Of a stretch of DNA of 52,692 nt, positions 1-52,692 are shown one piece after another. Location: the NCBI GenBank assembly GCA_037147175.1, contig JBAWVS010000015.1:1-52692 (forward strand), in the 5' to 3' direction. This stretch comes from a bacterium (GTDB lineage: Bacteria > Cyanobacteriota > Vampirovibrionia > Gastranaerophilales > UBA9971). The notes under the pieces are model-generated. The model worked only from the letters and a program-made list of their open reading frames with translations, was not told the origin of the DNA and ran no database searches. The position numbers and the translations under genes were made by a program. The stretch's first letter is position 1. Each line of letters starts with the position of its first letter.

Positions 1-178
1 GGAAAGTCAGGATTCTTTATTTTTAATATTTTAAATTACTTTGCGTAACTCCTGTATAAAAATCGGAGAAAAACCCGGAAAATAAATTCTCTTAATTTCA
101 CAAAATGCAAAAATCCCGCAATTTGCGGGATTTTTAAAGGCTAAAGGACTTATTGTTCTCTTGATATACACTAAAATA
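1..178. other. left-edge non-coding stretch
   Basis: I see no gene here apart from the terminator hairpin listed separately. An open frame crosses this stretch on the minus strand but runs through the whole tRNA-Ser gene and has no convincing ribosome-binding site, so it is not called. Any gene to the left lies outside the window. Confidence 0.5.
109..135 (-). terminator. intrinsic terminator after tRNA-Ser
   Basis: A 12-bp perfect inverted repeat (arms AAAAATCCCGCA and TGCGGGATTTTT, loop of 3) lies about 45 nt past the 3' end of tRNA-Ser on the minus strand. A T-run follows the GC core in both directions, so it could work on either strand. Confidence 0.8.
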
Positions 179-265
179 CGGAGAAGGAGGGATTCGAACC
201 CTCGATGCAGTTGCCCACATAACACCTTAGCAGGGTGCCGCCTTCAGCCACTCGGCCACTTCCCC
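179..265 (-). tRNA. tRNA-Ser (anticodon GCU)
   Basis: On the minus strand the acceptor arms GGGGAAG and CTTCTCC pair with one G-U. The anticodon stem GCACC/GGTGT encloses loop CTGCTAA with anticodon GCT. The long variable arm is typical of class II tRNA-Ser, and the T arm reads GAGGGTTCGAATCCCTC. The length is 87 nt including a discriminator G. CCA is not encoded, so it must be added by a CCA-adding enzyme; a cca gene lies at 4880-6298. Confidence 0.95.
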
Positions 266-425
266 ATTTTTAAATTAATTTTAAGTTTAACATAAAAAAA
301 CATTTTTTGTTCAAGATAATAAGTGTTATTTTTATTTTAATGAATATATGGACTTAAAAAAAAGTTTATTATATTATGTGTACACAGTAAAAATAAATAA
401 ATCGAGTATTAAAAATGCCAAATAT

Positions 426-510
426 GCCTTGGTGGCGGAATGGTAGACGCGTCGGACTTAAAATCCGATTAGGCTCACACCTAGTGCCGGTTCAAGTCCG
501 GCCCAGGGCA
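426..510 (+). tRNA. tRNA-Leu (anticodon UAA), no intron
   Basis: Acceptor arms GCCTTGG and CCAGGGC pair with one G-U, and the discriminator is A. The anticodon stem TCGGA/TCCGA encloses loop CTTAAAA with anticodon TAA. A long variable arm precedes the T arm GCCGG-TTCAAGT-CCGGC. The gene is 85 nt and continuous. Many photosynthetic cyanobacteria and plastids carry a group I intron in the anticodon loop of this tRNA; none is present here. CCA is not encoded. Confidence 0.95.
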
Positions 511-514
511 TTTT

Positions 515-542
515 AAAAAAAGACCTAAAAAGGTCTTTTTTT
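515..542 (+). terminator. terminator after tRNA-Leu(UAA)
   Basis: The inverted repeat AAAGACCT-AAAA-AGGTCTTT runs into a T-run and starts a few bases past the tRNA 3' end. Confidence 0.85.
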
Positions 543-547
543 GTTGC

Positions 548-576
548 AAAAAAAAAGGGTTAGCATATAGCTAACC
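548..576 (-). terminator. terminator of the flagellin transcription unit
   Basis: On the minus strand GGTTAGC-TATAT-GCTAACC is followed by C and a run of nine T. It lies about 50 nt after the stop of the downstream flagellin and so ends that transcription unit. It sits back to back with the tRNA-Leu terminator. Confidence 0.85.
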
Positions 577-625
577 ACTACAGGGAGAGTATTTTGTGGG
601 AGTGTTTCCAGGATAATTTATTTAT

Positions 626-1501
626 TTAACCTATTAATTTTAGGGCAATGCTTGGTATTTGATTAGCCTGCGCAAGAACACTTGCTGAAGCCTGCTGTAA
701 AATTTGATACTTAGTCATAGTTGAAGTTTCTTTTGCTATGTTAAGATCTCTTATCCTTGATTCTGCTGCTTGAATATTTTCATTCATTACAGTCAAGTTG
801 TTCAAGGCACTTTCAAGTCTGTTTTGATATGCACCTATGTTTGATCTTCTGCTGGAAATATCCTTTAATGCTGCATCCAGTGTATCCAAATAGAGTCTTA
901 TTCCATTGCCGCTTGTACCTGCCCAGCTAGCACCTGTTACTGATAGAGAAAGACCACTGGGGCTGGCGGCAGTTACTCCGATAGAGGAAATAGTAGCTCT
1001 ACCAAGTACGCCTTTTTGTATATCAATGGTGTTTGTTGAAGGTCCTGAATTTGCTCCTACCTGTAATTTTGTCGAAGCTGTTCCGTCTAATAAAGTTATA
1101 TTATTAAATTTTGAAGATTTTGCTATTCTATTAATATCAAGTAACCTTGCGTTAATTTCTGATAAGATAGCATCTCTTTCTGTTGAACCGTTTGTATCGT
1201 TTGCTGCTTGTACTGTTAATTCTCTAATTCTTTGTACGTTTTCGTTAACTACTGAAAGGCTGCCTTCTGCAATCTGGAGCATGTTTATGCCATCCTGAAT
1301 GTTATTGATAGCTTGAGCATTACCTCTGATCTGTCCTCTTAAGTTTTCAGAGATTGCTAAACCTGCTGCGTCATCTGATGCCCTGTTGATTCTATACCCT
1401 GAAGATAGTCTTTCAATTGATTTTGTCAGATTTGACGAGTTGTTTGCTAAATTCCTTTGCGCAATTAATGACGCTACGTTTGTGCTGGCTGTAATTGACA
1501 T
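626..1501 (-). CDS. fliC: flagellin (second of tandem pair)
   Basis: This is a filament subunit of the bacterial flagellum, 291 aa. The N-terminal D0/D1 helices show the classic pattern (ASLIAQRNLANNSS, then IERLSSGYRINRASDDAAGL). The C-terminal helices end in ASASVLAQANQIPSIALKLIG-like coiled sequence. The central part (about residues 145-205) is short, so the exposed D2/D3 domains are essentially missing, as in other minimal flagellins. An AAGGAG ribosome-binding site sits 9 nt before the ATG. It lies 57 nt downstream of a very similar 291-aa flagellin, consistent with gene duplication and co-transcription, and ends at the hairpin at 548-576. Export would use the flagellar type III apparatus, which is not encoded here. 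Confidence 0.96.
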   Translation of the reverse strand: MSITASTNVASLIAQRNLANNSSNLTKSIERLSSGYRINRASDDAAGLAISENLRGQIRGNAQAINNIQDGINMLQIAEGSLSVVNENVQRIRELTVQAANDTNGSTERDAILSEINARLLDINRIAKSSKFNNITLLDGTASTKLQVGANSGPSTNTIDIQKGVLGRATISSIGVTAASPSGLSLSVTGASWAGTSGNGIRLYLDTLDAALKDISSRRSNIGAYQNRLESALNNLTVMNENIQAAESRIRDLNIAKETSTMTKYQILQQASASVLAQANQIPSIALKLIG

Positions 1502-1558
1502 ATTAATTTCTCCTTATATAAAATTTACGTCCGTGTATAAATTATTTTTCAGTTGAGT

Positions 1559-2434
1559 TTATCCGAGCAGTTTTAATGCAATCTGAGGTAAAGCATTAGC
1601 TTGTGCCAGAACGCTTGCTGAAGCTTGCTGAAGTATCTGATATTTAGTCATACTTGCTGTTTCTTTTGCTATATCAAGATCTCTTATTCTTGATTCGGCA
1701 GTTTGAATGTTTTCATTTGTTACATTAAGGTTTCCCAGAGCGCTTTCAAGTCTGTTTTGATATGCTCCAAGATTGGATCTTCTTGTTGTAATATCTTTTA
1801 ATGCTTTATCAAGAGTATCTAAATAAAGTCTTATGCCGTTGCCGCTTGTACCAGCCCATGTAGCACCTGTTACTGACAATGAAAGACCGCTTGGACTTAC
1901 TGCACTTACTCCTATAGCAGAAATAGTGGCACGATTCAAAACACCATTTCCGATAACAATAGTGTTTGTTGAAAGTCCTGAGCTTGCTCCAATTTGAAGA
2001 GTTACTGACTGTGAACCATCAAGAAGGTTTACATTATTAAACTTGGTTGCTTTTGCTATTCTGTTAATATCAAGTAATCTTGCGCTAACTTCTGATAAGA
2101 TAGCATCTCTTTCTGTTGAACCGTTTGTATCGTTTGCTGCTTGTACTGTTAATTCTCTAATTCTTTGTATGTTTTCGTTAACTACAGAAAGACTACTTTC
2201 TGCAATCTGAAGCATATTTACGCCATCTTGAATGTTATTGATAGCCTGTTTGTTTCCTCTGATTTGACCTCTTAAGTTTTCAGAGATAGATAAACCCGCT
2301 GCATCATCTGATGCCTTGTTTATTCTGTATCCCGAAGATAATCTTTCAATTGATTTTGTGAGGTTTGATGAGTTGTTTGCTAAATTTCTTTGCGCAATTA
2401 ATGACGCGATGTTGTTATTTACTACAATTGACAT
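1559..2434 (-). CDS. fliC: flagellin (first of tandem pair)
   Basis: This 291-aa flagellin has the same architecture as its downstream neighbour: D0/D1 N-terminal helices, a short central region and C-terminal helices ending in ALPQIALKLLG. Differences cluster in the first ten residues and the centre (about residues 140-165), the parts expected to face the filament surface. The start ATG follows AACAAGGAG with 8-nt spacing. That site contains ACAAGGA, which matches the core of CsrA sites known in other flagellin leaders, and it is complementary to an upstream hairpin loop (see the leader feature). It is the promoter-proximal gene and probably the main filament protein; the second copy could be an alternative or minor subunit. 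Confidence 0.96.
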   Translation of the reverse strand: MSIVVNNNIASLIAQRNLANNSSNLTKSIERLSSGYRINKASDDAAGLSISENLRGQIRGNKQAINNIQDGVNMLQIAESSLSVVNENIQRIRELTVQAANDTNGSTERDAILSEVSARLLDINRIAKATKFNNVNLLDGSQSVTLQIGASSGLSTNTIVIGNGVLNRATISAIGVSAVSPSGLSLSVTGATWAGTSGNGIRLYLDTLDKALKDITTRRSNLGAYQNRLESALGNLNVTNENIQTAESRIRDLDIAKETASMTKYQILQQASASVLAQANALPQIALKLLG

Positions 2435-2442
2435 ACGAAACT

Positions 2443-2535
2443 CTCCTTGTTTTGTATAAATACTTCCCTGTGTAACCTAATTTAATTTAATTTTTGACAA
2501 AAAAGTCTCCCGTGCTAAATTAACAAGGATTTAGC
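2443..2535 (-). promoter_or_regulatory. flagellin 5' leader: hairpin whose loop is complementary to the ribosome-binding site
   Basis: On the minus strand a perfect 7-bp stem GCTAAAT/ATTTAGC encloses the loop CCTTGTTA. The loop's CCTTGTT is exactly complementary to AACAAGG at the flagellin ribosome-binding site about 65 nt downstream. Pairing would hide the site. The same site contains ACAAGGA, a CsrA-like core. That this controls translation is an inference from complementarity alone. Confidence 0.45.
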
Positions 2536-2618
2536 CTGGTGCTTTTATTTAGTTTTTAAAACTTAGTTTGATCTCTATTTTGAATTAAAATTTATTCGAA
2601 ATAAGAGTAATTGACTCG

Positions 2619-2648
2619 AATATAAATTTACCCGCAAAGAAAATTCAA
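2619..2648 (-). promoter_or_regulatory. candidate sigma-70-type promoter of the flagellin unit
   Basis: On the minus strand TTGAAT and TATATT are separated by 18 nt. Use of this promoter would give a leader of roughly 180 nt that includes the hairpin at 2514-2535. No flagellar sigma-28 pattern was visible closer to the gene. Confidence 0.35.
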
Positions 2649-2743
2649 AGAACCTTCTTTATTTGATTAAAAAACTTTTTAAACTCCACAATTAATACTC
2701 TGTTTTTTTACCTCCCGATTATTTTATTTTTCTCCCACTGTTT

Positions 2744-2764
2744 TTGTGAATTTCCTTTTCACAA
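2744..2764. promoter_or_regulatory. inverted repeat upstream of rsmE
   Basis: TTGTGAA and TTCACAA are separated by 7 nt, about 140 nt before rsmE. The dyad is operator-like in size. The binding factor is unknown. Confidence 0.3.
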
Positions 2765-2900
2765 TTAATTAATCGAAACATTTCTAACAATCTTTAATAA
2801 TTCTTAATAATATACAACTTATGGTGGAGAAGGTTTTTTTGTAATAAACTGGAAAATAGCATGAAAACTGAATTTTAGACTTTTAGGGGAATTATCATAA

Positions 2901-3644
2901 ATGCCGCAATTTTTTATAAAAAAAGAAAATATTCGGGAAGATAAAATCTTTATTACGAATAAGTCGGATATTAACCATATAACAAATGTTTTAAGGCACA
3001 AAAAAAAAGACAAATTGATTCTTTCAGGGCCCGAAAACTTTGTTTATGAAGCCGAAATCGATTTAATCCAGGCAGATTTAATTGAAGCTAAAATTTCTGA
3101 TAAATATTTTTCTGATAAAACCTTAAAAATAAACATAACCCTCGCTCAAAGTGTTATAAAATCCCAAAAACAGGATTTTTTAATACAAAAAGCTACTGAG
3201 CTGGGTGTCAGAACAATAATCCCTGTTGTAAGCAAAAACACTGTGGTTAAATTTGATTCTGAAAAAGATAAGCTTTCTAAAATTCAAAGATGGCAAAAAA
3301 TTGTTTATGAATCGGCAAAACAGTGCAAGAGGGGAGATTTGGCGGAAATAAAACCGGTTTCTTCTTTTGAGGAGGTTGTAAATCTTGAGGGATTCGATTT
3401 AAAAATAGTTTGTTCCGAAAAAGAAAATACGGTTTCTGTAAAACAGTTTTTGTCCGAAAATAAAATCGATAAAAATGCCGATATTTTGCTTGTAATTGGA
3501 CCGGAAGGCGGTTGGGACAACAAAGAAATAAATAAATTTGCCGAAAAAGGCTTTGCTTCAGTGAGTCTGGGAAAATTGATTTACAGGGCAGAAACTGCCG
3601 CAACCGTTGCAATTTCGCATATAATATACGAATATGAATTATAA
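2901..3644 (+). CDS. rsmE: 16S rRNA (uracil-1498-N3)-methyltransferase RsmE
   Basis: The 247-aa protein fits the RsmE family, SPOUT-fold enzymes that methylate U1498 of 16S rRNA with S-adenosylmethionine. An N-terminal PUA-like part (about 1-70) carries the family pattern HITNVLRHKKKD. The C-terminal SPOUT knot holds GPEGGWDNKEI (near residue 200) and LGKLIYRAETAATVAI (near 225-240), the cofactor-binding and dimer regions. An AGGGGA site precedes the ATG. It is followed after 32 nt by an MFS exporter and then cca, so the three probably form one transcription unit. Confidence 0.93.
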   Translation: MPQFFIKKENIREDKIFITNKSDINHITNVLRHKKKDKLILSGPENFVYEAEIDLIQADLIEAKISDKYFSDKTLKINITLAQSVIKSQKQDFLIQKATELGVRTIIPVVSKNTVVKFDSEKDKLSKIQRWQKIVYESAKQCKRGDLAEIKPVSSFEEVVNLEGFDLKIVCSEKENTVSVKQFLSENKIDKNADILLVIGPEGGWDNKEINKFAEKGFASVSLGKLIYRAETAATVAISHIIYEYEL

Positions 3645-3676
3645 TTTAACAAAAAATTATTAAATGGAGAATCATT

Positions 3677-4861
3677 ATGGAAGAGATCGCTGAAGAAGAT
3701 TCATATATAAATAATATAAAATTTTCAAATAAAGGAAAATTATTTTCAGTTTCCTTAGCGCATATGTTTAATGACTGGTATGCAAATTATATTCAAACAT
3801 TGCTGCCTTTTATGGTACTTGCCGGATTGAGCATAAGCAAAGGAGCATATCTTATTTCTGCGTTTACAGTTACTTCCTCTATTTTACAACCGTTCTTCGG
3901 TTATCTTGTTGATCAAAAAAATCAGCGTTGGATGGTATATGTGGGTACTGCATGGACAGCACTTTTGTTAAGTTTTGTGGGTATTGTTGATAACTATACT
4001 ATTAAATTTATTCTGGCTGCTTTTGCCGGACTGGGAACAGCAGCTTTTCATCCGCAAGCTTCCGCAATGGTTTCTGCTATTTGTGGCGAAAAAAAAGCAT
4101 TTTCTCAGGCAATATTTATTTCTTTCGGAAATATTGGAATAGCAATTACTCCTTTAATGGTTGTGCCTTATGTTAAGGCATATGGATTAAAATCGACTTT
4201 GATCTTTGCTATCCCCGGCTTATTAGTAGCTGTTTTACTTTGGTTTACCGCGCCCAAAACAGTCTTTAAGAAAGCCAATCCCGTTTCAGCTTTTCAAACT
4301 TTAAAAGAAAACTGGAATGAACTCAGCAAAATTGTTTCCGTAGTTGCAATCAGGTCTTTAACTTATTTTGGATTGATAGCCTTTTTACCTTTATACCTGA
4401 TTAAAGAAAAACACATATCTATATCAGAAAGCAGTTATATTGTTTTTGTAATGCTGTTTTCAGGAGCATTAGGAGGTATAATCGGCGGACACTTATCTGA
4501 CAAATTCGGTAAAAAAATTGTTATTATTTCTTCACTTATTTTGTCTTGTCCCTTCTTTTATTTATTTTTAGAAATAAATTCTCCATTTAAGTATTTATTT
4601 TTGATTATGGCAGGAGCCTCCCTTCTTTCATCGTTTTCTGTCACTATTATTGCTGCACAGGAAATAATAAGTAAAAATGCTGCTATGGCTTCAGGTTTAA
4701 TGCTTGGTTTCGGGGTAGGTATTGGCGGGCTTGGCGTAAGTATTATCGGTCTGCTTGCCGAACATGCAGGTATTAATTACTCAATTCATTTATTAATATT
4801 CTTGCCGTTACTTGCAGGACTATTAGGTTTTGGGATAAAAGAAGTAAAAAATAGTGCATAA
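3677..4861 (+). CDS. MFS exporter, fosmidomycin-resistance (Fsr)-like
   Basis: This 394-aa major facilitator superfamily protein has about 12 predicted membrane helices in two six-helix halves. The N-half pattern LPFMVLAGLSISKGAY and the motif FHPQASAMVSA at the fourth/fifth helix resemble the Fsr branch of drug/proton antiporters. The loop GGHLSDKFGKK between helices 8 and 9 is the second-half counterpart of the MFS loop motif. A GGAG site precedes the ATG. The substrate cannot be read from sequence, and Fsr-like proteins often have no known physiological substrate. Its place between two RNA-processing genes looks like operon packing rather than shared function. Confidence 0.85.
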   Translation: MEEIAEEDSYINNIKFSNKGKLFSVSLAHMFNDWYANYIQTLLPFMVLAGLSISKGAYLISAFTVTSSILQPFFGYLVDQKNQRWMVYVGTAWTALLLSFVGIVDNYTIKFILAAFAGLGTAAFHPQASAMVSAICGEKKAFSQAIFISFGNIGIAITPLMVVPYVKAYGLKSTLIFAIPGLLVAVLLWFTAPKTVFKKANPVSAFQTLKENWNELSKIVSVVAIRSLTYFGLIAFLPLYLIKEKHISISESSYIVFVMLFSGALGGIIGGHLSDKFGKKIVIISSLILSCPFFYLFLEINSPFKYLFLIMAGASLLSSFSVTIIAAQEIISKNAAMASGLMLGFGVGIGGLGVSIIGLLAEHAGINYSIHLLIFLPLLAGLLGFGIKEVKNSA

Positions 4862-4879
4862 AAACCATGGAGATTTTTT

Positions 4880-6298
4880 TTGAACATAAATTTAAATACA
4901 ATATATGAAGAAGAAATAAATAAAAAGCTTCTGGAACTATGCGAAGAAGAAACGGAACTTTTTCTTGTAGGCGGATACATAAGAGATGTTTTGCTTAATA
5001 AAGAATGTTTTGATAAAGATTATTCCGTAAAAGGAGAAAGAGCTATAGCATTTGCATGCAAAGCCGCAAAAGCTTTTGACGGGCATTTTGTCCTTCTCGA
5101 CGAGGAACATGATATTGCAAGAGTTGTCATGCCTGATAAAAAAAACACTCTGGATTTTGCAGGTTGTGTCGGGCGAGATATTCTGACAGATTTAAAAAAC
5201 AGGGATTACACAATTAATGCCATTGCCTGCAAAATTGAGAAAAACAAATCTGTATTAATAGATCCTTTAAATGGAATTGAAGATTTAAATAATAAAATAA
5301 TCCGCACAATCGGGGAAAAAAACATTATTGAAGATTCTTTAAGAATTTTAAGAGCGTACAGGCATGCTGCACAGCTCGGGTTTTCCATCGAAAGTGAAAC
5401 TTTAAAACTTATCGAAAAACATAGAGCTTTAATAATTATGATTTCAGTTGAGCGAATATCTCAGGAATTAATTAAATTTTTTGAATCTGATTTTGCCGGA
5501 GAAAATCTTTGTTTAATGAGCCATTCAGGTTTTCTTGATGAAATTTTTCCCGAATTGACTGCTCAAAGAGAAGTGCCTCCCAATCTTCATCATCATTTAG
5601 GGCTTCTTGATCATTCTATTGAAAGTGTTAAGCAGCTTGAGTCACAGATAAAAATTTTTCCTGATTGGGCAAAAGAGCATCTTTACAGAGAATTTTCATC
5701 AGGGATAAAAGCAATATCTTTGCTAAAATTAGCCGCTTTGCTTCATGACATAGGAAAACCTTCCACATGGCATATTGATGAAGAAGGAAGACATAGATTT
5801 ATAAAACACGAAGAAGTCGGTTCAGAAATGGTTTTAGACGTTTTAAAAAGGCTTAAATTCAGCAAAAACGCTATGAAATATATCGCAAAACTCATAAAAT
5901 ATCACATGTATCCTTCACAGCTTTTAAATGAAGGACTGGAAAACCTTTCGGAAAAAGCAACAATGCGAATGTTCAGAAGAATCGGCGATGACATGCCCGA
6001 GCTTCTTCTTCTTGCAATGGCTGACAGGCTAAGTGCAAGAGGTGTTGAGATTACCGAAGATGTGGTTGAAAAAAACATTCAGGGTTTGTATTTTCTTCTT
6101 GATAAATATAAAAAATCACAGGAAGAAGTGAGGCATCTTCCAAAACTTGTGGACGGCAAAGAGGTTATGGAAATTCTCAAAATTTCGCCGTCTCCGATTT
6201 TAGGAAAAATTTTAAATGAGTTAAATGAAGCGCAGATTTCCGGCGATGTTAATACAAAAGAAGAAGCGCTGGAGTTTATAAAAAATTATAAAATTTAA
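4880..6298 (+). CDS. cca: tRNA nucleotidyltransferase (CCA-adding) with HD domain
   Basis: The 472-aa protein adds or repairs the 3' CCA of tRNAs. The class II nucleotidyltransferase head is at residues 28-160: LVGGYIRDVLL then DKD (D45, D47), the two metal-binding aspartates, followed by RDYTINAIA. The RNA-binding segment DSLRILRAYRHAAQLGF follows. A C-terminal HD phosphohydrolase domain carries LLHDIGKPS (about residue 288) and HEEVGS. The start is a TTG preceded by GGAG at 7-8 nt; the nearby ATG at 4867 is out of frame. Biological need is evident, since none of the three tRNA genes here encodes CCA. A poly(A) polymerase activity cannot be excluded from sequence. Confidence 0.92.
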   Translation: MNINLNTIYEEEINKKLLELCEEETELFLVGGYIRDVLLNKECFDKDYSVKGERAIAFACKAAKAFDGHFVLLDEEHDIARVVMPDKKNTLDFAGCVGRDILTDLKNRDYTINAIACKIEKNKSVLIDPLNGIEDLNNKIIRTIGEKNIIEDSLRILRAYRHAAQLGFSIESETLKLIEKHRALIIMISVERISQELIKFFESDFAGENLCLMSHSGFLDEIFPELTAQREVPPNLHHHLGLLDHSIESVKQLESQIKIFPDWAKEHLYREFSSGIKAISLLKLAALLHDIGKPSTWHIDEEGRHRFIKHEEVGSEMVLDVLKRLKFSKNAMKYIAKLIKYHMYPSQLLNEGLENLSEKATMRMFRRIGDDMPELLLLAMADRLSARGVEITEDVVEKNIQGLYFLLDKYKKSQEEVRHLPKLVDGKEVMEILKISPSPILGKILNELNEAQISGDVNTKEEALEFIKNYKI

Positions 6299-6330
6299 AA
6301 AACCCGATGCAGGATTTTGCATCGGGTTTA
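6299..6330. terminator. bidirectional terminator between cca and the small-protein array
   Basis: Arms AAACCCGATGCA and TGCATCGGGTTT enclose a 5-6 nt loop, with A- and T-runs outside. It lies between two converging units and can serve both. Its arms closely resemble those of the hairpin at 7682-7710, suggesting that gene and terminator were copied together. Confidence 0.85.
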
Positions 6331-6355
6331 ATTTGTACTTTTTTATATTGTTTCT

Positions 6356-6724
6356 TTACTCCGTTTTTTCTTTTTTGCTGAAATGTTTTACAATAGCGCT
6401 AATTCCAGCCCCTACTGCGGTTGTAGCAAGAAAAATAGCACCCAGTATAAGACCTGCTTTTGATTTTGATTCGTATTTTTCAGCCAGTGCAGTAAATCCG
6501 ACTTTGTGAAGGATTGCACCAACACCAACACCACCTACAACACCACCTATAATAGCGCCGTTTCTTACTGCATGATTTTTCTTTTTCTCGCTTACAAATT
6601 CATCTTTTGGCGGTTCTAAGGAAACCGGCGGTTGTTCAGGGGTTAAATTTTCCGGTTCGTTTCCAAATCCGACTTTGTTTAAATTTGCTGTTCTGATTTG
6701 TACAGGTTGAATTGATGCGACCAT
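6356..6724 (-). CDS. small membrane protein of a tandem paralogous family (copy A)
   Basis: Function unknown, 122 aa. Residues 1-52 are almost identical to the next two copies: a polar, Pro/Glu-rich head with the signature K17-VGFGNE, then a basic stretch before AVRNGAIIGGV. Two hydrophobic Gly/Ala-rich segments follow (about 55-72 and 90-112), separated by a variable core, and the tail is lysine-rich (HFSKKEKTE). Glycine spacing (GGVVGGVGVG) resembles a glycine zipper, so membrane insertion or self-association is plausible. It is last in a three-gene run and is followed by a strong terminator. An AAGGAAAAG-like site precedes the ATG. No homologous family of known function is recognised. Confidence 0.75.
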   Translation of the reverse strand: MVASIQPVQIRTANLNKVGFGNEPENLTPEQPPVSLEPPKDEFVSEKKKNHAVRNGAIIGGVVGGVGVGAILHKVGFTALAEKYESKSKAGLILGAIFLATTAVGAGISAIVKHFSKKEKTE

Positions 6725-6776
6725 AATTTTCTTTTCCTTTCCTTATTTTATTCTTTGTTTTTTTATATTGTTTTAA

Positions 6777-7169
6777 TTATTCTGCTTTTTCTTTTTTGTG
6801 GAAATTTTTCACAATAGCGCCAATTCCAGCCCCTACTGCGGTTGTAGCAAGAAAAATAGCACCCAGTATAAGACCTACTTTTGTTTTACTAATGTCTCTT
6901 CCGAAAGTATCAGTCAGTGCCATAGCCAACCCGGTAAGACCTTTACTCACCGAAAGAGTTGAAACAACGTAGCCAGTAGCAAGCACACCACCCGCAATAG
7001 CGCCGTTTCTTACTGCATGACTTTTCTTTTTCTCGCTTACAAATTCATCTTTTGGCGGTTCTAAGGAAACCGGCGGTTGTTCAGGGGTTAAATTTTCCGG
7101 TTCGTTTCCAAATCCGACTTTGTTTAAATTTGCTGTTCTGATTTGTACAGGTTGAATTGATGCGACCAT
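6777..7169 (-). CDS. small membrane protein of a tandem paralogous family (copy B)
   Basis: Function unknown, 130 aa. The head (1-60) and the last ~35 residues (GLILGAIFLATTAVGAG, then a Lys-rich tail) match copy A. The core between them (about 62-95) differs completely: a longer amphipathic stretch with LTGLAMALTDTFGRDIS. Two Gly/Ala-rich hydrophobic segments suggest a two-pass or hairpin membrane protein. The signature VGFGN is at residues 18-22. It lies between copies C and A with identical 52-nt spacers and no visible promoter of its own, so it is probably expressed from the promoter ahead of copy C. Confidence 0.75.
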   Translation of the reverse strand: MVASIQPVQIRTANLNKVGFGNEPENLTPEQPPVSLEPPKDEFVSEKKKSHAVRNGAIAGGVLATGYVVSTLSVSKGLTGLAMALTDTFGRDISKTKVGLILGAIFLATTAVGAGIGAIVKNFHKKEKAE

Positions 7170-7221
7170 AATTTTCTTTTCCTTTCCTTATTTTATTCTT
7201 TGTTTTTTTATATTGTTTTAA

Positions 7222-7542
7222 TTATTCTGCTTTCTCTTTTTTGTGGAAATGTTTTACAATAGCGCCAATTCCGGCACCGATTGCAGCAAAAACACCTGTC
7301 CTTGCGATGAGAGGAACAAGTGGAGCGCGGCTTATAAAAGCAGAACCAACACCAAGTACACCGCCTATAATAGCGCCGTTTCTTACTGCATGGCTTTTCT
7401 TTTTCTCACTTACAAATTCATCTTTTGGAGTTTCTAAAGAAACAGGCGGTTGTTCAGGGGTTAAATTTTCATGTTCGTTTCCAAATCCGACTTTGTTCAA
7501 ATTTGCTGTGTTAATTTGTGCAGGTTGTATTGATGCGACCAT
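7222..7542 (-). CDS. small membrane protein of a tandem paralogous family (copy C)
   Basis: Function unknown, 106 aa, the shortest member. It shares the conserved head (VGFGNE at 18-23) and the AIGAGIGAIVKHFHKKEK-type tail with A and B, but its core is only ~25 residues (SAFISRAPLVPLIARTGVF). It also has several substitutions of its own in the head (for example N11 for R11 and H24 for P24), so it diverged before the A/B copy. It is the promoter-proximal gene: a good promoter with the shared GCAATTTTTT block lies at 7586-7622. The ribosome-binding site is AGGAAG. Confidence 0.75.
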   Translation of the reverse strand: MVASIQPAQINTANLNKVGFGNEHENLTPEQPPVSLETPKDEFVSEKKKSHAVRNGAIIGGVLGVGSAFISRAPLVPLIARTGVFAAIGAGIGAIVKHFHKKEKAE

Positions 7543-7585
7543 AACTTCCTTTTCCTTTTTAATTTATTTTTTAAATAAAATAGCT

Positions 7586-7622
7586 TCTATAAGATTAAAA
7601 ACAAAATTTGACAAAAAATTGC
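7586..7622 (-). promoter_or_regulatory. promoter of the C-B-A array with GCAATTTTTT block
   Basis: On the minus strand TTGTCA and TATAGA are separated by exactly 17 nt. The block GCAATTTTTT overlaps the upstream edge of the -35, and the -10 begins 31 nt after the G of the block. The same block and spacing recur at 8175-8211, 35447-35483, 49637-49673 and, less exactly, 23768 and 17799. Confidence 0.6.
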
Positions 7623-7681
7623 TATTTTATATTTCTTTTTCTTTGCAAAACTTCACATGGTTTTAACAAAACAGCTTTTAA

Positions 7682-7710
7682 AAACCCGATGTAAAATTTA
7701 CATCGGGTTT
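7682..7710 (-). terminator. terminator of small-protein copy D
   Basis: A 14-bp palindromic stem (AAACCCGATGTAAA and its complement) has almost no loop and a T-rich exit. It lies just after the stop of copy D and before the promoter of copy C, so D is a separate transcription unit. Confidence 0.8.
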
Positions 7711-7735
7711 AATTTATATTTTTTATATTGTTTTT

Positions 7736-8131
7736 TTACGCTGCTTTATCTTTTTTGCCTAAATGCTTAAAAATAGAGCCTATTGCTGCACCGATTCCTG
7801 CATAAATGACAATAGCGCCGAGTATAATAAACCCCATACTCTCTGTAGAAATATGTTGATCCAATTTCTTACTGAGTGCTTTAGCCATTCCGTCAAGTCC
7901 ATTATTTTTGTATAGTTGAGCTCCATCTATACCTGCCTCAACGACAGCACCTGTAATTGCGCCGTTTCTTACTAAATTGTTTTTGTTTCTTTCGCGCACA
8001 AATTTATCTTGCTTAGGCTGTTCTAATAAAATTTGAGCCTGTCCTGAGTTTAAGTTTTCTTGTCTTGAGGAAAATCCAATTCTGTTTAAATTTGTTGTAC
8101 GGTTTTTTACCATTTGAATTGATACGACCAT
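7736..8131 (-). CDS. small membrane protein, diverged paralogue (copy D)
   Basis: Function unknown, 131 aa. It follows the same plan as copies A-C: start MVVSIQ, signature RIGFSS at residues 17-22, a Gln/Glu-rich head, LVRNGAITGAVV, a variable core with LDGMAKALSKKLDQ, a second hydrophobic segment (about 100-120) and a Lys-rich tail. Overall identity to A-C is clearly lower, so this is an older duplicate. It has its own promoter (8175-8211) and terminator, both resembling those of the array. An AAGGAAAAGAGAG site precedes the ATG. Confidence 0.75.
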   Translation of the reverse strand: MVVSIQMVKNRTTNLNRIGFSSRQENLNSGQAQILLEQPKQDKFVRERNKNNLVRNGAITGAVVEAGIDGAQLYKNNGLDGMAKALSKKLDQHISTESMGFIILGAIVIYAGIGAAIGSIFKHLGKKDKAA

Positions 8132-8174
8132 AACTCTCTTTTCCTTCTCGATTTATTTTTTAAATAAATTGGTT

Positions 8175-8211
8175 TTTAGAAGATTTTGAACAAAATTTGA
8201 TAAAAAATTGA
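8175..8211 (-). promoter_or_regulatory. promoter of small-protein copy D with TCAATTTTTT block
   Basis: On the minus strand TTATCA and TCTAAA are separated by 17 nt and preceded by TCAATTTTTT, one base off the GCAATTTTTT of the other sites. The -10 starts at the same 31-nt distance. Confidence 0.5.
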
Positions 8212-8406
8212 TATTTTGTTTGATTATTTACAAATTTTACACCATTTTTTTAAAAAAGTCTTCATAAAATTGCAAAATTTAATAAATTTTTAATATTTTT
8301 TTAAAAACAGTAAAATAATAAAAAATTAATATAATGAAAATTTTTATAGAATATAATGAAGAAATAAATTTTCAAAAATCAGGAATTAAAAGTTTTTAAG
8401 GACAAA

Positions 8407-10410
8407 ATGGAAGAATTATTTTATTTTTATCCGAAACAACACGGAATTGACCCTGTTTGTGTGAAAAGTGTTCATATAATAGGGGAATTTAATAAATGGG
8501 GGAAAGATAAAAACAAACTTGAAGAGTTCAAACTAACCCAGGACAAAGTCTACAGATGGGTCGGATTGTTTAAAGTTCCTGAAGGAAAGCATTTTTACAA
8601 ATTTTTTATTAACGGGCAAACAGTTTGCCCTGCGTCAGGGTTATTAACTTATTCAACTGTTTGCACTCCTGAATGGGCGAAAAAAGCTGTCTGGTACCAG
8701 ATTATGGTTGACAGATTTTTTAGGGGCGATTTATCGAGAAATGTTCCTGATTTAATCGATTGGGCTGCTCCGCCTGACTATTTCAACAACTTTGGCGGGG
8801 ATTTACAGGGAATAAAAGAGAAAATTGGCTACTTTAAAAATCTATTCGGGTCTCTTGAAAATAAAGCTTTTTATCTGAATCCTATTCACAAGTCTTTGGC
8901 TTCTAACCACAAGTATTGGCCCGAAGATTTTGAGGTTATAGACCCACAATTCGGGGATGAAAAGGATTTAAAAGAATTAATAGAGGTTTTGCATAAAGAA
9001 AATTCAAGAATTATCATTGATTTAGTCTATAATCACACAGGTTTAAATCATTATGCGTTTTTGGATATTCTAAAAAATGGCAGTAAGTCAAAATATTGCG
9101 ATTGGTACAGAGGATTAACCCGTACTCATGTGGGGAAAATAGAAATTCCAATACTTGAAAATTATGTTGGAGATAAGCCCCAAAATATTGAATTTGAAAA
9201 TGACCCGAGAAGCCCTGAATTTGATAAAAAAAAAGAAAGTTTTATTTCGGTTTGGGGTGGAAAATATAAATTTCCAATTATTGAACCCGAAAAATTTAGA
9301 AACTCATCGACAGAAGAGCTTTTAAATCGGCAGCCACATTATAAATTAATTTCTTTATACAATAATCCTTCTTATAAATGCTGGATGAACCTGTTTGAAA
9401 TTCCCGAACTGAAGACAAAAAATCCCGAAGTCAAAAAACATCTTTTTAATGCGGCAAAAAAATTAATCAGGCTTGGAGTTGACGGATTTCGGCTTGATGT
9501 GCCTGATTTGTTGGAAGATGCGCATGCTTTCTGGCAGGAATTCAGGCAGGAAATGAAATCCGAAACAGCTGCAATCGGAAAAAATCCCGATGATCTCTAT
9601 ATCGTAGGAGAAATGTGGACGCTTGACGGAATCAATCCGAGCTTTGTGTGCGCAGATGATGACGGAAAACCTTTAAGATATGATGCATTGATGAATTATC
9701 CCGTGAGAGAAAATATTTTAAACTTTTTTTCGGGAGAAATTTTAAACAAGGGTGCAGACAGCGTTTGCCGGCATGGGGAAATTTCTGCCGGGGAACTTGA
9801 TAAAAACCTTCATGAAAACCTGTCAGGGGTTTCTTGGGGAACAAACCAGGTGCAGTTTAACGTTTTTTCTTCACATGACACCAGAAGGTTAAGAACTGTC
9901 TTAAAAAACGACCGAAAATTCAAAGCAGCTCTTTTGATGCAGTTTACTCTCCCCGGCATGCCTGTGATTTATTACGGCGATGAAATCGGGATGAATGGCG
10001 GAATCGACCCCGCAAACAGGGCTGCGATGAACTGGAATATCTATGATAATTTGCCTCATCATAAAGAAGAATCTGAAATTTTTAACCTTTATAAAAATCT
10101 TATCGAACTTAGAAAAAATTATGATTGCCTCGTAAATTCGCCGTTATTAACTCTCAAAATTCACAATCATGACAAAGTTTATTCTTATGCAAGATACAAA
10201 AATTCTTCTGACTGCGCTATTGTGGTCGTTGTGAAAAACAATTTAAAAGAAAATCTTCATCTTGATATTTCAAACATGCCTTTTGAAGATATAGAGGGAT
10301 GGAAAGACCCGATCTCAGGCAAAAATTATTTAAATTACGGCAAAAATATAATTCTAAAGCCCGAAGATTTTTCTGACGGTTTCGGAATTATTCTTGTACC
10401 GGAACTTTAA
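8407..10410 (+). CDS. GH13 alpha-amylase family enzyme with N-terminal carbohydrate-binding-like domain
   Basis: The 667-aa protein hydrolyses or transfers alpha-glucans. Residues 1-90 look like a CBM48/glycogen-binding fold (HIIGEFNKWG, then GKHFYKFFINGQ). The GH13 barrel spans about 95-590: DLVYNHTG (205-212), GFRLDV with nucleophile D364, IVGEMW with acid/base E402, and SSHDTRR with the third acid D491. A small beta domain ends the protein. All catalytic residues are present. There is no signal peptide, so it is probably cytoplasmic and may act on storage glycogen or maltodextrins; neopullulanase/cyclomaltodextrinase-like specificity is possible. An AAGGA site precedes the ATG. It stands alone, 275 nt from its divergent neighbour. 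Confidence 0.9.
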   Translation: MEELFYFYPKQHGIDPVCVKSVHIIGEFNKWGKDKNKLEEFKLTQDKVYRWVGLFKVPEGKHFYKFFINGQTVCPASGLLTYSTVCTPEWAKKAVWYQIMVDRFFRGDLSRNVPDLIDWAAPPDYFNNFGGDLQGIKEKIGYFKNLFGSLENKAFYLNPIHKSLASNHKYWPEDFEVIDPQFGDEKDLKELIEVLHKENSRIIIDLVYNHTGLNHYAFLDILKNGSKSKYCDWYRGLTRTHVGKIEIPILENYVGDKPQNIEFENDPRSPEFDKKKESFISVWGGKYKFPIIEPEKFRNSSTEELLNRQPHYKLISLYNNPSYKCWMNLFEIPELKTKNPEVKKHLFNAAKKLIRLGVDGFRLDVPDLLEDAHAFWQEFRQEMKSETAAIGKNPDDLYIVGEMWTLDGINPSFVCADDDGKPLRYDALMNYPVRENILNFFSGEILNKGADSVCRHGEISAGELDKNLHENLSGVSWGTNQVQFNVFSSHDTRRLRTVLKNDRKFKAALLMQFTLPGMPVIYYGDEIGMNGGIDPANRAAMNWNIYDNLPHHKEESEIFNLYKNLIELRKNYDCLVNSPLLTLKIHNHDKVYSYARYKNSSDCAIVVVVKNNLKENLHLDISNMPFEDIEGWKDPISGKNYLNYGKNIILKPEDFSDGFGIILVPEL

Positions 10411-10461
10411 AAATTTAGATTTATAAGTTAAAATAACTATATAAAATAAAGGTTTAAATTT

Positions 10462-10719
10462 GTGAGTGTTCCTGAAGATAAAATAATTAATATTTTTAAA
10501 TCACTTCCTGAAAAAGAGCAGGAAGAAATTCTGGATTTTGCTGAATATTTAAAAGAAAAAAAAAGAAAACAAATAGAAGATATGATAAAAAATATTCCTG
10601 AAGGTACCGAAGATTTGACTGAACAGGATTTAGAGTCTATTGAAGAAGCAAGAGAAGAATTTAAAACCGGTCAGGTTTACTCTATAGAAGAAATTGAACA
10701 GAAATACAATATAGAATGA
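10462..10719 (+). CDS. antitoxin-like protein (DUF2281-like), partner of RelE-type toxin
   Basis: 85 aa, very acidic in its C-terminal half. The N-terminus (about 1-35: IINIFKSLPEKEQEEILDFAEYLKEKK) fits small antitoxins of the DUF2281 kind, with an amphipathic helix ending in a basic patch. The acidic tail is typical of toxin-neutralising segments. The start is GTG with AAAGG about 10 nt upstream. Its stop overlaps the toxin start (ATGA), the usual tightly coupled antitoxin-first order. The pair probably represses its own promoter in the AT-rich gap after the amylase gene, but I could not define an operator. Confidence 0.75.
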   Translation: MSVPEDKIINIFKSLPEKEQEEILDFAEYLKEKKRKQIEDMIKNIPEGTEDLTEQDLESIEEAREEFKTGQVYSIEEIEQKYNIE

Positions 10720-10973
10720 ATATCAAATTTTCTAAAAAAGCCGATAAAGATTTATCCTGCATTGATAAACAAAATATTAAAAGAATAATCCAAAAATTAA
10801 AAGCTTTTGCTTCCGGTGAAAGTGTTGATGTTGTTCTTTTAATAGGATACACAAATCTCTATCGCCTAAAAGTAGGTGATTATCGAGTCATTTTTGAATT
10901 TATAAACGATGAAATTAAAATAATTCACATATTAAGAATTCAACACAGAAAAGATGTATATAAAGATTTATAG
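10716..10973 (+). CDS. RelE/ParE-superfamily toxin
   Basis: 85 aa, the usual size of RelE-type mRNA interferases. The C-terminal half carries the family core YRLKVGDYRVIFEF and the ending ILRIQHRKDVYKDL; Arg and His residues here are active-site positions in RelE relatives. The N-terminus begins with a beta strand and a helical hairpin (KKADKDL, then IIQKLKAF). It overlaps its antitoxin by 4 nt. It ends 6 nt from the stop of pheS, which converges on it. Both open frames are intact, so the system looks functional. Confidence 0.85.
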   Translation: MNIKFSKKADKDLSCIDKQNIKRIIQKLKAFASGESVDVVLLIGYTNLYRLKVGDYRVIFEFINDEIKIIHILRIQHRKDVYKDL

Positions 10974-10979
10974 TTAACT

Positions 10980-12014
10980 TTAAAACTGTTCCAGAAATCT
11001 TATATCGTTATTGAAGAAAAGCCTGATGTCGTTAATGGCGTATTTTAGCATCGCAAGCCTTTCTACGCCCATGCCGAATGCAAAACCGGAATATACTTCC
11101 GGATCGACATTGACACCCCTTAATACGTTAGGGTCAATCATCCCTGCTCCAAGTATTTCCAGCCATCCTGTTCCTGAACAGGTACGGCAGCCTTTGCCGG
11201 AGCATATAATGCACTGAACATCAATTTCCGCACTAGGCTCTGTAAAAGGGAAAAAACTTGTTCTAAATCTTGTAGGACGTGCCTGACCAAAGAATTGACG
11301 CGTAAATTCATTTAATACTCCTTTCAAATCACCGAAAGTAACGTTTTTGTCCAGCATAAAACCTTCAACCTGATGAAAAAGATTGTTTTTCCTGCTGCTG
11401 ACTGCTTCTGATCTGTAAACACGACCGGGACTTATAACACTTAGGGGAGGATTTTTCTTCTCCATTTCCCTGATTTGAGCATTGGAAGTCTGGCTTCTTA
11501 AAATCAAATTAGGCGCATTTACTGTATAAAACGTATCCTGCATATCTTTTGCAGGGTGATCGGCAGGAAAATTTAAAGCATCGAAGTTATAGTATTCTGT
11601 TTCTACTTCGGGGCTGTTTTGATTCGCTACAAGCGAAAACCCCATCCCTTGAAATATAGAAACAATTTCATTTATTGTAGCTGTTAAAGGATGCTGGCTC
11701 CCGTATGGTTTATAATCCCCCGGCATCGTTATATCAAGCTTTTCTGCTTCCAGTTTTTTGGAAACACTTTCTTTATAAAAATCAGCGTATTTGGTTTCAA
11801 AAGTTTTTTCGATTTCTTCCGCTATTTCGTTAGCAAGAGCGCCTATTAAAGGTTTTTCACTTTCTGATAAATCTTTAAGTCCTCTTTTTATCGAATTCAA
11901 TTCGCCTTTTCTGCCGAGATATTTGATTTTTATTTGTTGTAAATCTTCAAGACTTGCTGAATTATTGATTTCCGCAAGCGCATTATTTTTTAATTCTTCC
12001 AGTTTAGCTTTCAT
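10980..12014 (-). CDS. pheS: phenylalanine-tRNA ligase alpha subunit
   Basis: This is the catalytic alpha subunit of the alpha2-beta2 enzyme that charges tRNA-Phe; 344 aa from the chosen start. An N-terminal coiled coil (about 1-85, with IKYLGRKGELN) binds tRNA. The class II core shows FFPFTEPSAEID (motif 2) and FGMGVERLAMLKY (motif 3). A CxxC-type pair set (CIICSGKGCRTC) lies between them, as in many bacterial PheS. The frame is open upstream to a GTG at 12050, but a -10-like TATAAT lies immediately before that GTG. GAGG at 12018-12021 is well placed for the ATG at 12014, so I use that start. No pheT gene lies nearby. Confidence 0.93.
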   Translation of the reverse strand: MKAKLEELKNNALAEINNSASLEDLQQIKIKYLGRKGELNSIKRGLKDLSESEKPLIGALANEIAEEIEKTFETKYADFYKESVSKKLEAEKLDITMPGDYKPYGSQHPLTATINEIVSIFQGMGFSLVANQNSPEVETEYYNFDALNFPADHPAKDMQDTFYTVNAPNLILRSQTSNAQIREMEKKNPPLSVISPGRVYRSEAVSSRKNNLFHQVEGFMLDKNVTFGDLKGVLNEFTRQFFGQARPTRFRTSFFPFTEPSAEIDVQCIICSGKGCRTCSGTGWLEILGAGMIDPNVLRGVNVDPEVYSGFAFGMGVERLAMLKYAINDIRLFFNNDIRFLEQF

Positions 12015-12062
12015 CATCGCCTCTTTTATTAAAAGTCTTTTAAGTGCCACGATTATATAATA

Positions 12063-12452
12063 TCAATGGCGTAAAATAAAGTAAAATTTGATTATTTTAG
12101 GCAAAAACAGCATCGAGCCAACTATTATTGAGCTTATTGCGATTAGCAAAACAGCTCCTGCCGCTATATCTTTTGACATTTTGGCTATAACCGAGTATCT
12201 GTTGCCGTAATAAGCGTCCATAACAAATTCAATAACCGTATTCATAAGTTCCGCAAACAAAACAGCATTTATCGTCAAAATAAGAACGGCAAGTTCAATA
12301 AATGAAAAGTGAAGAAAAATCGCCAGTATAAAGATAAAAATTCCGAAAATAAAATCAAACCGAAAGTTTCTCTGGGATTTTAATGCGAGCGCAATTCCCC
12401 TATATGCGTATGTCAGGCTTTTGAACATGCTGTTATTTTTGTATTTTGACAT
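12063..12452 (-). CDS. dgkA: diacylglycerol/undecaprenol kinase, DgkA family
   Basis: A 129-aa integral membrane kinase with three helices (about 35-52, 55-75 and 97-120). The family signature AELMNTVIEFVMDA covers the catalytic Glu and the Asn-Thr-Ile-Glu metal/ATP motif, and KDIAAGAVLL matches the second conserved block. Family members phosphorylate diacylglycerol (Gram-negative) or undecaprenol (Gram-positive); sequence alone does not decide which. It lies directly upstream of pheS on the same strand, and its end overlaps the likely pheS promoter region. Confidence 0.88.
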   Translation of the reverse strand: MSKYKNNSMFKSLTYAYRGIALALKSQRNFRFDFIFGIFIFILAIFLHFSFIELAVLILTINAVLFAELMNTVIEFVMDAYYGNRYSVIAKMSKDIAAGAVLLIAISSIIVGSMLFLPKIIKFYFILRH

Positions 12453-12637
12453 TTTATAAAAATACCGAATTTTATTTTAATTTTTTATTTCATATTTCAT
12501 TTTATCTTGATTATTTTAAAAAACACTATAAATATTTATTATTCAGGAAAATCCCTTTAGTTGTTGCTTTTTCCGGTTGAGAACCAATTAATATTAAGAA
12601 ATATTAATCAATATATCTATAAATTATATAAAAAATA

Positions 12638-12670
12638 GCAATTTTTTCTATATCGATGTTTTTATATATG
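12638..12670 (+). promoter_or_regulatory. candidate promoter of the G-free RNA, GCAATTTTTT block
   Basis: GCAATTTTTT is followed 25-27 nt later by TATATATG. The block is identical to those ahead of several orphan genes, but the spacing to the TATA stretch is 4-6 nt shorter than in the others. Confidence 0.4.
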
Positions 12671-12673
12671 TAC

Positions 12674-12832
12674 AAGGACAAAACAAACACAACACACTAC
12701 CTGAACAAAAAGCCAAAAATTCAATAATCAAAACCTTTTATACACTTACCTACCTACCTTCCCTTACCTACCCCACACCACCTTACCTACCAAACACAAG
12801 TTTAAGACAGTTTAACAACTGTCCTTTTTTTT
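12674..12832 (+). ncRNA. candidate small RNA, almost free of G, with three TTACCTACC repeats
   Basis: This stretch of about 160 nt runs from a promoter-like TATATATG to an intrinsic terminator. Between 12713 and 12799 there is not one G, and only two occur in 12678-12799. TTACCTACC occurs three times, starting at 12746, 12764 and 12783 (18- and 19-nt spacing). The body would be single-stranded and could pair with G-rich targets such as GGTAGG. No open frame of useful length exists; an ATG at 12668 opens only 19 codons with no ribosome-binding site. That this is transcribed is an inference. Confidence 0.45.
12806..12832 (+). terminator. terminator of the candidate small RNA
   Basis: GACAGTT-TAAC-AACTGTC is a perfect 7-bp stem followed by C and eight T. 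No plus-strand protein gene lies within several hundred bases upstream that it could terminate, which is the main support for an RNA gene here. Confidence 0.8.
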
Positions 12833-12906
12833 GCAAAAAATTTGATTTTTATTGACGGAACTTGTCATTTTAAGATTAAATATGAGTATAAAAAAAGAGG
12901 ATTTTT

Positions 12907-13671
12907 ATGAAAATAGCTATAATTTCTGATATACATGGAAATTTAGAAGCGCTTAATGCCGTATTGCAAGATATAGAATCACAGGAAATAAATAAAATTT
13001 TTATTTGCGGAGACCTTGCAATGGCAGGCTCTGAACCGGAAAAAACCGTTGATAGAATTATTGGACTTACAAAAGAAAAAGATGTTGCTATAATTCTCGG
13101 AAATACTGATGAGATGATTATAAAATCAAGCGGTAAAACAGGAGATGAATTCACTCCTGCGGATGAAACAATGGCGGCCTCTTTAAAATTTACGCAAAAA
13201 TTTTTAAGGGCGGATCAAATTGAATTTTTAAAAAATCTTCCGCTTAAACATAAAGAAAAAATCGGCGAGCTGGAAATTTTGCTTGTACATGGTTCTCCAA
13301 GAAAAATAAATGAAAACATTTCTCCTGATTTAGAGGAAAAAATTCTAAAAGAAATGCTTTCAGGAACACAAGAAGATATAATTTTTTGCGGACACACACA
13401 TCTTCCTGTTGTTTATAAAATAGAAAAACAAACTATTGTTAATGTTGGCAGTGTCGGAAGACCTTTTACAGAAAACCCTGATGCTTGTTATGCCATTTTA
13501 GACTATTCAACTTCCGCTAACTGCAACAAAATTTTTGACATTTCCCACAGGTTTGTAAAATACGACAAGGAAACAACCGCAAAAAAATTGCAAAAACTTC
13601 CTTTTAAAGGGAGTGGCAAGCTTGCACAGGTAATTTTGCACCCCAAAGACAGGTATAAGCTTTTTAAATAA
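12907..13671 (+). CDS. metallophosphoesterase (calcineurin-like, YfcE/MJ0936-like)
   Basis: A 254-aa binuclear metal phosphoesterase. Motifs in order: SDIHGN (residues 8-13, metal ligands D and H), CGDLAM, LGNTDE (a variant of GNHE), VHGSPR and FCGHTHLP near residues 160-170. VNVGSVGRP follows, typical of small bacterial phosphodiesterases of the YfcE type. The residues beyond 205 form an extension of unknown role. AGAGGA precedes the ATG. The substrate is unknown; the family ranges over phosphodiesters, nucleotides and sugar phosphates. Confidence 0.85.
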   Translation: MKIAIISDIHGNLEALNAVLQDIESQEINKIFICGDLAMAGSEPEKTVDRIIGLTKEKDVAIILGNTDEMIIKSSGKTGDEFTPADETMAASLKFTQKFLRADQIEFLKNLPLKHKEKIGELEILLVHGSPRKINENISPDLEEKILKEMLSGTQEDIIFCGHTHLPVVYKIEKQTIVNVGSVGRPFTENPDACYAILDYSTSANCNKIFDISHRFVKYDKETTAKKLQKLPFKGSGKLAQVILHPKDRYKLFK

Positions 13672-13799
13672 ATTGTCTAATATTTAAATTACCCGGATGG
13701 ATAATATCCTTTATTTTTATATAGTTCTATTTGTCATTAAATTTAGGTTTTCAAACCGTCATAATAATATTTATAACAAATATCGGACGGGTAAAGAAA

Positions 13800-14243
13800 A
13801 TGGGCGTGGAAAAAGTTTTAATAAATATTGAAAATTTTTTGGGAATCAAATGCACCCATCAATCGGTAAAAAATAGCCGTTGTAATTTTTGTCCTGACTG
13901 CGGGAAAAAAATTGTTGTCAGATGGGTGAGTATTAAATGCAGACAATGCGGGCATTTAAGAACGGCTGTGCGTAGAAATTTTCATTTGATTTCTCCAAAG
14001 AAAAATTTTTGTTTTTATTGCGGTTCTGATAAATGGGTTCATCAATATTACTTTGATTCAAATATTCCTGACAAGTTAAGGGAAATATCAATAAAACAAG
14101 CTGTTACCGACAAAGAAAATCCTTTTAAGACCGCTCAGGTTAATACTTATACCAATATTTGGGTTGAAAAACCACAAACAGTTGAGAAAAAGTTTAAAAG
14201 TAACGTAATTAAATCCGGCATGAAGAGAGAGCAAAAAGGCTGA
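13800..14243 (+). CDS. multi-zinc-ribbon protein of unknown function
   Basis: 147 aa from the chosen ATG. Eight cysteines lie in the first 75 residues: C18, C28, C31, C34, C47, C50, C71 and C74. Most form CxxC knuckles separated by basic stretches (RWVSIKCRQCGHLRTAVRR), so two or more zinc ribbons are likely, possibly binding nucleic acid. The C-terminal half is polar with no recognised domain. The frame is open 23 codons further upstream to a TTG at 13731, but that segment is hydrophobic, unlike the rest, and has no ribosome-binding site. I do not recognise the family. Confidence 0.6.
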   Translation: MGVEKVLINIENFLGIKCTHQSVKNSRCNFCPDCGKKIVVRWVSIKCRQCGHLRTAVRRNFHLISPKKNFCFYCGSDKWVHQYYFDSNIPDKLREISIKQAVTDKENPFKTAQVNTYTNIWVEKPQTVEKKFKSNVIKSGMKREQKG

Positions 14244-14260
14244 AAAACGGCTTCTTATAA

Positions 14261-15232
14261 TTAAGAAACTTCACATTTTACCTGCATAAGATCTATTTCA
14301 AGATTTTCATAAGCAAAAAGCGAATTATTAAAAAGACCTCTGGTTTTTTCTTCAAGCTTGGTTATAAAATTATCATTATAAGAAGGATCTATATGATAAA
14401 AAACAAGCTGAGAGGCTTTTGCCTTTTTTGCTATTTCAATCGCCATTTCCGGAGTAGAATGCCCGAATCCTTCTTTTGGATTTACGGGAGAAACATAATC
14501 TTCCATTGTATATTGGGCATCATGAATTAACAGATCGGCTTCTTTCGAAAAGTTTATTAATTTTATATCTTCATCTGTATTACATTCTCTATCAGTCGCA
14601 TAGACAAGTGTTTTGTCATTGCATTTTATTTTAAAGACACTTACTCCTTCTTTAGGATGTATGTGACTTTTAATAAAAGTAATCAAGACAGCATTTTCTT
14701 TTATTTTAATATCTTTTTCATCTTTAAAACTGATAAGTTCAGGCTCTGTCGAATCAGGATTAAGAATTATTGCGTTAGTTTCTTTCAAATTATTAATTTT
14801 AATTTCGGCATTTACTTCTTCCAGTGAGACAGGAACCATTAATTTAAAAATTGAATCTCCGACAAATTGCTGAAAATCTTTTCCGTGAGTTTGAGTTCCA
14901 AAAAGATACATTTTACTGCTGTTTATATAAGTAGGTTTAAAAAACGGCAATCCCTGTATATGATCCATATGCGTATGGCTGAAAAGAATAACAGCTTCGA
15001 CGGGATTTCTGTCAAGAACATCTGTTCCGCTTCCAATATGCTCTCTCATAAGATCATTGCCAAGCTCTATTATGCCTGTTCCTGCATCAAGTATTATAAT
15101 ATGACCGTTTATTCGCAACTCAATACAAGATGTATTTCCCCCGTACTTGTTTTTATTGATTGCGGAAACAGGGTGGCTGCCTCTTACACCTCTAAATTTT
15201 ATTTTAAATTCTTTTTTGAACTCTGTCATCAA
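14261..15232 (-). CDS. MBL-fold metallo-hydrolase
   Basis: A 323-aa metallo-beta-lactamase-fold protein. FRGVRGSHPVS and YGGNTSCIEL open the fold. HTHMDH (86-91) is the zinc-binding motif, and HDAQY and GFGHST supply the later Asp and His ligands. YHIDPSY near residue 285 carries the last His. The N-terminal pattern is that of the COG1235/PhnP-like phosphodiesterase group rather than true beta-lactamases. All metal ligands are present, so it is likely active on a phosphodiester, but the substrate is unknown. Two ATGs start the frame in a row; either could be used. Confidence 0.82.
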   Translation of the reverse strand: MMTEFKKEFKIKFRGVRGSHPVSAINKNKYGGNTSCIELRINGHIIILDAGTGIIELGNDLMREHIGSGTDVLDRNPVEAVILFSHTHMDHIQGLPFFKPTYINSSKMYLFGTQTHGKDFQQFVGDSIFKLMVPVSLEEVNAEIKINNLKETNAIILNPDSTEPELISFKDEKDIKIKENAVLITFIKSHIHPKEGVSVFKIKCNDKTLVYATDRECNTDEDIKLINFSKEADLLIHDAQYTMEDYVSPVNPKEGFGHSTPEMAIEIAKKAKASQLVFYHIDPSYNDNFITKLEEKTRGLFNNSLFAYENLEIDLMQVKCEVS

Positions 15233-15397
15233 TAACTCTTTTAAAGATAAAGTTTTAATTATTATTTTAAATTATTTTTCAATTTAAGCCAAGTTCTTAT
15301 TTTTATAATATTAACAAAATAAGAAAAAAGTGGGTAGAAAAACCATGAAAAACAATATAATCTTTTAAAGTTACACCAAAACGAGTTTATTTTAAAG

Positions 15398-15419
15398 AAA
15401 ACCGGCAAAGCCGGATTTT
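15398..15419. terminator. GC hairpin with T-rich exits in the hsp20 upstream region
   Basis: CCGGC-AAA-GCCGG is flanked by A/T runs on both sides. No gene on either strand ends here, so it would act as an attenuator or mark a short unannotated transcript. Confidence 0.4.
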
Positions 15420-15444
15420 CCTGAAAAGTATCACTCCTAAAAAC

Positions 15445-15500
15445 TATAGTGCTTTTGCAATAAATATTTCATATCCTGATTTCTTTTTTAAAGCACTATA
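15445..15500 (+). promoter_or_regulatory. wide inverted repeat before hsp20
   Basis: TATAGTGCTTT and AAAGCACTATA are perfect 11-bp complements separated by 34 nt, ending 22 nt before the start codon and just before the AACGAGG ribosome-binding site. It could be two operator half-sites or an RNA stem in the leader. The AGTGCT core resembles part of the HrcA operator CIRCE, but the arms point the opposite way. Confidence 0.45.
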
Positions 15501-15522
15501 AAAACAAAACGAGGTATTTATT

Positions 15523-16008
15523 ATGAATCTTGTTAAAGTTAAAAACCCTCAGAAACTTTATCTGGAAGATTATATGCAGGATTTCAGAGAAGAAATGAAT
15601 AATATGCTAAAAAGCGCTTTTCATAATTCTGATTTTGGACTTATTGAAGACGAGTCCGGAAAAGAAAGAAAAATTGCTTTATGGAAGCCTGCTGTAGAGT
15701 TGACCGAACATGAAGGCAATTATATTGTTAAAGCCGAAATACCGGGTGTTAACAAAGAAGATATTGATGTGGAAGTCAGCGAAAATAATATAGAAATTAA
15801 AGCTGAAGTTAAAGAAAAATTCGAAGAAAAAGGCGAAAATATCTATAGAAGCGAATTCCGATACGGAAAATTTATCAGACATCTTTCACTGCCTTCTGAA
15901 GTAGATAATACTAAAGCTAAAGCAGAGTATAAAGACGGAATACTTGTAATTACCATTCCAAAATCGCAGGAAGAACAGAAAAAAATAAAGAAAATCAAAC
16001 CTGATTAA
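15523..16008 (+). CDS. hsp20: Hsp20/alpha-crystallin family small heat-shock protein
   Basis: A 161-aa ATP-independent holdase chaperone that forms oligomers and binds unfolding proteins. The variable N-terminal arm is about 1-55. The alpha-crystallin domain (about 56-150) shows WKPAVELTEHEGNYIVKAEIPG, then the classic YKDGILVITIPK with the A-x-x-x-G-x-L core. A lysine-rich tail follows. The gene is monocistronic, behind the inverted repeat at 15445-15500. Heat-shock control is likely from the family; HspR (41051-41461) is a possible regulator, but no shared operator was proven. Confidence 0.95.
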   Translation: MNLVKVKNPQKLYLEDYMQDFREEMNNMLKSAFHNSDFGLIEDESGKERKIALWKPAVELTEHEGNYIVKAEIPGVNKEDIDVEVSENNIEIKAEVKEKFEEKGENIYRSEFRYGKFIRHLSLPSEVDNTKAKAEYKDGILVITIPKSQEEQKKIKKIKPD

Positions 16009-16081
16009 GGGCAGTAAAGTTTTTTTCGTTTCTTCTCTTATAAAATTTGCCTGATTGTTGTTCTGATTATAAAATTAAGAA

Positions 16082-16954
16082 ATGAGAAGTCTTATAAAAA
16101 TAAAATCAAAAATTCTTGAATATTTTGAGCTTATAAAATTTGAACATACAATATTTGCCCTGCCTTTTGCTCTTTCAGGAATGCTGCTTGCTGCTCCGAA
16201 TAAATTTCCCGAAGTAAATACTTTTATTTTGGTACTGTTTGCTCTGGTTGGAGGAAGAACAGCCGCCATGTCTTTAAACAGGCTTATTGACGCTGAAATT
16301 GATAAAAAAAATCCCAGAACTTCAAACAGAGCCATTCCGACAGGAAGAATCAAAAAAAGTTCGGCTTTTATTTTAGCAATCGTTTCTTTTGCTGTTATGA
16401 TTCTTGCTGTGTGGCAGCTTCCGCTTATATGCAAACAACTTTTACCTCCAGCTATACTTATTCTTGTTGTCTATTCATTTGCCAAAAGATTTACCCATCT
16501 TTCTCATCTTGTGTTGGGCGGAGCTTTAGGTGCTGCCGCTAGCGGGGGATGGCTTGCTGTCAGCGGTGAATTTTCTGTTCCTGTTGTTTTATGGGGAATC
16601 TCAGTAGTTTTTTGGGTGGCGGGATTTGATATAATTTATGCTATTCAGGATATTGATTTTGACAGGGGAAACAAGCTTTTCAGCATTCCTGCATGGCTTG
16701 GAGTTAAAAAAAGTCTGCTGCTTTCTAAAATCTTCCATTTATTTACAATTATTTTGCTCATAATTTTAAGTATGGTTTATACTGTAGGAATATTTTACCG
16801 GATTGGAATTGTTTTTGTTGCCGGCATGCTCTTTTGGGAACATTTCCTTCTCAAAGAAAACAACCTTTCAAATATTAATGCTGCTTTCTTTAATATAAAC
16901 GGCTATGTGAGTATCGGAATTTTTGTATTTATACTGTTGGATAAGGTTTTTTAA
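16082..16954 (+). CDS. UbiA-family prenyltransferase (quinone biosynthesis)
   Basis: A 290-aa integral membrane enzyme that attaches a polyprenyl chain to an aromatic acceptor. FEHTIFALPFA (20-30) marks the 4-hydroxybenzoate/MqnP-like branch. The first Asp motif is NRLIDAEID (D70, D74), and the second is AIQDIDFDRGNKL, both for Mg-diphosphate binding. About eight helices are expected. It could act in ubiquinone-like or futalosine-route menaquinone synthesis; the polyprenyl synthase at 24155-25171 could make its donor. A TATAAA -10 (16068-16073) ends only 8 nt before the ATG and there is no Shine-Dalgarno, so the mRNA may be nearly leaderless. Its stop overlaps the mlaE start (TAATG). Confidence 0.85.
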   Translation: MRSLIKIKSKILEYFELIKFEHTIFALPFALSGMLLAAPNKFPEVNTFILVLFALVGGRTAAMSLNRLIDAEIDKKNPRTSNRAIPTGRIKKSSAFILAIVSFAVMILAVWQLPLICKQLLPPAILILVVYSFAKRFTHLSHLVLGGALGAAASGGWLAVSGEFSVPVVLWGISVVFWVAGFDIIYAIQDIDFDRGNKLFSIPAWLGVKKSLLLSKIFHLFTIILLIILSMVYTVGIFYRIGIVFVAGMLFWEHFLLKENNLSNINAAFFNINGYVSIGIFVFILLDKVF

Positions 16955-17760
16955 TGAACAAATTATTTGAAACAATAAAACAAACATTAACATATAAGCT
17001 TGGAAACTCACTTTTCTCCGAAATGAAGGATTGGCTTGAAATAATAGGCGAAATAGGAATGAATCTTTTATTTTCAATACAATGTCTTTTTACGGGACAA
17101 TTGAAAAAAAAGCTTTTTTTTGAACAGGCATCAAGGTTTGGCGTTGAGTCTTTACCCATAAGCCTTTTAATGGTGGGGCTTGCCGGAATGATTATTGCTC
17201 TTCAAATAGCAAAGGAAATGGTAAAACAAGGAGCTGCCGACTACGTAGGAATGCTTGTTTCTATCTCAATAGTAAGAGAATTGGGTCCTGTAATAGGCGG
17301 ATTTGCTGTTATTTCTTTAGTCGGGTCTTCTATGGCGGCAGAAATAGCTACAATGAAAGTTACCGAGCAAGTTGATGCCATAAAAGTTCTCGGTGTAAAT
17401 CCAATTCATTATCTTATCACTCCAAGAGTTTTTGCAGGATTATTTATAATGCCTTTTGTTATAATTATTGCAAATATGGTTGGAATTGTCGGCGGAATGG
17501 TTATGAGCAAGATGGTTACGGAACTTAATGCCGAAAATTATATAAATTCCTTATGGGTTGGACTCTCTGTAAAAGATTTATTCATAAGCATGATAAAAGG
17601 AAGTGTTTTTGGAGGAATTATTGCTTTAAGCTGCTCTTCTATAGGTTATAGAACAAAAGGCGGAGCGATAGATGTAGGAAAAGCAACAACTAATGCAGTT
17701 GTATGGTCTTTTATTCTCATGCTTATAGCAGATTATTTTATTTCATTTCTTTGTTTTTAA
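16954..17760 (+). CDS. mlaE: MlaE-family ABC transporter permease
   Basis: This 268-aa membrane permease belongs to the MCE/Mla phospholipid transport system. An N-terminal amphipathic region (about 1-60) precedes five or so helices. Family patterns include GLAGMIIALQIA, then IVRELGPVIGG, SMAAEIATMKVTEQVDAI and YLITPRVFAGL. It is translationally coupled to the upstream prenyltransferase gene by a one-base overlap. No ATPase gene (mlaF) follows; the MCE-domain partner is about 19 kb away at 36645-37619. It probably moves lipids between inner and outer envelope layers. Confidence 0.92.
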   Translation: MNKLFETIKQTLTYKLGNSLFSEMKDWLEIIGEIGMNLLFSIQCLFTGQLKKKLFFEQASRFGVESLPISLLMVGLAGMIIALQIAKEMVKQGAADYVGMLVSISIVRELGPVIGGFAVISLVGSSMAAEIATMKVTEQVDAIKVLGVNPIHYLITPRVFAGLFIMPFVIIIANMVGIVGGMVMSKMVTELNAENYINSLWVGLSVKDLFISMIKGSVFGGIIALSCSSIGYRTKGGAIDVGKATTNAVVWSFILMLIADYFISFLCF

Positions 17761-17798
17761 AAAATTCTTAACAAATTGTAAAAAAGAGAAATTTTTTA

Positions 17799-17836
17799 GC
17801 AATTTTTTATATTCAAGAGAGTTGTATGGATATGTT
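17799..17836 (+). promoter_or_regulatory. GCAATTTTTT block upstream of the cysteine-protease-like gene
   Basis: GCAATTTTTT is followed by TATGTT beginning 32 nt after its first base, about the distance seen at the other copies, though the -10 match here is only fair. Confidence 0.35.
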
Positions 17837-17873
17837 TAATAAGTTCTAATAAAATAGGAATTTTGTTTAAAAT

Positions 17874-18551
17874 ATGTCTATTCAATCACTGCATTATACT
17901 ACTGCAAATTATAAATCTATAGGTTTTACAAGTATAAAGCCTGAAATGAGAATCGCTGAAAAAGTTCTTAAAGAATTTAAACAAGAATTCCCGTATTTAC
18001 AATCAAGCTCTGTTATTGGATTTAAGATAGATCGACATGAAGAGAATCCAAAATTTGAAAAAATCATAGAGTCCTTGTATCGAAGGGGAGAACCTTTAGA
18101 AATGGAAATTGATAATGCTACAAATGCTTTATTGGCTAAAAGATATATGTCGATTGATGATTTTTTAATTGCTCTTAAACAGCACGTAAAAAAAAGCGGT
18201 AAGGCAAATTGCGCAGAAGATGCTCTTATCATTTATAAATCACTTCAAGACAAGGGATTCAACCCACAAGTTTTTCAAATGCGTACAGTCTTAAATAATG
18301 GACTACATCCTAATCATTATTCTACTGTTTTTAATTTAAAAGAAGGCGCAAAAATGGATGATCCTACAACATGGGGAAGCAAAGCCATAATCGTTGACGG
18401 ATGGAAAGGAATTGTAATGAAGGCTACTGATGCTTTAGAATTTTTTAAGCAAACATTAACAGGAGCAGGCAAATATAAAATTAACAGACTTTATTTTAGT
18501 GATGCGAATCCCCGAAACCATGTAAGCATTCCGCACCCTGAGGACTATTAG
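17874..18551 (+). CDS. putative cysteine-protease/transglutaminase-like orphan with N-terminal IGF signature
   Basis: 225 aa, family not recognised. The N-terminus MSIQ...SIGFT (residues 16-19 IGFT) matches the signature shared by other orphans here. The C-terminal half holds a possible catalytic triad in papain/transglutaminase order: NCAED (C113), HPNHYSTVF (H148) and IIVDGW (D175). The spacing and flanking residues resemble C-H-D cysteine enzymes of the YopT/transglutaminase type, but this is pattern matching by eye. There is no classical signal peptide. Ribosome binding is weak (AGGAA about 13 nt upstream). It overlaps the stop of the converging phosphate transporter by 4 nt. Confidence 0.55.
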   Translation: MSIQSLHYTTANYKSIGFTSIKPEMRIAEKVLKEFKQEFPYLQSSSVIGFKIDRHEENPKFEKIIESLYRRGEPLEMEIDNATNALLAKRYMSIDDFLIALKQHVKKSGKANCAEDALIIYKSLQDKGFNPQVFQMRTVLNNGLHPNHYSTVFNLKEGAKMDDPTTWGSKAIIVDGWKGIVMKATDALEFFKQTLTGAGKYKINRLYFSDANPRNHVSIPHPEDY

Positions 18552-19552
18552 AACAAATGCGCCAATCTGGTCACTATTATGTATGAAAGACCTGACATAA
18601 ACATACATGCCGGTATTGTAACAACCCATGCCGTAACAATATTGCCGACAATTCCCCATCTTACTGCAGAAGCCCTCATTGTGCTGCCTACACCCATAAT
18701 TGATGTTGAAATAATATGTGTCGTGCTCACAGGAATTCCGAAATGAGAAGCTGTTAAAATTATCGAAGCTGATGAAACTTCTGCCGCAAAACCGTGAATA
18801 GGTTTTACTTTAATAATTTTACTTCCCATTGTTCTGATGATTTTCCAGCCTCCTGCCATTGTGCCAAAAGCCATTGTCAAAGCACACAAAAGAATTACCC
18901 ATAAAGGGACAGTCATTTCGTGTATATAACCCCGGCTAACAAGCAAAAGAGTAATTATACCCATTGTTTTTTGCGCATCATTGGAGCCATGGCTGAGAGC
19001 CAAAAAACCTGATGAAACAAGCTGAAGTTTTTTAAAATTTCTATTTACAATTTCAGGATTAAATTTCAAAAATACCCATAAAAATAAAAGCATTATTGTA
19101 AATCCGACAAAAATACCCAGCACGGGCGAAGTTATCATCGGAATAAGAATTTTTTCCACCAATCCGGCAATTTTTACAACTTTGTAACCAGAATGCATCA
19201 TTGCCGCGCCCATCAATCCGCCTATAAGGGCATGTGAAGAGCTTGAAGGAATGCCGAAATACCAGGTAAATAAGTTCCAAATAATTGCGCCGATAAGTGC
19301 ACAGGCAATTACTGTTTGTGTTACTGAGCCTGCATCAACAATTCCTCCGCCGATTGTTTTTGCAACGTTAGTTCCAAGCAAAGCCCCTACCAGATTAAGA
19401 ACTGCTGCATATAAAATCGCCTGTCTTGGAGTTAGTGCTTTTGTGGAAACAACTGTTGCAACTGCGTTTGCAGAATCATGAAATCCGTTAATGTACTCAA
19501 ACATTACCGCAAGTAAAATTATTATTATAAAAACTATTGTAGTTAAGTCCAT
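18548..19552 (-). CDS. PiT-family inorganic phosphate transporter
   Basis: A 334-aa low-affinity phosphate permease coupled to cations. The two inverted PiT signature repeats are present: GFHDSANAVATVVST near residue 24 and SHGSNDAQKTMG near 190. There are about ten helices. GGGIVDAGSVTQTV and PSSSSHALIGGLMGAA match the substrate region. The Shine-Dalgarno is GAAGGA. It lies 89 nt after a DUF47 gene on the same strand, the usual partner of Pit transporters. Its stop interlocks with that of the converging gene at 17874-18551. Confidence 0.93.
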   Translation of the reverse strand: MDLTTIVFIIIILLAVMFEYINGFHDSANAVATVVSTKALTPRQAILYAAVLNLVGALLGTNVAKTIGGGIVDAGSVTQTVIACALIGAIIWNLFTWYFGIPSSSSHALIGGLMGAAMMHSGYKVVKIAGLVEKILIPMITSPVLGIFVGFTIMLLFLWVFLKFNPEIVNRNFKKLQLVSSGFLALSHGSNDAQKTMGIITLLLVSRGYIHEMTVPLWVILLCALTMAFGTMAGGWKIIRTMGSKIIKVKPIHGFAAEVSSASIILTASHFGIPVSTTHIISTSIMGVGSTMRASAVRWGIVGNIVTAWVVTIPACMFMSGLSYIIVTRLAHLF

Positions 19553-19641
19553 ATTTCCTTCTCACTCTGTAATAATTAGTTGAATCTACCAACTTGATAT
19601 TTTTTTAAATTTTTAAACAGGCAGATCCTTCGCTCTGCTAT

Positions 19642-20280
19642 CTAACCATGCTTTAACGAAATATTTAAAATTAGATCTGACACATCAAAACAAGTATCCA
19701 TAGCACTTTCAATGTTTTTATACAGTTCTTTCAGCTTGATTACCGTTAAAGCGTCATATTTTCCCGAAAAAATCTCGTCCAGTGCTGTGTGAAGAATTTC
19801 ATCACCTCTGGATTCAATTTCTTTGATTTTATTATTACTGTCCGTAATTTCTTTTATCGCCGTAACTTTTCTTAACAAAGAGACATTGTGTTTTAATTCT
19901 TCGGTAGCCTGAAGAAGCGTTTCTGCCTGATCCCTCATGCAGTCCGTATGTGCTTCCAGCCTATAAATTTGAAGATTCAGGCATGCTTTAACTATTTTTC
20001 TGGTAATTTTGTTAAGAAGATTTGACACCTGCTGAATTTCTTCCCTGTCTATAGGGGTTACAAATGTTGTATTTAAAAGGTTCAAAGTTTTTTTAGCAAC
20101 TGCGCTGCTACGACGTTTTAAGTCTTTTGCCTGTTTGCTTCTTTCTTCACTTGATCCCTGATTTACGATTTCATGAAAAAGTTTGGAAATTTCATTACAA
20201 ATTTCAGCATTTTCTTCAAAAAGAGTATAAAAAGTCCCTTCTTCCGGAGGTAACAATCTTTTTAAAAAATTTAATGGCAT
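19642..20280 (-). CDS. DUF47/PhoU-like regulator of phosphate transport
   Basis: A 212-aa, mostly helical protein of the DUF47 (TIGR00153) family, relatives of PhoU. Helical bundle features include heptads with EEIQQVSNLLNKITRKIVKA and the late acidic motif ESRGDEILHTALDEIF, then the ending ESAMDTCFDVSDLI that is typical of the family. It is encoded directly upstream of the Pit transporter and is probably co-transcribed with it. The family is thought to modulate Pit activity. GAGGA precedes the ATG. Confidence 0.88.
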   Translation of the reverse strand: MPLNFLKRLLPPEEGTFYTLFEENAEICNEISKLFHEIVNQGSSEERSKQAKDLKRRSSAVAKKTLNLLNTTFVTPIDREEIQQVSNLLNKITRKIVKACLNLQIYRLEAHTDCMRDQAETLLQATEELKHNVSLLRKVTAIKEITDSNNKIKEIESRGDEILHTALDEIFSGKYDALTVIKLKELYKNIESAMDTCFDVSDLILNISLKHG

Positions 20281-20347
20281 ATAGTCTTTCCTCTTTTATA
20301 TATTCCCTATTTTTATCCGTCTATTGATTGAAAGTCATTTAATGAGC

Positions 20348-20380
20348 AAAAAACACTACGAAAAGATTGTAGTGTTTTTT
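20348..20380 (-). terminator. terminator of rpmB
   Basis: Arms AAAAAACACTAC and GTAGTGTTTTTT enclose a 9-nt loop about 40 nt after the rpmB stop on the minus strand. The run of T on both sides makes it potentially bidirectional. Confidence 0.8.
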
Positions 20381-20422
20381 AAATTTAAGTTTATTTGGTA
20401 TTCATTTCTGCAAAACCTCAGC

Positions 20423-20614
20423 TTATATAGCCTTTTGAACCTTATTGGCTTTAATACACGAAGTGCAAACCTTAAGTTTTTTAACTATACCGTTAATGTT
20501 AGCCTTAACAGGCTGCAAATTCGGTTCTTGTTTATAGGCATAATGTTTATTTGAAAAGCTTACTTTGTTTGCTTTTAGTGGCTTTTTCTGGCATATATCA
20601 CACTGTTTTGACAT
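20423..20614 (-). CDS. rpmB: 50S ribosomal protein L28, zinc-binding form
   Basis: A 63-aa large-subunit protein. It starts with MSKQCDICQKKPLKANKVS, the L28 pattern, followed by PNLQPVK and a VKKLKVCTSC region. Four cysteines in two CxxC pairs (C5, C8, C50, C53) make this the zinc-ribbon ('C+') version. Some bacteria keep C+ and C- paralogues switched by Zur; whether a second copy exists is not visible here. GAGG precedes the ATG, and a terminator follows, so the gene is monocistronic. Confidence 0.93.
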   Translation of the reverse strand: MSKQCDICQKKPLKANKVSFSNKHYAYKQEPNLQPVKANINGIVKKLKVCTSCIKANKVQKAI

Positions 20615-20695
20615 TTGTTTTTCCTCTTGTTTTTAAATTTCTTTTTTATAATAGATTACTGTACATAAAATATATTATTAAAACCATGATTTATT

Positions 20696-20709
20696 AGCAA
20701 GTACTTGCT
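20696..20709. promoter_or_regulatory. perfect 14-bp palindrome upstream of rpmB
   Basis: AGCAAGTACTTGCT is its own reverse complement. It lies 82 nt before rpmB (minus) and about 135 nt before the TPR gene (plus), in the shared upstream region. The size suits a dimeric repressor site. It does not match the Zur or LexA consensus closely enough to name a regulator. Confidence 0.35.
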
Positions 20710-20845
20710 TTTAGAAAAATTTCGGGAAGATCATATTTTTGTCAGTAAACCCTTTAATTCCCATCTAAAAGGGTGATAAAACATTTTCTTCTTTCATGTT
20801 AAATTTAAACATGTAATCTTTTGTAAGCTATAAAGCAGATTTTTT

Positions 20846-21838
20846 ATGAAAAATTTTTCTTTTTTTAAATCATTTTATAGAACGAGTTTAAATCCGAAAC
20901 AAAAACTGACCGTTTTAGTTTCGGATTTTGCACTCTCGCTTCGCAATAAAAAAAGTATTTTATTATTGTTTCTTGTTGTACTGGCGTTATCATTTTCAAA
21001 AATTAATTCCCTTGAAAATAAAGCCTCTGCCTTTCCTTATATCGCCCCGTCAAAATTCAGCGACGATTACAGATTTGCAAAAGTATATGTAATGCTTGCA
21101 GAAACTTATGTTTCTAACGGCGATTACACTAAAGCAAAAGAATTTTTATCGGCGGCAATCAGTCATGACCCTGCTAATAAACAGGCTCGAACCGATTTAG
21201 GGCTTCTTTATGAAGTTCTGAGTGATTATAAATCGGCAATATTTCAATATGAAGAAATTTTAAAGTTTGACCCCGATAATAGAGATGTAAATTATTACCT
21301 CGGTTTACTTTATGACAAAACAGGATACAACGATAAAGCAATACAATATCTTGAAAGAACAATACAATTAATGCCTTATAATGCCTCTGTTTATTACGAT
21401 ATCGGTATTGTTTTTGCCAGAAAAACCGACTATACAAAAGCTTTGTACTATAATCAGCAAGCCGTAAAGCTTAAACCTGATTTTGCGGAAGCTTATAATA
21501 ATTTGTGTTACGCTCAGGCAAATACGGGACTTTATACGGAAGCTCTTGATAATTGCAAAAAATCTCTGGAATTAACTCCAAGCAGCGCTCCTTCTCTGGA
21601 TAGTACAGGGTTTGTTTATTTTGAAATGAAAGATTATCCAAAAGCGATTGAATATTATCAAAAAGCCGTAGAAATTAATCCTGAAATCGGTGAAATATAT
21701 TTTCATCTTGCTCAAGCTCTGGAAAAATCCAATCAAAAAAAAGAAGCGGCTAAATATTATAAAAAATATATTGAAATAGAACCTAAAGCTTCAAATATTA
21801 ATGAAATCAAAACTATTTTAAACAAATTAGGGAAGTAG
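20846..21838 (+). CDS. membrane-anchored TPR protein
   Basis: 330 aa. A basic N-terminus precedes one hydrophobic segment (about 39-56: SILLLFLVVLALSFSK), either an uncleaved signal anchor or a late signal peptide. It is followed by six to seven tetratricopeptide repeats (about 75-320), recognisable from recurring A-x-Y-x-L/G patterns such as YNNLCYAQANTGLYTEAL and KAIEYYQKAVEINPE. The repeats would face the outside of the inner membrane and act as a protein-protein scaffold. The partner is unknown. It is a single gene with divergent rpmB. Confidence 0.8.
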   Translation: MKNFSFFKSFYRTSLNPKQKLTVLVSDFALSLRNKKSILLLFLVVLALSFSKINSLENKASAFPYIAPSKFSDDYRFAKVYVMLAETYVSNGDYTKAKEFLSAAISHDPANKQARTDLGLLYEVLSDYKSAIFQYEEILKFDPDNRDVNYYLGLLYDKTGYNDKAIQYLERTIQLMPYNASVYYDIGIVFARKTDYTKALYYNQQAVKLKPDFAEAYNNLCYAQANTGLYTEALDNCKKSLELTPSSAPSLDSTGFVYFEMKDYPKAIEYYQKAVEINPEIGEIYFHLAQALEKSNQKKEAAKYYKKYIEIEPKASNINEIKTILNKLGK

Positions 21839-22000
21839 TTTAATAAAATTTTTAATCAAATTACACAAAATTCATTATTGAACCTAAAATTATTGTTTTT
21901 TTACTTTACTAGTGCTAAAGTGCTAGAATATTTCCATTTTCGTTATATATAAATTTTTGAAATGGATTTTTATAGAAATTAGCAAAGAAGAGAATATGGA

Positions 22001-22765
22001 ATGAAATCAAAGAATAAAAGTGCAAGGGATAGATTAGTACTGGCTCTTGATGTAAATACAATGGATGAAGCCAGAGAATTAGTTACAGAATTAAAAGATT
22101 ATGTCGGGGTTTTTAAAGTAGGTCTTCAATTATTTACAAGCGTTGGTCCTGATATCATAAAAATGATTCGAGATGAAGGCGGAGAAATATTCTTTGACGG
22201 AAAATTCCACGATATCCCTAATACTGTTGCCAAAGCAAGTGCAAACCTTATAAAACACGGAGTTACTTTTTTCAACCTCCATACTATTGGCGGTTCAAAA
22301 ATGATTTCTTCCTCTGTTAAACTGGCAAAAGAAACTGCAAAAAGCCTGGGACTGCCTAAGCCGACTATTCTTGGTGTAACTATTTTAACCAGTTTCGGTC
22401 AAAGAACTCTTACAGAAGAACTTTTAATTATTCAAAATATAGATGATTACGTTGGCAAACTCGCCAAGCTTGGAAAAGATTCCGGACTGGACGGTATTAT
22501 TGCCAGCGCGACAGATGTTCCAAAAATCAGAAAAGAATGCGGCGAAGATTTCATTATTTTATGTCCTGCAATTAGACCTACATGGTCTGTAGTAAATGAC
22601 CAGATAAGAGTTGTAACTCCTTCTGATGCCATAAAAGCAGGTGTTGACTATCTTGTAGTCGGAAGACCGATTACCGCAGCAAAAGATAAAGTTTCCGCAG
22701 CAAAGCTTGTCCTCGATGAAATTCAAGAGGCTATGGAAGAAGTGGCTTCCTCCACTGCAGAATAA
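22001..22765 (+). CDS. pyrF: orotidine 5'-phosphate decarboxylase
   Basis: A 254-aa enzyme for the last step of UMP synthesis. It is a TIM barrel with LALDVNT (D17), FKVGLQLF (K39) and FFDGKFHDIPNTV, which holds the catalytic D66-K68-D71 set. CPAIRP and DYLVVGRPIT supply the phosphate-binding end. Length and motifs fit the shorter bacterial type. The upstream 160 nt carry the near-repeat AGTGCTA-AAGTGCTA before a TAGAAT-like -10. No other pyrimidine gene is adjacent. Confidence 0.95.
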   Translation: MKSKNKSARDRLVLALDVNTMDEARELVTELKDYVGVFKVGLQLFTSVGPDIIKMIRDEGGEIFFDGKFHDIPNTVAKASANLIKHGVTFFNLHTIGGSKMISSSVKLAKETAKSLGLPKPTILGVTILTSFGQRTLTEELLIIQNIDDYVGKLAKLGKDSGLDGIIASATDVPKIRKECGEDFIILCPAIRPTWSVVNDQIRVVTPSDAIKAGVDYLVVGRPITAAKDKVSAAKLVLDEIQEAMEEVASSTAE

Positions 22766-22827
22766 AATTGCTTACTCTTTAATTATACAGCGTATTTTTT
22801 GACATGCTGACTAAACCGAAGCTTCTG

Positions 22828-22915
22828 TCATTGAGAGGAAGTTCGAAGAGCTGACGTGGCAATCTATTTAGGATTTAAACAGATTCTCTCGCTCCTGTTA
22901 GTAGCTCAGAATAAC
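22828..22915. repeat. degenerate palindromic intergenic element (copy 1)
   Basis: GTCATTGAGAGGAAG on the left and TCTCTCGCTCC...AGCTCAGAATAAC on the right recall the CGTCATTGCGAG...CTCGCAATGACG family at 30968 and 37652, but this copy is strongly diverged. It lies between the converging pyrF and lepB genes. Confidence 0.5.
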
Positions 22916-22952
22916 CTCTTTATGTTTTTACCCGACAGACCGCAATTTGTTA

Positions 22953-23615
22953 TTAATTATATTTCGGGCTTTGAAGAATTCCAATTCTTGTAAAAGGCCA
23001 GAATCTAAAACATGCCCTGCCTACAATCCTGTCTTCCGGCATAAAACCCCAGTATCTGCTGTCAGTACTGTCATTTCTGTTATCTCCCATCATATAATAT
23101 TTATGAGGGGGAACTATTAAAGGGCCGCAATACATTTCTGAAGAGCAATATCCGTTAAAAACACCTTTTATATATGGTTCTTTAAGAAGTTTTCCGTTTA
23201 TATAAACACCAATATTAGGAGCAACCCGGACTTCATCTCCGGGAAGACCAATAACTCTTTTAATATATGCCTCGTCTGTACTGAAAAATCCTATAGCTCT
23301 TGTAAATTTACCCCATAAAGACGGACTTAATTTTTCCTGAGGAGGAAAAAAGACCAGAATGTCGCCTCTATGCGGTTTTGTAAAATATCTGCTTACTTTT
23401 TCGACAATCAAATTATCTTTTATTTGAAGAGTAGGTTCCATTGAACTTGAAGGAATCCAGCGCGGCTCGCCAATAAACGCCCTTATGAATATTACAAGAA
23501 CAAGGACAATTACAACTGTTTCAACAGTTTCTTTTATGAAATATTTTATTTTTTCCTGCTTAGAGAGAGCTTTAGGCTCTTTATTCTCTGTTTTATCTAA
23601 ATTTTCTTCGCTCAT
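22953..23615 (-). CDS. lepB: signal peptidase I
   Basis: A 220-aa membrane protease that removes signal peptides after Sec export. A single N-terminal membrane helix (about 30-48) follows a charged cytoplasmic lead. The catalytic serine is S58 in SSSMEPT, and the general-base lysine is K119 in YIKRVIGLPGDE. Boxes C to E are present (MGDNRNDSTDSRYWGF, then GRACFRFWPF). GGGGAG precedes the ATG. It is monocistronic, divergent from the small orphan at 23845. Confidence 0.96.
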   Translation of the reverse strand: MSEENLDKTENKEPKALSKQEKIKYFIKETVETVVIVLVLVIFIRAFIGEPRWIPSSSMEPTLQIKDNLIVEKVSRYFTKPHRGDILVFFPPQEKLSPSLWGKFTRAIGFFSTDEAYIKRVIGLPGDEVRVAPNIGVYINGKLLKEPYIKGVFNGYCSSEMYCGPLIVPPHKYYMMGDNRNDSTDSRYWGFMPEDRIVGRACFRFWPFTRIGILQSPKYN

Positions 23616-23767
23616 GATTCTCCCCTTTTATAAAATTTTTCAAATTACATTTTATCATTTATAGAAAATTTATCACTAAAATTTTTATATTAAGAAATAT
23701 TAAATTTATTTTTTCAATAATGACAGTACTTTTCACACCTTCAGAGTTTTTTTTAAAAAATTTGAAA

Positions 23768-23806
23768 GCAATTTTCTATCTTCACCCTTTTTTAAAAACA
23801 TACTAA
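23768..23806 (+). promoter_or_regulatory. GCAATTTTCT block upstream of the small ISFG orphan
   Basis: GCAATTTTCT (one base different from the others) is followed by CATACTAAA beginning 31 nt after its first base. TACTAA at 23801 is the likely -10. Confidence 0.45.
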
Positions 23807-23844
23807 AACGAATTTATTCAATAAAGTTTGGAAAGGGAAAAATA

Positions 23845-24141
23845 ATGAGCATACAGTTCAACCAAATTTCAAGAGAAAGAAATATTTCTTTTGGAAATAA
23901 TAGTATTCCGCGGCGCATAGTGCGGACAATTACCAGAGAAGCGGCAACCTTTTTGCCGGGATTTTATCTGGGTGCTGCTACCGGAGATGTGGAGAAAGGC
24001 TTAATTATGGGAGGTCTCACTAAAATACTTGTTGATGTCTCTGCCCCTATGTACGGTTTTAAACATTTAAGCGATTTGAATTTTATGGAAGTTATTAAGA
24101 AAATTCTTGATGCTCCTGTATTTCAAAAAATAAAAAAATAA
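23845..24141 (+). CDS. small orphan protein with N-terminal ISFG signature
   Basis: 98 aa, function unknown. It begins MSIQ, and residues 14-18 read ISFGN, the signature shared with other orphans in this window. A basic stretch (IPRRIVRTITREAA) is followed by a mildly hydrophobic Gly/Ala segment (FLPGFYLGAATG) and then GLIMGGLTKILVDVSAPMYG, so membrane association is possible. AAAGGG precedes the ATG. Its start layout (polar lead, signature, basic run, Gly-rich hydrophobic part) parallels the small proteins at 6356-8131, without clear sequence identity beyond the signature. Confidence 0.65.
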   Translation: MSIQFNQISRERNISFGNNSIPRRIVRTITREAATFLPGFYLGAATGDVEKGLIMGGLTKILVDVSAPMYGFKHLSDLNFMEVIKKILDAPVFQKIKK

Positions 24142-24154
24142 TTTTAATTTTTCC

Positions 24155-25171
24155 CTAAAAATCCCTTGTCAAAGTATAAACCGCAAGGTCAATAAGAGCT
24201 TTTTTACAAATATTATCTTCCATACAATCAAGCGCTTTTACTGCTTCTTCAATGTAATATTTTGCCAAATCTCTGGATTGTTGGATTCCTTCGGATTTCA
24301 TAATTAAATTCATCGCTTGATCAAAATCTTTTTTGCCCTTAAGTTTATTATTTATAAGTTTTTTAAGAATTAAATCATTTTTTTTCTCTGATTCTTCCAG
24401 CGCAAATAAAACAGGTGCGGTTAAAATCCCGTTTTTTAGATCATTTCCTGCCGGTTTACCGAGTTTTTTATGGCATCCCGTAAAGTTTAAAATGTCATCC
24501 ATTATCTGAAAAGCTATGCCAAAATTGAGAGAGTAATCTCTTACCGCTTTAATTATCAAATTATTTGCACCAGGAGTTATTGCTGCTGCGCATTCAGCCC
24601 CTGCCGCAAATAGCTTTGCGGTTTTTCTTTCTGATTTTTTAATGTAGTCTTCATAAGATATTATTTTAAATTTCTGGTCGCCTTGTTGGATTTCACCGAT
24701 GCAAAGGTCATTAAGCATGTTTGCAAAAAGTTCTGTAGCAATTCCGCCCACAGAAACAAGTTTTGTTAAAGATCTTGCAAGAATAAAATCGCCTATAATA
24801 ACAGCAGTCCTCGAGTTCCATTTCTTACCGACTGTTAAAACACCTCTTCTCGTTTCTGCATCATCAATAACATCATCATGAATCAAAGAAGCCGTATGAA
24901 CCATTTCAATAGCTTCTCCAAGATAAAAATGATTGGAAGACAAAAATCCGTTGTTTAAAGCCTTTGCAAAAAGAAAAACTAAAGCTGGTCTAAGTCTTTT
25001 ACCGCCTGTTTTTATTATATATTTTGTTATTTCATCCAAACGAGAATTTCCGCTGGTCAAGCTTTCGGAAAGCTTGGTTTCCAGCGATTCCAAATCCTCT
25101 TCAACAGGTTTTAGTATATCATTTAGCCTGTGTTGAGTATTATTTGTTATTTTTAAGAGAAAATTAATCAT
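24155..25171 (-). CDS. polyprenyl (trans-isoprenyl) diphosphate synthase
   Basis: A 338-aa all-helical enzyme that elongates allylic diphosphates with isopentenyl diphosphate. GGKRLRP (56-62), the first aspartate-rich motif HDDVIDD (98-104) with ETRRG, and the second IMDDILNF near residue 220 are all intact. Small residues ahead of the first motif (MVHTASLIHDD) suit long-chain products such as C35-C45 quinone tails. The start ATG has no clear Shine-Dalgarno and lies only 27 nt past the 3' end of tRNA-Leu(UAG) on the same strand, with no terminator between. The product probably feeds the UbiA-like enzyme at 16082-16954. Confidence 0.9.
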   Translation of the reverse strand: MINFLLKITNNTQHRLNDILKPVEEDLESLETKLSESLTSGNSRLDEITKYIIKTGGKRLRPALVFLFAKALNNGFLSSNHFYLGEAIEMVHTASLIHDDVIDDAETRRGVLTVGKKWNSRTAVIIGDFILARSLTKLVSVGGIATELFANMLNDLCIGEIQQGDQKFKIISYEDYIKKSERKTAKLFAAGAECAAAITPGANNLIIKAVRDYSLNFGIAFQIMDDILNFTGCHKKLGKPAGNDLKNGILTAPVLFALEESEKKNDLILKKLINNKLKGKKDFDQAMNLIMKSEGIQQSRDLAKYYIEEAVKALDCMEDNICKKALIDLAVYTLTRDF

Positions 25172-25198
25172 CTTTTTTTAAAAAAATTAAATATAAAA

Positions 25199-25280
25199 TG
25201 GGCGAGGAGAGACTCGAACTCTCACAGGGGTTGCCTACTAGTTCCTAAGACTAGCGCGTCTGCCATTTCGCCACTCGCCC
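25199..25280 (-). tRNA. tRNA-Leu (anticodon UAG)
   Basis: On the minus strand acceptor arms GGGCGAG and CTCGCCC pair perfectly, with discriminator A. The anticodon stem CTAGT/ACTAG encloses loop CTTAGGA with anticodon TAG. The variable arm is long, the T arm GAGAG-TTCGAGT-CTCTC, and the length 82 nt. No CCA is encoded. There is no terminator before the downstream polyprenyl synthase, so tRNA processing may generate the 5' end of that mRNA. Confidence 0.95.
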
Positions 25281-25436
25281 ATGTTTTTATACTGTAACAC
25301 TAAAAATTTATCATTTATATAACCTCATAGTCAAGAAATTTAAATTTATAAAATTATTCGGGTATAATATAAGTTATGAAGTTTTTAAAATATAAATCCG
25401 AACAAAAAGTGATAGTCTGCATAAAAAGGAAAAATC

Positions 25437-25754
25437 ATGAATTCTAAAACAGATCAGACAAAATTTCCGAGAATTACACTAAGATGCAAATGTGAGAATG
25501 AATTTAACGTAAATGTTATGAGATTTAGGGATAAAGAACCTGTAATGTGTCAGGTATGCGGAGAAGTCTTTCCGCAGGAAGTCGGCTCAAACTTCACAAA
25601 AGCCCTCGAAGATCTTTATTTAATCAAACATAATCTTGAAAAAGACGATTATCCTTTCCACTTCTCATTTATTTATAAATCTTCCTTCAATCAGCCCCCT
25701 GCTCCTTATCCTTTTAATGACAAGGGCGAGAAAGTTCAAGAAAAGAAAGATTAA
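25437..25754 (+). CDS. small zinc-ribbon protein of unknown function
   Basis: 105 aa. The first 45 residues contain a CxC (C17, C19) and a CxxC (C38, C41) pair, a likely single zinc ribbon (LRCKCENEFN, then VMCQVCGEVFP). The rest is polar with a Pro/Phe-rich tail. AAAGGA precedes the ATG. It lies 87 nt ahead of the large TPR gene and may be co-transcribed with it. I do not recognise the family. Confidence 0.65.
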   Translation: MNSKTDQTKFPRITLRCKCENEFNVNVMRFRDKEPVMCQVCGEVFPQEVGSNFTKALEDLYLIKHNLEKDDYPFHFSFIYKSSFNQPPAPYPFNDKGEKVQEKKD

Positions 25755-25841
25755 TAAAATAAACTTCCTCACAAAATTCTGGACAGTTTTTAATAAAGGT
25801 ATAAAATAAAAAATATAAATAAAAAATCTTAGAGGTTTAGT

Positions 25842-27716
25842 GTGTCTGATTTTCAAATATATCTGGCTAAAGCTGATGAATTAAAAGGAAATAAAAATTT
25901 TAAAAAAGCTATTGAAGAATATTTAAAAGCCCTTGAGCTTAAACCGGCTGATTGTGCAACAATGGAAAAAATTGCCGACTCTTACTTTTGTTTGAGCAAT
26001 TTTGAAAAAGCTATAGCTTTTTACCAAAAATCCCTTGCTTTTGATTCAAATTATATTCTGTCCCTGCTAGGACTTTCAAAAGCTTACGAGCTCACTGACA
26101 AAATTGATAAAGCTATTGAATTTCTTGAAAAAGTTTTTGAATTAAGTTCTTCTGATCCTGAAATTGCAGCACAACTTGCACTTTTATACACTGAAAACAA
26201 AGAATATAACAATTCTCTTAATCTTATAGAAAAACTTTTGGCAATGGATCCGAGTTCTGATGCTCCTTATTATTTACTCGGCTTAAATTACGAGCAGATG
26301 GGAGAGATAAACAAGGCTCTGGAAAGTTATAATAAAGCTCTTGAAATTAATTCGGAAAATTTTGATGTAAGGCTAATGCTGGGGATTTTGTATTACAACA
26401 GCAAAGATTATGCGCAGGCTAAAATTGAGCTTAATAAAGCAGAAAATTTAAATTTTAATAACACAAAAGTTCATTATTACCTCGGTTTGGTTTATATGGC
26501 GGAAGAAAAATTCGAAAAAGCCATATCGGAATTTAAATATGTGGTAACTTTTGATCCAAAAAACGTTGATGCCTATAATAATTTGGGAATTACTTACGGT
26601 TTTTTGGGCTGGATTAATGAATCTCTTCATGAATTTAAGGCTGCTATAGAATTAAATCCAAACAATTCTGAAATCAGATATGCTCTCGGCTATATTTATT
26701 ACAAGAACGAAGATTATCTTGAAGCCGAAATTGAGCTTAGAAAAGCTATTGAGCTTAACCCGAATCATCATCAAGCACATTCGACAATGGGTTCAGTATG
26801 TGTGAAGATTGAAAAATATAAAGAAGCTATAGAAGAATTTTCAAAATCTCTGGAACTTAATCCCGATGATGCTATTACCAATTACAATATGGCTGCTATT
26901 TTTAAAATAATGGGATTAACTGAAAAAGCTATTACTTCATACCAAAAAGCTATAAATCTCAATCCCGACCTTCTTGATGCATATTTTGAGGCGGGAATGC
27001 TTCTTTTAAAAAGGCAAAGACCTGATGAATCGAGAAAATATTTTGAACTTGCAATTAAACGAAATGATAAATTCTCCGAAGCTTATTATGGAGTAGCACT
27101 TTGTCTTATTAAATCTAACGATAATGATGAGGCTGTTAAATATTTAAACAAAGCACTTGAGCTTAATCCCAATATTGCTGATGCGTACTATCAAATAGGT
27201 CTTATTAACAGAGAAGAAGGAAATATTGAAACTGCTATAAAAAACATTGAAGAAGCTATAAATCTTGATGCAGAAAACGCTTCTCGGGCAAACGATTTGG
27301 GGCTTACCTATCAAATCAAGGGCGATCTTGAAAATGCAGTGAAATATTTCAGAAAAGCAGCTTCAATAGATACTTATAACCCTGAGTACAAGCATAATAT
27401 AGGTCTTGTCCTGTTTGAAATGAAAAAATACCAAGAAGCAGTGCTTGAATTAAAAAGAGTAATAAGAATTGCTCCTAATAATGCTGATGTCTACCATAAT
27501 CTGGGACAAATTTTTGAAAAAACAAAAGACTATCAGGATGCAATCAATACATATCAGGAATTTCTCAAAATAAAAGGGGCTGATTGGGAAAATAAAGATC
27601 AAATTGAATTAAAAATTAAATATCTTCAGGATTCTCTAAAAATTAAAAAAGCTAAACTTTCTGAAATTCCTGATGATAAAAATGTGATGAACAAACTTAA
27701 AAAATTATTTAAATAA
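25842..27716 (+). CDS. large TPR-repeat protein
   Basis: A 624-aa protein made almost wholly of tetratricopeptide repeats: about seventeen 34-residue units from residue 1 to 590, marked by recurring patterns such as YNNLGITYGFLG, HSTMGSVCVKIEKYKEAIEEF and ADVYHNLGQIFEKTKDYQDAI. There is no signal peptide or membrane helix, so it is probably cytoplasmic. The start is GTG with AGAGG 7 nt upstream; no ATG lies near. It resembles OGT-like TPR superhelices but has no catalytic domain. It is likely a scaffold; the partner is unknown. Confidence 0.85.
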   Translation: MSDFQIYLAKADELKGNKNFKKAIEEYLKALELKPADCATMEKIADSYFCLSNFEKAIAFYQKSLAFDSNYILSLLGLSKAYELTDKIDKAIEFLEKVFELSSSDPEIAAQLALLYTENKEYNNSLNLIEKLLAMDPSSDAPYYLLGLNYEQMGEINKALESYNKALEINSENFDVRLMLGILYYNSKDYAQAKIELNKAENLNFNNTKVHYYLGLVYMAEEKFEKAISEFKYVVTFDPKNVDAYNNLGITYGFLGWINESLHEFKAAIELNPNNSEIRYALGYIYYKNEDYLEAEIELRKAIELNPNHHQAHSTMGSVCVKIEKYKEAIEEFSKSLELNPDDAITNYNMAAIFKIMGLTEKAITSYQKAINLNPDLLDAYFEAGMLLLKRQRPDESRKYFELAIKRNDKFSEAYYGVALCLIKSNDNDEAVKYLNKALELNPNIADAYYQIGLINREEGNIETAIKNIEEAINLDAENASRANDLGLTYQIKGDLENAVKYFRKAASIDTYNPEYKHNIGLVLFEMKKYQEAVLELKRVIRIAPNNADVYHNLGQIFEKTKDYQDAINTYQEFLKIKGADWENKDQIELKIKYLQDSLKIKKAKLSEIPDDKNVMNKLKKLFK

Positions 27717-27783
27717 TCTCCGCAAGCTTGTTATTTCAAAATTAAGATATATAGGCTTTAAAGGCTTATTTTAAATACTGCGG

Positions 27784-29094
27784 CTAAAATTCGTCGTTTA
27801 AAAATTTGTCTATCCAGTTAAATAAAGTCCCTAGCTCGTATGGTTTTGGGATATAAAGATCCGCGCCGGAATCAAGGATTCTTTCTTTATTTCTGTTAAC
27901 CGTAGAAACAAGGACTTTTGTGCTTGGATATTCTTCTTTTATAAAGCTGCAAATAGAAAGTTCATCAAAAGAATTTTCCTCCGCTATATCAAGTAAAAGC
28001 AAATCTGTTTTATTTTTTTCTATATTTTCAATGATTTCCTCAATATTATCTATTATTTCTACTTTATAACCCTGCATTTCAAGGGTTGTAGAAAGAAGAT
28101 AAGCAAGAGCTGCATCTTTTTCCGCTATTAAAATTTTGTTTTGACCTTGTTCAATTATCTTTCTTCCTGAAACTTTAGGTTTATCTTTTGCCCAATAAGA
28201 ACCTTTTCTGGATTTTGCATTCTTTTTAACATTTTTGCCTAAAGTCAAAGCTTCTTGATAATTGTGAAAACGACCGTATCGATTTGAAGCTATTCCTATT
28301 CCTACAGAAACAAAGGACTTTCTTCTTCCGATTTTATCATCGCCTGTTAAAAGCAGGTAGCCTCTTTCTGTGTCTTCATTCGAATAAAATTTGGGGGCTA
28401 CGCTGTCAAAAGAATAACTTAAAAACATGGCTATTTTTTCAGCTTTTTCTGACGCTGTAAGAATTATAAAACCGTTTTCACTTATTTGACCCAAAAAATC
28501 ATTTTCATTAATCGAAGTTTTAATAATTGCAATAAAAGTCTGAATAAGTTTTTCTGCAGCTATATGACCATAAATCTCTTTATAAGGAAAATAATTATCC
28601 ACATCAAGATACATTATTGTCATAAATTTATCTGTTTTTAACTCGAGATTTCGCTTTATTATTTTATAAACAGTACTTTCAACAGGTAATTTTGTTACTG
28701 TATCTGATAATTCTTCTATATTACGTCTCAGATGGGCAAAAAGCCTCAGAGAAATTTCTTCGGCAGTTGCACTCATGTTTTGAAAATCATCCGCACCGGA
28801 TCTTATAACTTCGAGTTTCTTTTCCAGAGACTGCTCATTTGATAAAACAACAAGCACAGGTCTATATAAGCTTTTCTTGCTTCTTATTTCAAGACAGATT
28901 TCTATTATATTTTTATTAAAATTATCATAGGCAAGAATCAAGTCGGGTTCGTATTTTTCAATCATTTCCGCAGCTTTTTCCAAATTGTCAGCGGAAATAG
29001 TACGAATATTAAAAGCCTGCTCAATAATATTAAGACAATGAGCGGATTCTTTTCCCTCAGAATTAAGTATTAAGATAATTTGTTCGGTTAACAT
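27784..29094 (-). CDS. REC - degenerate GGDEF - REC signalling protein
   Basis: 436 aa. Residues 1-118 form a receiver-like fold, but the phospho-acceptor position reads LILAYD rather than LLLLD, so phosphorylation is doubtful. Residues 130-310 fit a GGDEF fold (YLDVDNYFPYKEIYGH), yet the signature loop reads SENGF instead of GGDEF, so cyclase activity is unlikely; no EAL domain is present. Residues 322-436 are an intact receiver (ILIAEKDAA, D in LLLLDIAE, K in YIPKPYE). It lies 15 nt after a histidine kinase gene in the same operon, which probably phosphorylates the C-terminal receiver. Confidence 0.8.
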   Translation of the reverse strand: MLTEQIILILNSEGKESAHCLNIIEQAFNIRTISADNLEKAAEMIEKYEPDLILAYDNFNKNIIEICLEIRSKKSLYRPVLVVLSNEQSLEKKLEVIRSGADDFQNMSATAEEISLRLFAHLRRNIEELSDTVTKLPVESTVYKIIKRNLELKTDKFMTIMYLDVDNYFPYKEIYGHIAAEKLIQTFIAIIKTSINENDFLGQISENGFIILTASEKAEKIAMFLSYSFDSVAPKFYSNEDTERGYLLLTGDDKIGRRKSFVSVGIGIASNRYGRFHNYQEALTLGKNVKKNAKSRKGSYWAKDKPKVSGRKIIEQGQNKILIAEKDAALAYLLSTTLEMQGYKVEIIDNIEEIIENIEKNKTDLLLLDIAEENSFDELSICSFIKEEYPSTKVLVSTVNRNKERILDSGADLYIPKPYELGTLFNWIDKFLNDEF

Positions 29095-29109
29095 TTTTTG
29101 TTTATGTCC

Positions 29110-30222
29110 TTAAAACTTTTTTTGAGTCGGTTTTTCATAAGTCGCAACAGGAAGCATTAAACTAAAGGTCGAACCATCATTACCGCTGGTTACACTAATT
29201 TTGCCTCCCATATTTTCTACAAGAGACTTTGTGATATATAATCCTAATCCGGTTCCTTCGGCCTGTCTTGTAAGCGGATTATCAATTCTTGAAAATTTTG
29301 TAAAAATCTTTAACATATATTCTTCCGGAATGCCTACGCCCTGATCTTTTATGTTTATTTGCATAAAATCAGTGTTTTCGCAGAGAAATTTGGCTTCTAT
29401 TATAACTTTTGTTCCTGCAGCCGAATATTTTATCGCATTATCAATAAGGTTGGTTATTATTTGTTCCAATTTATCTGAATCTGCCCATACAGGAGGAAGA
29501 TTCGGCATTATTTTAACTTCTATCAGATGTTCTCTGGCTTTTGGCTGTATTACATAAATAATGTTTTCAAAAAATTTAGGAAGTTCAATTGCTTTATAAA
29601 TTAATTTATCTTTTTTTGATTCAAACTTTGAAACGGTAAGAAGATCCTCTACAAGGCGTGTAAGTCTGTCAACCTGACTTTTTATTATACTTAAAAACCT
29701 TTTTTGCTGCTCATTACTTAATTTATCGCCTGAACTGAAAAGAGTATCCGCAAATCCCTTAATACTTGTGAGCGGTGTTCTTAATTCATGGCTTACAGTG
29801 CTTATAAAATCATTGTGTGCGCGATTTAAAAACGCTATATCTTCAAGGGGAGTTATTAAATAAATAACTTGATTGTCTTTTGTTATTGAAAAATTTATTC
29901 TTACACGGATTAAGCTATTGTTTTTATCTATCAATTCCCCTATATAATAGAATTTAGGCTTATTTCCTTCAGTTTTTTGAAATTCATTCTCAATTAGAAT
30001 TGTTTCCTGTGTACAATTATCACAGCCTGTTCCTGTATTTTTTATAAAAATAGAAATGTTTTTGCCTAATAAATCTTTTTTGAAACCGCCTGTCAGTTTT
30101 TCAAAATTTTTATTAACATCAATAATATTTCTTTCGAGATCGCAAACAGCCATCCCGTCAGGAAGGTTCTCCATTATATTCTTATAAAAATCTTTGTTTA
30201 AAGTCATAATGCTATAAATCAT
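29110..30222 (-). CDS. PAS-domain sensor histidine kinase
   Basis: 370 aa, no membrane helix, so a soluble sensor. The PAS domain (about 12-130) includes an unusual CDNC pair (C67, C70). HisKA has phospho-acceptor H145 in STVSHELRTPLTS. HATPase_c follows with N-box NLIDNAIKYS, DQGVGIPEEY (G1) and GTGLGLYITK (G2). The kinase precedes a REC-GGDEF-like-REC gene. Start choice is uncertain: GGGAG directly abuts the first ATG and is 15 nt from the second (30207). A TATAAT-like stretch lies just upstream. Confidence 0.88.
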   Translation of the reverse strand: MIYSIMTLNKDFYKNIMENLPDGMAVCDLERNIIDVNKNFEKLTGGFKKDLLGKNISIFIKNTGTGCDNCTQETILIENEFQKTEGNKPKFYYIGELIDKNNSLIRVRINFSITKDNQVIYLITPLEDIAFLNRAHNDFISTVSHELRTPLTSIKGFADTLFSSGDKLSNEQQKRFLSIIKSQVDRLTRLVEDLLTVSKFESKKDKLIYKAIELPKFFENIIYVIQPKAREHLIEVKIMPNLPPVWADSDKLEQIITNLIDNAIKYSAAGTKVIIEAKFLCENTDFMQINIKDQGVGIPEEYMLKIFTKFSRIDNPLTRQAEGTGLGLYITKSLVENMGGKISVTSGNDGSTFSLMLPVATYEKPTQKKF

Positions 30223-30315
30223 CTCCCATTATCATTATATTATAATACTAATGCTGAAAATCGATGAAAAATAAACAATTAATTAATAATGTCGGTTAAT
30301 TGTACAGGGAAACTA

Positions 30316-30891
30316 TTAAAATTTGTTTTCTACAATCTCGCAAATTATATGCAGGATTGAGATATGCGCATTTTGAATTATAGGGGTATTTTTGCTCGGG
30401 ACTTTTATTGTAATATCAGAAACTTCTGCAAGCTTTCCGCCGCCTTCTCCCGTAAAAGAAATTACTTTCATTCCTTTTTCTTTAGCTATTTTGGCTGCCT
30501 CTATGGCATTTATGGAATTTCCGCTGGTGGAAATTGTTATAAAAACATCTCCATTTTGTCCTAATCCTTCTACCTGTCTTGAAAATGTCATTTCATAACC
30601 AAAATCATTTGCAAGAGCGGTAATAATAGAAGTATTTGTGTTTAAAGCTATTGCAGGAAGAGCAGGGCGGTCAATTTTATAAAATTTTCCGATAAATTCT
30701 GCTGCAATATGCTGTGCATCGGCTGCGCTTCCTCCGTTTCCACAGATTAACAGCTTGTTTCCTGATTTAAAGCTTTCCGTAAGGGTTTTTGCAACTTCGT
30801 TTATAAGCTCTGTCTGTGTTTCTTTTATTTTTGTCAAAACTTCCAGAGTTTCATTAAAGCGGTTATTTATAATATTTATATCTGTATTCAT
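30316..30891 (-). CDS. gmhA: sedoheptulose-7-phosphate isomerase (phosphoheptose isomerase)
   Basis: A 191-aa SIS-domain enzyme that makes D-glycero-D-manno-heptose 7-phosphate, the first step toward the heptose of lipopolysaccharide cores. The motifs LLICGNGGSAADAQHIAAEF, TISTSGNS and VPSKNTPIIQNAHI match GmhA rather than the glucosamine-type SIS proteins. AAAGGAG precedes the ATG. It is monocistronic. Its presence supports an LPS-like outer envelope, although heptoses also occur in glycans of S-layers. Confidence 0.93.
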   Translation of the reverse strand: MNTDINIINNRFNETLEVLTKIKETQTELINEVAKTLTESFKSGNKLLICGNGGSAADAQHIAAEFIGKFYKIDRPALPAIALNTNTSIITALANDFGYEMTFSRQVEGLGQNGDVFITISTSGNSINAIEAAKIAKEKGMKVISFTGEGGGKLAEVSDITIKVPSKNTPIIQNAHISILHIICEIVENKF

Positions 30892-31238
30892 TTTTTCTCC
30901 TTTATTTTAAAAAGATAATTCTTATTTTATATCAAATAAAAATGAACCTTTTTATTTGATATGATTTGAATTGCTAATTAAATTTACACGTCATTGCGAA
31001 GGGTACCCGCTTTTTTGATTAATTATCAAAAAAGGAGGGGGCAGCCAAAGTACTCGACGAAGCAATCCATTTTGTTTATTATAGATTGCTTCGCTCTGCT
31101 CGCAATGACGATTTTGGCGATTTAGTAATTCGAGCATATGTTGTAAACAATTGTAACAAGAGAATTTAAAATTTTGTCAACTTTTAAATTCAGGGGTTTT
31201 AAACCATGTGAATAAGAACTTTTGAAAGAAACAAAAAC
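30892..31238. other. intergenic region with palindromic element
   Basis: A 347-nt gene-free region between gmhA (minus) and the HAD gene (plus). Its centre is the palindromic element at 30968-31136. The last 100 nt are AT-rich leader without a clear promoter. Confidence 0.5.
30968..31136. repeat. dispersed palindromic element, copy 2, with an internal insert
   Basis: CGTCATTGCGA at 30989 and TCGCAATGACG ending at 31110 form the outer arms, and GAAGCAATCCAT/ATAGATTGCTTC the inner arms. Flanks beyond the arms (TGAATTGCTAATTAAATTTA left, GATTTAGTAATTCGAG right) match the copy at 37652 in reverse orientation, so the mobile unit is larger than the palindrome. The left arm is interrupted by about 45 nt containing its own perfect hairpin CTTTTTTGAT-TAATT-ATCAAAAAAG. 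Confidence 0.75.
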
Positions 31239-32306
31239 ATGTCGAGTATCAATAATTTTAATATTAAATATTTGCAATCAAACATTAAAAGCACAAAGTC
31301 AACAAGCCTTTCAACAAATTTTGGACTATTAAAACCCTTAATCAAAGATACAATTAGTTTTAAAGGGCTTATGAACGATAAAGATAAAAAATCTTTAAAA
31401 ATGTGTGTCTATGATTTAGATGAGACTCTATTGGAAGGTTCTCAAGACAGTAGAAATAAAGTTCTTGATTTTTCTATAGATAATAATAAAACTTTGATTT
31501 ATTCATCAGGTAGAAGTTTGAAACAAGTTTTGCCTTTAATTGAAGATGGAACAATTATTATGCCCGATTTTTATGTTGGTAATAACGGCATAGATATTTA
31601 TAGAAATGAAAGCGGAAAACTCGAAGAAATAACCCCATGGTCTGATAAGCTGGCAGAAAAATTTCATAAAGATAAAGTCAGAAACTTTATGACAGACATT
31701 GCAAAATCTAATATGTTCGATAACCGGGCATGGAAGAAAATAACTAAAACAACTGCTATTCCCAAAGGACAGCAGAAATTTATAGGTTCAAAAATTACAG
31801 AATATGAAGTTAATGGAAGTCCTTTAAATATTTATTTCATGATGGCACCGGGTCTTTTTGAAAAAACAAAGCCTTTGATTGAAGAAAAATTAAAAGAAAA
31901 TAATATAGAAGCAGAAATTAAATTTCAGAATTTTAATAAAAAGAGTTTAGAGATGGAAACTCTTAACAAATATTTTTCTCCACAAATAGCTCAAGATATG
32001 CGCAATCATGCACTTCCCAGATTAAATAAAGATGGCAGTATTGATATAGCTATAATAACTGCAAAAACAGATAAAGGCACAGCTACAGAGTACATAAGAA
32101 ACGAACTCGGTGTAGAAAAAAAGGAAGTTTTTGCTGTTGGAGACGCTGAAAATGACTATTCACATGCCAACAAAGGCTACTTTTTTGGTGTGGTTGCAAA
32201 TGCCACAAAAGGATTAAGGGATTTAATAAGTAAATTTGCTGATTCTAATATTATACAAGCCCCTAAATCAGGGGTTGAAGGTATTTGGGAAATTGTAAAA
32301 CCTTAA
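31239..32306 (+). CDS. HAD-superfamily phosphatase (sucrose-phosphatase-like) with N-terminal ISFKG segment
   Basis: 355 aa. Residues 1-50 are a polar, Ser/Asn/Lys-rich lead with ISFKG (39-43), the signature shared with other orphans here. The rest is a HAD type IIB hydrolase: DLDETLL (nucleophile D59, D61), YSSGRS (S89, S90), TDKGT (K279) and GDAENDYSH (D302, D306). All four HAD motifs are intact, so it should be a Mg-dependent phosphatase, probably on a sugar phosphate. Known HAD enzymes of this type lack such a lead, which may direct the protein elsewhere in the cell. There is no classical signal peptide. Confidence 0.78.
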   Translation: MSSINNFNIKYLQSNIKSTKSTSLSTNFGLLKPLIKDTISFKGLMNDKDKKSLKMCVYDLDETLLEGSQDSRNKVLDFSIDNNKTLIYSSGRSLKQVLPLIEDGTIIMPDFYVGNNGIDIYRNESGKLEEITPWSDKLAEKFHKDKVRNFMTDIAKSNMFDNRAWKKITKTTAIPKGQQKFIGSKITEYEVNGSPLNIYFMMAPGLFEKTKPLIEEKLKENNIEAEIKFQNFNKKSLEMETLNKYFSPQIAQDMRNHALPRLNKDGSIDIAIITAKTDKGTATEYIRNELGVEKKEVFAVGDAENDYSHANKGYFFGVVANATKGLRDLISKFADSNIIQAPKSGVEGIWEIVKP

Positions 32307-32376
32307 AACATTTAAATCGGATTTTTGGTACAATTTATAATTAGAGGACGATTTAAAAAATAGAGGTTTAATATAA

Positions 32377-33648
32377 ATGCAGAAAAAGATTGCTATTGGT
32401 TTGCTTGGGCTTGGGACGGTCGGCAGCGGCGTTGTTAAAGTTTTAAGCAAATTTGAAAATATTGAAATAAAAAAAATTGCGGTAAAAAATCTTAATAAAG
32501 CAAGAACCGTTAAAAACTTAAATCCGGAGATTCTGACAGATGACCCTGCAAGCATCATAAATGACCCTGAAATTAAAATAGTTGTGGAAGTTATAGGCGG
32601 AATTAGTCCCGCGTTAGAACTCATCACACAAGCTATTCAGAACGGAAAACATATAATTACCGCGAACAAAGAACTTATTGCAAAACATGGAAAAATTCTT
32701 TTTGAGCTTGCAAAAAAGCATAATGTCGTAATTCTTTATGAAGCGGCCGTTGCAGGGGGTATTCCTATTGTAATGCCTATTGTTCAATCTCTTGCAGGTA
32801 ATAAAATTTCAAAAATAGCAGGAATTTTAAACGGTACAACAAACTATATTCTTACAAAAATGGAAGAAGAAGGAAGAGATTTTCAACAAGTATTAAAAGA
32901 AGCTCAGACCCTGGGTTATGCAGAAGCTGATCCTACAGGTGATGTTGAGGGCTACGATGCGGCTTATAAAATAGCTATTCTTTCTTCTATTGCGTTTAAT
33001 AAAAGAATTGACATCAACGAAATTTACAAAGAAGGCATCAACAATATAAGCCCTGAAGATATAAAACATGCAAACGAATTCGGATATAAAATAAAACTTA
33101 TTGCCATGGCTCAAAGTGATGGAGATGCTCTTGATATAAGGGTTCATCCTATGCTTGTTCCCAAAAAACATCCTCTTGCAAATATTAATGATGTTCTTAA
33201 TGCTATTGTTGTTGAAGGCGATGCAGTTGGCAGGGTCATGTTTTCGGGACCCGGAGCAGGAGAATTTCCTACTGCAAGTTCTGTTGCAGGAGATGTGCTT
33301 TCTATAGCCGGTGAAATCGAAAAAACAGGTTGTCCTCTTCCGATAATGCGCTGCAAACACGATGATACCAACGCTAAAATTCTTGATATCAATGAAACAA
33401 AAAACAAATATTATATAAACGTGCAGACCGAAAATTTCCCAGGAGTTATTGGAGAGCTTGGAACAATTTGCGGAAAGCATGGCATTAATCTTCACGGCAT
33501 TATTCAGCAGGGCGTTGTTAAAGATAATACCGCAAGCATAGTGCTTCTTACCGAGTCTGCCTGCGAAAAAGACATTAGGGCTGCCGTAAAAGAAATTTCC
33601 GAAAAACCTACAGTAAAGGCTGTCAAGAATCTAATCAGGGTTATGTAG
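32377..33648 (+). CDS. hom: homoserine dehydrogenase
   Basis: A 423-aa NAD(P)-dependent reduction step from aspartate semialdehyde to homoserine. The Rossmann motif GLLGLGTVGSGVV is at residues 8-20; the catalytic core has YEAAVAGGIPIV and GILNGTTNYILT, with EADPTGDVEGYDAAYK for substrate. A C-terminal ACT domain (about 345-423, beginning YYINVQTENFPGVIGELG) suggests feedback control by threonine. AGAGG precedes the ATG. The next pathway gene on this strand, thrC, starts 1.9 kb away, separated by an inverted orphan gene. No thrB is present. Confidence 0.95.
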   Translation: MQKKIAIGLLGLGTVGSGVVKVLSKFENIEIKKIAVKNLNKARTVKNLNPEILTDDPASIINDPEIKIVVEVIGGISPALELITQAIQNGKHIITANKELIAKHGKILFELAKKHNVVILYEAAVAGGIPIVMPIVQSLAGNKISKIAGILNGTTNYILTKMEEEGRDFQQVLKEAQTLGYAEADPTGDVEGYDAAYKIAILSSIAFNKRIDINEIYKEGINNISPEDIKHANEFGYKIKLIAMAQSDGDALDIRVHPMLVPKKHPLANINDVLNAIVVEGDAVGRVMFSGPGAGEFPTASSVAGDVLSIAGEIEKTGCPLPIMRCKHDDTNAKILDINETKNKYYINVQTENFPGVIGELGTICGKHGINLHGIIQQGVVKDNTASIVLLTESACEKDIRAAVKEISEKPTVKAVKNLIRVM

Positions 33649-33682
33649 CCTTTACCCATAGATTTGGCGAAAAATTATTTTC

Positions 33683-35410
33683 TTAATTTTTTACAGGAGA
33701 AGTGTTCTCTGCAAAATTTTTGGGGTCGTCTAAATCTTTCATCGCTTCCATTAAGCCTATTTTAACTGCCTGTTTCTTTATTTTTACTGCATTTGTACTT
33801 AACAAAATAGATGCCCCCGTTGATAAAAGTGCAGGCATAGCTATTAGTGCGCCCCAAATCACTTTACTTGCGAGATTAGTCTTACTATTAAATTTATGTT
33901 TTAATTTTAAAAACAAACCCGCTGTACCCGCTTCGCCTGCAAAATTGAGTGGCTGAGCTATTGTGCCTTGAACGGTTTCTGCTGCCGCTTCGGTATCATC
34001 GGCATATCTTTGAGCCTTTTCATCCATTTTTTCAAAGGATGTAAATACTTTTTTCTGTAAAGATTTTGCTTTTTCCAGTTGTCCTGATTTTAAAGATACT
34101 TTTTTTAAAGCTTCCTCCAGTTTATCTTCTTCCACTTTTTGTTTTTTACTGTATTCTTCGTATTCCTTAAAATCTTTTTGAGCTTTAAACAAGAATTTTA
34201 CTTCTTCAGCCATATTTTTAATAAAGCCCTGTTTAGGTTTTTTTTCTGCCTTAATATCTTTAACGGATAAATTCTGTTCATCAGTATATTTAATAAAATT
34301 TCTCGGCTCGTTTAATAATTCCTGCTTGGCTTTAAATCGACCTATCTTGGCGGCTTCTTTTTGCAATTTAATTGTAAAAGGCAGAACAAAAAGGCTTACA
34401 ATAACACTTGATGCTGCAATTACTGCAGGAATTGCACCGAGTTTTACAGAATTTACAGCTTTTGAATTTTTTAATGAAGGTTTAATTTTTTGCAACAACA
34501 TGGCCGCACCTGAAATAATTCCGCCAACAACGCCTCCAAACAACAATTCTGACTTTGTTAAAGAATTTATGCCCATTTCAACATTGTTAAGATAATTTTG
34601 CGATTGAATTTCTATATGTTTAATTGTTCCAAGTATTGATTGTTGTTGCTGTTTAGCCTCTTCCAGCTGCTCGGAAGAAATGTCTTTATTTAATTTATTT
34701 TTTCTTTCTTCTTCGTTCTTTTTATTGGCTTCTTTCCATTTTTGGTAGTTATCTTTATCTTTTCTTAAAGATTTTATGGTAGAAATAGCTTCTCCTGTTC
34801 CCAGAAATGATTTTTTCTTTTCTTTTACAGGATTTGGCATGTTTTTGGCAATTTTTTTTGCTTCATTAACTTGATCTGAATCATAAACCACAAAATGCCG
34901 TGGATCCTTTAGAGCCTGTTCTCTTGCCTGATACCTGGCAATTCTGGAAGCTTCTTTTTCAAGATGCTTACTGTATATGCATCCAAAAGCTTGTCCTGTT
35001 ATAAACGCAGCAACGGGTATAGCCCATGATATTATAGTTATTGGAATTTTGTACTTTGGGTTTTTAGCGATAAATTTTTGAACAGATTTCATTTGAGGCA
35101 CAATTTTAGTCGGAATAATAAGTGTTGACACGGCGGCAAGCGTTATAGGCATTTCTACTGCTGCTTGCGTTGCTATTTCTACATCCTGAGCCTTATTTAT
35201 TGAGTATGTATCCATAACATTAATTGTATTTATAAGGGTTTTTCCGTATGCGGATGCTTGATTGAGTTGTTCTTGGGGAATATTTACTCTTTTATTTAAT
35301 TCTTTTTTTTGAGCGTCTTTATCTTCCTGTTCTTCTTCCCATTTTTTATAAGGTTTCCAGTTTGATTTTACCTGTTTTACGCTATTAAAAAATTCTGACA
35401 AATATGCCAT
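33683..35410 (-). CDS. triplicated membrane/coiled-coil protein of unknown function
   Basis: 575 aa, not recognised. Three repeats of about 198 residues each comprise a charged Glu/Lys-rich coil, a pair of hydrophobic helices and a closing signature: KEASRIARYQ...LKDPRHF (152-173), KEAAKIGRFK...LNEPRNF (351-372) and KQAVKIGLME...LDDPKNF (547-566). Sequence between signatures has drifted, so the triplication is old. About six membrane helices are expected. It is transcribed against the flanking hom and thrC genes from its own promoter carrying the GCAATTTTTT block. An AAAGGG site precedes the ATG. It lacks the N-terminal SFG signature. Confidence 0.75.
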   Translation of the reverse strand: MAYLSEFFNSVKQVKSNWKPYKKWEEEQEDKDAQKKELNKRVNIPQEQLNQASAYGKTLINTINVMDTYSINKAQDVEIATQAAVEMPITLAAVSTLIIPTKIVPQMKSVQKFIAKNPKYKIPITIISWAIPVAAFITGQAFGCIYSKHLEKEASRIARYQAREQALKDPRHFVVYDSDQVNEAKKIAKNMPNPVKEKKKSFLGTGEAISTIKSLRKDKDNYQKWKEANKKNEEERKNKLNKDISSEQLEEAKQQQQSILGTIKHIEIQSQNYLNNVEMGINSLTKSELLFGGVVGGIISGAAMLLQKIKPSLKNSKAVNSVKLGAIPAVIAASSVIVSLFVLPFTIKLQKEAAKIGRFKAKQELLNEPRNFIKYTDEQNLSVKDIKAEKKPKQGFIKNMAEEVKFLFKAQKDFKEYEEYSKKQKVEEDKLEEALKKVSLKSGQLEKAKSLQKKVFTSFEKMDEKAQRYADDTEAAAETVQGTIAQPLNFAGEAGTAGLFLKLKHKFNSKTNLASKVIWGALIAMPALLSTGASILLSTNAVKIKKQAVKIGLMEAMKDLDDPKNFAENTSPVKN

Positions 35411-35446
35411 TGTATTAATTTCCCTTTACTTAAAAAAATTTCCGAA

Positions 35447-35483
35447 CATATATAGAATAAAACAACTTTATAAAAAAAATTGC
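35447..35483 (-). promoter_or_regulatory. promoter of the triplicated protein, GCAATTTTTT block
   Basis: On the minus strand GCAATTTTTT is followed by TTGTTTTA and then CTATATATG. TATATA/TATATG begins 29-31 nt after the first base of the block, as at 7586-7622, and TTG sits at the same position within the spacer. Confidence 0.55.
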
Positions 35484-35574
35484 CTTCATTCAGCAAAAAA
35501 ATATAGTATGTTAAAATAAATAAAGATTTAAAAAATCATCTCCAAGAATATGCTAATAGTGATAAGGAGAAATT

Positions 35575-36648
35575 ATGAACACAAAATGCACACCATATAC
35601 AGGTTTAATAAACAAATACAAAGAATTTTTGCCTATAAATGATAGTACACCTGTCATTACCATAAATGAAGGTAATACACCGCTTATAAAAGCTGATAAT
35701 CTGGCTGAAAAAATAGGTTTAAAAGCTGATTTATACCTTAAATACGAGGGGGCAAATCCTACGGGAAGTTTTAAGGACAGAGGCATGACAATGGCTGTTT
35801 CAAAAGCCGTTGAAGAAGGAAGTAATGCCATAATTTGCGCAAGCACAGGAAACACAAGCGCAGCAGCCGCAGCTTACGGTGCTAAAGCAGGTTTAAAAAC
35901 TTATGTACTGATTCCTGACGGATATATTGCGCTGGGAAAACTTTCTCAGGCGATGATGTATGGCGCAGAAGTAATTGCCATCAACGGAAACTTTGATGAA
36001 GCTCTTGAAATAGTTATGGAATTATCTCAAAAATACCCTATAACTCTTGTAAATTCTGTTAATCCTTACAGAATAGAAGGTCAAAAAACCGCAGCCTTTG
36101 AACTTTGCGATGTTCTTGGAAAAGCTCCCGATTATCTCTGTATTCCTGTGGGAAATGCGGGAAATATTACCGCCTACTGGAAAGGGTTTAAAGAATATTT
36201 CGACAAAAGAATCGTTTCTAATAAACCGAAAATGTACGGATTTGAAGCAGAAGGTTCTGCGGCAATAGTCAAAGGCGAAAGAATCCTTAAGCCTGAAACC
36301 ATAGCAACTGCCATAAGAATTGGAAACCCTGCAAGCTGGGATTATGCTGTTGCGGCAAGAGATGAATCGGGCGGTTTAATAGACTTTGTAACAGATGAAG
36401 AAATTATTTATGCTTATAAACTCATGGCTTCAACCGAAGGCGTTCTGGCAGAACCTGCAAGTGCTGCCTCTGTGGCTGGTTTAATCAAGGCAAACAAACT
36501 GGGCAAAATTGAAGAAAATTCGACTATTGTTTGCGTGCTTACAGGAAACGGATTGAAAGATCCTGACTCCGCCATAAAATATTCAGGCTGCGAAGTCAAA
36601 AAGACTTCTTCAAATATTGAGGATATCGTCAAGGTTTTAGGTATTTAG
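35575..36648 (+). CDS. thrC: threonine synthase
   Basis: A 357-aa pyridoxal-phosphate enzyme converting O-phosphohomoserine to threonine. The PLP lysine is K67 in [25 protein letters not shown] and [11 protein letters not shown] bind the cofactor phosphate, and [12 protein letters not shown] is the C-terminal block. The length fits the short (class II) type found in cyanobacteria and many bacteria. ATAAGGAG precedes the ATG. Its stop interlocks with that of the converging MCE gene by 4 nt. Confidence 0.95.
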
Positions 36649-37619
36649 TTTTTATTCTCTTCCTGAATCGGTTTAGCAGGTTTAAAGGTTTTTTGGGCGG
36701 AATCAATAAATCCCTGCAAATTATCAGTGGTTTTTTGAATAGAATTGTTTATCTCAGAAACATATTCAATTTCGCGGTTTTTAACCTTGCTTATTTTTTG
36801 ATTAAAATTTTTCAGATTAGAATTAAAATTATTCAAGTTATTTGTTATTTCCGAAACTTTTTTATTTGCTGTATCTGCTGAAGAAGAAAGATTTTCAACT
36901 GTCGTTTGAATTCCATACATATTGTTTTTTAAGTTTTTGTCTTTGGCAAGTTTATCAAAAGATTTATAGGCAGAATCAATATTTTTGTTCTGTTCATTCA
37001 TAAATTGCTTAATTTCTTTAGTATTTTTAGAGATATTCGAACCTGATTTTTTTATATTTTCTAGCGTATCATCCATAGAGCGATTTGAGTCCTGCATATA
37101 TTTAGAAGTGGTATGCAGATTTTTTTTAGTGGAATCAATACTGTTTTTGGTAAGAAAAGCAAACAAACTTCTGCAAAACCCGAGTATATTTTCAGAAATA
37201 GCTGTTTGTACTTCCATAATTGAACTTATTCTTACAGGTTCTTGTGAATAAATTATTTTTTTATTTATTGAAGACTTTCTTTTTAGAGGCATAATTTCAA
37301 GGGATCTAGAGCCTGCCAAACCTGTAAATTGAATACTGGCAATTGATTTGTTTGGAATTATTGTGTTTTCTTCTGTTATTCTGAATGTTACATAAATTTC
37401 TGAATCTAAAAGCTCAAGTTTAATTATATTTCCAACCTGTTTACCCATTAATCTTACCGGAGAACCTACACTAAGCCCGTCAACATCTTTAAAAATTACG
37501 CTATAAGTCGGATGCATGCAAATATGCTCCCTGAATTTGTCTATCCCCACAAAGAGCAATAAACTAAACAGTAAGATACCTATAGAAACTTCCAATAGTA
37601 AAAAAAACAGTTTTCTCAT
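36645..37619 (-). CDS. MCE-domain (MlaD-like) lipid-transport protein
   Basis: 324 aa. An N-terminal membrane helix (about 5-24) is followed by a single MCE domain (about 38-112: [26 protein letters not shown], then [13 protein letters not shown], shortened here to key parts). A long coiled-coil region (about 165-305), rich in Asn/Lys, ends the protein. MCE proteins form hexameric rings or tubes that carry lipids between membranes. It would pair with the permease at 16954-17760, though they are not adjacent. There is no Shine-Dalgarno: a TTGATT/TATTAT promoter puts the predicted transcription start on the A of the ATG, so the mRNA may be leaderless. Confidence 0.87.
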
Positions 37620-37625
37620 AAGATA

Positions 37626-37653
37626 ATAATATCAGTTTTAATCTTATAATCAA
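37626..37653 (-). promoter_or_regulatory. promoter for a leaderless MCE transcript
   Basis: On the minus strand TTGATT and TATTAT are separated by 16 nt, and the -10 ends exactly six bases before the ATG of the MCE gene. The -35 lies at the edge of the palindromic element (copy 3), so the element may have supplied it. Confidence 0.45.
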
Positions 37654-37787
37654 CTCGAACTGCTAAACTGCCAAAATCGTCATTGCGAGCATAGCGAAGC
37701 AATCTATAAAAAAAATGGATTGCCGTGTCGAGTCTAAAGCCTCTCCTCGCAATGACGAATAAATTTAATTAGCAATTTAAGTTAATC
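37652..37787. repeat. dispersed palindromic element, copy 3
   Basis: CGTCATTGCGAG at 37678 and CTCGCAATGACG ending at 37757 form the arms, with GCGAAGCAATCTAT and ATGGATTGC inside. The outer flanks (ACTCGAACTGCTAAACTGCC left, TAATTAGCAATTTAAGTT right) match the flanks of copy 2 in reverse. It lies between the divergent MCE and CPBP genes. Confidence 0.75.
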
Positions 37788-37872
37788 CTGTGATTATACA
37801 TAAAAATCATTCTGTTTTTATAAACGAAATAACTTCAAATTATTTAATTTTTCAAAAGAAAAGACTTTAAAA

Positions 37873-38598
37873 ATGAGTGGAAAAAATAAATTGGGACTAA
37901 ACATACTTAACTCAAGACTTGATGAACATGTTCCATGGAAAATATCGGACGTAATTTACGCGTATGTTCTTGTTTTTGTGGTTTCTTTAATTTTTATAGG
38001 AATTTTTCTATATGCAAACCTGGATATCAATATTGGTGTTTTTACCGCCCTTTTACAACTTGCTGTCTCCTTTTCTACGCTTGGAATCGTTTATGCTATC
38101 GTTACAATAAAATATCAGGTTCCTTTTAAAGAAGCTTTCGGGATATATTTTCACAAAACCCCATATTTCTTTAAACAGGGGATTTTAGCTGCCATAGCAA
38201 TTCTTTTATGTACAACACTGCTAAGTTTTATGTTTTCCCAATTTGGCGGAGCAGTTAAGCAAAGCCCTTATATATCCATGCCGGAAGATAAAATCAAAGC
38301 AATAATTTTTCTTGCTATTTTTATTGCGCCTATAATTGAAGAAATATTTTTCAGGGGTTTTATGCAGCCTGCACTTGTGAAAACAATCGGTGCTTTTCCG
38401 GGGATTGTTATTACAGCCTTGATTTTTGGATTTTCTCATACACAGTATTTTAATTATAACGCTGCTCTGGTTGCTGTTACAACAATAGGTTTGATTTTGG
38501 GGATAACAAAATATTATACGGGCTCTGTAATCCCCGGGATTTTTGCGCATTTGTTCAATAATTTGCTTGCGGCAATAAGTCTTTTATCGCTTCATTAA
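37873..38598 (+). CDS. CPBP-family intramembrane glutamic protease
   Basis: A 241-aa membrane protein of the CAAX-protease/bacteriocin-processing family, with six to seven helices. The catalytic EEIFFRG has E156-E157 and R161; the second and third motifs give FGFSHTQYF (H189) and GIFAHLFNN (H226). All conserved residues are present. Bacterial members act in bacteriocin self-immunity, peptide processing or anti-sigma cleavage; the substrate here is unknown. The ATG lacks a strong ribosome-binding site. It lies beside palindromic copies 3 and 4. Confidence 0.87.
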   Translation: MSGKNKLGLNILNSRLDEHVPWKISDVIYAYVLVFVVSLIFIGIFLYANLDINIGVFTALLQLAVSFSTLGIVYAIVTIKYQVPFKEAFGIYFHKTPYFFKQGILAAIAILLCTTLLSFMFSQFGGAVKQSPYISMPEDKIKAIIFLAIFIAPIIEEIFFRGFMQPALVKTIGAFPGIVITALIFGFSHTQYFNYNAALVAVTTIGLILGITKYYTGSVIPGIFAHLFNNLLAAISLLSLH

Positions 38599-38629
38599 TT
38601 TATATATTATTAACAAAATAAGCTATTAA

Positions 38630-38722
38630 CTCCAGTTGCCAATTAATTTTCTTATTGTCATGTTGAGCAAAGCGAAATATCTGTCCCTTTTGGAATTCTA
38701 CCATTTAGCAATTCGGGTTATT
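38630..38722. repeat. degenerate palindromic element, copy 4
   Basis: TTGTCATGTTGAGCAAAGCGAA and, 40 nt later, TTTAGCAATTCGGGTT correspond to the arm and outer flank of copies 2 and 3. The second arm is not recognisable, so this is a decayed fragment. Confidence 0.4.
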
Positions 38723-38863
38723 AGATAAAATCTGCGAAATTTTATTCTTTTCAAAAGCAGCATTCTTGCAAATTATACCACTTACGGGGGATGGTGTTTA
38801 TTTAAACAAATGATATATTAAAGATATAAATAAAATCTCTCCTTAAAAAGGATGATCATATAG

Positions 38864-38920
38864 AAAATCCCGTTTCCAGCTTGAACCGCCGAATGTGCGA
38901 CTAAAGGAATCGGGATTTTT
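38864..38920. terminator. long-loop hairpin between converging genes
   Basis: AAAATCCCGTTTCC and GGAATCGGGATTTT pair with a single mismatch and enclose 29 nt that include a possible inner CGC/GCG stem. A run of five T follows. It would end the CPBP transcript and possibly that of the gene at 38972. The large loop is unusual for a plain terminator. Confidence 0.6.
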
Positions 38921-38971
38921 AATTTTTGCAAAATTTTTATGTTTTATGATGTTTTGCCTGGTGCAAGAAGA

Positions 38972-39427
38972 TTATTCTCCGCTATCACCTTCAGTGCCGG
39001 CATCCAGTTTTACTCCGAGCTTGCGAAGTTCTTCAGCAGCTCTCGGCACATAAGATGAATCAGGAAATTTATCCATTACGGTTCTATAATAGATAATCGC
39101 ATCGTCCTTAAATTCTCTTTCTTTTAGTATAAAAGCAATTTTATAAACAAGGTCAGCATAAGAAGGATCAGGAGATTCTCCCTGAATTTCTGTATCCACT
39201 TTCATTTTTGCTTCAAAAAGGGCATCATTATCTGCGGGAGCAAATAAAGAGGCTGAATAAACTTTTTTAACCAGTCTGTTTACAGAAACTGTTATTTTAT
39301 CTAATTCTTCGGGCGTCATCGCATTTTTCTTTGATTTTTTTATGGCAGATGCCTGTGGTGAAAGAAAAAGGACAGAAACCACAAGAATTATAATAACTGA
39401 AATTGTATATTTTATAAATGATCTCAA
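38972..39427 (-). CDS. exported small TPR-like protein
   Basis: 151 aa. An N-terminal signal peptide (about 1-28, hydrophobic core ISVIIILVVSVLFL, likely cleavage after ASA) leads to a helical domain with one or two tetratricopeptide-like units (YADLVYKIAFILKEREFKDD, then YYRTVMDKFPDSSYVPRAAE, shown in part). An acidic tail ends the protein. The pattern resembles Tol-Pal/YbgF- or BamD-type envelope helpers, without clear identity. The start is TTG, with GGGGA nine bases upstream and no nearby ATG. It is probably periplasmic. Confidence 0.7.
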   Translation of the reverse strand: MRSFIKYTISVIIILVVSVLFLSPQASAIKKSKKNAMTPEELDKITVSVNRLVKKVYSASLFAPADNDALFEAKMKVDTEIQGESPDPSYADLVYKIAFILKEREFKDDAIIYYRTVMDKFPDSSYVPRAAEELRKLGVKLDAGTEGDSGE

Positions 39428-39521
39428 GATTTTTTCCCCAAAGTAAAAATTTTTATTACTGTAATGTATAATCAGATTACAATAAAACTAAAGGTGTTTA
39501 CTTCACTTAAAAATATGATTT

Positions 39522-41054
39522 ATGGGAAATATTAATAACAAAAAAATGAATGATTTAACTGTTAAAGAAAAAATATTCCAGATGTTTATTATGGGGTTTT
39601 CCGGAACCGACTTAAATCCTGAGAATAAAAATATTCAAAATGCGATAAAAAACGGACTCGGGGGAGTTATATTGTTTGCTGAAAATATTGATTCCTACAA
39701 TCAAATTAGCGATTTATCAAAAAATTTACAGGATACAGCAAAAATCCCCCTTTTTGTAAGCATTGATCAAGAAGGCGGGCTTGTTGAACGGACTATTAAT
39801 ATAAAAAATAAAATTAATTATCTTACTGCTATGGCGCTTGCATCAACACAAAATCCTGAATTTATTGAAAAACACACACAAATTATGGCGGAAGAATTAA
39901 AATTCATGGGTGTAAATATGAATTTTGCGCCTGTTCTTGATGTCAACACCAATGCAAATAACCCGATTATCGGTGTAAGAAGTTTTGGCAGCAGCACTGA
40001 AGATGTTATCAAGTACTCAGAGCCTGTTTATAGAACTTTTATACAAAATCAGATTATTCCTGTGGGAAAACATTTTCCGGGACATGGAGAAACCTCTATG
40101 GACTCACATCTTGACATGCCGGCTGTAGAATTGTCTTTTGAAGAACTCGAAAATGTTCATATAAAACCTTTTAAGAACGCTCTTAACAATGATTTAGATG
40201 CTTTGATGATAGCGCACGTTTTTTATAAATATTTTGATTTCCCTGAAAAAGAAGCTGTTCCTGCATCACTTTCAAAAACAATAATTACGGATTATTTAAA
40301 AGGAAAATTAAACTACAAAGGACTTATAATCTCAGATGATATGGTGATGGGCGGGATAAGCAAGCACTACAGTTATTTGGATGCCTGTATAAAAGGAATT
40401 AATGCCGGTATTGACTTATTTATATTCAGAAATTCCAATGATGAAATCATTAAACTTATTGATGAACTCGTAAATGCAGTAGAAAAAGGGTTAATTCCCC
40501 TTGAAAAAATTGATGAATCCGTAGAAAAAATACTTTTTATCAAGGAAAAGTACGGGATTTTGTCCTCCAGCCCGAAAAAGGTTATCAATCAATCGAAATC
40601 ACAGGAAATAATCGATAAAACAGCACTGAAATCAATAAAAATAGAAAAAAAAGGAAATTTAATTCCCTTAAATAAAAACAAAAATTTTTTGATTTTATCT
40701 CCCGATAAATCAAAAATATTTAATCTTGCAAAAGATAAATCAAAAATTTCTGATTTTCTTAATGAAATCAAACATAAAGAACTTATTTATACGCTTAATC
40801 CGCAAAATGAAGAAATCAAAAAGATTTTAGAAATGACAAAAGATTTTGATGCCGTAATTTTTGTTGAATACAATTCTGTTTTTTACAAAAATCAGATTAA
40901 CCTGATTGAAAAAATAGAAACACCTGTCCTTTTAATAAGCACGGGTGTTTCTTGTGTTTTCAATGAAATAACAAAAATAGACTCTCTGATTAAAAGTTAT
41001 TGCCTCAAAAAACCGTCAATAAGGGCTTTAGCCCAAGTTATTAAAGGGAATTAA
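39522..41054 (+). CDS. nagZ: glycoside hydrolase family 3, beta-N-acetylhexosaminidase
   Basis: A 510-aa NagZ-type enzyme, which removes GlcNAc from peptidoglycan fragments during wall recycling. SIDQEGG binds substrate; KHFPGHGETSMDSH carries the NagZ His/Asp acid-base dyad, and LIISDDMVMGGI the nucleophile Asp. Residues beyond 350 form a second alpha/beta domain, longer than in short E. coli NagZ and closer to the Bacillus form. There is no signal peptide, so it is probably cytoplasmic. A start at the inner ATG (codon 9) is also possible, as neither ATG has a strong ribosome-binding site. The stop interlocks with that of hspR. Confidence 0.9.
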   Translation: MGNINNKKMNDLTVKEKIFQMFIMGFSGTDLNPENKNIQNAIKNGLGGVILFAENIDSYNQISDLSKNLQDTAKIPLFVSIDQEGGLVERTINIKNKINYLTAMALASTQNPEFIEKHTQIMAEELKFMGVNMNFAPVLDVNTNANNPIIGVRSFGSSTEDVIKYSEPVYRTFIQNQIIPVGKHFPGHGETSMDSHLDMPAVELSFEELENVHIKPFKNALNNDLDALMIAHVFYKYFDFPEKEAVPASLSKTIITDYLKGKLNYKGLIISDDMVMGGISKHYSYLDACIKGINAGIDLFIFRNSNDEIIKLIDELVNAVEKGLIPLEKIDESVEKILFIKEKYGILSSSPKKVINQSKSQEIIDKTALKSIKIEKKGNLIPLNKNKNFLILSPDKSKIFNLAKDKSKISDFLNEIKHKELIYTLNPQNEEIKKILEMTKDFDAVIFVEYNSVFYKNQINLIEKIETPVLLISTGVSCVFNEITKIDSLIKSYCLKKPSIRALAQVIKGN

Positions 41055-41461
41055 TCAATTTTTCCCGGTTTTCTTCCTCTTCTTGAAAGTTTTTCTCTGT
41101 TTTGCTGCTGTATTTCATGAGTTATATTGATTTTTTTGGCAATGTCATCAATATAAGTTTTGTAATTTTCAGGTTTAATGTTTTGCTGTTTTAAAAGTTC
41201 AAAAACAATTTTAATGCCAATTATGTTTATGCCTAGTTCTCTTGACATATACTGGATAAATTTGCCTTTTTCAATGTCATTGAACGAATAAAGCCTGCGA
41301 TTTTTAGGTGATCTTTCAGGCACAAGTATTGCCTCTTCGTTATAAATTCTTAATGTTCTCTGGTGAACTTGAAGAAGATCAGCTATTACACTGATTGGGA
41401 ACATTGGTTTGCCTGCATCAAAGTTTTTTTCCATTTTGGACATAAGTACATCAGTTGCCAT
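41051..41461 (-). CDS. hspR: MerR-family heat-shock regulator HspR
   Basis: 136 aa. The winged-helix MerR DNA-binding domain (about 20-90) reads FPISVIADLLQVHQRTLRIY, then RSPKNRRLYSFNDIEK and ELGINIIGIKIVFELL, the HspR pattern. A basic tail (REKLSRRGRKPGK) ends the protein. HspR usually represses chaperone genes together with DnaK and often sits beside dnaK; here it stands alone, with hsp20 about 25 kb away. Its upstream region contains an inverted repeat and four TTTCTAAA copies, possibly for self-regulation. AAAGGAAA-like bases precede the ATG. Confidence 0.87.
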   Translation of the reverse strand: MATDVLMSKMEKNFDAGKPMFPISVIADLLQVHQRTLRIYNEEAILVPERSPKNRRLYSFNDIEKGKFIQYMSRELGINIIGIKIVFELLKQQNIKPENYKTYIDDIAKKINITHEIQQQNREKLSRRGRKPGKID

Positions 41462-41503
41462 TTTTTTCCTTTCTAATTTAATAAATATTATTTAAAAATC
41501 AAA

Positions 41504-41606
41504 TTTCTAAAATATATATTCAATTTTTCACTCACAAAGTGAATATAACATTTTATATTTTCTAAAAATTATCTGAAATATTTCTAAAATGTAAAACTTT
41601 TCTAAA
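41504..41606. promoter_or_regulatory. hspR upstream region: four TTTCTAAA copies and an inverted repeat
   Basis: TTTCTAAA occurs at 41504, 41559, 41581 and 41599. TTCACT-N5-AGTGAA lies at 41527-41543. Autoregulated hspR genes in other bacteria have inverted-repeat operators (HAIR), whose consensus CTTGAGT differs from this one. Confidence 0.4.
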
Positions 41607-41687
41607 TACTGGAATTTACTAAATGTTGGCGGTTTGCAGATTAAAATTTGTCATTATGTTTGAATCGAGGCGTTTGTAATGGAATTA

Positions 41688-43928
41688 TTATTCCGGCAAA
41701 TGCAAAGTAAAAGTACTTCCTTTTCCGAATACACTTTCTACTGTTATCTCTCCGCCATGTCTTTCACTAATTAGCTTTGATATACTAAGGCCAAGACCTG
41801 TTCCGCCTGTTTCTCTGTTTCTTGATTTGTCTACCCGATAAAATCTTTCGAAAATATTTTGCAGGTCTTCTTTTTTTATCCCACAACCTCTGTCTTCAAT
41901 GCTTATTAATATTTTCTTGTCATTTTTTACTGCGTTTATGCTTATCAATGAAGAGTCTTCACTGTAATTTACGGCGTTTATAAGCAGATTAATTATTAAT
42001 TGTTGTAAAAGTATTATATTTGCTTTCTTTATAAAGATATTTTCTATATTTTTTTCTATTCTAATATTTTTTGATTTTATTTTTTCTTCACAAAGCTGTA
42101 AAGAGTTTTCAATTAAGTCTATAACTTTTAATTTTTCAAAAACTACATTTTTATAATCAAGTTTTTTATCTATGGTAGAAATAAACAATAAATTATCAAT
42201 AAGTTTGTTCAATCTTTTCGCGTTGTTTTTTATAATATGCAAAAATTGGTTTGCAGTTTCGCAATCAGGATTTTCAAGATTCAAAAGAGCGCCTGCATAC
42301 CCGTCTATAATAGAAATCGGGGTTTTTAACTCATGTGAAACGTTGGACATAAATTCTGACTGGTTATAAATATTTGCTTCTTTTATTGCGATTGAAATAT
42401 AAATGGCAATTCTTGATAAAAAATGAATATCTTCCTGTTGCCAGTTATTTTTTTTATTATCCAGAATAAAAATTGCACCTGTTTCATTTATGTTAATAAA
42501 TATCGGAACCATTATAAGAGCTTTTATATCGATTGTTTTAAGCTCTTTCAAAAAATATTGAGGATTATCAGCCTTTTCGATATCATTAATGACTAAATTT
42601 TTGTTCTCACTTATTTTGTCATAAAGATATTTTTTACTTTTTAGAGATAAATCATGGCTAATTTTATTTTTTTTCGAGCATTCTTTTAAAATATTTAATT
42701 TATTTCCTTCTTTATCAAGGTTTAAAATTATTATTTTGTTAGCGTCATAAAAATTTGATAAAAGACTGCAAATTACCATAAGAATTTCATCAATTTTAAG
42801 ATTACTTTTAGTAACCGACATTATTTCTGCCAGCATTTTTTCTTTTTTGGCGGTTTCTTGAACCGTCTTATAGAGTTCTGCCTGATTAATTGCGATATAT
42901 ATTTGATCGCTTATAGCTTTAAGCAAATTTATTTCATCTTTTGTCCAATTTTTATAAATTGATATTTTGTGTAGGTTTATTGCACCCCATTCTTTATTTT
43001 CACCTCTTAAGCTTACAGAGAGCAGTGATTTTGTGCCGAGTTTTTCGTATATTTCTTTCAACGAATCAGGTGTATTAGATTCAGCCATGTTATTAATAAC
43101 AACTGTTCCGTTATTTTCTGTTATTATCTTTTTCCAATATTCATGAAGTTTGTTGCTTAATTTAAACCAATCATGTTTTACGGTATTATTCAAAACATAT
43201 TGATACCGAAGTGTATTAATTATATTTGCATCTTCGGAAAATCCGACAATTAAAACTTTTTCAACATCAAAAAGTTTTGAAATTTCCGTACAAATAATTT
43301 TTAAGGTTTTATCAAGATCAAGAGAACTCCTGATCGTCTGGGTAATTTTTCTTAAAATAGCTTCCTGATCGGCTTGTTTCTTAACAGTTTCATAAAGAAT
43401 AAATTGATTTAAGGCTATTCCAATATGACCTGCCAGAATTTTGACAAAATAAATGTCTTTATTATTAAAAGCATAACTTTTGTCATAATGAAGTATGATA
43501 ATTCCAAAACATTTATCGTTATGGTAGATAGGAACAGAAAAACCTGATTTGACATTATAATCTCTTAATTTATGCGCTTCGATTGACTCCGCATCATAAT
43601 TATTAGTTCTTAAATATTCTTCAGAATCATAAATAATCAATCCTGTGTCTAAAGAATCATCAGTTATTTTACTTTTTCTTACAGATGCCTTAAAGCTCTT
43701 TATTTCGGGGGAGTTCAGATATTCATTCTTAATATTCAACTGATTGTTGTTTTCAAAATCATATTCAGCTATTAAACATCTGGTGGCATTTAGTTCTTTG
43801 CCAATTATCGTTATTATATAATTTTTTATTTCATCAATATCTTTTGTATCAAAAATTTTTCTCACTATTTTTTCAAAAAGCAAATCTCTTTCAGATATTT
43901 TTATATCTTTATTTAAACCGCTTTGCAA
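41688..43928 (-). CDS. multi-GAF sensor histidine kinase
   Basis: 746 aa. Three GAF-like domains (about 15-180, 195-350 and 365-515), each starting with a helix such as VKKQADQEAILRKITQTIR, are followed by HisKA (SNVSHELKTPIS, His near residue 530) and HATPase_c (NLLINAVNYS, DRGCGIKKED, GTGLGLSISK). There are no membrane helices, so it senses a cytoplasmic ligand, light or redox cue through the GAF domains. No Cys typical of bilin binding stands out. Its start overlaps the 3' end of the response-regulator gene by 16 nt, so the two are translationally coupled. Confidence 0.9.
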   Translation of the reverse strand: MQSGLNKDIKISERDLLFEKIVRKIFDTKDIDEIKNYIITIIGKELNATRCLIAEYDFENNNQLNIKNEYLNSPEIKSFKASVRKSKITDDSLDTGLIIYDSEEYLRTNNYDAESIEAHKLRDYNVKSGFSVPIYHNDKCFGIIILHYDKSYAFNNKDIYFVKILAGHIGIALNQFILYETVKKQADQEAILRKITQTIRSSLDLDKTLKIICTEISKLFDVEKVLIVGFSEDANIINTLRYQYVLNNTVKHDWFKLSNKLHEYWKKIITENNGTVVINNMAESNTPDSLKEIYEKLGTKSLLSVSLRGENKEWGAINLHKISIYKNWTKDEINLLKAISDQIYIAINQAELYKTVQETAKKEKMLAEIMSVTKSNLKIDEILMVICSLLSNFYDANKIIILNLDKEGNKLNILKECSKKNKISHDLSLKSKKYLYDKISENKNLVINDIEKADNPQYFLKELKTIDIKALIMVPIFININETGAIFILDNKKNNWQQEDIHFLSRIAIYISIAIKEANIYNQSEFMSNVSHELKTPISIIDGYAGALLNLENPDCETANQFLHIIKNNAKRLNKLIDNLLFISTIDKKLDYKNVVFEKLKVIDLIENSLQLCEEKIKSKNIRIEKNIENIFIKKANIILLQQLIINLLINAVNYSEDSSLISINAVKNDKKILISIEDRGCGIKKEDLQNIFERFYRVDKSRNRETGGTGLGLSISKLISERHGGEITVESVFGKGSTFTLHLPE

Positions 43929-44638
43929 TTTTCCGAATCCTGTTCTTTGAAATTTTTGAAACTATAACCGACTCCATAAATAGATTCGACGTTATTTCCG
44001 TACGACCCTATTTTTTTTCTTATCCTGTTAATCAAAATATCGATAGCTCTATCGCTCCGGTTATCTTCATCTTCATAAAGTTCTCTGAATAATTGCTGTC
44101 TTGTATAAACTTTATTTTGATTTTTTGTTAAAAAATGCAAAAGTTTAAATTCAAGAGGTGTTAAATCAACAAGTTTATTTTTTATTGATACCTCGAACTT
44201 TGAAAGATCAATTAGTAATTTGCCGACTTTAACAATGCCATTTTGTTTGCCGCAAGGACAATTTTTGCATGATTTTTCTATTGTAGCTTTTATTCTTGCG
44301 GTAAGAATTTTTTCATTAAACGGCTTGGTTATATAGTCAGAACACCCGAAATTAAATCCCAGAATAACATCATATTCATCATTTCTTGAAGTAAGAATTA
44401 TTACGGGAATATCTGAAGTTTTCGGATTGTCTTTTATTTTTTTACAAAGCTCTAATCCGCTCATATCAGGCAACATAACATCAAGAAGTACCAGATCAGG
44501 CATGAGCGATTCGACTTCTGCTAAAGCTTTTTCCGCTTTATTAAATTTAAAGACTTCAAATCCTTCTTTTGTCAGGATAAAATCCAATAAATTCAACATA
44601 TCCGTTTCATCTTCAACTATAAAAACTGATTTATTCAC
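43913..44638 (-). CDS. OmpR/PhoB-type response regulator with Cys cluster in the linker
   Basis: 241 aa. The receiver (1-118) has an acidic pocket D10-E11, phospho-acceptor D53 in LVLLDVMLPDMSG, T83 and K105. A winged-helix domain (about 140-232) shows LTPLEFKLLHFL and DRAIDILINRIRKKIG. The linker between them contains C124, C127 and C129 (KNCPCG), which is unusual for this family and might bind a metal or form a disulfide. It is the first gene of the operon, followed by its GAF kinase. Targets are unknown. Confidence 0.92.
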   Translation of the reverse strand: MNKSVFIVEDETDMLNLLDFILTKEGFEVFKFNKAEKALAEVESLMPDLVLLDVMLPDMSGLELCKKIKDNPKTSDIPVIILTSRNDEYDVILGFNFGCSDYITKPFNEKILTARIKATIEKSCKNCPCGKQNGIVKVGKLLIDLSKFEVSIKNKLVDLTPLEFKLLHFLTKNQNKVYTRQQLFRELYEDEDNRSDRAIDILINRIRKKIGSYGNNVESIYGVGYSFKNFKEQDSENCKAV

Positions 44639-44743
44639 AATTTCACCTTGTAATCGTATAAATTCACTTGAAATATTACTTTATCTTTATCTTTATATAT
44701 TATAATTAAAATGCCGACAATGTAATAAAAACTTTATAAATTG

Positions 44744-46402
44744 TCATCCTGTTTTGAATTTTTTATTACTAACCTGTTCAAAGATTACTTCTGACGGAGA
44801 TTTATCTTCTAAAAGGCATTTACATACATAATTTTTTATATTGATAACTTGTTTCTTTCCTTCTTCTGTCTGATCAAAAAAACTTGTCATGCTGGAAGCA
44901 GCGGGGAGGTTTTTGTCTGTTAAGGCGGTTCTTATATCTTCTGCAATTGCTTCATATTCAAAAACTTGCCTTAAGTTGCCCAAACTGCCTTTTGTCATGA
45001 ATCTTGCATCATCTTTGAGGCTCCTATCATTAAACTGTACATTTGTTCTTAACATTCTCCAGCCGTCGGCAAAATTTATGTTTCCACAATCAGTTACCAG
45101 GAGGCCGGAAGCTTTTGGAATATTTTTTTGTTTATGGTTGTTTTCGAGTTTATAACTTATAGAATGTGCTATTTCATGAGCTAAAGCTCTTGCTCTGTCG
45201 TTGCTTCCTTTTAAAACACTCGGTTTAACAGCACTAACACTTCTTAAAGCCCCTATAACTTTTTCTAAGTTGGATGTATAGTTATAGCGTTCTTTAAAAT
45301 CATAAGAATTTAGCCAGATTCCTTTATCCGGATAACCGGGGAGGCTTATTCCCCCTTCAATAGACCCCATTTTGTCATCGGTATATCCGGGAACCATAAA
45401 TACATTAAGCCCTTCGGGAAATAATTTATTTAAAACCGGTTTAAAAGGTTCATTTAACTTAAGAATTTGCTGAAGTTCGACTTTTTTGGGAATAAATTTT
45501 TTATCAATTTTAAAAAACAAAGGAAAATCTGACGGTATTGGCTGGGCTAAAATAGCAGGATTGCTTAATCTTTGTTCGATATTGGGCATAATTATCGGGC
45601 TTTGGACACTTATACGGCGCAATTTTGCTGTTTCCAAAGCTAATATTTGCCCCGTTACCTTAGGATCATAAACTTTTACCCCAACTTCAGTAACAAAAGT
45701 TCCTTTTTCGTTTTGTAACTTAATCAATTTCTCATCAAGAGTTTTAATTTGTTTTTCTATTGTTGTTTTTATGTTTCCCATAATCAACTGTGTGCTTAAT
45801 TGGGGATAAATTTTACTGTCTTCTGCATTAAGCTTTTCAAAATTCCAATCGGATTTTTTAATTTCTTTTAAAGAGTTTTCCAGACTTTCCTGACTTATTG
45901 CATTAAGACAAAGCTTTCTTATCTTATTTTCTTGAATGTTAGAGGGGTTTCTGTCCAATAAATTATAAGCGGTAAGAGCATCTATGCCGCTAACTAAGTC
46001 GAGTTCTTTTTTTGGCAAGATTAATCCTTTATTTTGTTGATGGGAATCAATGTTTTGATTAGTTTCACCCAATAAATCACTTATTCCGTTAAGCTCATTT
46101 TTGAGCAAATCAAGCCTATTTAACTTTTGCTCTAATGCTGATGGACAATTTCCCCATGCTCTTTGTGTATCCAGCCTGAGCATTTCAATTTTAGCCAGAG
46201 CTATTTGAATATTTCCTGTATTATCAGAATATAAATTTATTCCGCCTATTTCTTTTATTACTGCATTTATTCTTTCGGTTAACACATATAATTCTTTGGT
46301 ATTATTGGCGTTGTTCGTAAGAACCAGAGGAGGTTTTTGATCTCCAAAACTTAATTTATTAGTGGAATATTTAGTTATATTCATTTTTATATTAATTTCC
46401 AT
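44744..46402 (-). CDS. putative HExxH zinc metalloprotease with N-terminal LSFG signature
   Basis: 552 aa, family not recognised. The N-terminus MEINIKMNIT...KLSFGD (LSFG at 17-20) carries the signature shared by other orphans. A helical region (about 30-260) precedes the catalytic-looking part: ALAHEIAHSISYK gives HEIAH at 409-413, and EYEAIAEDI (482-490) offers Glu ligands at the distance expected of gluzincin-type enzymes. The tail after 500 is helical. There is no classical signal peptide. It could be an exported or toxin-like protease. An alternative ATG is at codon 7. Its upstream block GCAATTATTT is only a weak match to the shared promoter element. Confidence 0.6.
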   Translation of the reverse strand: MEINIKMNITKYSTNKLSFGDQKPPLVLTNNANNTKELYVLTERINAVIKEIGGINLYSDNTGNIQIALAKIEMLRLDTQRAWGNCPSALEQKLNRLDLLKNELNGISDLLGETNQNIDSHQQNKGLILPKKELDLVSGIDALTAYNLLDRNPSNIQENKIRKLCLNAISQESLENSLKEIKKSDWNFEKLNAEDSKIYPQLSTQLIMGNIKTTIEKQIKTLDEKLIKLQNEKGTFVTEVGVKVYDPKVTGQILALETAKLRRISVQSPIIMPNIEQRLSNPAILAQPIPSDFPLFFKIDKKFIPKKVELQQILKLNEPFKPVLNKLFPEGLNVFMVPGYTDDKMGSIEGGISLPGYPDKGIWLNSYDFKERYNYTSNLEKVIGALRSVSAVKPSVLKGSNDRARALAHEIAHSISYKLENNHKQKNIPKASGLLVTDCGNINFADGWRMLRTNVQFNDRSLKDDARFMTKGSLGNLRQVFEYEAIAEDIRTALTDKNLPAASSMTSFFDQTEEGKKQVINIKNYVCKCLLEDKSPSEVIFEQVSNKKFKTG

Positions 46403-46549
46403 TTAAATTTTATAGACATCAATCTCTTTTTTTAAATGCCCTGATAAAAAATAATTGCGTTTAAAAAAGAAAAAAATTAGTAAAAAAATAAAATTTTCTT
46501 GTATTATCAGGGTTTAACGGTCTTTAATATTTCTTAACAAATAAACTGG

Positions 46550-46584
46550 CTCTAGCCCACTCCCTTAAAGAAGTAGGGTTAGAG
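46550..46584 (+). promoter_or_regulatory. hairpin in the leader of the aminopeptidase gene
   Basis: CTCTAGCCCACT and AGTAGGGTTAGAG pair with one mismatch and one bulge around a 10-nt loop, followed by TTTCTTCC. It lies 50 nt before the start codon and could attenuate or simply be a weak terminator. Confidence 0.35.
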
Positions 46585-46634
46585 TTTCTTCCAAAGATAG
46601 TGTAAGATTTGTATATAAAAAAAGGAAAACAAAA

Positions 46635-48362
46635 ATGATTGTTCAAGAAAATATAATTAAAAAAATACGAATTTTTATGAAAAATGAAAAATTAAATTTT
46701 CTTATAGTTTTTTCTACAGATAAATATTTAAACGAATATGTCGATTCAAAAGAAAATGCGAGATTTATTTTAACAGAATTTTCGGGCTCTACAGGCGATG
46801 CGCTCGTTACGCCTACAGATATATTTTTATTTGTTGACGGGCGTTACCATCTTCAGGCTGACGAAGAAGTTGATGAAAAACTTATAACTGTTGTAAAAGT
46901 AGGTATGGACAAAGCACCGCAGACAGCTCTTTATGAAAAAATTGCTGAATTGTCTGAAAATAAGTCTGCGGTGGGAATTATATCAAAAAAAATGAACTGC
47001 GGCGGTTACAAAAAGCTTCTTGATATTCTTGCCGACAAAAATGTTTTATATAAAGAGCTTGATTTTGATCCTGTAATAGATTTTGCAAAAATTGAAAAAT
47101 CCGAAAAGTCAGCCGAATTAAGATTTATTCCGATTGAAATTGCAGGTTTATCTCCTGAGGAAAAGCTTAATTTGGTAATTAAAGAAAATCATAAAAAAAA
47201 TATAGACGCTCTTGTGATTACCAAATTAGAGGAAATAGCTTATCTTACCAATCTAAGAGGAACTGAAATTTCCTACAGCTCAAGTTTTAAGGCAAAAGCT
47301 GTTATCAATTCCGAAAGATGCTTTATATTTACGGACTTAAATAACATTACTCCTGAAATACGTCAAAAATTAGGAAATAAATTTGTTTTTGAAAGCGAAG
47401 ACAGTGATTTTTCAAAAAATTTAAAAAAAGTTCATAAGCAGCTAAATGTCGGATATGATTTTTATTCAATGAATTTAAGCGATTGCAGAAAACTTGAACA
47501 ACTGAAACACAAGCTTATTGAAATCAAAGAAAGTCCTATCTCTCTAATGAAATCAGTAAAAAACAGACAAGAACTCGAGCATATTCAGGAATGTTTTTTA
47601 AAAACAGATATAGTTGTAAATAGGGCTAAAAGCTGGCTTAACCAGAGTCTGGAACATGGAGAAAAGATTTCGGAAAAAGATTTTTCAGATAAAGTCAAAA
47701 GTCTGTTTTTCGAAGAAGGAGCTTTTGGTTTAAGTTTTGAACCCATTGTGGCAAGCGGAAAAAACACGGCTTTTATTCACTATACAAAAGCAAATCCCGA
47801 AAAACTCATAGAATCTGGTGAACTCCTGCTTTTAGACTGCGGAGGATATTTTGAAGGAGGCTATGCAACTGATATTACGAGGACTTTCCTTGCAAACGGC
47901 TTGAAAGCTGTTGCTGATAAGAAACAAAAGGAAATTTACACCGGAGTTTTAAGAGCATTTTTACACGGAATAAATTATAAACAGGAAGAAACCACCACAG
48001 GCTTTGATATAGACAAAAAAGTCAGAGAAATTATCGAGCAGAATAAGCCTCAAGGTTTTAATTTTTCTCATGGAACAGGGCATGGCGTAGGACTTTCGGT
48101 GCATGAATCTCCTCCGAGAATAAGCCCTTCTGAATTTTCCAAAACAAAACTTTTGCCGGGCATGGTTTTTACGATAGAGCCGGGGCTTTATTGCGAAGAT
48201 TTTGGCGGGGTGAGAATCGAAAATACAGTTAAAATTACTGCTGATTTTCAAATTAAATCGCTGACAAAAGCTAATTTTGATGATAATTTAATTGATAAGA
48301 GCCTTTTAACCGAACAGGAAAATATTTGGCTTGAAAAATACCAAAAACAGGCAATAGGATAA
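46635..48362 (+). CDS. Xaa-Pro aminopeptidase (M24 family, long form)
   Basis: A 575-aa metallopeptidase that removes N-terminal residues ahead of proline. Two creatinase-type N-terminal domains (about 5-150 and 155-305) precede the pita-bread catalytic domain (about 315-535), as in the eukaryotic-like long form. Metal ligands are the two Asp in LLLDCGGYFEGGYATDITR (shown in part), His in SHGTGHGVGL, and the Glu in TIEPGLY and GVRIENTV. AAAGGA precedes the ATG. The next gene starts 8 nt after its stop, so it heads an operon with the SpoU methyltransferase and YjbQ. Confidence 0.93.
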   Translation: MIVQENIIKKIRIFMKNEKLNFLIVFSTDKYLNEYVDSKENARFILTEFSGSTGDALVTPTDIFLFVDGRYHLQADEEVDEKLITVVKVGMDKAPQTALYEKIAELSENKSAVGIISKKMNCGGYKKLLDILADKNVLYKELDFDPVIDFAKIEKSEKSAELRFIPIEIAGLSPEEKLNLVIKENHKKNIDALVITKLEEIAYLTNLRGTEISYSSSFKAKAVINSERCFIFTDLNNITPEIRQKLGNKFVFESEDSDFSKNLKKVHKQLNVGYDFYSMNLSDCRKLEQLKHKLIEIKESPISLMKSVKNRQELEHIQECFLKTDIVVNRAKSWLNQSLEHGEKISEKDFSDKVKSLFFEEGAFGLSFEPIVASGKNTAFIHYTKANPEKLIESGELLLLDCGGYFEGGYATDITRTFLANGLKAVADKKQKEIYTGVLRAFLHGINYKQEETTTGFDIDKKVREIIEQNKPQGFNFSHGTGHGVGLSVHESPPRISPSEFSKTKLLPGMVFTIEPGLYCEDFGGVRIENTVKITADFQIKSLTKANFDDNLIDKSLLTEQENIWLEKYQKQAIG

Positions 48363-48369
48363 ATTTTTA

Positions 48370-49158
48370 GTGCAAGAAATTACAAGTCTTCAAAATCCTA
48401 TAATCAAAGAAACTACTGCACTTCACCAGAAAAAATGCAGGACTGAATCCGGCATGTTTTTAATAGAAGGATTAAAGGGCGTTAACGAAGCCTTAAATTC
48501 AGGGCTTGAAATTAAATATATTTTTGTGAACAGAAGTTCAAAAATAAATTTTTTAAATTTTCCTGAAGAAAAACTTTATTTTGCGGATGAAAAAATCCTC
48601 AAAAAGATTTCCACAACTGAAACTCCTCCAGAAATTGTTGCTGTTGCAAATCAAAAAAAGTTTGTTTTAAAAGATTTATTTAAAGAAAAAAATCCTTTAA
48701 TCCTTGTTTTGGAAAACATAAAAGATGCTGGAAATCTCGGAACAATTATCAGAACAGCCAAAGCCTCAAACATTTCCGGCATTATTTTGACCGGAGAGTG
48801 TATAGACATTTACAATCCTAAAGTCGTAAGGTCTTCTGCCACTAATTTATGGAAAATTCCTGTTGTTTTTTTCAAAGAAACAGGAATTATAAGAAAAGAG
48901 CTGGAAAATTTCGGGCATTTTCAATTTTTGGCGACAAAAATCAAAAATGATACAAAACAAAGCTTATATCATGAAATTGACTATAAACAGGCAACCATAG
49001 TATTTTTTGGCTCAGAAGCCGAGGGTATTTCTGATATATTATCAAGTCAGGCGGATGAATTTGTAAAAATACCCATGAATGAAGCTGTTGAATCGCTTAA
49101 TTTAAGCATTTCAGCAGGAATTATTATGTATGAAGCTTTTAAACAAAGAAAGGCCTAA
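48370..49158 (+). CDS. SpoU (TrmH/RlmB)-family RNA 2'-O-methyltransferase
   Basis: A 262-aa SPOUT methyltransferase. An N-terminal substrate-binding part (about 1-95) starts EITSLQNPIIKE, as in 23S rRNA-modifying members. The catalytic knot shows ENIKDAGNLGTIIRTAKA (motif 1), FFGSEAEGIS (motif 2) and IPMNEAVESLNLSISAGI (motif 3). All are intact. Whether the target is rRNA or tRNA is undecided. The start is GTG, 8 nt after the preceding stop, with AGGA inside the end of the upstream gene. Confidence 0.92.
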   Translation: MQEITSLQNPIIKETTALHQKKCRTESGMFLIEGLKGVNEALNSGLEIKYIFVNRSSKINFLNFPEEKLYFADEKILKKISTTETPPEIVAVANQKKFVLKDLFKEKNPLILVLENIKDAGNLGTIIRTAKASNISGIILTGECIDIYNPKVVRSSATNLWKIPVVFFKETGIIRKELENFGHFQFLATKIKNDTKQSLYHEIDYKQATIVFFGSEAEGISDILSSQADEFVKIPMNEAVESLNLSISAGIIMYEAFKQRKA

Positions 49159-49160
49159 AA

Positions 49161-49556
49161 ATGCAAAAACTCAGCATAAAAACTTCAAGAAAAAATGAAT
49201 TAATAGACATAACAGCGCAAATCAAGAAAACCATTGAGAATTTGGAAGTAAAAGACGGCATTTGTGTTGTGTTTTGTTCGCATACAACAGCAGGGCTTAC
49301 TGTTAATGAAGCTTTTGACCCGAGTGTAAAAGACGATATACTTTTTAGTTTAAATAAAATTTCTCCTGATTACATGGATTTTCGCCATTCTGAAGGAAAT
49401 TCCGATGCGCATGTGAAAGCCAGCCTTATGGGAAGTTCCTTGAATTTAATAATTAAAGACGGAAATATAAAGCTAGGACAGTGGCAGGGTATCTATTTTA
49501 CGGAATTTGACGGTCCTCGAAGCAGAGAAATCTGGATTAAAGTTATTAAAGGATAA
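49161..49556 (+). CDS. yjbQ: YjbQ family (UPF0047) protein
   Basis: 131 aa, the usual length of this single-domain beta-sandwich family. The signature HTTAGLTVNEAFDPSV is at about residues 46-61, and HVKASLMGSS and LGQWQGIYFTEFDGPR carry the conserved His and Arg. Some members show weak thiamine-phosphate synthase activity; the natural role is unsettled. It follows the SpoU gene after 2 nt and ends at a strong terminator, so it is last in the operon. Confidence 0.93.
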   Translation: MQKLSIKTSRKNELIDITAQIKKTIENLEVKDGICVVFCSHTTAGLTVNEAFDPSVKDDILFSLNKISPDYMDFRHSEGNSDAHVKASLMGSSLNLIIKDGNIKLGQWQGIYFTEFDGPRSREIWIKVIKG

Positions 49557-49557
49557 A

Positions 49558-49582
49558 AAAAGCCGCCAATATGGCGGCTTTT
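49558..49582 (+). terminator. terminator of the aminopeptidase-spoU-yjbQ operon
   Basis: Arms AAAAGCCGCCA and TGGCGGCTTTT enclose a 3-nt loop directly after the yjbQ stop. Confidence 0.9.
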
Positions 49583-49636
49583 AATTCTAATTTTATTTAT
49601 TAAAATAAATACATCTTAATTTTTTGTTACAAAAAG

Positions 49637-49673
49637 GCACTTTTCTCAACTTGATTGTTTTTATTAATATATA
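49637..49673 (+). promoter_or_regulatory. promoter of the Ser-rich peptide gene, GCACTTTTCT block
   Basis: GCACTTTTCT is a two-base variant of the shared block. TTG and TTTTTA occupy the same spacer positions as at 7586-7622, and TATATA begins exactly 31 nt after the first base. Confidence 0.5.
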
Positions 49674-49733
49674 CCAAATCTATATTAAATAAGTATTTAG
49701 TATTAAGAGGATATTCAAGTTAAGGAGACAAAC

Positions 49734-49949
49734 ATGTTAATTAACAATTCCAGTGCAGTTGGAGCAACACGGCTTCCTGAAAGTACCGGTGTTCTAGGAG
49801 CTGCATCGCCGCCTGTTTTTACTGCGTCGATTTTTAGCAGCCCGGGTGTTTCCAGAGGCGGAACAGAAACAACCGGAGTAAATTCATTTAGCGCCTCTTC
49901 GTCATCTTCTTCTTCCGGAAGCGGTTCTGGCTTAAATGTTATGAGCTAG
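49734..49949 (+). CDS. Ser/Gly-rich small peptide of unknown function
   Basis: 71 aa, low complexity: a Thr/Pro/Gly-containing first half and a C-terminal run of Ser and Gly (about 52-67). It has no hydrophobic segment or Cys and is probably unstructured. A textbook AAGGAG lies 6-7 nt before the ATG and a promoter-like block lies upstream, so I believe it is expressed. It is followed after 29 nt by a 46-codon membrane peptide and then a long terminator; the two form a small operon. No family is recognised. Confidence 0.6.
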   Translation: MLINNSSAVGATRLPESTGVLGAASPPVFTASIFSSPGVSRGGTETTGVNSFSASSSSSSSGSGSGLNVMS

Positions 49950-49978
49950 AATTATTTAAATTACGGAGTAGCAGCTTA

Positions 49979-50119
49979 ATGCAAAAAAATTTATCAAAAA
50001 CCTTCGGAATTTTTGGAATATTGATTATTCTTTCAATGTTTATTAACATAGTAAATTATATTGATAACCAAAATAACCCGAGCATAGAATCACAAATAGT
50101 CTCTGCTTTTGCAGGTTAA
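49979..50119 (+). CDS. 46-aa single-pass membrane peptide
   Basis: A short gene that is easily missed. ATG is followed by 45 sense codons and TAA. The N-terminus is basic (MQKNLSKTFG), then a hydrophobic helix (about residues 11-27: IFGILIILSMFINIV) and a polar tail ending SAFAG. GGAG lies 10 nt upstream. The short distance after the Ser-rich peptide gene and the shared downstream terminator suggest one operon. The design resembles small membrane peptides that modulate larger membrane complexes or act as type I toxins; neither can be shown. Confidence 0.55.
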   Translation: MQKNLSKTFGIFGILIILSMFINIVNYIDNQNNPSIESQIVSAFAG

Positions 50120-50160
50120 CTGTATAAAATATACACATAACTTTAAAAATTTATAACTTT

Positions 50161-50209
50161 TTTACAAAGAGAAAAAGAGCTGACAATCAGCTCTTTTTCT
50201 CTTTGTAAA
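50161..50209. terminator. 23-bp perfect bidirectional terminator hairpin
   Basis: A perfect 23-bp stem with a 3-nt CAA loop; the core is AGAGCTGA-CAA-TCAGCTCT with T- and A-rich outer arms. It lies between the small-peptide operon (plus) and ccdA (minus) and ends both. It is far longer than the other terminators here. Confidence 0.9.
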
Positions 50210-50218
50210 TTTATTCTT

Positions 50219-50923
50219 TTACACTACGCCAAATATTTTTAAATAAAGAAATATTGAAGCGGCAATAAGTATTGTTCCGCTGAATTTGTTAAAGTGATGT
50301 GAAAAAGTTTTTAGAATACTACTTTTTTTAAACATTGAAGTAAATAAACCTGCAAAAACAAGGATTACGCTTTGACCGAGTGCATAGCAAAAAAGCAGGA
50401 GTCCTCCGAGCATTAAATTTGCCTTAAGTGAAGCGTAGGCCATAATTCCTGCCAGAATAGGCGTTGAACATGGAGTCGATGCCAGAGCAAATGTGCCTCC
50501 TAAAATAATCGGGTATAAAATCAGGTTGTTATTGTTGTTTTTAGGCATTTGCTTGATTATAATCGGCATAGGAACTTCTATGACTTCAAGCAGACTTAAG
50601 CCCATTACCATAATTAATGAAGAAAGTACAAGTCCGAAAACAGGATTTACATGAAAGCCAAGAGCTTTTCCAGTAAATGCTGCAATCATTCCCAGAGTTG
50701 TTAATACCGCAGAAAGACCAAATACAAAACATAAAACCTGAATAACATTTCTTTTTGTTGTATTTTCTGAATAACCTCCGACATAACCCATTATTACCGG
50801 TAATATTCCTAAAGTACACGGCGATAAAGAGCTGACTATACCTCCTATAAAGATAAGAACTATAATCCACGGCGAAAAATGGTGTAATTGTCCTGAGAAG
50901 ATATTTGTTAATAAATTATTCAT
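50219..50923 (-). CDS. ccdA: CcdA/DsbD-type thiol-disulfide transmembrane protein
   Basis: A 234-aa protein with six membrane helices. It carries electrons from cytoplasmic thioredoxin across the membrane for cytochrome c maturation or envelope disulfide reduction. The two redox cysteines sit in SSLSPCTLGILP (helix 1) and ASTPCSTPILAG (helix 4), each beside the family's Pro residues. Its start overlaps the stop of a membrane-anchored thioredoxin by 4 nt, which is the expected electron acceptor. No cytochrome c or ResB/ResC gene is adjacent. Confidence 0.92.
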   Translation of the reverse strand: MNNLLTNIFSGQLHHFSPWIIVLIFIGGIVSSLSPCTLGILPVIMGYVGGYSENTTKRNVIQVLCFVFGLSAVLTTLGMIAAFTGKALGFHVNPVFGLVLSSLIMVMGLSLLEVIEVPMPIIIKQMPKNNNNNLILYPIILGGTFALASTPCSTPILAGIMAYASLKANLMLGGLLLFCYALGQSVILVFAGLFTSMFKKSSILKTFSHHFNKFSGTILIAASIFLYLKIFGVV

Positions 50924-51324
50924 TTGATTATACTATCTATGCACCTTTCTATCTCTTCTTTAGGAATTGCTCCTTCTGTAACTTTTACTATTTTACCGTT
51001 TTTATTGATAAAGACTAGTGTCGGAACTACTCTCACATTGTATTTTTGCATTAAAGATTGCGTTGCGGGAGTTCCGTCTGCAACGTCAATATCGACAAAT
51101 AAAACTTTTCCCTTGTATTCTTGTTCTATCGAACCGTAGTAACCTGCAAGTTTTCTACATTCCGAGCACATTGTCTGGCTAAAATGAAGAACTTTTGGCT
51201 GATTTGTGGCTTCTGCAAGTGCTGCGGAGGAAATACTTTCTTTGGGTGCTCTTGTTACATAATAGAGTAATACCGGCAATGCAAAAACTAAAAGGATAAC
51301 GAGTAAACTTGATTTTCTGTTCAT
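50920..51324 (-). CDS. membrane-anchored thioredoxin-like protein
   Basis: 134 aa. An N-terminal signal anchor (about 6-23: LLVILLVFALPVLLYYV) holds a thioredoxin fold outside the membrane. The active site is C53-S-E-C56 in TMCSECRKL, differing from the WCGPC of thioredoxin. The cis-proline loop VRVVPTLVF is intact. Translational coupling to ccdA implies that it receives electrons from CcdA and reduces envelope thiols. The CxxC middle residues suggest specialised substrates. Confidence 0.9.
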   Translation of the reverse strand: MNRKSSLLVILLVFALPVLLYYVTRAPKESISSAALAEATNQPKVLHFSQTMCSECRKLAGYYGSIEQEYKGKVLFVDIDVADGTPATQSLMQKYNVRVVPTLVFINKNGKIVKVTEGAIPKEEIERCIDSIIK

Positions 51325-51508
51325 TTTAATCTAACCTCCTATAATCTATTTTAATTCTTTTAATTTTTTCTGACAAATAAATTTGCAGAGTTTTTAAATT
51401 AGCATACTTGATTTTAATCATAGCTTGAATATGACTAAATAAGTGATTCTCTACATGTCTAATATTTGATAGAATAAATTTTTAAGAAACAAAAGAAAGA
51501 AAAAATTT

Positions 51509-52210
51509 ATGCTTTTATATCAATTAATTAAACTTCTTTTTCAAAACCCGCTGATTTTTTTAATATTTTTTATTGTACTTACTTTTCCTCTATTAATAAG
51601 CATAACAATTCATGAATGGGCGCATGGCTTTGTTGCATATAAATTTGGTGATCCTACACCTAAAGAACAGGGAAGATTATCGCTGAATCCGTTCAGACAT
51701 CTTGATCCAATAGGAACACTAATGCTTTTTATTGTCGGAATTGGCTGGGCAAAACCTGTTGAAATAAACCCCAATAACATAAGAGACAGACATAAGCTTA
51801 TGCTGGTTGCTTTTGCAGGACCTTTTAGTAATTTTGTGATGGCAATATTCTTTTCTTTCATTATTTATTTGATTCTTGCAATCTCAAATTCAAAAGGTTT
51901 ACATAATGACACAGGGATAATAGCGCTTTTGATAATGCTTTTAGGAATTATAGTAAGAATAAATTTGGTGCTTGGCTTGTTTAACTTGATTCCGATTCCT
52001 CCGCTTGACGGTGCAAATATAGTCAGAAATTTTTTGCCGAGAGATTTATCCGACACTTATTTCCGTTTAGCACCTTACGGACTGCCTATTTTACTTGTTC
52101 TGGTTTTTACCGGCGGTATAAAATATATTTTTAATATTGCGGATTTTCTTGAAGTCCATCTTTTAAAATGGATTATGCTGATTTTTGATCCGATTTTTAA
52201 GGTCTTTTAA
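51509..52210 (+). CDS. site-2 protease family (M50) membrane metalloprotease
   Basis: A 233-aa intramembrane zinc protease. HEWAH (35-39) in the second hydrophobic segment and the third ligand D167 in IPIPPLDGANI are intact. The sequence FGDPTPKEQGRLSLNPFRHLDPIG after the first motif (given here by its key residues) is typical of the compact, PDZ-less bacterial group. It would cut membrane-embedded regulatory proteins; the substrate is unknown. It is monocistronic and followed by a strong hairpin. The ribosome-binding site is weak (AAAGAAAG). Confidence 0.92.
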   Translation: MLLYQLIKLLFQNPLIFLIFFIVLTFPLLISITIHEWAHGFVAYKFGDPTPKEQGRLSLNPFRHLDPIGTLMLFIVGIGWAKPVEINPNNIRDRHKLMLVAFAGPFSNFVMAIFFSFIIYLILAISNSKGLHNDTGIIALLIMLLGIIVRINLVLGLFNLIPIPPLDGANIVRNFLPRDLSDTYFRLAPYGLPILLVLVFTGGIKYIFNIADFLEVHLLKWIMLIFDPIFKVF

Positions 52211-52212
52211 AT

Positions 52213-52251
52213 AAAAACTCCCTTTTGAAATATTATCAAAAGGGAGTTTTT
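52213..52251. terminator. bidirectional terminator between the M50 protease and the PTVA-repeat gene
   Basis: A 16-bp perfect stem with arms beginning AAAAACTCCCTTTTGA, a 7-nt loop and T-runs on both exits. It lies between converging genes. Confidence 0.9.
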
Positions 52252-52276
52252 ATATTTTATTAAACCGTTGCTGAAT

Positions 52277-52692
52277 TTAATCTGGATTAAAAGTTGGAGC
52301 AACTGTTGGTGCTACTGTCGGTGCTACTGTTGGAGCAACTGTTGGAGCAACTGTCGGTGCTACTGTTGGAGCTACTGTTGGAGCAACTGTTGGAGCTACT
52401 GTTGGAGCTACTGTTGGAGCAACTGTTGGTGCTACGGTTGGAGCTACTGTTGGAGCTACTGTTGGTGCTACTGTTGGTGCTACGGTCGGTGCTACTGTTG
52501 GAGCTACTGTTGGAGCTACTGTTGGAGCAACTGTTGGAGCAACTGTTGGTGCTACGGTCGGTGCTACGGTTGGAGCCACGGTTGGAGCCACGGTTGGTGC
52601 TACGGTTGGAGCCACGGTTGGTGCTACGGTTGGAGCCACGGTTGGTGCTACGGTTGGTGCTACGGTTGGAGCTACGGTTGGAGCTACGGTTG
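52277..52692 (-). CDS. PTVA tetrapeptide-repeat protein, 5' part outside the window
   Basis: Only the C-terminal end is visible: at least 135 residues of uninterrupted Ala-Pro-Thr-Val repeats ending in APTFNPD and a TAA stop. The frame is still open at the window edge, so the start lies to the right; the GTG codon at 52639 is an ordinary repeat Val codon, not a start. Such Pro/Thr-rich stretches form extended stalks and are often surface-exposed or O-glycosylated. No anchor domain is seen at this C-terminus. The plus strand is also open through the repeat, but the clean stop followed by a terminator favours the minus strand. Confidence 0.6.
   Translation of the reverse strand, partial: TVAPTVAPTVAPTVAPTVAPTVAPTVAPTVAPTVAPTVAPTVAPTVAPTVAPTVAPTVAPTVAPTVAPTVAPTVAPTVAPTVAPTVAPTVAPTVAPTVAPTVAPTVAPTVAPTVAPTVAPTVAPTVAPTVAPTFNPD
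52291..52692. repeat. 12-bp coding tandem repeat, more than 33 units
   Basis: Unit GTTGGAGCTACT on the plus strand, with almost all changes at third codon positions. Units near the C-terminal end mostly use ACA for Thr, while those toward the window edge mostly use ACC. That points to block-wise duplication of sub-arrays. The array continues past the window. Confidence 0.9.

Follow-up and report, generated by a model that had tools for sequence, protein, structure and literature searches.

The intergenic region between dgkA and a phosphoesterase gene is best read, from its sequence, as holding a gene for a non-coding small RNA (sRNA) with an intrinsic terminator, a member of a multicopy family found in one family of the Gastranaerophilales, a non-photosynthetic cyanobacterial relative. 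It is very probable that this is a real sRNA gene family. The family, its conservation, its shared promoter and, in most copies, a complementarity to a second sRNA above that of shuffled sequences were all observed computationally. The best explanation overall, to which we would give about an even chance, is an sRNA that is present in several copies and acts by base-pairing, with a co-regulated partner or sponge. In literature searches, no account was found of small RNAs from this sister group of cyanobacteria, which is uncultured. The elements of the gene, together with a second site of its promoter motif, lie as follows in the window, that is, the whole stretch of 52,692 nt that was analyzed:

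12638 to 12643, plus strand: upstream promoter element GCAATT, followed by a fixed 13-nt gap to the next element
12657 to 12672, plus strand: downstream promoter element TGTTTTTATATATGTA, identical in 6/6 promoter-driven copies of the genome and kept in relatives
12672 to 12832, plus strand: predicted sRNA of about 155-161 nt, placed between the promoter and the terminator T-run
12681 to 12702, plus strand: A/C-rich conserved 5' module AAACAAACACAACACACTACCT, matched 12 times across 192 genomes of the order, each time in a copy of the sRNA, against 1 match for the reversed pattern
12713 to 12799, plus strand: G-free run with a C-rich array and three TTACCTACC repeats; its words UUCCCUU and UUACC are conserved across copies
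12806 to 12832, plus strand: intrinsic terminator GACAGTT-TAAC-AACTGTC with T-run, whose GACAG.../...CTGTC stem is kept across genera
49637 to 49671, plus strand: second promoter-motif site, GCACTTTTCTCAACTTGATTGTTTTTATTAATATA, with 2 mismatches, upstream of a 71-aa ORF (ATG at about 49734)

The unusual composition of the window copy was verified against simulated sequence. Its G-free run, 87 nt long and 39% C as the original prediction had it in length, is the longest in the window and exceeds all 200 first-order Markov simulations of it (mean 54.6, maximum 83); the runner-up, at 81 nt, has 15% C and is simply AT-rich. The three TTACCTACC repeats, at 12746, 12764 and 12783, compare with 0.13 expected, and three were reached in 0/100 shuffles. 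The second of them is immediately preceded by TTCCCTT. The claim of two G in about 120 nt needed correction, the actual number being three G in 127 nt (12678-12804). The terminator, GACAGTTTAACAACTGTC-CTTTTTTTT, is the sole one in the region (0.1 expected), and it is indeed unneeded by any nearby gene: dgkA (12063-12452) is a minus-strand gene, and that for the phosphoesterase starts only at 12907. The body was also said to be unable to fold on itself, and the predicted fold agrees (z -0.45): apart from the terminator, it has a single weak stem of 4 bp, and the two lie 3' of the array. Since the body of the window copy contains no ATG, GTG or TTG, a coding reading of it was rejected; several other copies lack start codons in the body as well. 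The 5' end was placed at about 12672-12678 from its position after the promoter, and the 3' end at the terminator T-run.

Pattern and similarity searches, on which all copy counts in the genome itself (G000) rest, gave six promoter-driven copies, a minimum for the genome: the window copy on contig C15 and five from the similarity search, on C24, C37 (a tandem pair), C47 and C52. A further match on C11 covers the 3' part of the sRNA only. Recognizable homologues occur in 7/9 other genomes of the family, thus in 8/10 including G000: G001 (UBA9971), G002 (Melainabacteria GWA2_34_9), G003, G004, G005, G007 (Caenarcanum) and G009, those of G004 being the most divergent. On the RNA strand, the copies have a common layout: the promoter GCAATT-N13-TGTTTTTATATATRTA (also written with TGTTTTTATATATRTACAAG), the A/C-rich 5' module, an AU-rich stretch, the C-rich array and the GACAGTT terminator. 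The array differs among copies in length and in unit (CCTACC, CCCTTT, CCTTA or CCCTAA), and some copies additionally carry a GGCGCTACTAGA-type module between array and terminator. The C24 copy (G000:C24:7472-7650) keeps promoter, 5' module and terminator around a G-containing middle, in which GAGGCGCTACTAGA replaces the C-rich array; this GAGGCGCTACTAGA module recurs 3' of the array in the G001 and G002 copies. Several loci, with gene names by our own reading of the translations, are occupied in more than one genome:

dgkA/phosphoesterase locus: C15 in G000; C76/C135 in G002
murT/asnS locus: C24 in G000; C111 in G002; C146 in G007
mgtE/PRC-barrel-like gene locus: C47 in G000; C148 in G001
comM-like gene locus: C52 in G000; C70 in G002

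In addition, the C82 copy of G001 lies between asnS and dgkA, and the C37 tandem pair lies upstream of fliD. That promoter, 5' module, array and terminator are retained at a number of syntenic loci strongly supports the predicted small, unstructured, C-rich RNA. The copies could also be a functionless mobile or satellite-like repeat, as their number and low-complexity array, the transposase-like fragment adjoining the C47 copy and the missing array of the C24 copy might suggest. We consider this highly unlikely, since copies sit at conserved syntenic loci, the sRNA is present in 8/10 genomes, and promoter and terminator are conserved around a variable middle. Over the promoter and 5' part, four copies of G000 share 95-99% identity, against 69-72% with the mgtE-locus copies of G001, while the G001 copies are nearest to each other or to G002 copies. 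These identities indicate that the copies are homogenized within a genome, i.e., by concerted evolution, which suggests that the RNA sequence itself, and not merely the loci, is maintained. No known Rfam family was matched: none of the Rfam sRNA families reached its gathering score in the window, and six member loci searched for Yfr gave no match at E-values of 5 or below.

The original prediction had looked to close relatives for both the terminator and the TTACCTACC repeats. The terminator is kept there, but the doubled TTACCTACC was seen in the window copy only and was rejected as a conserved element. Instead, shorter words recur in the arrays. UUCCCUU is present in 10/12 arrays (0.8 expected), in other genera too, and UUACC in 12/12; either count was reached by 0-2/300 shuffles, for words picked after inspecting the arrays of the 12 copies. 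CCUUAC is also among the conserved words. On the other hand, CUC, the anti-Shine-Dalgarno core that would pair with GAGG/AGGAG, is depleted (6 vs 15.4 expected, 0/300 shuffles).

The promoter-like block noted earlier is present, but it has no sigma-70 consensus and its motif is lineage-specific; an ordinary sigma-70 promoter was rejected, with no consensus match at the site. Genome-wide, GCAATT-N13-TGTTTTTATANANATA has 74 matches at up to 3 mismatches, compared with 6 for the reversed pattern. Among the 41 sites inspected, which have no more than 2 mismatches, the majority are closely followed by an ORF with a ribosome site. About 40 genome sites carry the motif, mainly at hypothetical protein genes (e.g., C7:35813, C28:1907 and C18:37878), and the motif is also found ahead of protein genes across the order. 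The proteins of this regulon are chiefly hypothetical with low-complexity N-termini, those with domains including a subtilase and an L,D-transpeptidase. Four loci with the same promoter (L041, L061, L055 and L097) have long leaders with repeated GGGTAA-type units, some ahead of protein genes. We infer that the promoter is of an alternative-sigma type. A sigma factor of the FliA/WhiG class, found above the curated cut-off in 26/30 genomes and encoded here at G000:C27:27049, is a candidate reader of GCAATT-N13-TGTTTTTATA. The genome has a flagellar operon (C53) and, besides it, a divergent export set with FliF/FliI/FlhA-like genes, from which the regulon could be a secretome of candidate secreted proteins. 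The second set, at G000:C31:14000-22000 (L180), scores below the equivalog cut-offs of flagellar and injectisome models alike.

Two co-regulated RNAs stood out in the pairing tests, a G-rich sRNA on C42 and the leader at C23:20601. The G-rich sRNA (G000:C42:5506-5607, L184) has the same promoter as the C-rich sRNA, its own terminator and GGAAAGG repeats. Homologues in both congeners (L185, L186) make it conserved in three genomes, with the core GAAAGGGAAAA...GGAAAGGAAAGGAAAG; beyond the genus, no convincing homologue turned up. The G-rich sRNA lies near a phage-terminase-like gene in G000 and G001, two of these three genomes. Its conserved AAGGGAA is complementary to UUCCCUU. Against 300 dinucleotide-shuffled arrays, the predicted duplex with the G-rich sRNA was equaled by 1 for C37b (-38.4 kcal/mol), 3 for C52 (-32.7 kcal/mol), 14 for C47 (-26.8 kcal/mol), 0 for the G002 copy (-18.0 kcal/mol), and 2, 2 and 13 for the G001 copies. 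The window copy itself is weakly above shuffles (47/300). Shuffling the G-rich side instead gave weaker support for several pairs (9-52/200). Both sRNAs are of low complexity, so the shuffles understate how readily complementarity arises by chance, and several tests of pairing were made. Because of this, and because the words were chosen post hoc, we treat the G-rich sRNA as the likely partner, the likeliest found; base-pairing with it has, on these predicted duplexes, an evenly balanced probability of being the main mechanism.

The array might instead pair directly with purine-rich co-regulated leaders, blocking or exposing ribosome sites in the manner of LhrC, the G-rich sRNA then being incidental. 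Regulon leaders do pair more strongly with the array than the other leaders of the window (mean -19 to -24 vs about -12.6 kcal/mol). The leader at G000:C23:20601, of a 158-aa protein, beats shuffled arrays for 4/4 copies tested, and its G001 ortholog retains GGGAAGGAGCAAGG ahead of the ATG. Nevertheless, the general advantage of leaders is one of purine composition, as the arrays compared with shuffled arrays have mean z-scores of -0.1 to -0.3. Complementary 6-mers are not enriched in the regulon leaders (76 vs 100 +- 15 permuted), so that the GGTAGG-like targets near start codons envisaged earlier found no support in the regulon leaders searched. With CUC avoided and leaders unmatched beyond composition, the array was also rejected as a general anti-Shine-Dalgarno blocker. 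Direct leader pairing as the principal mode of action is therefore unlikely, and a few purine-rich regulon leaders may be further targets of a base-pairing sRNA.

A protein could also be the target. Hfq was found in 0/21 genomes (Pfam), and Hfq dependence was rejected on this ground. Instead of base-pairing, the RNA could be a decoy whose repeated CC or UUACC units are read by a protein that binds single-stranded RNA, and the long unstructured G-free body, the many short repeats, the variable array length, the multicopy dosage and the undetected Hfq fit this. Yet a candidate protein that binds C-rich RNA was not found, this reading offers no explanation for the complementary G-rich sRNA that shares the promoter, and CsrA, encoded in 16/21 genomes, has the known target GGA, which is absent from the array. 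We regard such a decoy as distinctly unlikely. A CsrA role was considered for the G-rich RNA, which has GGA repeats in a genome that encodes CsrA. Rho prefers C-rich, G-poor, unstructured RNA, and the composition would accordingly fit a Rho decoy or rut-like RNA. This reading was rejected as extremely improbable: Rho reaches the TIGR00767 cut-off in 0/60 Gastranaerophilales genomes, the matches being other ATPases of the F1/FliI kind. To our knowledge, cyanobacteria likewise are without Rho.

Known systems offer parallels to a base-pairing sRNA with a co-regulated partner. In cyanobacteria, the single-stranded motif of Yfr1 is nearly complementary to Yfr2, itself a multicopy family of sRNAs, and crosstalk has been demonstrated (PMC6778093). 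Here, too, there is a complementary sRNA pair with one multicopy member, in a sister lineage; unlike in Yfr1/Yfr2, it is the C-rich member that is multicopy, the RNA is longer, the motif is different and Rfam gives no match. The comparison with Yfr1 in the original prediction was thus a good lead on the mode of action, but kinship is not supported, as there is no Rfam or Yfr match and the two stem loops between which the Yfr1 motif is single-stranded are absent. SisA-D of Caulobacter are sibling sRNAs with a common pairing motif, which carry an anti-Shine-Dalgarno 10-mer, were found with Hfq and are countered by one sponge, CrfA (PMC12559287). The family described here resembles them as a set of siblings facing another sRNA to which most copies, though not clearly the window copy, are complementary above shuffled sequence, and differs in that the anti-Shine-Dalgarno core is avoided and Hfq was not detected. 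LhrC1-5 of Listeria are multicopy, G-poor sRNAs with redundant CU-rich (UCCC) sites, partly in stem-loops, that bind their targets at a G-rich site ahead of the start codon (PMC4132741). Several similar G-poor copies per genome (six promoter-driven here) are a shared trait. Of the UCCC or CCUCC motif of LhrC and anti-Shine-Dalgarno sRNAs, UUCCC is conserved here, while CUC is avoided and leaders are unmatched beyond composition; in contrast to LhrC, the array is single, unstructured and hypervariable, with no general match to leaders. Because an Rfam match and stem loops are missing for Yfr1, and Hfq for SisA-D/CrfA, we count the family as a member of neither. By analogy it is best read as a variant of the Yfr1, SisA-D/CrfA or LhrC kinds, and it would work like Yfr1/Yfr2 or SisA-D/CrfA.

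We propose that the alternative-sigma-type promoter, common to about 40 genome sites, would transcribe a largely unstructured RNA, whose C-rich array would display repeated single-stranded pairing sites, UUCCCUU and UUACC. The array would most likely act by base-pairing, and with the co-regulated G-rich sRNA, the best-supported partner, it would engage in mutual titration as sRNA and sponge. A more specific version is possible though doubtful: a family-specific two-sRNA switch, in which the homogenized, G-free C-rich sRNA and the co-transcribed G-rich sRNA would neutralize each other via repeat arrays of variable length and so set the output of candidate secreted proteins from the alternative-sigma regulon, in genomes where neither Hfq nor Rho was found.

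A multicopy sRNA family that evolves in concert, carries a hypervariable array for pairing and has a complementary, co-regulated partner would reveal how an sRNA-sponge circuit can operate in genomes without detected Hfq. The shared promoter also gives an immediate handle on an uncharacterized regulon of about 40 sites.
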